In this document: positions 1 to 35,033 of the stretch, in pieces
Layout of the letters: each line of letters opens with the position of its first letter
Numbering within the stretch: the first letter of the stretch is position 1
Source of the DNA: an uncultured Opitutia bacterium
GTDB lineage: Bacteria > Verrucomicrobiota > Verrucomicrobiia > Opitutales > CAJWYM01
Direction of reading: 5' to 3'
Length of the DNA: 35,033 nucleotides
Assembly: GCA_913049555.1 (NCBI GenBank)
Contig: CAJWYM010000038.1
Location: 1-35,033, forward strand
Position numbers and translations under genes: made by a program
Notes under the pieces: model-generated
Seen by the model: only the letters and a program-made list of their open reading frames with translations
What the model was told of the DNA's origin: nothing
Database searches by the model: none

Positions 1-252
1 AATCTCTTGGCTTGTGATTGTTCTTAATGTACCAAAATTCTGTTTTTCTATCGAGAAGCTGTAATAATTTATTTCTACTTCAAGTTTTTGGAATGAATGC
101 GTTGGAAATGCTCTAAATAAGCAATCCATCTGCTTTCCTTTGTTGGGAATATTTCTATTGTAAGAAATCTCAATAGAATCAATATCTGCTGTCATTAAAT
201 TGCATGAAGCAACGAACAATATTGTCAACGGGATCAATTGAAAGGATTGCAT
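1..252 (-). CDS. Partial lipoprotein, 5' part only
   Basis: The minus strand is open from an ATG at 252 to the left edge, 84 codons without a stop, so the gene continues outside the window. The N-terminus MQSFQLIPLTILFVASC is a short lipoprotein-type signal peptide with a VASC lipobox, implying cleavage before Cys17 and lipid anchoring. What follows (NLMTADIDSIEISYN...) is a polar, Ser/Asn/Ile-rich stretch typical of an exported protein. I do not recognise a family. There is no clear Shine-Dalgarno sequence before the ATG, as with most first genes here. It is divergent from metH across about 170 bases. The signal peptide and open frame are seen; the lipoprotein role is inferred. Confidence 0.6.
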   Translation of the reverse strand, partial: MQSFQLIPLTILFVASCNLMTADIDSIEISYNRNIPNKGKQMDCLFRAFPTHSFQKLEVEINYYSFSIEKQNFGTLRTITSQEI

Positions 253-350
253 GTCAAACTTAGTGTATAGTTCTGTTCCTTTAATTCGTCAATCTACAAT
301 CCTCCCTCTTTTTTAAATGTGCATACGGACAATCCCCTCTTGGAGCTTTA

Positions 351-380
351 CATATCAACATATCTTGATATATTGATATG
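351..380. promoter_or_regulatory. ATATCAA/TTGATAT repeat upstream of metH, candidate operator
   Basis: CATATCAA (351-358) is mirrored by TTGATATG (373-380), an 8-base inverted repeat. A further TTGATAT (365-371) lies inside, so three half-sites sit within 30 bases, 45-75 bases upstream of the metH start. It lies in the metH/lipoprotein divergent region. ArsR-type regulators of methionine genes use AT-rich palindromes of this general kind, but assigning a regulator is inference. Confidence 0.4.
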
Positions 381-424
381 TTATTATTTCAAATGAGTTT
401 TGAAACACTGTTAGCATTTTATTT

Positions 425-3400
425 ATGAGCACTAAAACAAGAGAAAAACGCACCCAACAGCTTGAAAAGATTTTCGCTGAAAGGATTGTTATTTTAGACG
501 GTGCTATGGGAACAATGATTCAGCAGCATCCCCTTACCGAGGATGATTTTAGAAATGAATCTTTTAAAAATGATCTTTCAGACTTAAAAGGAAACAACGA
601 TCTTCTAAGTATCACTCGCCCTGACATCATTGGTGAGATCCATCGTTCCTTTTTTCAAGCGGGTGCAGATATTGTCGAAACGAACACTTTCAGCGGAACT
701 ACAATTGCCCAAGCAGATTATGGTCTCGAACACAGGGTTCGAGACATCAATGTTCTTTCTGCCAAGCTTGCTAGAAAGGTCGCAGACGAAGAATCCAAAA
801 AGCAGGGACGTCCCCTTTTTGTAGCTGGGGCGATTGGACCTACCAACCGAACCGCATCCATTTCTCCAGATGTGAATCGTCCTGAGTTTCGAGCCACTAG
901 TTATGACGAGTTAAAACAAGCTTATTATGAGCAAATTGAAGCCTTAGTTGAGGGAGGTGTGGATCTCCTTCTTCCCGAGACCACTTTTGACACCTTGAAC
1001 CTGAAAGCATCCATTCACGCGATTGAAGATTTTTTCGAAGAGGTTGGTTACAGGATTCCAGTAATTATTTCTATTACGATTACTGATAAATCGGGTCGCA
1101 CTCTCTCTGGACAGACGGTCGAGGCTTGTTGGAACTCCATCCGTCATGCGAAGCCATTATGTGTTGGTTTGAATTGTGCATTGGGTGCAGATCTGATGCG
1201 TCCCTTTCTTGAGGAACTTTCTGCAGTTGCTGAAACTTATGTTCATGTATATCCGAATGCTGGACTCCCGAATCCTCTCAGCGCTACAGGCTATGATGAA
1301 AAACCTGACCACACTGCCAAAGCTGTGGGTGGTTTTGCAAGAGATGGATTCGTTAATATGGTTGGGGGTTGCTGTGGGACAACTCCAGAGCACATGATAG
1401 CTGTGTGCAAAGAGTTAAAAAAATATGAACCTCGCAAGATTCCTGAGTTAAAACCTGCTCAGCGAATCAGTGGTCTCGAACCTTTCAATATTTACATGGG
1501 AGAATCTGCTTTTGTCAATGTAGGGGAACGGGCAAATGTCACTGGCTCTCCCAGATTTAAAAAACTGATAAAAAACGATGATTTTTCAGCTGCTTTGGCT
1601 ATCTGTTTGTCTCAGGTGGAAAAAGGAGCCCATGTCATTGATGTGAACTTCGACGAGGGAATGTTGGATGGAGAAGAGTGCATGATAAAATTCCTCAATC
1701 TCATTGCTTCTGAGCCAGACATTTCAAAAGTCCCGATTATGATCGACAGTTCAAAGTGGTCTGTTATTGAGGCTGGCTTGAAATGCGTTCAAGGCAAGTG
1801 TATTGTCAATTCTATTAGCCTTAAAGGGGGAGAAGAGGAGTTTAAAAAGCACGCGAATTTGATCAAGCGCTACGGGGCTTCAGTCATCGTCATGGCATTT
1901 GACGAAAAAGGTCAGGCAGACAGTCGAGAAGGAAAGGTTGCTATTGCAAAGCGTTCCTATGATATCTTAGTAGGTGAGGTAGGTTTAGACCCTCAGGACA
2001 TCATATTTGACTTAAACATTTTAACGGTTGCCACAGGTATGGAGGAACACAACAACTATGCTGTGAATTTCATTGATGCGGTTCGAGATGTCAAAAAAAT
2101 CTGTCCGGGTGCCCGAACGAGTGGGGGACTTTCTAATGTATCTTTCTCCTTCAGAGGGAACAATCCTGTCCGAGAGGCGATGCATGCTGTTTTTTTACAT
2201 TACGCCATGAAAGCTGGTTTCGATATGGCAATAGTAAATCCTGGCCTTTTGCAAGAGTACAAGGATGTAGATCCTAAGCTCAAGGACCTAGTCGAAGATG
2301 TGATCTTGAACAAATCGGAGGACTCTACTGAAAAGTTGATCGATTTTGCTGAAGAAATTAAAAATGGTTCGGTGGTCCTTGGCCAAGGAACCACGGAAGA
2401 CCGGATCAACCAAGCCATGCTCAAGGGAATGACTCTTTTGAAGGATTTGTTTCAGCGAGCAACCCAAGAATCTAACCCCGAAATATTAGAAAAGTTTTTA
2501 GAGTCTGGATCCGGTGCGATTCCGACTGAAGTAAAAAAAAAAGAGCTGAAGGATGAGTGGAGATCTGAGGCGGTTGAAGCTCGTTTAAGCCATTCTTTAG
2601 TCAAAGGTATTACTGCCCATATCGAGGGAGATACTGAGGAAGCAAGACAAAAACTTCCAAGACCTTTAGATGTGATTGAGGGTCCCTTGATGGATGGGAT
2701 GAAAGTGGTTGGAGATCTTTTCGGTGCAGGTAAGATGTTCTTACCTCAAGTGGTAAAAAGCGCCCGAGTCATGAAGGCGGCGGTTGCTTACTTACTTCCG
2801 TTTATGGAGGAAGAAAAAGATGATGCTTCAGAATCTTCTTCCGCGGGAACCTTCTTAATTGCAACGGTTAAAGGAGATGTTCATGACATTGGTAAAAATA
2901 TTGTAGGGGTTGTTTTAGCTTGTAACAACTACAAGGTGATTGACCTAGGAGTGATGGTCGATTGTGAAACCATTTTGAAAAAGGCAATCGAGCACAAAGC
3001 AGATATCATCGGTTTGAGTGGTTTGATTACTCCTTCTTTGGATGAAATGATCACGGTTGCGCAAGTGATGGAAAAAAGAGGGATGAAAAATCCATTGTTA
3101 ATCGGAGGTGCCACCACTAGTAAAGCGCACACGGGTATCAAGATCGCACCCCATTATGGTGAGCCCATTGTGAGAGTTGGGGATGCATCTTTGGTCGTTG
3201 GGGTATGCAATCAATTATTGAACCCAGATAAAAAACAAGCCTACATTGAAGAACTGAATGCAGGATATGTAAAGGTTCGGGAGCGTTTTGCTGCCTCTCA
3301 AGGAAAGGGCAATGATCTTATCAATTTTGAGGATGCTGTGAAAAAGAGATACCAAACGGATTGGGAGCAGTACAATATTCCAGTTCCAAAAAAACTGGGG

Positions 3401-4315
3401 ATTACTGTGCTAGATTCAGTAGATTTAGAATTGGTTTCTAATTATATTGATTGGTCTCCTTTCTTTTGGACTTGGGAATTGAAAGGTTCTTATCCCTCTA
3501 TCCTTACTCATAAAAAATATGGGGCTCAAGCTACTGAATTGTTTAAAGATGCTCAGGTGCTTTTAAAAGATGTGATCAAGAACAAGCGGTTTCATCTAAG
3601 AGCCTGTTATGGGTTTTTTCCAGCCAATCAAGTGGGTGAAGATATTGAAGTTTATGATACTCGGAATCCCGAAAAGAAAATTGCGACTTTTGCTTGCTTG
3701 AGGCAACAAAAACAAAAAGTTGGGGACGATGATACTTATTATAACATGTCTGATTTTATAGCTCCTAAAGATACTGGCAAAAGAGATTACATCGGAGGCT
3801 TTGCAGTAACAGCGGGTATGGAACTGGAACATTATGCAAATTCTTTTAAAGACAAGGGTGATGATTACAATGCCATTTTGATTCAAGCATTGGGAGATCG
3901 TTTTGCCGAGGCTTTAGCTGAGTTGATTCACAAACGTGCTCGTGATGAATGGAGTATTGCTGGATCTGAGGGCTTTGCTTTTACTGAAAAGCCCAATGGA
4001 GATCAGGTGGATGCTATGGTTAAAGAAAAGTATCAGGGGATTCGTCCAGCAGCGGGTTATCCTTGCTGTCCAGATCATACCGAAAAAGGAGTTCTCTGGG
4101 ATCTTCTCAATGCTAAAGAGAATACAACCATTGAGTTGACTTCCAGTTATGCCATGAATCCACCTAGCTCTGTCTCTGGAACTTACTTCTCTCACCCAGA
4201 TAGTAAATATTTCAGCGTTGGAAAAATAAATGAAGAACAACTAAAGAATTATGCTGAGCGGAAAAAAATTCCATTGGAGGAGGCTGAAAGGTGGTTGCGT
4301 CCTAATCTGGGATGA
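425..4315 (+). CDS. metH: Cobalamin-dependent methionine synthase MetH
   Basis: This cytosolic enzyme moves a methyl group from methyltetrahydrofolate through cobalamin to homocysteine, giving methionine. At 1296 residues it is slightly longer than the roughly 1230 usual for the family, and all modules are present in order. The homocysteine domain (about 1-350) has zinc ligands Cys251 (GLNCALG) and Cys316/Cys317 (GGCCGTT). The pterin domain starts near [15 protein letters not shown] helical cap follows. The B12 domain has DVHDIGKN with His820 as the cobalt ligand. The C-terminal AdoMet reactivation domain has [15 protein letters not shown] from Arg1207. The ATG at 425 has no Shine-Dalgarno sequence. 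The gene stands alone, convergent with the zinc operon. Presence of MetH implies the cell makes or imports cobalamin. Confidence 0.98.
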
Positions 4316-4458
4316 TTTTTTTGAAGAGATTACTTTGAGTAGTTCCGTTTGAATCTTTTATTAAACTTATAAACTCTTTGAAGCAAATTCTTTGACTTTT
4401 GTTGTGTACTTTCCTTTTTAACACTCTAACTGGAATCTCCAAATCCTCCCAAGTCTTT

Positions 4459-4872
4459 TTAAGAGCAATCTTCACAAAGACCATGTAGCTCAAGGACGTG
4501 AGAAACCTCCTTGAATCCTTTGGATCTCGCAAATTCTTCGAGCGTATCTATTGTACAGGATTGTATGGGTTCAACTTGTTTACAAGCTTTGCACAAAATA
4601 ACATGGTAGTGTTTTCTCTCTGGATTCAAGAGGTATCTATCTTTACCGTCTTCGTCCTTCAATCGTAGCAAAATTCCTGATTTATCAAAGGCATTCAGAT
4701 TTCGATACAGGGTAATTGGATCGTAACCCTTAGATTTTAATTGATTCAAAATCTCATCCTTTGTGTATGCTTTTTTGGAATCCAAGAGCGCGGATAGAAG
4801 TTGCTTTCTGGCATTCGTCACTCTAAGTCCATCTCTTCTAAGATTTTCAACGAGTTGGTCTATTTTAATCAT
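4459..4872 (-). CDS. zur: Fur-family metalloregulator, probably Zur
   Basis: A 137-residue Fur-family repressor. The N-terminal winged helix begins MIKIDQLVENLRRDGLRVTNARKQLL. The C-terminal dimerisation domain has HYHVILCKAC and a final CEDC, the two CxxC pairs that hold structural zinc in the family. I start it at 4872 rather than at an in-frame upstream start (4932): AGAAAGGA lies just before the ATG, and the family begins there. Its start overlaps the znuB stop by 8 bases, so translation is probably coupled. As last gene of a zinc-uptake operon it is most likely the zinc sensor Zur rather than the iron regulator Fur. Likely targets are the inverted repeats at 9023-9104. Confidence 0.9.
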   Translation of the reverse strand: MIKIDQLVENLRRDGLRVTNARKQLLSALLDSKKAYTKDEILNQLKSKGYDPITLYRNLNAFDKSGILLRLKDEDGKDRYLLNPERKHYHVILCKACKQVEPIQSCTIDTLEEFARSKGFKEVSHVLELHGLCEDCS

Positions 4873-5737
4873 TGAATCCTTTCTGTGTGAGCACTTTTTT
4901 ACATTGAGACCAATAATGTTGGATAAAACCATATTTAGGACTGAACAACAAAGACATTATAAAAATACAGCCTATCAGTAAAACGGTCAAGGATGCCGTT
5001 TGCATATTCCAAATATTGGATAGAATTAAAGAAAGAATCGCAATCGAGGCACCTAGAAAACCACTGCACCAAAAAATCTGCCTCGGAGACTCTAAAAATA
5101 AATGTAAACATGCAGCCGGACCCACTAGTAATCCGAGAGATAAAATGGTGCCAATTGTTTGAACGGATGAAACTAAAGCCCCGACAGTTGCTGCTGTAAG
5201 ACATAGCTCAATGATTAAAATATTAATACCCATGGACTTGGCGATTTCAGGACTTGCAATGGATATAAAAATGGGTCGCTGAAACAGTATTAAAAGAGAA
5301 ATGATCACGAAAGCGATTCCATAGGCGAACCAAAGATCCTGAGAAGAAACAGCAAGAATATTCCCGAACAAGTAATCTCTCAAGGAGATATAAGTAGGTA
5401 AATAGTCGAGTAACAAAAGGCCCAAACCAAAAAATGCAGTATAAAACACAGCAAGTGAAGTATTTCGATCCATTCTTGGGTTTAAGGAGACCGATTGGGA
5501 AACACTTGCAATAAACAAGGAACTTAGGAACGCTCCAATCAGTGCAACTCCAGGGCTAACAATACCAGCAATTAAACTAGCGACTACGATCCCTGGAAAC
5601 AAGGTATGAGAAAGCTCACCAGCAAATAAAGCAGCTCTTCTGAGAACCACAAAAGAACCCACAGATCCAGAGAAAAAACCAATGATGATTGCAGTTAAAA
5701 GCGCTCTTTGATTGAATGAATAATCAAGCAAGTCCAT
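4865..5737 (-). CDS. znuB: Zinc ABC transporter permease ZnuB
   Basis: Membrane permease of a metal ABC importer of the ABC-3 (ZnuB/MntB) family, 290 residues from the chosen start MDLLDYSFNQRALLTAIIIGFF. It is hydrophobic throughout with about eight or nine predicted membrane segments. The family features GSFVVLRRAALFAGELSHTLFPGI near the N-terminus and the hydrophilic turn SPEIAKSMGIN, the likely ATPase coupling region, are present. An upstream in-frame ATG at 5755 adds MRVVFT; I prefer 5737 because family members begin at this point, but neither start has a good Shine-Dalgarno sequence. It overlaps znuC upstream and zur downstream. Zinc rather than manganese is inferred from the operon. 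Confidence 0.93.
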   Translation of the reverse strand: MDLLDYSFNQRALLTAIIIGFFSGSVGSFVVLRRAALFAGELSHTLFPGIVVASLIAGIVSPGVALIGAFLSSLFIASVSQSVSLNPRMDRNTSLAVFYTAFFGLGLLLLDYLPTYISLRDYLFGNILAVSSQDLWFAYGIAFVIISLLILFQRPIFISIASPEIAKSMGINILIIELCLTAATVGALVSSVQTIGTILSLGLLVGPAACLHLFLESPRQIFWCSGFLGASIAILSLILSNIWNMQTASLTVLLIGCIFIMSLLFSPKYGFIQHYWSQCKKVLTQKGFND

Positions 5738-6407
5738 TGTGAAAACAACCCTCATTGTTGGTTGAAAGTTTCATTCCTTGAGCCTCTATCCAGGCACAGT
5801 AGGTAAAAGAGCTGCGACAAGTATTTTGATTGTGCAAACTCGCTAAAATGATGGCTCCGTGGTCTACTAAAGTGCGCATCGTTTTTAGTACTTCAGTTCG
5901 ACTTCCTTCGTCCAACCCTTCCAAAGGTTCATCCATCAAAATTAATTTAGCCTCTTGAGCAAGAGCCCTTGCAATATAGGCTCGTTGTAATTGTCCCCCT
6001 GAGAGAGTGTTTAAGCTTTGATCCTTAATAGGTTCAATTTGTGTGGATTGAAGAGCGCTTTGAACAATCTCATTGTCCTGTTTACTAAACCTCCTCCAAA
6101 GCCCACAATGAGAATATCTTCCACTTTCTACCCACGAAAGAACATTCATTGGGAAACCAGAGTCCATATCTTTTTTTTGGGGTATGTAGGCAATCTCTGG
6201 TCTTTTAATTTCAAAGGAAACTTGATTCCAAATTCTTTGTCCAGAAGTTATTGGTAAAATTCCTGCCAAGGCTCTGAGTAAAGTTGTTTTACCCGCACCG
6301 TTCAGTCCACAAATAGCAACCATACAGGGCTCCATGAGCTTAAGTGAGACTCCATGGAGGATGCATTTAGATCCGTAGTGGATGTGCAAATTATCGATCT
6401 CAAGCAT
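5724..6407 (-). CDS. znuC: Zinc ABC transporter ATPase ZnuC
   Basis: ATP-binding subunit, 227 residues, that powers metal uptake through ZnuB. In order: Walker A GLNGAGKTT (about 34-42), Q-loop region YIPQKKD, signature LSGGQLQRA, Walker B LILMDEP, and switch His in ASLHN. All residues needed for hydrolysis appear intact. It begins 3 bases after the unknown gene upstream and overlaps znuB by at least 14 bases, fitting translational coupling. The C-terminal tail after the H-loop (SSFTYCAWIEAQGMKL...) is short. Confidence 0.95.
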   Translation of the reverse strand: MLEIDNLHIHYGSKCILHGVSLKLMEPCMVAICGLNGAGKTTLLRALAGILPITSGQRIWNQVSFEIKRPEIAYIPQKKDMDSGFPMNVLSWVESGRYSHCGLWRRFSKQDNEIVQSALQSTQIEPIKDQSLNTLSGGQLQRAYIARALAQEAKLILMDEPLEGLDEGSRTEVLKTMRTLVDHGAIILASLHNQNTCRSSFTYCAWIEAQGMKLSTNNEGCFHNGLA

Positions 6408-6410
6408 AGG

Positions 6411-6893
6411 TCACTCTGCAAAAACAGCTGGATTTATAGGAATGGAGATTTCTGAAGTAAAAGTTTGGTCATGAGTCCAAAAGCTTCTTTCCCAAGCTTG
6501 ATTAGAATCGATAAGAAAACGAAATTGTAGTGCCTTTAACTTTGAATTTTGATTTTTAAAATCAACGCTTAAAGTAAATGGCGCAAGCTCTGATTCAGGA
6601 TTCATATCGAATGAGAAAGTGTGATAGTCCTCCGTTTCAGAATCTGTAAACAAAACAACCGCTTCTCCTGATAAGACTTTAATTTTATCAATCTCCTCGG
6701 TCGATTGAACTTCAATCCAACCATCCAGATAAATGCCCTTTGCATTAAAGTTAGATTCACCAGTGGTTTTTAGACGATCCTTTGGATTTTCTCTGTTCAA
6801 TGCATCCAAAGGGATCCACAGTAGCATCCAAAAAGCTCCAAATAGAAAAAATTCTAGGAGTGGATTACCTTTCACCCTGAAAAGCTTCGGCAA
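6411..6893 (-). CDS. Unknown membrane-anchored protein in the zinc operon
   Basis: 160 residues, family not recognised. A basic N-terminus (MPKLFRVKG) precedes one membrane segment (about 12-30, LLEFFLFGAFWMLLWIPLDA). The remaining ~130 residues are polar and beta-rich (IEVQSTEEIDKIKVLSGEAVVLF, TLSVDFKNQNSKLKALQFRFLID), so a single-pass inner-membrane protein with a periplasmic domain is likely. Its start overlaps the znuA stop by 29 bases, and znuC follows after 3 bases, so it is embedded in the transporter operon. It has no metal-ligand cluster of Cys or His. It could be an accessory factor for ZnuA loading or a chaperone for the outer-membrane protein; both ideas rest on context only. Confidence 0.75.
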   Translation of the reverse strand: MPKLFRVKGNPLLEFFLFGAFWMLLWIPLDALNRENPKDRLKTTGESNFNAKGIYLDGWIEVQSTEEIDKIKVLSGEAVVLFTDSETEDYHTFSFDMNPESELAPFTLSVDFKNQNSKLKALQFRFLIDSNQAWERSFWTHDQTFTSEISIPINPAVFAE

Positions 6894-7815
6894 TTACATT
6901 TATATTCTGGGTAATCATTGCAATGTAGGAGGGATCTAATGAGCTGGGTGTATCCGCAAGTAATGGTTTTCCCAGAAGCACCCCCGTTTCCGATACGATA
7001 CTGTCTAGTATTTTAGGATTGGCTCCCTCTTGAGGAAAAACAACATGAATCCTTTTTTCTCTTATATTTTGGATCACTGTTTGAATATAACCGGGAGTGG
7101 ATTGATCCTGAGAGGAGAGACCAAGAATAGGAACGGATTTAAAATTAAAATCTCTACAAAAATAAGCAAATGCTGCGTGAGCGGTTACCAACTGTCTTCT
7201 ATCACTTTTAATAAAACTTAAGGTGTTTTTCGCCCAATCATTGAGATTGTCCAGTTTTTTAAGGTACTCTTTTAAATTCTTCAAATAGTAATTTTTATTT
7301 GTAGGGTCTTTTTTTGCCATTGCCTTGTAAATTGTTTGGCAGGCTCGCTTGCTGTCTACAACACTGTGCCACCAATGAGGGTCCATAGCGCCAATTGCAT
7401 GGTCTGGACAACAGACAAAAAAATCACTGTCTGCCGTTACTTTGAGAGAAGGTATATATTTACCAGCTTCTACGACATCGGTGTTGCGACTTATTTGATT
7501 TTCAACAGAGGATTTGAAAGTCTCTAGATTTTTTCCAGCAAAAAGTACAAGATCCGCATCAACCACTTGTTTGATCTCTTGCGGTGTCGGCTCAAAATGA
7601 TGAGGATCATCCTTGCAAGTCATGTTTTTAAACAAAGTGATCTTTTCTTGACCAATCTGAATAGCAAAGTCACTTAAGATCGGGTTGAAGGAGCTGATGG
7701 TAAGAGCTGATACATTGGCTGAAAAAGTTGAGAGGGTAATTATAAGAGAAAGGGTCATCGTAAAGAATGACCCTTTCTTAAAACTTAAATCAAAAGATTT
7801 AGTGTGTGATTTCAT
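6865..7815 (-). CDS. znuA: Zinc-binding periplasmic protein ZnuA
   Basis: Solute-binding protein (cluster A-I, ZnuA/TroA type) that captures zinc in the periplasm for ZnuBC, 316 residues from the chosen start. The signal peptide starts MKSHTKSFDLSFKKGS and probably ends at NVSA. Metal-site signatures are visible: DPHHFEPTP, the MDPHWWH segment, TAHAAF and the acidic FPQEGANPKILDSI. The His-rich loop often present in ZnuA is short here; the His/acidic cluster is instead in the barrel protein just upstream. The start at 7815 follows that gene's stop after 4 bases; an in-frame ATG at 7872 would overlap it by 53 bases and spoil the signal peptide, so I reject it. Confidence 0.92.
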   Translation of the reverse strand: MKSHTKSFDLSFKKGSFFTMTLSLIITLSTFSANVSALTISSFNPILSDFAIQIGQEKITLFKNMTCKDDPHHFEPTPQEIKQVVDADLVLFAGKNLETFKSSVENQISRNTDVVEAGKYIPSLKVTADSDFFVCCPDHAIGAMDPHWWHSVVDSKRACQTIYKAMAKKDPTNKNYYLKNLKEYLKKLDNLNDWAKNTLSFIKSDRRQLVTAHAAFAYFCRDFNFKSVPILGLSSQDQSTPGYIQTVIQNIREKRIHVVFPQEGANPKILDSIVSETGVLLGKPLLADTPSSLDPSYIAMITQNINVIAEAFQGER

Positions 7816-7819
7816 ATTT

Positions 7820-9004
7820 TTATCGGACTTCGCTACCACCAAATGCGAAACCAGCTTGTAACCAGACGCCATCTTCAGTGTTAGTTCCTATCTCATCATG
7901 ATTGTATTGCAATCTCAAGTAAACATTTCTGTCTTTATGTGGATACACAGTAATGACTGGACTCAAACGAGTACGATCCTCAACCTCTAGTTCAGACAAA
8001 CTTTCCATGTGGCCGATACGTGCTCCTAAATCAAGATAAGGATTGAAAGTATAAACACCGCTTACATACGCTCCCAATTGATTTAAACTGTCAGAGATTG
8101 AATTTTCTTCGTAGGACCCAGTAGTTTCAATTCTACGGTTTAGAATTTCAGTGCTCAAACTGAATGCCTTGCCGCCTGCTTCTAATCCATTTTCTCTCCA
8201 ATTGTATGCAAAATCAATACCCGTAATCCAAGTATCTTTGTCAAAATGATTTTCACCAACAGCCAAAGAAGTTCCAAAACGAATTTTATGAAAGTCATTG
8301 AACAGGTATTCACTGAAAAATTTTGCACTGAAAAAGCGATCTCTTAATCGACCAAAATCATCACTGTGACCATGTTCCTCATCATGATCCTCTTCTTCTT
8401 CATGACCCTCCTCTTCATCTCCATGTTCCTCTTCTTCTTCGCCATGCGCTTCTAAGAGTTGTTTTCCATAACCAAGTGTAAATCCAGACTTGAATTTTTG
8501 GATTGGAAGGAAGTAAGTAACGTCTCCACCATTCATTTTCAATCCATCGTCTCCAAGAAATTGTCCAAGAACGATAGGCATATCCACTTCATCCCAAGCA
8601 TGCAAGTGCTGTGCATTTTTAGAACCGAATCTTGTAAGGGCTCTTCCAGCACGAAATTCAGCATCGGGAACCAAGTCCTTTAGTTTAATAAAGGCTTCTT
8701 CCCATCCATGTTCCCACTTTTTTTCAGCTCCGTAACTGTAATTGTGGGTGGCAAAAGCTTCAAGTTTTTCAAATCTTGCTGAAACGCTGGCTTCTAGTCC
8801 TTGAACCGTTCCGTCTTCACGAGTTGGATCGTGGTGTCCCGCAGCTAGAGTTTGAGGATTTGTGGAGGTGTCACCCACAGCGGCATTTCCATAAAATCCG
8901 AATGAGATATGCTCAAGCAATGCATCTAGGGTTGGGTGGGCAGAATACAAGTTCGATAGTAATATCACTTGTATAGACAATATTATAGTTGTGAATTTTT
9001 TCAT
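7820..9004 (-). CDS. Outer-membrane barrel protein with a His/acidic-rich loop, zinc operon
   Basis: 394 residues. A signal peptide (MKKFTTIILSIQVILLSNLYSA) is followed by alternating beta-strands rich in aromatic and Gly residues (FGFYGNAAVG, RFEKLEAFATHNYSYG, FKSGFTLGYGKQ) and a final strand VWLQAGFAFGGSEVR, a porin-like pattern. Around residues 185-218 lies a low-complexity loop of Glu, Asp, His and Gly (HGDEEEGHEEEEDHDEEHGH) suited to binding zinc at the cell surface. As first gene of the zinc operon, behind two candidate Zur sites, it probably lets zinc cross the outer membrane. It is far too short for a TonB-dependent receptor. The untranslated leader next to the ATG is an (AAC) repeat without a Shine-Dalgarno sequence. 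Confidence 0.82.
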   Translation of the reverse strand: MKKFTTIILSIQVILLSNLYSAHPTLDALLEHISFGFYGNAAVGDTSTNPQTLAAGHHDPTREDGTVQGLEASVSARFEKLEAFATHNYSYGAEKKWEHGWEEAFIKLKDLVPDAEFRAGRALTRFGSKNAQHLHAWDEVDMPIVLGQFLGDDGLKMNGGDVTYFLPIQKFKSGFTLGYGKQLLEAHGEEEEEHGDEEEGHEEEEDHDEEHGHSDDFGRLRDRFFSAKFFSEYLFNDFHKIRFGTSLAVGENHFDKDTWITGIDFAYNWRENGLEAGGKAFSLSTEILNRRIETTGSYEENSISDSLNQLGAYVSGVYTFNPYLDLGARIGHMESLSELEVEDRTRLSPVITVYPHKDRNVYLRLQYNHDEIGTNTEDGVWLQAGFAFGGSEVR

Positions 9005-9022
9005 AGTTGTTGTTGTTTATAA

Positions 9023-9040
9023 ATGCAAAATTATTGCAAT
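9023..9040. promoter_or_regulatory. Candidate Zur box, start-proximal
   Basis: TGCAA (9024-9028), five bases, TTGCA (9034-9038). It has the same half-sites and spacing as the repeat at 9080-9104. It lies about 20 bases upstream of the first gene of the zinc operon, at or just after the expected transcription start, where a repressor would block elongation. Zur as ligand is inferred from the operon. Confidence 0.5.
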
Positions 9041-9048
9041 AACACTTA

Positions 9049-9077
9049 ATTTCAAAAAATTAGATTCTATTTGTCAA
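9049..9077 (-). promoter_or_regulatory. Predicted promoter of the zinc operon
   Basis: On the minus strand a perfect -35 TTGACA (9077-9072) is followed after 17 bases by TGAAAT (9054-9049), a 4/6 match to the -10 consensus. The start of transcription would fall near 9042. The element is bracketed by the two TGCAA-N5-TTGCA repeats, the usual layout for a repressed promoter. Confidence 0.5.
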
Positions 9078-9079
9078 CG

Positions 9080-9104
9080 ATGAATGCAAGTTTTTTGCAT
9101 TCAT
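9080..9104. promoter_or_regulatory. Candidate Zur box, distal, near-perfect inverted repeat
   Basis: ATGAATGCAA (9080-9089) and TTGCATTCAT (9095-9104) are exact 10-base inverted arms around GTTTT. Size and symmetry fit a Fur-family dimer site, and the core TGCAA-N5-TTGCA recurs at 9024-9038. It sits immediately upstream of the -35 of the zinc operon and about 90 bases upstream of prc, so it could act on both. Confidence 0.55.
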
Positions 9105-9149
9105 AAAATTATTCTGAATTAAAATTCTCTTTCTTGTTGGACAGAAGCA

Positions 9150-9167
9150 TAAAGATAATTATCTTTA
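9150..9167. promoter_or_regulatory. 18-base perfect palindrome upstream of prc
   Basis: TAAAGATAATTATCTTTA is a perfect palindrome ending 27 bases before the prc start. Its core GATAATTATC resembles overlapping GATAAT units of Fur-type boxes, but it differs from the TGCAA repeats next door. It may be an operator or include the -10 of prc. Confidence 0.35.
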
Positions 9168-9194
9168 AAGTCTTTACTACCCGATTTTACTTTT

Positions 9195-11519
9195 ATGATA
9201 CCATTCAAAAAATTATCAATTTTTGCTGTCCTGGTTTATATAAACATATTTTGCATTTTACCTGCTTCAGCCAAAACATTGCAACCCAACTCCTTCATGG
9301 AGGGGGAATCAAGATGGGTTGTTAGATGCTTGCAAAGGCAACATTACAAAAATGAAACTGTAGAGGAACTTGATTTGTCTCAGTTTGTCCGTAATTATTT
9401 AATCGAATTAGATGGGAATCGCTTGTTTTTTCATAAAGACGAGGTAGATCATATGAATGCTCGGTTTGGATTAACGATCAAAACTTATTTAGAAAAAGGG
9501 AATTTGTATCCTGCCTTTGAAATATACAAGGTTTTCCAGACAAGAACTACCGAAAGATTGAATTGGTCTTTGAATCGTCTAGATCAGCCATTTTCTTTTT
9601 TAGAAGATGACCATTACGAACCAGACAGAAGCGAATTAGATTGGCCGGAGAATAAGCAGGATGCAGATAAAATTTGGAGTTTGAAATTAGAATATGAATT
9701 GCTCAATCGCTTGCTTCGTGAATATGACAAGCTAGATCCAAATAAAGTGGATGATGAAATAGAGCTTTCAGAAAGTGAATCAGAGAATCCATTACAAAAT
9801 GAAAACACAGCCCCGGTTCCCCCTCTAGAAGAATATATAAACATAGAATTTGAAAGTGATCGTTACAAAAAAGCTTACAAGGAAGCTGTTTCTGGTCTTA
9901 AGAAAAGGTATAAAAGATTTTTAAAAACTTACAGCGAATATGAGGCAGTAGATGTTCAGGATATCTATCTAAATGCATTGACTCAAATGTATGATCCTCA
10001 CTCAACCTTTTTATCTTCTGATTCTTTGGAGGATTTCAATGTTTCTATGAGAAACTCATTTGTGGGCATTGGTGCTGTTCTCCAATCCGATGATGGCTAT
10101 TGCATCATTAAGGAATTGATTCCTGGAGGTCCTGCTGAAGGTTCTAAAAAAATCAAACCTACAGATACCATCATGGGAGTTGCTCAAGGTTCCGATGAAT
10201 TTGTGGATGTGGTTGAAATGAAGTTGAGTAAAATTGTTAAGTTAATCAAAGGCCCCAAAAACACCACTGTTCGACTTTTGATCAAACCGGGTGATGCATC
10301 AGATCCTTCCGACAGAAATATTATTTCTTTGCAAAGAGATGAAATTAAGCTCACTGCAAATCTTGCAAAAGCGAGTATTATTCAAGTTCCCTTTGAAAAT
10401 GAAACAAAATCGATTGGTGTGATCGATCTTCCCTCTTTCTACTCAAGCTATGAAAATGAGGATTCCAAGTCCTCTGGTACCACCCATGATGTAGAGGAGC
10501 TTATTTACAAACTAAAGGATTCCGGTATTGATGGTTTAATTTTAGATCTTCGTTTTAATGGGGGTGGAATTCTTGAGGAGGCCGTCCATTTGACTGGTTT
10601 GTTTATTCCTAAAGGACCGGTCGTTCAAGTCAAGGATACGAATGGGTCTATTAAAAATTATATGGATCACAACCCTAAGATTGCTTGGGACGGTCCTTTA
10701 ATGGTTATGATCTCTAAATATTCTGCCTCTGCCTCTGAAATTGTTGCTGGCGCATTGAAAGATCACAATCGGGCCATTATTGTGGGAGATTCTTCAACAC
10801 ACGGTAAAGGAACCGTCCAAGCTATTTTTCCAATGAATGTCTCCTTTTTACAAGCAATGGGCAAGGGCAAACAAAGTGCTGCAAAAGTTACTATTCGGAA
10901 ATTTTATCTACCATCAGGCAATTCCACTCAAATTAAAGGAGTTGAATCGCATATCAACATGATATCTGCAAATGAGTTTTTACCGATCGCTGAAGGAGAT
11001 CTTCCAAATGCATTAGAGTGGGATCAAATTAAACCGATTCATTGGTTTAAATATGACAACAAAGAGGCGCTGCAAGTGGCTCCTGTATTGATCGAACAAT
11101 TAAAGGTCAAAAGTAAAAATAGGCAAAAAGAGTTGGAAGAGTTTGATTATATGAAAAGATCGATCGACTGGCTCAAAGAGCAGAGAGACCATAAAATAGT
11201 CTCTCTGAATATATACAACCGATTGGAAGAAAAACATGGAGAGAAATTGTTTCGAAGGAAAATGAATCTGGAGCTTGATACTTTAGAGGAGAATACTTTT
11301 GATCGTGAAGAAGTTCTTTTAAATGTATTTCTAGAACAAGAGGATAAATATAAAGACAATGAAAAGGATGAAGAGGATGAAGTAGAGGGAGAGGATCCTA
11401 CTTTTGACATTCGCCTTCGGGAGGGTGTTAGAATTATGGTTGATTGGATTGAGTTGATAAGCGAGAAAGAAAATTCATCCTCTGTGGCCATTCTAAATTT
11501 AAAGTCTGACCAGTCTTAG
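9195..11519 (+). CDS. prc: Tail-specific periplasmic protease Prc (S41)
   Basis: A 774-residue S41A serine protease that degrades or trims envelope proteins with exposed nonpolar C-termini. The signal peptide ends near ILPASA (about residue 26). A helical N-terminal region is followed by a PDZ domain (VGIGAVLQSDDGYCIIKELIPGGPA) and the protease core (DGLILDLRFNGGGILEEAV, then KYSASASEIVAGAL). By alignment with the Prc/CtpA motif the catalytic Ser is about residue 512 and the Lys about 538 (GKGTVQ), 26 apart, against 25 in E. coli Prc. The C-terminal Prc extension is present and very rich in Glu, Asp and Lys. Length is somewhat over the E. coli enzyme (about 680). It is probably co-transcribed with the CPBP gene 2 bases downstream. 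Confidence 0.95.
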   Translation: MIPFKKLSIFAVLVYINIFCILPASAKTLQPNSFMEGESRWVVRCLQRQHYKNETVEELDLSQFVRNYLIELDGNRLFFHKDEVDHMNARFGLTIKTYLEKGNLYPAFEIYKVFQTRTTERLNWSLNRLDQPFSFLEDDHYEPDRSELDWPENKQDADKIWSLKLEYELLNRLLREYDKLDPNKVDDEIELSESESENPLQNENTAPVPPLEEYINIEFESDRYKKAYKEAVSGLKKRYKRFLKTYSEYEAVDVQDIYLNALTQMYDPHSTFLSSDSLEDFNVSMRNSFVGIGAVLQSDDGYCIIKELIPGGPAEGSKKIKPTDTIMGVAQGSDEFVDVVEMKLSKIVKLIKGPKNTTVRLLIKPGDASDPSDRNIISLQRDEIKLTANLAKASIIQVPFENETKSIGVIDLPSFYSSYENEDSKSSGTTHDVEELIYKLKDSGIDGLILDLRFNGGGILEEAVHLTGLFIPKGPVVQVKDTNGSIKNYMDHNPKIAWDGPLMVMISKYSASASEIVAGALKDHNRAIIVGDSSTHGKGTVQAIFPMNVSFLQAMGKGKQSAAKVTIRKFYLPSGNSTQIKGVESHINMISANEFLPIAEGDLPNALEWDQIKPIHWFKYDNKEALQVAPVLIEQLKVKSKNRQKELEEFDYMKRSIDWLKEQRDHKIVSLNIYNRLEEKHGEKLFRRKMNLELDTLEENTFDREEVLLNVFLEQEDKYKDNEKDEEDEVEGEDPTFDIRLREGVRIMVDWIELISEKENSSSVAILNLKSDQS

Positions 11520-11521
11520 TC

Positions 11522-12358
11522 GTGCCATTAGAAATCGCATATGCGATTTGCATCATTGTCTCAGGATTGTTTGTTCGATCTCAAATCTGGCCAAAATATC
11601 GTTCTATAAATCGAACGGTTCCCAAAGTTGATTTAAGTTGGTTGGATGGGGGGATTTGTTTGTGGATTGTTTTCGTTTCTGTATTGGTGTCTCAATTCTT
11701 TATTTCACGGTTACTTCAATCTGGATTGTATAAGAATTATTTTGAAGAGGATCTCCTTCTTCGCTATTCGTTGCTTGCTCTGAGTTTGCAAATTCCAATG
11801 GTTTTTATTGTTTTTGGAATTTCATTCTATAAAAAGAATTTGCAGGGTATATTGGACAAATCTTTTTTTATGCCCTCTAAAGAAGCGATTCATTTTGGTT
11901 CTTATGCATTCTTTGCTTATATTCCGATCATTTTGTTGGTAACGCTTCTGAATCGTTATTTTTTGGAACAGATTTCGCGGTTGGGATGGATGGAGTTGCC
12001 TGCTCAACAGGATTTAGTAGAGATTTACAAAACTGCTGATCTCAGTATCTCATTTGGATTACTGACTCTATGCACAACTATTATAGCCCCGGTAGCTGAG
12101 GAGTTGTTCTTTAGGGGAGTCATTTATCGTTTTCTAAAGAATCACCTGAATATAAAAACTTCGATGATAATTAGTGGTTTTATTTTTGCTGGGATTCATA
12201 TGCATCTATCGGTGTTTGTTCCTCTCTTTGTTCTTGGCTTTCTGTTAGCAAAAACCTACGAGAAGTCAGGCAACTTATGGTCCTGTATTCTATTTCATGC
12301 TTTGTTCAATACACAAACTTTGTTTGTTCTTATCTTGCAAAAGTGGGCTCACGCTTGA
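11522..12358 (+). CDS. CPBP-family intramembrane metalloprotease
   Basis: 278 residues with about seven or eight membrane segments and the ABI/CPBP motifs: EELFFRG from Glu193, FAGIHMH, and a C-terminal HALFN. The Glu-Glu-x3-Arg and His residues are those proposed as the catalytic site of CPBP (Rce1-like) glutamic or metallo-endopeptidases in the cytoplasmic membrane. The start is GTG at 11522, only 2 bases after the prc stop, so the two proteases form a small operon. The bacterial substrate is unknown; suggested roles are protein maturation or envelope signalling. Confidence 0.9.
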   Translation: MPLEIAYAICIIVSGLFVRSQIWPKYRSINRTVPKVDLSWLDGGICLWIVFVSVLVSQFFISRLLQSGLYKNYFEEDLLLRYSLLALSLQIPMVFIVFGISFYKKNLQGILDKSFFMPSKEAIHFGSYAFFAYIPIILLVTLLNRYFLEQISRLGWMELPAQQDLVEIYKTADLSISFGLLTLCTTIIAPVAEELFFRGVIYRFLKNHLNIKTSMIISGFIFAGIHMHLSVFVPLFVLGFLLAKTYEKSGNLWSCILFHALFNTQTLFVLILQKWAHA

Positions 12359-12361
12359 GCC
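12346..12361 (+). terminator. Possible weak terminator hairpin after the CPBP gene
   Basis: GGCTCA, loop CGCT, TGAGCC form a 6-bp GC-rich stem that overlaps the CPBP stop codon. It is followed by a T-rich but interrupted stretch (TTGATGATTTATTTTT), so termination would be weak. No better terminator is visible before the T2SS operon. Confidence 0.35.
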
Positions 12362-12427
12362 TTGATGATTTATTTTTAATAGAGCTCTTATGTATAAAAT
12401 TCACAGAAATTTGATTGGATAAATTTT

Positions 12428-12446
12428 ATCTGATCTGGTATCAGAT
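12428..12446. repeat. 7-bp inverted repeat upstream of the T2SS operon
   Basis: ATCTGAT, five bases, ATCAGAT, about 150 bases before gspG. It could be a weak hairpin or an operator; nothing else decides between these. Confidence 0.25.
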
Positions 12447-12528
12447 TTTAGAGAGCAATCTTAGTTTGATCGTCCCTTTAATCATAAAAATAGGGTGGGT
12501 CAATTTTACCAATTAAAACGAATGCCTT

Positions 12529-12565
12529 GAATAATTGTGATTATTCTTTTTAATAACCATATACT
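12529..12565 (+). promoter_or_regulatory. Predicted T2SS operon promoter with inverted repeat over the -35 region
   Basis: TATACT (12560-12565) is a 5/6 match to the -10 consensus, 33 bases before the gspG ATG. The -35 region is weak (GTGATT-like) and overlaps an inverted repeat GAATAAT-TGTG-ATTATTC (12529-12546). A poor -35 with an overlapping palindrome suggests regulated expression. The leader contains no Shine-Dalgarno sequence. Confidence 0.35.
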
Positions 12566-12598
12566 CCTTGTAACAATTTCTGCCTCCTCTAGTTAGAT

Positions 12599-13030
12599 AT
12601 GTTTATGAACTCATCCAAACGCCTCGGTTTTACCTTACTGGAAATATTAATAGCAATCGCATTGTTAGCAGCGATTGCTGCTCTTTTGATTACGAATTTG
12701 GATAAAATTTTGGGGGGTGGCAAGAAGGAGATCGCTAGAATTTTCGTCAATGAAACTTTAGTCACTCCTTTGATGACCTATCGAGTGAATGTTGGAAGTT
12801 ATCCTTCTACAGAAGAGGGCTTGGAGGCTCTTATGACTCAACCCTCAGAAGAAACAGAAAATTGGGATGGCCCCTATGTAACGAAGTTGAGTAAGGATCC
12901 TTGGGGACGGCCTTACAATTACAAGTTCCCAGGAATTCAAAACCTTGAAAAGTTTGATTTATGGTCATTGGGTCCTGATGGAGTTGAAAGTGAGGACGAC
13001 ATTGTGAATTGGAACAATGCAAAAGAGTAA
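12599..13030 (+). CDS. gspG: Major pseudopilin GspG
   Basis: Major subunit of the periplasmic T2SS pseudopilus, 143 residues. The type III signal MFMNSSKRLG|FTLLEI is cut by prepilin peptidase after Gly10, leaving Phe+1 and Glu+5, followed by a hydrophobic helix. The GspG signature is clear: GSYPSTEEGLEAL, then WDGPYVTKLSKDPWGRPYNYKFPG, and FDLWSLGPDGVESEDDI, where acidic residues bind structural calcium. It is the first T2SS gene. A second ATG two codons later (12605) is an equally possible start. Confidence 0.96.
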   Translation: MFMNSSKRLGFTLLEILIAIALLAAIAALLITNLDKILGGGKKEIARIFVNETLVTPLMTYRVNVGSYPSTEEGLEALMTQPSEETENWDGPYVTKLSKDPWGRPYNYKFPGIQNLEKFDLWSLGPDGVESEDDIVNWNNAKE

Positions 13031-13045
13031 GTATGCATTCTGTAA

Positions 13046-13549
13046 ATGTATAAAAAAGCATTTACCCTTTTAGAGGTATTTATGGTGGTTTCTTTAATCG
13101 GGGCCCTATCTGTTCTATTTATATTGCCTATTTTTGGATCAGGAAGCAGGTTGGGGAATATTAAGTCTTCAGAACTAATTGCTCGTGTAGTACAAGCAGC
13201 TAGAACCTATGCTCTGAATGATGGTGTTGGGATTGGTTTGGGTTTTGATTCGGAAAAACAAATTTTCATTTTAAAAGATGCATTTGGCAATTTTGTCCAA
13301 TCGTTTCCAATGGATGAGGGCTATGAATCTAGCCATGAAGTTTATTTTCATCGAATTGCTCCAGAGTTAGAATTAAACGGTGCCCCTGTTTATGCATCTG
13401 AGGAAAGGGAAATCGACTCTATATTCTTTTCTGCAATTGGGGTTTCTGCTCCCTTTAGGGTGAGCGTTCAAAGCGAAAATGGAGAAAAAAGTTTTAGAAT
13501 CCATGGTTTGAGCGGACAAGTTGTTGTGGAGGATTTGTATCATTTTTAA
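13046..13549 (+). CDS. gspH: Minor pseudopilin GspH-like
   Basis: 167 residues, T2SS minor pseudopilin. The leader is MYKKA|FTLLEVFMVVSLIGAL: the residue before the cleavage site is Ala rather than the usual Gly, while Phe+1 and Glu+5 are kept. The C-terminal beta domain ends with SVQSENGEKSFRIHGLSGQV, resembling the GspH/FimT fold (ALNDGVGIGLGFDSEKQIF earlier). Assignment to GspH rests on position after gspG and this domain. It starts 15 bases after gspG. Confidence 0.85.
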   Translation: MYKKAFTLLEVFMVVSLIGALSVLFILPIFGSGSRLGNIKSSELIARVVQAARTYALNDGVGIGLGFDSEKQIFILKDAFGNFVQSFPMDEGYESSHEVYFHRIAPELELNGAPVYASEEREIDSIFFSAIGVSAPFRVSVQSENGEKSFRIHGLSGQVVVEDLYHF

Positions 13550-13553
13550 TTTT

Positions 13554-14045
13554 ATGCGAAAATGTTCTGATAATTCTGATCCCTCAAGGACCTGCTCTTT
13601 TTTATTGAAAAAAAAGGGGTTTACTTTGGCTGAAGTTTTCATTGCTTTGATATTATTTGCGGCCACGGTAGCCATTTTTTCAGAAACAATACGCAATACA
13701 TTTATTGCTTTTGAAAAAGTTGAGTTTTCAGATTCATCCTCCAATGTGCAAACTTTGGTTAGAAAAGAAATTCTGAGTATTCTTGATGTTGATATTTTAG
13801 AGTCAGGCGGGGTTATGAGAGTCAGGGATTTGGACATTTATTGGAAAGCTGAAATTTTCCCCGTAGAGCTATTAGATACTTGGATGGTCTCTATTCTTTA
13901 TGAGTCAAAGGGATCCTTAAGCTCCTCCCAACAGCAGATGGATCTTTTTCTTTATCGTCCTTCGTGGTCGGTTCCAGAGGATAGAATGCAATTAAAAGAA
14001 ATCCGATTTGCGGAGTGGGAGGATGCGTATCAAAACGAAATCTGA
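13554..14045 (+). CDS. gspI: Minor pseudopilin GspI-like
   Basis: 163 residues from the chosen ATG. An unusually long leader of about 22 residues (MRKCSDNSDPSRTCSFLLKKKG) precedes FTLAEVFIALILFAATVAIF, with Gly-1, Phe+1 and Glu+5. The chosen start lies 4 bases after gspH; an in-frame upstream start at 13521 would overlap gspH. GspI identity comes from order and size; sequence similarity to other GspI is limited to the pilin helix as far as I can see. It overlaps gspJ. Confidence 0.8.
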   Translation: MRKCSDNSDPSRTCSFLLKKKGFTLAEVFIALILFAATVAIFSETIRNTFIAFEKVEFSDSSSNVQTLVRKEILSILDVDILESGGVMRVRDLDIYWKAEIFPVELLDTWMVSILYESKGSLSSSQQQMDLFLYRPSWSVPEDRMQLKEIRFAEWEDAYQNEI

Positions 14046-14685
14046 GACGATCCATTTTAAAAATGGCTTTACATTTTTAGAGGCATTGATTGCGCTTTCT
14101 CTCGTTGGTTTAATCTTTTTGACCGGTTCGAGCTTTGCCAGATCCTTATTTTTATTATGGGAAAAGGTAGAGGATTTACCAAATTTTAGAGAGCATTATG
14201 TCTCCGTGTCTGGATTGTTGAATTCAATGATAGATGCTGAAGTGAATAACCCGCTAAAATCTAGACAAATCTCTTGGGGTCGTGTTGAGGGTATTAAAAA
14301 AAATCTGGTTGAGTTTCGAACTCGAAATCCCTCTCAATTATTTGTTACGGATCCCGAGTCACCGAGTACTGATTTGATCCTTTTTTTGTACTATCATGAA
14401 AGCGATGGTTTGTCTTTTATCTGGAAAAACCTAGCAAGGGGGAGCAAACAAAGAGATTGGATTCGGACTCCAGTAAGCTCAATGATTGAGCAAGTCGAGT
14501 TTGTCTTTGTGGATCCTGAAACCGGTGAAGAGGAAATAGAATTGGATACAGATGAATCGGAAAATGATTTTGAAGTGAATCCTTCTGCAATGAGAATTTA
14601 TTTTGCCTCTAAGGGTAGAAAGCATACAGAAGAATTTCTCTTTAATTCTAGTTTTAACAATTTGCCTGAGGTGCTCCTATATTAG
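14023..14685 (+). CDS. gspJ: Minor pseudopilin GspJ-like
   Basis: 220 residues. The leader MRIKTKSETIHFKNG is followed by FTFLEALIALSLVGLIFLTGSSF (Gly-1, Phe+1, Glu+5), then a larger beta-rich domain typical of GspJ, which forms the tip with GspI and GspK. ATG 14023 is preceded by GGAG at a good distance, which favours it over an upstream TTG (14008). It overlaps the gspI end by 23 bases. Confidence 0.82.
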   Translation: MRIKTKSETIHFKNGFTFLEALIALSLVGLIFLTGSSFARSLFLLWEKVEDLPNFREHYVSVSGLLNSMIDAEVNNPLKSRQISWGRVEGIKKNLVEFRTRNPSQLFVTDPESPSTDLILFLYYHESDGLSFIWKNLARGSKQRDWIRTPVSSMIEQVEFVFVDPETGEEEIELDTDESENDFEVNPSAMRIYFASKGRKHTEEFLFNSSFNNLPEVLLY

Positions 14686-14687
14686 TT

Positions 14688-15809
14688 ATGACTAGATCTT
14701 TAAATAGAAACCGAGCTGGAACAGTTGTCCTTTTAGTCCTTGGTTACACTACATTTATCGCATTTGTATCCATGAAGGTTATTGAAGGGATTCGAGATGA
14801 AATAAAAAACGTTGGATTCCCAGGAGAAAAGCAGGAATTACGATTGGTTGCCCATCAAGCATTGGAGCTTTCAATTGCTGTTTTAGCTGAAATCCGAGAA
14901 TTAGATCAACAATTGTACAGTCCCTCCCAAGGTTGGGGAAATTTGAATCAGTACCTTAATTTGGAAGTGAATGAAGAGGAGGAAGATCCTTTAAATCTTT
15001 TACCAGATTTTGAATCTATACAATTTGGGCCGGGTATTGAAGTTCAGATTCGATTGATGGATGAATCTGGTAAAATTCCATTGAATGTGAAAGCCGAAGA
15101 AGCCTTAGAGGACTTCTTTTTAAGCCAAGAATTGAATGAAACGGAAGCGAATATACTCAAAGACAGTTTGTTGGATTGGATCGATTCTGACAATAAAGTT
15201 CGATTGTACGGGGCTGAAAAAAATTATTACAGAAAACTTGAAGATCCTATTTCTATCGCGAATAAATTTTTAGAATTTGAACAGGATCTTTTTAATATTC
15301 AGGGTTTTGAAGAGCTATTTCGAGGAGATGATTTACTTCCTAATCAATTGTTTGCAGCGTTTTGGAATGTTTTTACATTGTATCAACACAGAGGTGTAAA
15401 CTACAACACAGCGAATCCGGAAACTTTATTGGTTTTGGATGAGGAATTAGAATTTGATGCAGAAAAACTTCAACAATTTCTAGCAGGACCAGACAATATT
15501 AGAAATACAAAAGACGATCGAATTCTAAGACCAAACCAGGAGGATCAAGAAGATTATCCCAGAGACAAATTTGGAGAATTTTTACCCTTTGATCGGATTT
15601 CACAATATTTTAAATTGGAGATCGAGACCTCACGGGGAAATTCTCAGTATCTTTTATCCTCCATTTTCGATTTTTCAAAACCTGGATCCGTTTACCCCTG
15701 CACTCTTCTTAAGATATTGGAAAATCAAAAAATCATTCATGCCTACAAACCAGAGATCTTTGATGGCAATTCCATCGATCCAATAGAAAATTTAGGAGAT
15801 CTTTTATGA
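14688..15809 (+). CDS. gspK: Minor pseudopilin GspK
   Basis: 373 residues, T2SS tip pseudopilin. The N-terminal helix RAGTVVLLVLGYTTFIAF lacks Glu at position +5, as is normal for GspK. The large inserted domain shows GspK hallmarks: SGKIPLNVKAEE, then LKDSLLDWIDSDNKVRLYGAEKNYY (compare the family pattern LLDWIDxDxxxRxxGAExxYY), and VNYNTANPETLL near the C-terminal region. It is longer than the roughly 320 usual for the family. It follows gspJ after 2 bases and overlaps gspL by 4. Confidence 0.88.
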   Translation: MTRSLNRNRAGTVVLLVLGYTTFIAFVSMKVIEGIRDEIKNVGFPGEKQELRLVAHQALELSIAVLAEIRELDQQLYSPSQGWGNLNQYLNLEVNEEEEDPLNLLPDFESIQFGPGIEVQIRLMDESGKIPLNVKAEEALEDFFLSQELNETEANILKDSLLDWIDSDNKVRLYGAEKNYYRKLEDPISIANKFLEFEQDLFNIQGFEELFRGDDLLPNQLFAAFWNVFTLYQHRGVNYNTANPETLLVLDEELEFDAEKLQQFLAGPDNIRNTKDDRILRPNQEDQEDYPRDKFGEFLPFDRISQYFKLEIETSRGNSQYLLSSIFDFSKPGSVYPCTLLKILENQKIIHAYKPEIFDGNSIDPIENLGDLL

Positions 15810-16912
15810 ACCGGATCATAAATGTATATCAAGATCTTTTGATCTTACCTTCAGCATTGTTTCTTTATTTTACTGAACACTTGCAGGGTAAACTTTCACC
15901 CAAAGAGTTGGGGCAGTATATTCGGGGCCGATTAGAGGAGGAATCCTTATTAGAACTGGAGCAAATTGCATGGGGACACTTTTATGATAAAAAATCAGGT
16001 GAACTGTTTGTTTTTTACACCAGCAAAAAAGAAGTTCAATCTTATTTAAATACAGCCAATCAAATGAATAAAAAGGTAAAATGGGTGGTTCCTTCCTTTG
16101 CCTTAATTTCTAATCTTTCCATCAAAGAAAAGCCTTCATCGATCTTTATTAAAGATGCTGAGAGTGATTGCCAAATTGTATTTCCAAATAAAAAGACAAG
16201 CATTCCCAGTGAATTGTTAAGTTCCTATATTTCTGACACGAGGAAAGACAAGCAGGCTCTAGATCCCTATCTTTTAAAAGCTGTGGATCTAAATTCAAAA
16301 ACAAGAAACTATTGCGTATTGTGGGAAAATAATGAGGTCATAAGTCGATTGGCCTTAAGTGAACAGAAACTATTGGCCTTGGATTTACAGGATGAAGAAT
16401 ACTTATTTCAAATTCGTAGTGAGTTAAAGCAAAAGCAAATAACTCGGGCCTCCTTAATCGGGAATGGTTTTTTATTTTTTATTTTGTTGGTGTACCAGCT
16501 TTTTTCATGGTCAAATTCTTGGCAATACAATGCCTCTCTGGAGCAGTTTGAATCTCAAAGGAAGCAAGTGAGCGAAATTGAAAGCCAAGACAAGTTGGCA
16601 TCCGTCTTGCGGTCTTTTAGTAAAGGTGCTTTTAGACCCTTTGATTGGCTGTTGTATTTGAATGATCTAAGGCCACCGAATATGTCAATCTCTGTATTTC
16701 GAATTGGCGAAGACGGTCGCATGACTTTTCAAGCAAAAGCCGAACTTGCAAGTGAGATGAATCTTTTTCAGCAAATTCTGGAAAAAGATATCCACTTTAA
16801 AAGTGTAACCTTTGACAATGTAAGATCCAAGACCCAGGGCGTTGAATTCGGGGTTGTCATAAAGCTTCAGAGTCGGAACCCTAAATCATCCAGTGAAAGG
16901 CCGAAATCATGA
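15806..16912 (+). CDS. gspL: GspL-like inner-membrane platform protein
   Basis: 368 residues. A cytoplasmic domain (about 1-210), probably of the actin-like GspL/PilM type that holds the ATPase GspE, is followed by one membrane segment (LIGNGFLFFILLVYQLFSW, about 220-238) and a periplasmic coiled-coil plus ferredoxin-like domain (FDWLLYLNDLRPPNMSISVF, typical of GspL/PilN). Overall sequence is divergent; placement between gspK and gspM and the topology decide the call. It overlaps neighbours by 4-base ATGA junctions at both ends. Confidence 0.8.
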   Translation: MNRIINVYQDLLILPSALFLYFTEHLQGKLSPKELGQYIRGRLEEESLLELEQIAWGHFYDKKSGELFVFYTSKKEVQSYLNTANQMNKKVKWVVPSFALISNLSIKEKPSSIFIKDAESDCQIVFPNKKTSIPSELLSSYISDTRKDKQALDPYLLKAVDLNSKTRNYCVLWENNEVISRLALSEQKLLALDLQDEEYLFQIRSELKQKQITRASLIGNGFLFFILLVYQLFSWSNSWQYNASLEQFESQRKQVSEIESQDKLASVLRSFSKGAFRPFDWLLYLNDLRPPNMSISVFRIGEDGRMTFQAKAELASEMNLFQQILEKDIHFKSVTFDNVRSKTQGVEFGVVIKLQSRNPKSSSERPKS

Positions 16913-17412
16913 GGGTATCTACGAGAGAAAAATGGATGTTACATAGCCTTGTGTTTGTCCTTTTATTAATCTGGTTTAGCTTTGTAAACAATCGTTATTC
17001 GGAAAAGAGTCGCTTACTAAAAGAGGTCAAACAAGAGTTGATCGTTCAAAATGTTTGGATTCAAAATTCAGAAAAAATAAATGCTAAGTTGGATCAAGCA
17101 CTTAGCAGCTTTGAGTCCAGTAAATCTTTAAACTCAGCGGGTCTCACTGCATTCGTGGATACGATCGTTAGAGATTTAAAATTGGAACATGATTTAAATA
17201 CTGAAGACAGCTCCATGCACAAAGTGTACAACAAGCACACGGTTACAATCCGGATTCAAAACACCCACCTAATGCAATTGCTGCTTTTAGAATCTGAAAT
17301 TGCTCAACAATACCCTACAATAAATATGGAAACCATTGCGATTACTCCGAATAAGGCAAACCCAAACATTTTGAACGCTGCTATGAAAATTAATACTTAT
17401 GAACTCAATTAA
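16909..17412 (+). CDS. gspM: GspM-like inner-membrane platform protein
   Basis: 167 residues with a short cytoplasmic N-terminus, one membrane segment (MLHSLVFVLLLIWFSFV, about 10-26), a coiled coil, and a small periplasmic domain that could be the ferredoxin-like GspM/PilO fold. GspM pairs with GspL to stabilise the ATPase platform. Sequence similarity is weak, as usual in the family; the call rests on size, topology and position. It overlaps gspD by 14 bases. Confidence 0.78.
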   Translation: MRVSTREKWMLHSLVFVLLLIWFSFVNNRYSEKSRLLKEVKQELIVQNVWIQNSEKINAKLDQALSSFESSKSLNSAGLTAFVDTIVRDLKLEHDLNTEDSSMHKVYNKHTVTIRIQNTHLMQLLLLESEIAQQYPTINMETIAITPNKANPNILNAAMKINTYELN

Positions 17413-20143
17413 AAAGCACACGCTAATCCCTTATTTCCTCTTTCTAATCTGTGTTTCCCTGATCCCTAAATGGGTCGTTGCCTCTGAGGAAGAAGGGGTC
17501 TTGTCCCATATACAAATAAGTCCTAAATTTCAAGCGGCTGATAAGGTCGGTCCGATTAAAATGGTCAATGAGGCTCCCTATCAGGTCTTACAAATGATGT
17601 CTGACCTATCCGGTCGACCCATTATCCCCGAGAATAACTTAGCGGAGGTCAAAATTAATTTTAATAGCCAAGGCAAACTTCGAAGAGACGAGGCCATTTA
17701 TGCACTCGAAAACTTGCTCTCTTTGCATGGAATTTTGATAAACAGATTGGATGCTAAATTTCTCAAAGCGATCAATAAAAAAAATGTATTTAATCATGGC
17801 TTGGAAATATTAGATAACTTAGGTTCGCTGGAACAAGGCAGTGAGAAATTTTATGGTAAATTGTTTCGGGTGATGCATCTTAATTCAAATGATGCATTGC
17901 AACAAATTAGACCCCTGGTCAGGAAAAGTGTGGGTGGAATCTTTCATTATCAACAATCCAACTCTTTTATGGTTTATGAATCTTTGTCTACCCTAAGACA
18001 AGTGCAACAAATATTAGAGCGAATTGATATGCCGCCTAGCAGTCGATTTAAAGTTTTCTTTTTCCCTCTTAAAAATGTTTCCGCTAAGAATATCCGGAAC
18101 AACTTGGTCGTTCTTCAAAGAAATGGTTTGAGGGAACAATTGAAGCAACATCTTTTTCTGAATGACAATAGAACCAATCAAATTATAGCGACGATCCTTC
18201 CAGAAAATGAAAGCTTAATTAAAAACATCGTTCACAAGCTGGATGAGGAGATAAATCCTTTGACTAGCAGCAAAGTTTTTTATTTAGAACATGCCATGTC
18301 TCAACAAGTCTACTCCAGTCTAAACAACATTATCAGAAACCAAAGAAGAATTTGGGATAAGATGGGATTTCGTCAAACTGAATCTTCCAAAGAAATCAAA
18401 AGCTTTGAAGAAGACAACGAGAAGGGATCTTCATCCTCTCAGCAATCCGAGCTTCCAGAGGAGGTTGAATTCTCCGAAAATTCAAATGCTACTTATTTAG
18501 ATGCAAGCCAAGAGAGTTCTCTTATGTATGAAGAGGGGATGCCTGAGCTTCAATTTAGCCCCTATGCAGTTGTTATTGCCGACAAAAGAGCCAATTCAAT
18601 CATCGTTTACGGAACCGAGAAAGATATCAATCGGGTTGGAACCTTGATCCAAGAATTAGACAAAGATGTAGCTCCATTAACTACTAGCAAAATCTTTTTT
18701 CTATCCCATGCTCAAAGTCCAACGCTCACCCGTATGATTGCCTCTTTAATCAATACACAGAGGAATAACTTTAGAAGAGAGGGCTTTCAATATGCAGGCG
18801 CAAGAAATACAAATGAAATGTCGATGTCTAATATTGAACAAGATGTTGAATTTAGCCCTTATGCCTCTGTTATTTCTGACACTCGGTCCAATTCGATTAT
18901 GACCTATGGAACCGCCAGTGATATCGCACGTATTAGCAAAATGATTCTGGATCTAGATGTCGATGTGGCTCCCTTGACTAAAAGCAGGACCTTTTCGATC
19001 AAACATGGAATTGCCGTGGATATGAGCCGAACGATTCAGCAGATTGTTTCTACGCAGCAGAGAATCCGAAAAAGAGAAGCTTCCAATCGCAAAACATTTT
19101 TAAAAGAGCCGGAAGACGAGGGGAACTCCTTGAGTAACCAAGATATAGTGTTTGAACTAGACAGTGTAGAAGGTCTCAATGTGGATGAGAGGCAATTCAG
19201 TCCCTATATTTCAATTGTTGCCGATGCCCGAAGCAATGCAATTGTTGCCTATGGGACGGACAATGATTTAAGACAGGTAGCAGATTTGATCCACCAAATT
19301 GATGTTGTTCTTAACCAAGTTCGAATCGAAGTTGTCATTGCTGAGGTTGGACTCACTGACTTGCAGGTTTCTGGCTTAGAAAGTTTTGGCATTGATTTTA
19401 AAAAACCTGCGGCAGGATTAATCACCCCTGGAAATTATAACGTGTCTTCTTCCACTCCGAGTCTTGGAGATTCAGGAAGTCCTGCTCTTAGTATGCAAAC
19501 TTCATTGAAAGATTTTTCATTGAGCGCAGTTTTAAATAAAGCAAAAGAAGATCGAAATGTGAAGATTCTTTCATCTCCAACTATTGTCACTACCCACAAC
19601 CATAGAGCTTCTATCAATGTTGGCGAAGCGAGGCCAATCATTACAAGTAGCACTTCAAATTTAAATAATTCGGACTTAGCGACGCGATCGACGGTCGAAT
19701 ACAGGGATATCGGTATTACTTTACGAGTTCGACCCTTGATTGGAGACAACAATGTAGTCCAAATGGAGATTGAGCAGATTGTGGAAACGGTCGTAGATAC
19801 ACAGACAATTGATAATAATATACAACCGATCATAGGGACACGAAGAGCAACTTCTTTTGTTAGTATTAAAGACCAAGAAACCTTGATCATGGCAGGTCTA
19901 CAATCCGTGGAGTCCTCGGACAGCAAAGGTAAAGTATATTTACTCGGTAGTATTCCGATCGTTGGAAAATTATTCAGCCCTAAGAGTAAAAAGGAAACGA
20001 CTCGAGAACTCATTATTTTTATTAAACCCATTGTTGTTCAGCAAGAACAAGCACAAGGGAATAAAAGTTTTCAGGAGGACATACGCTCCGAAATGTTAAA
20101 GAGAGATGTTCAAGAGTTTTTAGGAGGAGAGGAAGCGCCTTGA
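17399..20143 (+). CDS. gspD: Secretin GspD with an expanded periplasmic domain
   Basis: Outer-membrane channel of the T2SS, 914 residues against about 650-700 usual. The signal peptide runs to about residue 29 (IPKWVVASEE). N0-like (EAPYQVLQMMSDLSGRPII) and N1-like modules follow. Then an N-domain unit repeats: D-x-R-x-N-x-I followed by L-D and PLTxS-x-x-F, near 251, 387, 486 and 601. The last three open with SPYxxxxxDxRxNxI and carry YGT. Long acidic or Gln/Asn-rich loops separate the units. The secretin core starts near VRIEVVIAEVGL (about 645) with NVKILSSPTIVTTHN, VGEARPIITSS, DIGITLRVRP and LLGSIPIVGKLF, all typical. No C-terminal S-domain is obvious. Confidence 0.95.
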   Translation: MNSIKKHTLIPYFLFLICVSLIPKWVVASEEEGVLSHIQISPKFQAADKVGPIKMVNEAPYQVLQMMSDLSGRPIIPENNLAEVKINFNSQGKLRRDEAIYALENLLSLHGILINRLDAKFLKAINKKNVFNHGLEILDNLGSLEQGSEKFYGKLFRVMHLNSNDALQQIRPLVRKSVGGIFHYQQSNSFMVYESLSTLRQVQQILERIDMPPSSRFKVFFFPLKNVSAKNIRNNLVVLQRNGLREQLKQHLFLNDNRTNQIIATILPENESLIKNIVHKLDEEINPLTSSKVFYLEHAMSQQVYSSLNNIIRNQRRIWDKMGFRQTESSKEIKSFEEDNEKGSSSSQQSELPEEVEFSENSNATYLDASQESSLMYEEGMPELQFSPYAVVIADKRANSIIVYGTEKDINRVGTLIQELDKDVAPLTTSKIFFLSHAQSPTLTRMIASLINTQRNNFRREGFQYAGARNTNEMSMSNIEQDVEFSPYASVISDTRSNSIMTYGTASDIARISKMILDLDVDVAPLTKSRTFSIKHGIAVDMSRTIQQIVSTQQRIRKREASNRKTFLKEPEDEGNSLSNQDIVFELDSVEGLNVDERQFSPYISIVADARSNAIVAYGTDNDLRQVADLIHQIDVVLNQVRIEVVIAEVGLTDLQVSGLESFGIDFKKPAAGLITPGNYNVSSSTPSLGDSGSPALSMQTSLKDFSLSAVLNKAKEDRNVKILSSPTIVTTHNHRASINVGEARPIITSSTSNLNNSDLATRSTVEYRDIGITLRVRPLIGDNNVVQMEIEQIVETVVDTQTIDNNIQPIIGTRRATSFVSIKDQETLIMAGLQSVESSDSKGKVYLLGSIPIVGKLFSPKSKKETTRELIIFIKPIVVQQEQAQGNKSFQEDIRSEMLKRDVQEFLGGEEAP

Positions 20144-20211
20144 AATCCCATTTTTATCACTTGTATCCAATGTCTTCTCGACTTTTTAAAAGACCTGATC
20201 GAAAAGGATCG

Positions 20212-20748
20212 ATGAAGATCAAAAGATTGCAAACAATTCTGTCTTTAAGTGCTTTTTTTCTTTTAGCTTCAGAACCTCTTTTTTCTGAAATAGAGTCTGC
20301 CTCAAAATTTTCTGAGGATGAATTAAAAGTTCATTATGGATCCTTGTTGGATAATTCTCCTTTTTTGACAAAAGAGTGGAAAAATAGAAATGCAAATCTA
20401 GGGGATTTAAATGCTCGTAAAATTCGTTTGCAAAGTTATGCGCATATGAATGGAGAGTGGCGTTTTGGAATTTATAATGATTATTCCAAGACAAATCATT
20501 GGCTTGGAGTTGGTGAGAGTGATGGAGATTTAAAAGTGATTCAATTTGACCCAGTCAAAGAGCTCGTCACTTTAGACTCTCCGAGTGGTCGATTGAAATT
20601 AAATTTGGAGAGCGTCTTGACCACAAGATCGAGAGCTTACTCCAGAACACCGTCTTCAAAAATAGGTGAAAAAAATCAAAATTCACAAAAGCAAAACAAG
20701 GGAAGAAAGAAAAGCCAAGATCGAAAAAAAGGTAAAAAAGATCCATGA
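20212..20748 (+). CDS. GspC/PilP-like periplasmic protein between gspD and gspE
   Basis: 178 residues from the chosen ATG. A hydrophobic N-terminus ([26 protein letters not shown]) is a signal peptide or anchor. A single small beta domain follows (about 65-130): [44 protein letters not shown], then [17 protein letters not shown]. This resembles the homology region of GspC and PilP, which bridges the secretin N-domain to the inner-membrane platform. The tail is strongly basic ([16 protein letters not shown]). No other GspC is present in this operon. AAAAGGAT precedes ATG 20212; an in-frame TTG at 20140 overlapping the gspD stop would bury the signal peptide. GspC function is inferred. Confidence 0.7.
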
Positions 20749-22418
20749 AAAATTCAGAATACGATCGTTTTATAGATTTCAATTTATCCAGTGCTTCCTC
20801 GGATCAGCAAAAAAAATGGAGCAAAGCATCTGCGAACAAAAGACTCTCTTTGCTCTCTGAAATATGTAATATCCCAGAAGATATTCTATTGGAGCGTGTA
20901 GCCCAAGCAGCAGAAATGAAATGTCTTCACAGACCCAAACTGCTGGAAGAACCTACTTCCGTGATTCCAGCTCGATTGATATTTGAATTCCAAACTTTGC
21001 CGTTGGCTGAACAAAAAGGGGACTTTATTGCATTGACTACATTGTGGCCCCCAACAAAGCAAATGGATGATTGGATATATGCATTGTGTCGAAAACCCCC
21101 CATTTGGCATCTTTCAGACCCGGAGTGGTTGGCGAATACAATCAACAAGCGTTTTGGAGTGGGTTCTGGCACTTTGGAGGATACCGACTTTTTAGAGGAA
21201 GGAGTGGAGGAAGAGGAGGAAGATGAAAATACTGCCATTATCCGCTTTGTGAATGATGTCTTTTCTCAAGCGATTCGGGATCGAGCCACCGATATCCATG
21301 TGGAACCTCGAAGAGATCTTTTAAATATAAGATACCGAATTGATGGTCAGTTAGTTCCTGTGATGGTTCCAGAAAATTTAATTCGTTTTCAAAGTGCTAT
21401 CATTTCAAGGGTCAAAATCATGGCTCGATTGAATATTTCAGAAAAGCGAAAACCCCAAGATGGTCGAATCACATTCAGCAACCGAGGAGATGAAATTGAT
21501 ATCCGAGTATCCACTTTGCCAACTATGTATGGTGAAAGTGTGAGCATGCGTTTGTTGAATGAAAATAATCAGCCAGTAACGATACCAGACCTTGGAATTT
21601 TGGAGGATGATCAAAAAAAAATAGATCAGGTTTTAGCACTTCCTCATGGCATTCTTTTGATAACAGGACCGACTGGTTCAGGTAAAAGCACTACTTTATC
21701 TGCTTTTATGAGACACATTGCAGCGCCTGAAAAACGCATTATCACAGTAGAGGATCCTATAGAATATGAAATTCCAGAAGTAAATCAGACTCAAGTTCAG
21801 TCTGAAATCGGGCTCACATTTGCAAGTGTCTTAAGGAGTGTTTTGAGACAGGATCCGGATATTTTGATGATTGGAGAGATTCGAGATAGAGAAACCGCTG
21901 ATATTGCTATTCGAGCCTCTTTAACTGGACATTTGGTTTTGTCCACTCTGCACACCAATGATTCTCCGGGAGCCTTGACTCGATTGATTGATATGGAGAT
22001 TGAACCTTTTCTGATCGCTTCCTCTGTGGAAATGATTATTGCTCAGCGCCTAGTTAGAAGACTTTGTCCAAAATGCTCCAAACCTAGTAATATGAGTCCT
22101 CGTGAATTTGAAAGTTGCATGAAAATGATTGGTTTGAAAAATTATGATCCCAAGGACATTTCACTTGTTTCAAGTGCTGGAGGTTGTGAACATTGTTCGG
22201 AACTTGGATTTCGAGGGAGAGTTGGAATTTTTGAGGTTTTGCAGGTTGGAGATTCTTTACATGAGATGATTGTCAATCAAGCATCCGCTAAAGAAATTCG
22301 AGTCAATGCTGTGGAACACGGAATGAGATCTTTAATAGAATGTGGTTGGGAACAAGTAAAATTGTCAAGAACGACTCTGTCAGAAATTGTTAAATTTGCA
22401 GATATTACTCACGCCTAA
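20745..22418 (+). CDS. gspE: T2SS ATPase GspE
   Basis: Cytoplasmic hexameric ATPase that drives pseudopilus assembly, 557 residues. After a divergent N-terminal domain and an acidic linker ([13 protein letters not shown]) comes the core: Walker [10 protein letters not shown] (308-316), Asp box [10 protein letters not shown], Walker [17 protein letters not shown], and the His box [13 protein letters not shown]. The zinc tetracysteine is complete: Cys441/Cys444 (CPKC) and Cys481/Cys484 (CEHC), as in GspE/PilB. It overlaps the preceding gene by ATGA and is followed by gspF after 3 bases. Confidence 0.96.
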
Positions 22419-22421
22419 ATC

Positions 22422-23657
22422 ATGACGAGATACCAATACACAGCTTTTGCCTCAAAAGGTGAAAAAATCCGAGGATTTCTGGATGCAAAAGATTTAGCAT
22501 CTGCAAGAACTTCCTTAAAATTAAAAGGGGTTCAACTATTAGAAATTAAGGAAAAGCGTTCTGGATTTTCTTTTGGCCAAAAAAAATCTTTGGATTTGGA
22601 GACTTCAGTCAGTAAAAATAAGTCCGATAAAATTGCGCATGCTTTTCTTGTCAAATTCCATCAATTGATTAAAAGTGGAATGCCCGTCGGGGATACTGCC
22701 AAAACTCTTGCATCTAGATTAAAAGATCCAACCCTTAACAAAATCGCTGGAGGAGTCTGGAAGGAATTGAGTGATGGGGAAACTATAGCTTCTGCTCTTG
22801 GAAGGTATGATAAAATTTTTGATCCAAGCTTACTTCATATGTTGGAGGCTGGGGAGGCTACGGGAAATTTGGAGCCTGTTCTAGTAAATATGATTGATCG
22901 GGTTCAGGCACGAATCAATATTAGAAAAAAGATTGCTTCTGGGCTTGCTTATCCGATTTTTGTTTCATTAATTGCCTTTTTTGTTGTTATTTTCTTCCTT
23001 TTCTATCTGCTTCCAAGAATTGAAATGATGCTTCAATCCATGGGTGGAGAAATGTCTTGGTCTGCGGCACTTATCCTTTGGCTTGCAGAAGCAGGTTTTA
23101 CACTCGGTCCTGTGTTTGTAATCGGTAGTCTGATTCTATCAATTGCAATCAATCAATGGAGAAAAAACAGCGATGGAAAATTGAAGACAGATGCTTGCTT
23201 GTTGAAGATTCCAGTGATCAATAAGATCGTAATCAATGCAGAGCAATCTAGGATTGCAAATCTTGCTTACACTCTTCTTGGGAGTGGGGTCAGTGCTACG
23301 GAATGCTTGAAACTGATTGAAAAAGGGATTAACAATGATGCTTTTAAACTAAAGTTTCGTGCAGCTAGAAATAAAGTAAATGATGGGGAATCTTTTTCGG
23401 ACGCTTTTGCTGAGATGGAAATCTTTGAAGATATGGATACAGATGTTTTGGCAATTGCAGAAAATACTGGTCGGGCTGTTGAGGGATTTGAGAGTCTGTA
23501 TAAATCTAAATATGAACTGATTGAAGATCATATGAGAAGTTTAACCCTTGGAATAACAAGTGTAGCTCTTATTTTTGCATTTTCATTGGTGGTTTTACTC
23601 ACATTTGGGATCGCCACATCTATTTTACAATTGAGCAAAAATATTGTTGGAAGTTGA
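22422..23657 (+). CDS. gspF: T2SS inner-membrane protein GspF
   Basis: 411-residue polytopic platform protein. The N-terminal YTAFASKGEKIRGFLDAKDLASARTSLKLKGVQLL motif is typical of GspF/PilC. Two cytoplasmic GspF domains follow, each ahead of membrane segments (FVSLIAFFVVIFFLFYLLPRIE, LGPVFVIGSLILSIAI, and near the C-terminus SVALIFAFSLVVLLTFGIA). LLHMLEAGEATGNLEPVL and DVLAIAENTGRAVEGF are the paired family motifs. It is the last gene of the T2SS operon. Confidence 0.95.
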   Translation: MTRYQYTAFASKGEKIRGFLDAKDLASARTSLKLKGVQLLEIKEKRSGFSFGQKKSLDLETSVSKNKSDKIAHAFLVKFHQLIKSGMPVGDTAKTLASRLKDPTLNKIAGGVWKELSDGETIASALGRYDKIFDPSLLHMLEAGEATGNLEPVLVNMIDRVQARINIRKKIASGLAYPIFVSLIAFFVVIFFLFYLLPRIEMMLQSMGGEMSWSAALILWLAEAGFTLGPVFVIGSLILSIAINQWRKNSDGKLKTDACLLKIPVINKIVINAEQSRIANLAYTLLGSGVSATECLKLIEKGINNDAFKLKFRAARNKVNDGESFSDAFAEMEIFEDMDTDVLAIAENTGRAVEGFESLYKSKYELIEDHMRSLTLGITSVALIFAFSLVVLLTFGIATSILQLSKNIVGS

Positions 23658-23869
23658 TTCAATAAATTAGCATTTTATGCTTTTTGCTCCATCCAGTGCT
23701 CTAGATGAAACGATTTAAATTTAAGAACAATTCAATAGCCCTCAAATTATTGGCTCGTCCCTTCTTTTCTTAAGAAGATTGTAGACTATTTATAGGGAAT
23801 CAATAATAAGAAAAGGAAACACTAGAACAAATGTCGCAAAGGATTTAAAACCGGTTATAAACCCAAAAG

Positions 23870-23906
23870 AATGTCCCAATAAATTGACAAATTTAATTGG
23901 GACATT
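23870..23906. terminator. Hairpin between convergent gspF and helicase genes, likely terminator
   Basis: AATGTCCCAAT (23870-23880) pairs with ATTGGGACATT (23896-23906), 11 bp, with an inner AAATT/AATTT stem. On the minus strand it lies about 34 bases after the helicase stop and is followed by TCTTTTGGGTTT, a fair U tract. On the plus strand the tail is poor, so it mainly ends the helicase transcript. The rest of the 282-base gap holds nothing I can support. Confidence 0.55.
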
Positions 23907-23939
23907 TCCAAATACTATTTGAATTCTTGAATTGAAATC

Positions 23940-25391
23940 TTAAACAACCCCTTTTCTCTTACCGCTATTACGATGCATCTTTATACCTGTTTTGGAGTAG
24001 TTCGAATCTCTCATACCTCCTTTGACTTTCGCAAACTTTTTCCCTTTTGTTAAAGGTGCCTTTTTTTTGGGTCCTGGTTTGGCATCTGCTCCAGTGGCAT
24101 TCATTGCAAATTCAGAGTGTTGGGGATGATCGGTGTTAGAAGGAATGGGTTTTCTTAGAAGAACTTCAATCATCCTTAAGTAATTGCGCTCCTCTGCAGA
24201 ACAAAAAGAATGAGCTTCCCCTTCATGTCCAGCTCTTGCAGTTCTTCCAATTCTATGCACATACGTTTCTGGTTCGTTGGGAAGGTCAAAATTCACCACG
24301 TGACTTATCTTTTCCACATCAATGCCTCGGGCAGCAATATCCGTCGCAACTAATACACGAATACGAGTAGATTTAAAGCTTTCAAGGGCTTTAGTTCTAG
24401 CAGCTTGGCTTTTGTTTCCGTGGATAGCGGCAGCTTTTATTCCAGCTTTTACCAATCGTTCTGTTACTTTATTTGCCACGTGCTTCATTTGAGTGAAGAC
24501 AATGACTTTTGTCATCTTGTTGTCAGTGATTAATGATTTTAATAAAGTGTCTTTGTCTTTTTTTTCAACAAAATAGACCGTTTGATTGATTCGCTCTACG
24601 GCAGGCTTTTCTGGCTCGATATTTACTTGAGCGGGTTTATGAACGAGAGATCTCGCCAGCTTCCCAATATCCGTATTCATGGTAGCAGAAAAGAATAAAG
24701 ATTGTCTCTCAATCGGAACGAGTTTCATGATTTTTTTAATATCAGGTAAAAATCCCATGTCCAACATGCGATCGGCTTCATCCAACACTAAAAAATCAAT
24801 TTCGTTCAATCTTATAAATTTTTGGCTGATTAAATCCAACAATCTACCAGGAGTAGCAATGAGAATATCAATCCCAGCTTTAATTTCCTTCACTTGAGGG
24901 TTTTGATTGACTCCACCATAAATTATGGAAGTTCTCACTTTTAGATGGCGACTGTATTTCTCAACATTTTCCCCAATTTGTGCTGCTAATTCTCTTGTTG
25001 GAGCAAGAACTAAAACGCTGGGGTTTTTACTAACTTTTTCAGTGGCATTTTCTATATGCTGCAACAAAGGAAGCGTAAAGGCCGCCGTTTTACCGGTCCC
25101 AGTTTGTGCGCATCCGATGATGTCTCTACCGTCCAATATATGAGGAATGGCTTGCTCTTGGATTGGAGTTGGCTGGATATAACCTTCTTCAGTGAGTGCT
25201 TTTTGAATACTGGGTAGAAGAGCTGTGAAGACCCCTTTAGGAGGTTGGTCTGCTGCTTTTCTAGGATCTGCTTTTGGCTTCTCTTTAGGCAATCTTTGAC
25301 TTTTGTCAAAAGAAGGATTCTTACTAAAAGTTCGAGATTGGTTAGACCTCCCAGAACCCTTAGAGACGAATTTATTGTATAAATTTTTCAT
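23940..25391 (-). CDS. DEAD-box RNA helicase, RhlE-like
   Basis: 483-residue ATP-dependent RNA helicase for RNA or ribosome remodelling in the cytoplasm. After a basic, low-complexity N-terminus (1-50) the motifs appear in order: Q motif PTPIQEQAIP (about 74-83), motif I AQTGTGKT (95-102), PTRELA (131-136), DEAD (204-207), SAT (235-237), then RVLVATDIAARGID and HRIGRTARAG. The C-terminal tail is Lys/Gly-rich (KKKAPLTKGKKFAKVKGG), suited to RNA binding. The pattern fits the RhlE group; CsdA/DbpA-specific RNA-binding domains are absent. It is single, with a long upstream gap that includes a stem-loop next to the start codon. Confidence 0.93.
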   Translation of the reverse strand: MKNLYNKFVSKGSGRSNQSRTFSKNPSFDKSQRLPKEKPKADPRKAADQPPKGVFTALLPSIQKALTEEGYIQPTPIQEQAIPHILDGRDIIGCAQTGTGKTAAFTLPLLQHIENATEKVSKNPSVLVLAPTRELAAQIGENVEKYSRHLKVRTSIIYGGVNQNPQVKEIKAGIDILIATPGRLLDLISQKFIRLNEIDFLVLDEADRMLDMGFLPDIKKIMKLVPIERQSLFFSATMNTDIGKLARSLVHKPAQVNIEPEKPAVERINQTVYFVEKKDKDTLLKSLITDNKMTKVIVFTQMKHVANKVTERLVKAGIKAAAIHGNKSQAARTKALESFKSTRIRVLVATDIAARGIDVEKISHVVNFDLPNEPETYVHRIGRTARAGHEGEAHSFCSAEERNYLRMIEVLLRKPIPSNTDHPQHSEFAMNATGADAKPGPKKKAPLTKGKKFAKVKGGMRDSNYSKTGIKMHRNSGKRKGVV

Positions 25392-25402
25392 GTCTTAAGC
25401 TT

Positions 25403-25441
25403 CATCCGGCGATTGAAACTGAGCCTTAAGTCTGCCGGATG
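25403..25441 (-). promoter_or_regulatory. GC-rich stem-loop in the helicase 5' leader
   Basis: On the minus strand CATCCGGC and GCCGGATG form an 8-bp stem ending about 11 bases before the helicase ATG. The 23-base loop and the flank each contain CTTAAG. The stem is unusually GC-rich for its surroundings and could hold back translation; DEAD-box helicase genes are often controlled through structured, cold-responsive leaders. Confidence 0.4.
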
Positions 25442-25530
25442 GAACGAAAAAGCACAAACTGGCAAATCACCAGCAATCGCCCAATTTATGAACTTAAGTT
25501 TTTCTGGTGTCAATCGATTAAACTTTTTAT

Positions 25531-25689
25531 TTGGGCAACAGCCTCGATTTTATATTTTATGATTCAATAATAAGGCCCAGAATTAAAGATGATAAATTGA
25601 TATTCCAGATTGCAGTAAATGGCAACTTTAGTAGAGAGATTGATAATTTCATAGATTTTATGAAGGATTCTGATAAATTGAATTTTTAA
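25531..25689 (+). CDS. Possible 52-residue hypothetical protein or gene remnant
   Basis: An open frame starting at TTG (no ATG is available) with protein-like composition: MGNSLDFIFYDSIIRPRIKDD, then a strand-helix pattern KLIFQIAVNGNFSREIDNFIDF and end MKDSDKLNF. There is no Shine-Dalgarno sequence, and a stop lies just upstream. It could be the C-terminal remnant of a decayed gene or chance. I do not recognise it. Confidence 0.2.
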   Translation: MGNSLDFIFYDSIIRPRIKDDKLIFQIAVNGNFSREIDNFIDFMKDSDKLNF

Positions 25690-25915
25690 ATATTTTATTT
25701 TCTTTTAATCGATATAAGATGGATTTTAAAATTTTATCTTCGAACAGTCTCTTTGTATTGCAGCTTGCTATGGAAAGTTTGAAATCAAAGTTCTAATGAG
25801 GAATTCCTTTTCTAGATTCTACCTTAAATCAGGACTCAAATTTATCATTATATGAAGATTCGCTGAAAAATGGTTTGAACCCATTCAACCAAAGTGTGAA
25901 TATGAAGGATTTATT

Positions 25916-27409
25916 ATGGCTAAGCAAGAGACAGAAAATACAAGCGACCTCTATGCAGTAAGGTTGCAAAAATTAGAAAAGCTTCGAGAAGATGGCATCA
26001 ATCCATTTTCAGAAAATTGCAAGCAATCTCATACTTCAAAGACGGCGGTCGAGGAATATGTAGAAGATGGAGAAAATACCCAGTTAGTCTCCGTTGCAGG
26101 ACGGGTCGTTGTTTTTCGTGTAATGGGCAAGGCCAGTTTTGTCAAAATTTTAGATCGTGATGGTAAAATCCAACTTTATGTGACTCGAGATGAAGTGGGT
26201 GTAGAGAATTATCAAAGATTCAAGAAGTTTGATTTAGGTGATTTTATCGGAGTTACGGGAACATTGTTTAAAACAAAGACAGGTGAAATAACAGTTCGCG
26301 CTCATTCAGTTAAATTGGTTTCCAAAGCACTCCGACCTTTGCCTGAAAAATGGCATGGTTTGGTGGACAGTGATCAAATCTATCGCCAGAGGTATTTAGA
26401 TTTAATTGTAAACGACGAATCCAGAAATCGTTTCAATCAAAGATTTAAGATCTTAAAAGAAATTAGGAAGTTTTTGTGGAATCGAGATTATACGGAGGTT
26501 GAAACTCCTATGATGACTTCAATTGCAGGAGGGGCTGCAGCAAGACCTTTTACAACTCATTTCAATGCATTGGATTGTGATTTTAACATGCGAATTGCTT
26601 TGGAGCTTTATCTGAAGAGGATGTTGGTTGGCGGTTACGATCGTGTTTTTGAACTAGGTCGCGTTTTTCGGAATGAAGGGCTCTCAAGAAGACACAATCC
26701 AGAATTTACAATGCTAGAGGCTTATGAGGCTTACACGGATTTCCGAGGAATGATGGATATGACAAAGGGCCTCATCCAACAGGTAGCCAAAGAGGCAATC
26801 GGCAGTCTTACTATTGATCGTTATGATGGACAAAAAATAGAGCTGTCTGGAGATTGGAGGGAAGCTAAGTATAAGGATTTAGTGATTGCAGCTACCCAAG
26901 ATGAAAATTGGTTCTCATTGAGCCGAGAAGATAAGTTGAATGCCTGCCATAAAATGGACATCGAAGTGGATGGTTCTTTAGAAGATTTTGAAATTACGAA
27001 CAATGTATTTGAGAAAAAAATTGAGCCAGGATTGATTCAACCTACTTTTGTGACCCACATCCCTAAAGAGCTATGCCCACTAGCCAAGATTACGGCTTCA
27101 GATGAATCAACCATCGATGTCTTTGAGCTCTGCATCAATGGTCAAGAAATCGCTCCAGCTTATTCTGAGCAGAACGACCCTTTATTACAACGCAAGATGT
27201 TTGAAATTCAAGCAGGAGAAGAGGTTCAAAATATTGATGAGGACTTTTTACTTGCAATGGAGTATGGAATGCCGCCAGCTGGAGGGATGGGTCTTGGAGT
27301 AGACCGCTTGACAATCTTATTGACTGGAGCATCCAGCATTCGTGACACGATTTTGTTTCCATCCCTCAAACCACAAATCCATGAGGAATCGGAGGCATCA
27401 GAATCTTAG
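25916..27409 (+). CDS. lysS: Lysyl-tRNA synthetase, class II
   Basis: 497 residues, about the family length; charges tRNA-Lys in the cytosol. The N-terminal OB-fold binds the anticodon (VSVAGRVVVFRVMGKASFVKILDRDGKIQLYV). The class II core has ETPMMTSIAGGAAARPF, motif 2 VFRNEGLSRRHNPEFTMLE and motif 3 GMGLGVDRLTILLTG. The FELCINGQEIAPAYSEQNDP segment is typical of LysRS. Start ATG 25916 has AAGGA seven bases upstream (GAAGGATTTATT), one of the clearer ribosome sites here. The gene is single. Confidence 0.97.
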   Translation: MAKQETENTSDLYAVRLQKLEKLREDGINPFSENCKQSHTSKTAVEEYVEDGENTQLVSVAGRVVVFRVMGKASFVKILDRDGKIQLYVTRDEVGVENYQRFKKFDLGDFIGVTGTLFKTKTGEITVRAHSVKLVSKALRPLPEKWHGLVDSDQIYRQRYLDLIVNDESRNRFNQRFKILKEIRKFLWNRDYTEVETPMMTSIAGGAAARPFTTHFNALDCDFNMRIALELYLKRMLVGGYDRVFELGRVFRNEGLSRRHNPEFTMLEAYEAYTDFRGMMDMTKGLIQQVAKEAIGSLTIDRYDGQKIELSGDWREAKYKDLVIAATQDENWFSLSREDKLNACHKMDIEVDGSLEDFEITNNVFEKKIEPGLIQPTFVTHIPKELCPLAKITASDESTIDVFELCINGQEIAPAYSEQNDPLLQRKMFEIQAGEEVQNIDEDFLLAMEYGMPPAGGMGLGVDRLTILLTGASSIRDTILFPSLKPQIHEESEASES

Positions 27410-27430
27410 AAGATTTGAATTTTTTCTGAG

Positions 27431-27580
27431 TTAGGAATCTGCCTTTTTTGGAACTAACCTCCCTATTAGGTTCCAGATATTGCTTTTTCCGGAAGCGTCC
27501 ACAAAGCTTGCAATATCAAATAAGCCTGACAGTTTGAGAGCATTCACGCGTATCGCTTGAATCTTTAGGATTCTAATCAC
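27431..27580 (-). CDS. Possible 49-residue hypothetical protein
   Basis: A GTG-started minus-strand frame between lysS and the glyoxalase gene, antisense to both flanks. The product VIRILKIQAIRVNALKLSG..., then LFDIASFVDASGKSNIWNLI and GRLVPKKADS, is basic and amphipathic and looks more protein-like than the usual shadow. AGGA lies about 13 bases before the GTG. I do not recognise it; it could be a small gene, a remnant or chance. Confidence 0.25.
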   Translation of the reverse strand: MIRILKIQAIRVNALKLSGLFDIASFVDASGKSNIWNLIGRLVPKKADS

Positions 27581-27637
27581 TGGGATCCATTCCTATTTTC
27601 TATTTGATTTATTAAGATTCATTCGCATTTTGATACT

Positions 27638-28036
27638 ATGTCAGTAATAAAAAAGTTTTTACACACAAGGATGCGTGTGAATGATCTGGAAAAAACGGTT
27701 GATTTTTACAAAGAGATTTTCCATCTCCAAGAGGTGAAAAGATCTGAGTCTCCGAGAGGATCCAAGCTTGTTTTCCTCCAAGTACCTAACAGTGACGAAT
27801 TGATTGAAATTGCTTATTTTCCAAGTTCGGGACCCGTGGCTTTGCAGGCCGATTGGATGCACATTGCCTTTGAAGTTGATGATATGGATGCATTTTCAGA
27901 GCATATTACACGTTTAGGCATTTCGTTCAGTGAGGGTCCTACTCAATCTGGTAGTGGAAGCAAATTTGCATTTATTGACGCTCCAGACGGTTATGAAATA
28001 GAGATCATTTCTTACCCTCCAAAACAAACAACTTAA
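27638..28036 (+). CDS. gloA: Glyoxalase I-like (VOC) protein
   Basis: 132 residues, one vicinal-oxygen-chelate domain pair. The metal ligands of lactoylglutathione lyase align: His9 (KFLHTRMRV), Glu57 (ELIEIAY), His75 (DWMHIAFEV) and Glu122 (GYEIEII), close to 5, 56, 74 and 122 of E. coli GloA. NDLEKTVDFYKEIF is the family's first helix. It probably detoxifies methylglyoxal by isomerising its thiol adduct; whether the thiol is glutathione cannot be told, and some relatives are methylmalonyl-CoA epimerases. No Shine-Dalgarno sequence precedes the ATG. It is single and convergent with the add operon. Confidence 0.8.
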   Translation: MSVIKKFLHTRMRVNDLEKTVDFYKEIFHLQEVKRSESPRGSKLVFLQVPNSDELIEIAYFPSSGPVALQADWMHIAFEVDDMDAFSEHITRLGISFSEGPTQSGSGSKFAFIDAPDGYEIEIISYPPKQTT

Positions 28037-28121
28037 AACTTGGGTAGGTCGATTTCAAAGATTGGGTTTCAACATTAAGAAAACAAGGAAACCGTCGAAC
28101 TTCTATAGATTCTTCCGTAGA

Positions 28122-28340
28122 TTACTTTTTAATACACGGTGAATAGTATTTAAAGAATCTGGAATTGGTCGCATTTTCACCAGTTCCAATTTTTACCCGA
28201 ACAGGGGTGCCACAACAGGGACAAAAACCAGTGTACATAGTTTTTTCTTTGTTACGATAGATCCGTGTGTAAGTTCCACAATTAACAAACTGGATACCAA
28301 TAAAGGGGTTGGGACTATTTTTGGGAGGATTTCCATTCAT
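28122..28340 (-). CDS. Small Cys-containing zinc-ribbon-like protein
   Basis: 72 residues with NPFIGIQFVNCGTYTRIYRN, then TMYTGFCPCCGTPVRVKIG and SRFFKYY. Cys at FVNCG, the CPCC knuckle and a final PCIKK suggest a zinc ribbon. I recall conserved short proteins of this pattern (FxxCxxYxRIYxN, GxCPxCGxxVxVxV, SRFF) in planctomycetes and verrucomicrobia, function unknown; this is memory, not a search. It starts 7 bases after the CNNM gene and is the last gene of the add operon. Confidence 0.72.
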   Translation of the reverse strand: MNGNPPKNSPNPFIGIQFVNCGTYTRIYRNKEKTMYTGFCPCCGTPVRVKIGTGENATNSRFFKYYSPCIKK

Positions 28341-28347
28341 AGCTAGA

Positions 28348-29700
28348 TTATTCTGAGTCGTTTAAATCTTCGTGAGGTCTTGCGATTACTTTAACTACTG
28401 TATTTATTATCCTCCTTTCCTCGACTTTGTCTATAGTAATTTCAAGATTTTCCATGTTAATAATCTCTGTTGGACTTGGAATTCTTCCAATTTCTGCTGT
28501 TATTAATCCGCCGAAAGTGGATACTTCCTCGTTGTCTATTTGAATATTGAGGATTTCTTCAACTTCGTGCACGGGAGCCAAACCATTCACTCTAAATAAA
28601 TCCAAGCTCAACTTTTCAATTTCTTTTTCTTCAGCATCAAATTCATCTTGAATTTCTCCTACTAGTTCTTCGATTATTTGCTCAAGAGTGATCAGACCGA
28701 TCGTTCCTCCAAATTCATCTCGAACAATCGCCATATGCATCTTAAGAAGTAAAAGGCGCTGAAGCACTCCATCTAAATGGTCATCTGGTGAAAAAGTTGT
28801 GTAATTACGCATCATTTTTCGCATGTCCAACTTATTGATATCTCCTTTGAACTGGAAGATATCTTTGATGTGAATAATTCCAATACAATTGTCTAGATCT
28901 CCTTCGCATAAGGGAAATCTTGTGTGGCCTGACTTTTTCGCCATTTCCAAATTTTCTTCATTACTGTTAAAAATATTGAAATAATTTACTTGATTTCTAG
29001 GCAATAACACATCTGAAACTTCTAACTCATTGAGTGTGATTGCACGGCCCATTATTTTCCTAACGGATGGGGTAAGGGCTGTTTCCTGATCGCCTAGTGA
29101 GTGAATTAAGACCTCAACATCAAGAATATTGACTTCTTTTCCGTTTTTGTGATGACTCCACTTGTTGATCAGATTTCTAAAGTATTCAAAAGGTGCTTTT
29201 ATGGGGGTGATGATAAAGATTGCAGCAGCACTGAGCCAAGAAGTTCTACGCAGGGTTTTTTCCGGTTGATCGGTTGCATACCCTTTGAAGAACCAATCAA
29301 TCAATAAAAACTGAATAGATCCAACCATGAGAGCACTCAAAGACAAAGACCAAACGGAGTTCTCTGGGTCTAATATGAGAGTATTTCTTAATAATGAGTG
29401 CAGTAAGATCGTTTCAACAAAAGTGGAAAAAAGAGTTAAAAATTCAATGCCGGAAGTAAATTGTCTAGGATTTTCAATCGCCCAATGGATGGCAGTGTTC
29501 TGCTTTAACTTTTCAAGCTCCTCTTCTTGCGGGGTCTTATTTCTTAGGGATGCCAAAGCATGCCGAGTCATTCTGGTAAATGCATGGGTTACAAATACCA
29601 AAATTAGTAGGACTAATATTATCCAGAGGAGAGGGTTCGAGGCTGTTTTATTTTCTAATAAAGCGGAAACTTGGCTCAAAATAAGTATGTGATCGTTCAC
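28348..29700 (-). CDS. CNNM/CorC-family membrane protein with CBS domains
   Basis: 450 residues. The N-terminal half has about four membrane segments (LLWIILVLLILVFVTHAF, FLTLFSTFVETILLHSL, LSLSALMVGSIQFLLIDWFF, WLSAAAIFIITPIKAPF), a DUF21-like domain. A CBS pair follows (LEVSDVLLPRNQVNYFNI; CIGIIHIKDIF) with the conserved FGGTIGLITLEQIIEELVGEIQDEFD, then a C-terminal CorC/HlyC transporter-associated domain. Such proteins are linked to Mg2+/Co2+ transport or efflux; older names include hemolysin C. The DUF21 part looks divergent. The start is GTG at 29700, sharing one base with the hisC stop. Confidence 0.88.
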   Translation of the reverse strand: MNDHILILSQVSALLENKTASNPLLWIILVLLILVFVTHAFTRMTRHALASLRNKTPQEEELEKLKQNTAIHWAIENPRQFTSGIEFLTLFSTFVETILLHSLLRNTLILDPENSVWSLSLSALMVGSIQFLLIDWFFKGYATDQPEKTLRRTSWLSAAAIFIITPIKAPFEYFRNLINKWSHHKNGKEVNILDVEVLIHSLGDQETALTPSVRKIMGRAITLNELEVSDVLLPRNQVNYFNIFNSNEENLEMAKKSGHTRFPLCEGDLDNCIGIIHIKDIFQFKGDINKLDMRKMMRNYTTFSPDDHLDGVLQRLLLLKMHMAIVRDEFGGTIGLITLEQIIEELVGEIQDEFDAEEKEIEKLSLDLFRVNGLAPVHEVEEILNIQIDNEEVSTFGGLITAEIGRIPSPTEIINMENLEITIDKVEERRIINTVVKVIARPHEDLNDSE

Positions 29701-30794
29701 TATTTGTTGTAAATCCCTTTCAATACCTCAACAGCATGCTTGTTTTGTTCACAAGTTCCAATACTAATCCTTAAATGATTTTCTAGTCCATAGGGCTTCA
29801 TGGGTCTGGTAATTACTCCTTTATCCTGCAACTCAAAGAATAATTTTTGGGCGTTTCCAACTTCTGCTAATATAAAATTTGCTTGGCTTGGTATGTAAGG
29901 AATCCCTAGAGCTTCTAATTCTTCAGACCACAAATCTCTTCCAACTTTGTTTTGTTCTCTACAGGTTATTACATGGTTTTTGTCTTTCAAGGCTGCAACC
30001 GCTGCCACCTGAGCAATAGAATTAATATTAAAAGGTTCTCGGACTTGATTGAGAAGACCACTGATTTTTGAATTACTGTAGGAATAACCAATCCTGAGAC
30101 CGGCCAAACCATAAATTTTCGAGAAGGTTCGTAGCCCAATCACTTTCCTACCCTCCTCAATGAGAGGTAATAAGTTGGGTGCTTCTTGATTGTATTCCGC
30201 ATAGGCTTCATCGAAGCAAAATATTACAGAGTCAGGAAGAGCTCGAACAAATTCATAAATTTCGTTTTCCGTATTGGCCGTTCCTGTTGGATTGTTTGGG
30301 CTTGGTAAGAATACTAGCTTTGTTTTATCATGGACCTTATCCAACATTCTTGAGAGATCATGTTTATAATCTGGCATTTCTACCTCAACCGGAATGGCTC
30401 CGAACAAAAGGGTGACTAATTTGTAGACTATAAAAGCCTGAGATCCCATTAAAACTTCATCACCATCTTTAAGGAAAGCGTGACCAATGAGCTCAATCAC
30501 CTCATTGGAACCATTGCCAAGAGTGAATTGATTCGGCTCCAAGTTCCAATGTTGAGACAAGGATTCTTTCAAATAATAAGAGGCACCGTCTGGATAAAGG
30601 TGAACCTTGCTCAATGCATGGGTGGCAGCTTGAATCGCTAATGGAGAAGCACCAAGAGGATTTTCATTGGAAGCAAGCTTGCAAATCTCATTCAAATCAA
30701 GCCCAATTTCACGAGCGACCTCTTCTATTGGCTTGCCCGGTTCGTAAATTGGCTGGGTTCTAATTTTTGGGTTTATGAGCTCCGCTATATTCAT
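29700..30794 (-). CDS. hisC: Histidinol-phosphate aminotransferase HisC
   Basis: PLP-dependent fold-type I enzyme of histidine synthesis, 364 residues, family length; converts imidazole-acetol phosphate to histidinol phosphate. KLASNENPLGAS (about 39-50) is the typical N-terminal motif, NNPTG and FDEAYAEY mark the cofactor pocket, and Lys226 in TFSKIYGLAGLRIGYS is the Schiff-base lysine. Similar enzymes can act on aromatic amino acids, so substrate is not certain. No other his gene is nearby; it lies 51 bases after add and abuts the CNNM gene. Confidence 0.93.
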   Translation of the reverse strand: MNIAELINPKIRTQPIYEPGKPIEEVAREIGLDLNEICKLASNENPLGASPLAIQAATHALSKVHLYPDGASYYLKESLSQHWNLEPNQFTLGNGSNEVIELIGHAFLKDGDEVLMGSQAFIVYKLVTLLFGAIPVEVEMPDYKHDLSRMLDKVHDKTKLVFLPSPNNPTGTANTENEIYEFVRALPDSVIFCFDEAYAEYNQEAPNLLPLIEEGRKVIGLRTFSKIYGLAGLRIGYSYSNSKISGLLNQVREPFNINSIAQVAAVAALKDKNHVITCREQNKVGRDLWSEELEALGIPYIPSQANFILAEVGNAQKLFFELQDKGVITRPMKPYGLENHLRISIGTCEQNKHAVEVLKGIYNK

Positions 30795-30845
30795 GTGGTT
30801 TCCATTGTAAGTACAATTATTTCGAGTGAATGAACCTATTGTTAG

Positions 30846-31811
30846 TTAAAGAAGTTCGATTTCTTCAAAAATTTCAGTTTTTTTAAGTTCGGGCATCCAT
30901 GCAATTTCAAATCCATTTTTGGCGATTCTTTTCAGCTCACTTTTGCTGAATTTTAAATCATTAGCCAATGCTAGATATTCATCGGTTAGAGAGTTTCCAA
31001 ATGAAAAAGGATCATCCGTGCTTACTGTGCATCGAACTCCACGATCTTGTAATTTTCGAATTGGGTGGTTCTCCATTTTGTCAATTACATTGAGCTTTAC
31101 ATTACTAATTGGACAAATATCGAGAGTTATGTCCTCATCTAATAAAAACTGGATTGTTTCCTCACAATCGGCAGCTCGAACTCCGTGTTCAATTCGTTCA
31201 ATCCCCAACTTTTGAATTGCATCCCGAACGTAATTTGAATCTCCAAATTCACCCGCATGCGCTTTTACACATTTACCAGTATCTTTACTTGCCTTCCAAA
31301 GTTTCTCAGCCCAAGGTTCAATTGGAAGAGTTTCAACACCGTGAAGATCTATTCCAGAGAGTTGTTTCCAGTGGATAGAATCTTCTAGGATGGGTCCTAG
31401 TTTTTTTGTATATCCGTTTCTTGCCATTCCCATAAAAACCTTAACATCCAAACCTTTTGGAACCGCACTTAAAATTGCATCTATAATTTCAGGACCTGGA
31501 ATCTCTAAAAACTCGATCATTCCAGAATGAAAACTTGTTTCCACATATCGAACATTTTGATCCAAATGCTTGTTAAAAATAATGCTTGCTGCTTTGTAGT
31601 AATTTTCAGAGGAGGTGAACCATTGCAACGCATGCTCCAATAAATGAGATTCAAATTGTTCGAATGATTTAAATTTAAAATCTTTATCCCAACTTTCGGG
31701 AGGAGTATGGAATTTATTAGGATTCAGTTCTTTAAGAAGTTGGAAAGGCAAGGAACCCTCTATATGTAAATGAGTTTCAGTTTTTGGGAGTTTTTTTATA
31801 AAATCTAGCAT
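30846..31811 (-). CDS. add: Adenosine deaminase-family protein
   Basis: 321 residues, metal-dependent TIM-barrel deaminase. Ligands and catalytic residues are all present: His14 and His16 (ETHLHIEGSL), His185 and Glu188 (HAGE), His209 (IEHGVRA), Asp266 and Asp267 (STDDPFSFG). It would convert adenosine to inosine; adenine deaminase of the same family is a real alternative. It is first in the unit add-hisC-CNNM-zinc-ribbon protein. The ATG lacks a Shine-Dalgarno sequence. A 311-base gap upstream contains two related hairpins, one terminator-like, that may control it. Confidence 0.9.
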   Translation of the reverse strand: MLDFIKKLPKTETHLHIEGSLPFQLLKELNPNKFHTPPESWDKDFKFKSFEQFESHLLEHALQWFTSSENYYKAASIIFNKHLDQNVRYVETSFHSGMIEFLEIPGPEIIDAILSAVPKGLDVKVFMGMARNGYTKKLGPILEDSIHWKQLSGIDLHGVETLPIEPWAEKLWKASKDTGKCVKAHAGEFGDSNYVRDAIQKLGIERIEHGVRAADCEETIQFLLDEDITLDICPISNVKLNVIDKMENHPIRKLQDRGVRCTVSTDDPFSFGNSLTDEYLALANDLKFSKSELKRIAKNGFEIAWMPELKKTEIFEEIELL

Positions 31812-31843
31812 CCAAACTTAGAGTAGATTACTAGGGTTTCAGG

Positions 31844-31915
31844 TCAATTCAGATTGTAATAGAAAATAAACATAAAAAAAGCGTGGAACCTACCCCTAAG
31901 TTCCACGCTACTCAT
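31844..31915 (-). CDS. Possible 23-residue leader peptide upstream of add
   Basis: ATG 31915 has GGAG six bases upstream, better than most starts here. It encodes MSSVELRGRFHAFFMFIFYY and ends NLN before TGA. The frame crosses the terminator-like hairpin, so a translating ribosome would melt it. It ends 32 bases before the add start. It may be chance. Confidence 0.22.
   Translation of the reverse strand: MSSVELRGRFHAFFMFIFYYNLN
31880..31909 (-). terminator. Rho-independent terminator-like hairpin 1
   Basis: AGCGTGGAAC and GTTCCACGCT form a 10-bp stem, extended by U-G, U-A and A-U to the GGGG loop, with TTTTTT directly after on the minus strand. It is the best intrinsic terminator in the window, yet no known gene ends there; it lies 68 bases upstream of add. 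Confidence 0.6.
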
Positions 31916-31925
31916 TTTCTACTCC

Positions 31926-31969
31926 ATTTAAAGTATAAGACTTACCCCTAAATCTTATACTCTTTAAAT
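31926..31969 (-). repeat. Hairpin 2, architectural copy of hairpin 1
   Basis: AGTATAAGA and TCTTATACT pair (9 bp), continued inward by U-G, two U-A and A-U to GGGG, and outward past a two-base AG bulge by ATTTAA/TTAAAT. No T run follows, so it is not a terminator. It shares loop and closing pairs with hairpin 1 but not stem sequence. Confidence 0.6.
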
Positions 31970-32122
31970 AAATCATTTTTTAATTATATATGCAAGATTT
32001 TATTTAAAAAAATTCTTATAAAAGTTCTTTGTTTTTAAGAGTTCTTTTTAAATTGTAATGTTATTTCTAATTTTTTTAATATAAGCTGTTTTTTCGTAAA
32101 TCAATTCCGCTTCCTAAAAGTT

Positions 32123-32749
32123 ATGATCTCACAGATTGAAGGCCAAGTCGTAGAATCCACTCCTTTATCCACCGTAATTGATGTTCATGGGGTTGGATTT
32201 GTCCTATCTGTTCCATTAACCACCTCAGAAAAAATTCCTCCAATCGGACAAAAGGTTAAATTATTTACTCGAGTTGTTTATAGAGAAGATTCTCAAACAA
32301 TGTATGGATTTGCAATGAAGTCTGAGAGGGAAATGTTTGATTTGATCGTTGAAAAAGTCTCGGGGATCGGTCCAAAAATTGCCCTCAATCTGTTGAGCCA
32401 ACTTTCAGTCCGTTCCTTAAGAAGTGCCATTATAAATGCAGATGTTAAAATGCTTTCTAAATGTCCTGGAATCGGTAAAAAAACTGCCGAGAGAATGGTC
32501 GTAGAACTTAAAGACAAACTTGGAGGACTTCCAGGATCTAGTAATTTAGTATCTGATACGACTCATGCAAGCAAACCCTCCTCTGATTCAAAATTAGATA
32601 TTTGTTTTGCGGATGCTGTTGCAGCAATGGTAGCTCTAGGCTACAATCCCTCAGATGCAGATAAGTCCATTCGAAAAGCCCAATTATCTCTTGGGGAGGA
32701 TGCGGCAACTGAGGATTTAATTAGAACTGCATTTGCTCAAAAAAAATGA
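32123..32749 (+). CDS. ruvA: Holliday junction DNA helicase subunit RuvA
   Basis: 208 residues, family length; tetramer that binds Holliday junctions and directs RuvB branch migration in recombination repair. The OB domain starts MISQIEGQVVE, with GVGFVLSVP. Two helix-hairpin-helix motifs follow (VSGIGPKIALNLLS and CPGIGKKTAERMVVELKDKL), then a variable linker and the C-terminal RuvB-binding domain (DAVAAMVALGYNPSDADKSIRKA). RuvB and RuvC are not in the window. The ATG lacks a Shine-Dalgarno sequence; ATGA overlap joins it to the DUF423 gene. Confidence 0.96.
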   Translation: MISQIEGQVVESTPLSTVIDVHGVGFVLSVPLTTSEKIPPIGQKVKLFTRVVYREDSQTMYGFAMKSEREMFDLIVEKVSGIGPKIALNLLSQLSVRSLRSAIINADVKMLSKCPGIGKKTAERMVVELKDKLGGLPGSSNLVSDTTHASKPSSDSKLDICFADAVAAMVALGYNPSDADKSIRKAQLSLGEDAATEDLIRTAFAQKK

Positions 32750-33141
32750 AAAACTGGATTTTATTTGTAGGGGGTTTGATGGGCGTTTTATCGATTGTTA
32801 TTGGAGCCTCTGGAGCCCACATACTCGGAGAGACTGTAAGTAAAGAGCGTATGTCCATTTTTGAAACTGGTTTGGATTTTCACAAATTCCATGCAATGTT
32901 GTTGGTTGTTTTAGGCATTTCCAAATGGCTTGTAATAGATAAGAATTCTCAAAGAATGATCGTGGGAAGTTCGTTCTTTGCTTTTATAGGAATCCTTCTA
33001 TTTTCTTTTGGCATGTATGCTGGAGTAGTGACTGGGAATCAGTCATTGTATATATTAAATCCATTTGGAGGCATCTGTTTTATGCTCTCTTGGGGGATTC
33101 TCATGATGTGGGGATTTAAGGGAAGAACTGGAGAATCATGA
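32746..33141 (+). CDS. DUF423 membrane protein
   Basis: 131 residues with four membrane segments, the DUF423 (YgdD) pattern: GASGAHILGE after the first segment, then FETGLDFHKFHAMLLVVLG, and NPFGGICFMLSWGILMMWG at the end. Function is unknown for the family. It overlaps both neighbours by 4 bases (ATGA), so it is translated as part of the ruvA operon. Confidence 0.88.
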   Translation: MKNWILFVGGLMGVLSIVIGASGAHILGETVSKERMSIFETGLDFHKFHAMLLVVLGISKWLVIDKNSQRMIVGSSFFAFIGILLFSFGMYAGVVTGNQSLYILNPFGGICFMLSWGILMMWGFKGRTGES

Positions 33142-33611
33142 ACCGAGAAAAAATCATACAGCTCATTTTAGATGAGTTAGAACTGAATTTGAACTCTCTC
33201 ATTGATTCCACTAAGGATGCCTCAGATCATGCGTCTCACGAAGATGCTCAAGCGAAATCTAAATGGGATACTCAGGCGATAGAAGCTTCTTATTTGGCTG
33301 CAGGACATGCAGCTAAAGCAAAGAAGTTACTAGAGGATATTCAATCCATACATGGAATGTTGGCTGACATTGAAGATCACCAAGAGCAAGTGTTTGCAGG
33401 AAGTGTAGTCAAGTGTAGTTTAAATGACAGTATTGAGTACTTTTTTGTTTCTTCATACGGCGGTGGGTTAGAAACTACTTTTAAAGGACTTACAATTACG
33501 GTCGTCAGTCCCAAGACTCCATTGGGGCAAAATTTGATTGGTTCTAAAGTAGGAGATACAGTTCTTTTGCTGAATGGAACAAAAATGAATGTTTTAGAAT
33601 TATTGCAATAA
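33138..33611 (+). CDS. GreA/GreB-like protein
   Basis: 157 residues. An N-terminal helical hairpin (about 1-80; EDAQAKSKWDTQAIEASYLAAGHAAKAKKLLEDI) precedes a beta domain with the Gre C-terminal pattern: YFFVSSYGGG, ITVVSPKTPLGQNLIGSKVGD. True GreA and GreB rescue stalled RNA polymerase by inserting the coiled-coil tip into its secondary channel. This hairpin differs from GreA, and whether the acidic tip pair is conserved (HED at 34-36) is unclear, so it may be a Gre paralogue that competes for the channel. It ends 3 bases from the convergent recombinase gene. Confidence 0.75.
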   Translation: MNREKIIQLILDELELNLNSLIDSTKDASDHASHEDAQAKSKWDTQAIEASYLAAGHAAKAKKLLEDIQSIHGMLADIEDHQEQVFAGSVVKCSLNDSIEYFFVSSYGGGLETTFKGLTITVVSPKTPLGQNLIGSKVGDTVLLLNGTKMNVLELLQ

Positions 33612-33614
33612 ATT

Positions 33615-34586
33615 TTATTTCTCCTGTACTTTTTTTGCGATTGCATTTGCTAATTTTCCTTGGACGTTGTCGATACGGTCTCGGTAGATTAAAAGGGTAT
33701 CAATTCGTTTGTGCCTTGAAAAATCCATAGCTTGATCCAAAGTAAGGCCTAATTTTTCAGTCATCTCAACTGCATTTGTGATGGCTGTATGTCGAATACC
33801 GTGTGGACGAATCTTAATCCCTAGAGACTTTCCATAAGTGGTTATGATTTTCCAAATCCCTTGTCCAGAAAGTCTCCTGTAGTCGGACATTGAACGTTCT
33901 CCCTGATTTTTACCAGAGCCTTTGTCTAAGGAGTAAAAGAGGGCCCCGCCTGCTTGTCCACGAACTTTCAACCAATTCAATAAAGCTTCCATAGTTGGTT
34001 CCGGAAGACTGAGAGCTTCTTTTTCCAGTTTTCCTTTTCCTTGAACCCATAAAATTGCTTGTATTGGAATTAGATCTTCGAAATTTAAACGAGACAATTC
34101 TGCTCTCCTCAACCCTAAGTCATGAAACAATCTTAAAATGGCAATATCTCGAATTGCTTTATTAGAACCTGCAATTCTTAGCTGATGGATCAGCGTTTCA
34201 ATCGTTTTTGAACCTGGACCTGAGGTGTCTTTATAGCTAGTAGCTGGTAAATTCTTCACTTCTATTTGCCAGGAGATAAGACCTAGCATTCTACCGAGTT
34301 TAACTACGGATCGAATCGCTGATAATTTGCGATTGATTGTTGAAGGGGCATTCCTTGCTTTCTCCAATAGAACTTGTCGGTAATCATTTACTAGTAAATT
34401 TGCTTTGCCTCCATCCAACTCAAAAAATTTGTGTATTGCATCTTCAGTGGAACTTAATCTCATAAAATCAGAAAAATCCTCCAAAGCAGTCAAATAACTT
34501 TTAAGAGTTTTTTCTGATTTTCCAGTTTTAAAAATTTCAATAAGCTCTTTTTTTTCTTGAGAATCTACTTTGATTAATTCGTTCAT
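33615..34586 (-). CDS. Tyrosine recombinase, XerC/XerD-like
   Basis: 323 residues, Xer size. The N-terminal SAM-like DNA-binding domain (about 10-110) is followed by the catalytic domain with all expected residues: Arg160 (DLGLRRAEL), Lys in QGKGKLEKE (184/186), His262 and Arg265 (RPHGIRHTAIT), His292 (FSRHKRID) and Tyr301 (LLIYRDR), the nucleophile. It could be the chromosome dimer-resolving Xer or a mobile-element integrase; no attachment site, tRNA or cargo genes are visible next to it, which favours Xer. No Shine-Dalgarno sequence precedes the ATG. Confidence 0.88.
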   Translation of the reverse strand: MNELIKVDSQEKKELIEIFKTGKSEKTLKSYLTALEDFSDFMRLSSTEDAIHKFFELDGGKANLLVNDYRQVLLEKARNAPSTINRKLSAIRSVVKLGRMLGLISWQIEVKNLPATSYKDTSGPGSKTIETLIHQLRIAGSNKAIRDIAILRLFHDLGLRRAELSRLNFEDLIPIQAILWVQGKGKLEKEALSLPEPTMEALLNWLKVRGQAGGALFYSLDKGSGKNQGERSMSDYRRLSGQGIWKIITTYGKSLGIKIRPHGIRHTAITNAVEMTEKLGLTLDQAMDFSRHKRIDTLLIYRDRIDNVQGKLANAIAKKVQEK

Positions 34587-34797
34587 AGGATTTTTTTGAA
34601 AAATAAGAATTTACACTTACAGTTTTTTCAGAGTACAGGGTAAAAATGAGATTCAATAAGTGAGTACTTTACCTAAAATGGGTTGGCTTATCTACAAAAA
34701 AGAAGTTTTCCGATTATAATTTTTTCGACTCATAATTACATGCCCTTAGAGATTCTTCTTTTAATACTTTTATTCAAAAAATAGCAGAAATAATAAA

Positions 34798-34835
34798 AAC
34801 TTGATAAGTTCCAAATATAGAATATGTTCCATATT
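34798..34835 (+). promoter_or_regulatory. Promoter/operator region of the IclR-type gene
   Basis: Two direct GTTCCA copies (34808-34813, 34826-34831) lie 18 bases apart. AATATG-TTC-CATATT (34821-34835) and AACTT-GAT-AAGTT (34798-34810) are palindromes. TTGATA (34801-34806) with TATGTT (34823-34828) is a weak promoter that would give an almost leaderless mRNA. The layout suits autoregulation. Confidence 0.35.
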
Positions 34836-34839
34836 TAAA

Positions 34840-35033
34840 ATGAATGAAAAAGCATTAGCACCTGCCTTGTTGAGAGGTATTGAAATTATTGATTTTTTGA
34901 ATCAATGTAAAAATCCGGTCGGTTTAGATGCGATTTCGACCTTTCTGAATATTCCAAAAGCCTCCTTGCTTCGACTTTTAGGGGTTTTGATTGAAAAGAA
35001 TATTGTTCTTAAAAAGAACAACGGTGAATACGT
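34840..35033 (+). CDS. Partial IclR-family regulator, 5' part
   Basis: The frame is open to the right edge (64 codons seen). MNEKALAPALLRGIEIIDFL, then QCKNPVGLDAISTFLNIPKASLLRLLGVLIEKNIV and a wing-like KKNNGEY match the N-terminal winged helix of IclR-type regulators (helix, LDAIS...IPKASLLRLL recognition helix, wing). The effector domain lies outside the window. No Shine-Dalgarno sequence. Family assigned from the HTH only; a MarR-like regulator is less likely. Confidence 0.75.
   Translation, partial: MNEKALAPALLRGIEIIDFLNQCKNPVGLDAISTFLNIPKASLLRLLGVLIEKNIVLKKNNGEY

Follow-up and report, generated by a model that had tools for sequence, protein, structure and literature searches.

Our analysis of the window (the whole stretch of DNA under study, 35,033 nucleotides) identified on its minus strand the gene of a small RNA that very probably belongs to a conserved family, built from two modules and dispersed through the Opitutales in single, multiple, or tandem copies. 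We propose that it is a trans-encoded sRNA gene of ~86-102 nt, which would have both a sigma-70-type promoter and a terminator of its own. In the layout common to the family, a 5' hairpin is followed by an exposed GGGGUA, then by an A-rich linker of the UAGAAAAU type, and finally by a terminator hairpin whose tip is UUA-GGGG-UAG. That this sRNA acts by base pairing is a closer call, to which we lean slightly, and the same slight preference applies to the conserved family and this mode of action taken jointly.

The preliminary description of this DNA had reported two GGGG-loop hairpins on the minus strand, and both were recovered as stable structures, with an A-rich linker between them and, as it had also stated, six T (31879-31874) after the second. 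The 115-nt stretch containing them folds at -38.7 kcal/mol, where shuffled sequences average -17 (sd 2.8), which corresponds to z = -7.75; 0/200 shuffles reach this energy, and the hairpin pair exceeds chance. Both loops have UUA-GGGG-UA in common, and the U-G pair is present in the minus-strand RNA only, just as claimed. Two details had to be corrected: TATAAT (31988-31983) lies ~20 nt before hairpin 1 and not ~14 bases, and the terminator-like structure is not hairpin 1 but hairpin 2, the one nearest to add and the sole terminator-like site of the intergenic region (expected 0.1). The features of the window are the following:

31990..31995, minus strand: -35-like hexamer TTGCAT, assigned by eye in the window; its spacing is common to copy C6
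31983..31988, minus strand: TATAAT, alternative -10 element, with a start near 31976; its position is not conserved in other copies
31967..31972, minus strand: putative -10-like TTTATT, 17 nt past TTGCAT; the same spacing occurs in copy C6
31931..31962, minus strand: hairpin 1 from the fold, 14 pairs (31962-31949 with 31944-31931) closing GGGG at 31948-31945; its loop holds motif 1 (UUUAGGGGUAAG), a loop display that belongs to the window lineage
31910..31930, minus strand: A-rich, single-stranded linker that includes GGAGUAGAAAAUGA; a linker of the same type is kept in relatives
31880..31909, minus strand: hairpin 2 from fold and covariation, 13 pairs (31909-31897 with 31892-31880) closing GGGG at 31896-31893; motif 2 (CUUAGGGGUAGG) lies in this terminator loop
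31874..31879, minus strand: T tract of the intrinsic terminator and predicted 3' end of the RNA, from the sequence

The best-supported promoter of the window is predicted to be TTGCAT-17-TTTATT, with a start near 31960 and an RNA of ~86 nt, while the use of TATAAT as the -10 element would give an RNA of ~102 nt. When 61 non-redundant upstream regions were aligned on the first GGGG, TTG[AC] peaked 61-70 nt ahead of it, with 32 counts in two 5-nt bins vs ~5.7 expected; the distance from the -35-like signal to the first GGGG is shorter in the copies of the source genome. This positioned signal, a consensus only, is what would be expected of a trans-encoded sRNA with its own promoter, and the element is non-coding by comparison of its copies. 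A small peptide (GGAG...ATG) was considered and rejected because its frame differs by one base between paralogues (C94 and C17 vs C38 and C6) and its ATG is missing in many relatives.

The source genome contains three further complete copies, each at an unrelated locus. C6 lies close to a PhoH-like and a membrane-protein gene, C94 follows a sulfatase-like gene on its downstream side, and C17 lies between galT-like and recC-like genes (all names read by eye off the translations). All four copies have the linker, the motif tips, and the layout in common and differ in their stem sequences; C94 and C17 are near-identical across the element and have different flanks. Among relatives, the neighbouring genes vary by family, with a ygfZ-like gene upstream of the RNA in one group and an aldose-epimerase-like gene downstream in another (names by eye). 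An intergenic position, an own terminator, and unlinked copies with differing neighbours are all characteristics of a trans-encoded sRNA. The suggestion of a discrete RNA of about 100 nt, already made in the preliminary description, is thus strongly supported by dispersed complete copies with unrelated neighbours, and further by the positioned -35-like signal, the covarying terminator, and the order-wide conservation described below.

The other reading offered at that time was a cis-acting leader or attenuator of add-hisC, which would sense a ligand or a protein and decide read-through into these genes. In favour of it, the RNA shares its strand with add, precedes this gene, and ends in a terminator. 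Nevertheless, no other examined copy precedes add, the neighbours vary without conserved linkage to one downstream gene or pathway, and there is no Rfam riboswitch match. Read-through is likewise unsupported: hairpin 2 is a strong terminator, and ~63 nt lie between it and the start codon of add (31811). By eye, a promoter-like pair, TTGACC (31847-31842) and TACTCT (31825-31820) with a spacing of 16, can be seen after the terminator and directly before add, which also speaks against a leader. The add ATG stands ~9 nt past the TACTCT -10, and because the promoter-like pair sits between the terminator and the start codon, add is probably transcribed separately, with almost no leader. We consider the leader reading extremely improbable; as far as gene order and signals tell, the RNA is no switch for the neighbouring gene add.

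In the 60 distinct copies, whose alignment was fitted to the covariance model, 99.4% of the cells of the terminator stem are paired, double changes occur in 11/13 pairs, and the covariation score is 0.543 vs 0.158 in shuffles; an unfitted alignment of 10 sequences gives 100% pairing, with double changes in 8/13 pairs. In contrast to this covarying stem, UUAGGGGUA is near-invariant, as are the UUA and UA that flank GGGG at the terminator tip, and the tip U-G wobble is kept in 53/60 rows without drift to a Watson-Crick pair. A near-invariant tip and a preserved wobble on top of a covarying stem suggest that the tip sequence itself is read. From these alignments, selection acts on base pairing in the outer terminator stem and on the sequence itself at the tip.

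In the examined relatives, motif 1 is a single-stranded GGGGUAAC just 3' of a 5' hairpin that takes the place of hairpin 1; this hairpin has a GNRA-like or CUA-type loop and ends 0-7 nt before a largely unpaired GGGGUAA. The 60 copies carry 43 distinct 5' stems with several pair types per position, pair counts that serve only as supporting evidence, given that the search was designed to find a stem. Motif 1 is found in a hairpin loop, where it resembles motif 2, only in the lineage of the window. The two matching GGGG hairpins that drew attention to the locus are therefore explained by the window having a derived version of a more widespread layout, and since motif 1 is kept either single-stranded or looped, it would be the GGGGUA sequence and not the hairpin shape that is under selection. 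This also weakens the earlier idea of a dimeric protein bound to paired GGGG loops, the first GGGGUA being single-stranded and unlooped in all examined relatives. In three members of one Opitutales family (L091, L097, and L102), a variable extra hairpin, e.g. TCCTAGCGTTTACGCTAGGT, was observed between motif 1 and the linker.

Alternatively, two molecules of the RNA might combine their GGGG tracts into an intermolecular G-quadruplex, with dimerisation as the functional event. Each molecule exposes two G4 tracts and four are needed, as far as can be deduced from the sequence; however, the flanking UUA and UA are conserved about as much as the Gs, and AGGG or GUGG replaces GGGG in motif 1 of a few family members, which makes a quadruplex a quite improbable explanation.

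With a covariance model (R1) built on the 3' module, we found the RNA in 214/373 Opitutales genomes and in 165/231 of those of good quality. Small genomes (~1 Mb) are frequent among those listed with no match. Matching genomes hold 1-6 copies, including several tandem pairs ~170-530 bp apart, and the carriers include Cerasicoccus maritimus, a Puniceicoccaceae MAG, and several Opitutales MAGs (Verrucomicrobiota). In a phylum-wide sample, 41/338 genomes match, all of them in the same order. Pattern matches on contigs of Micrarchaeota, Omnitrophota, and Saprospiraceae are attributed to chance because the flanking stem is absent, and ten pattern matches on viral contigs were discarded, none having the hairpin on inspection. 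Two tandem sister copies (L060:1228-1274 and L076:1219-1263) show a degenerate linker (AGTTA..GAGTGG), and the one in L060 is without the canonical GGGGTAA motif 1; sub-functionalised or decaying copies of the RNA may exist.

It is important to consider that dispersed hairpin copies, two of which (C17 and C94) are near-identical within different flanks, could also come from a selfish repeat of the REP or MITE kind that is no functional RNA gene. Low copy number, order-wide presence, compensatory changes combined with an asymmetric sequence constraint, an aligned promoter and terminator, and a conserved linker all argue against such a repeat, which we regard as very improbable.

Regarding the mode of action, the two redundant GGGGUA patches would initiate base pairing to other RNAs at C-rich stretches of the UACCCC type; the translation or stability of these partners would change as a result, without Hfq or ProQ. 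By analogy with known sRNAs, the GGGGUA patches probably grip C-rich partners; on the same reading, such G-rich seeds would therefore direct regulation through C-rich sites and not through Shine-Dalgarno sequences. Hfq was detected in 0/26 and ProQ in 0/23 sampled Opitutales genomes; action would therefore be either chaperone-free or via another protein, and the missing Hfq and ProQ are compatible with chaperone-free action as in 6C and sX13.

The source genome contains 61 perfect UACCCCUA sites, 8 in the RNA itself and 53 outside it, the latter with no evident clustering at start codons or 5'-UTRs. Two candidate sites were rejected: in an rlmD-like gene, homologues show that the site region is coding sequence, and a site 5' of nrdB is not conserved in the orthologues of relatives. 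Upstream of an nrdB-like gene (L152:760-900, G000:C48), we observed an NrdR-box-like CACAATATATAGTGT, followed, before the nrdB-like start, by a small ACCCC...GGGGT inverted repeat; orthologues do not keep the UACCCC of this region.

Because the target search found none, a protein that recognises single-stranded GGGGUA stays a serious rival; the RNA would be its sponge (decoy), as CsrB/RsmZ are for CsrA with other motifs. One short, near-invariant motif that occurs twice, in genes that are multi-copy and tandem, is in line with this possibility, and a putative GGGGUA-binding protein would account equally for the observed conservation. However, a sponge would be expected to offer more than two sites per molecule, no candidate protein is known, and CsrA itself is excluded. 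CsrA is patchy (8/26 sampled Opitutales genomes): both CsrA and the RNA occur in 5 genomes, CsrA only in 3, the RNA only in 11, and neither in 7. A CsrA sponge was consequently rejected, there being no association across the 26 genomes and no GGA in the motif, the loops being GGGG and not the GGA loops of the CsrB/RsmZ type; the doubt about CsrA voiced in the preliminary description was borne out by its absence from 11/16 sampled RNA-bearing genomes. Overall, we judge a sponge for another GGGGUA-binding protein to be unlikely, though well ahead of the leader, the repeat, and the quadruplex.

Compared with known systems, the base-pairing sRNA proposed here finds its closest parallels among RNAs whose motifs have the opposite base. 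6C RNA of Actinobacteria (B11 of mycobacteria) is ~93 nt long and likewise consists of two stem-loops around conserved one-base runs, but those are C runs in another phylum, whereas the Opitutales RNA has G runs with motif 1 usually unlooped; it has neither the two hairpins with at least 6 C in the loops nor a match to the Rfam 6C model, its loops being GGGG. LhrC of Listeria displays the same motif in a loop, in a single strand, and in the terminator loop, and its binding of lapB does not require a chaperone (PMC4132741). The arrangement of the Opitutales RNA is LhrC-like with the opposite base: the LhrC motif UCCC blocks Shine-Dalgarno sequences, with which GGGGUA is unable to pair. sX13 of Xanthomonas is an Hfq-independent RNA of 115 nt with stable stems and 4C/5C loops (PMC3771888), but it differs in having three stems, C-rich loops directed against G-rich mRNAs, and an unrelated sequence. 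RepG of Helicobacter uses its terminator loop to pair with the leader of an mRNA at a homopolymeric tract (PMC8295292); it differs in its C/U-rich loop, single motif, and unrelated sequence. With G in place of C, the Opitutales RNA would thus mirror 6C, sX13, LhrC, and RepG, which use C-rich loops for G-rich mRNAs.

In Rfam, nothing relevant was found with the whole window at the gathering score or with eight canonical copies at E<0.5. BTnc231 (RF04180) shows a sub-threshold similarity to the window copy only (29.8 bits vs a gathering score of 80.4), with no match from the canonical copies, and guanidine-II (mini-ykkC) gives no Rfam match, the loops being GGGG in place of ACGR. Within open-licence full texts, we found no description of such an Opitutales sRNA and no paper on trans-acting Opitutales sRNAs. 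Judging from these comparisons, this is a new family of sRNAs, arranged as other sRNAs are already known to be and with seeds that carry the opposite base.

The complete proposal, an undescribed, order-wide sRNA family with two redundant GGGGUA seeds, of a polarity opposite to that of sRNAs with C-rich loops, in an order without detectable Hfq or ProQ, has in our estimation an even chance of being right. The family is kept in ~70% of good-quality Opitutales genomes, with conserved seeds and drifting stems, and it offers an entry point to post-transcriptional control in Opitutales, in whose sampled genomes the classic chaperones Hfq and ProQ were not detected. With G-rich seeds, the family would invert the rule that chaperone-free loop sRNAs use C-rich motifs covering ribosome-binding sites.
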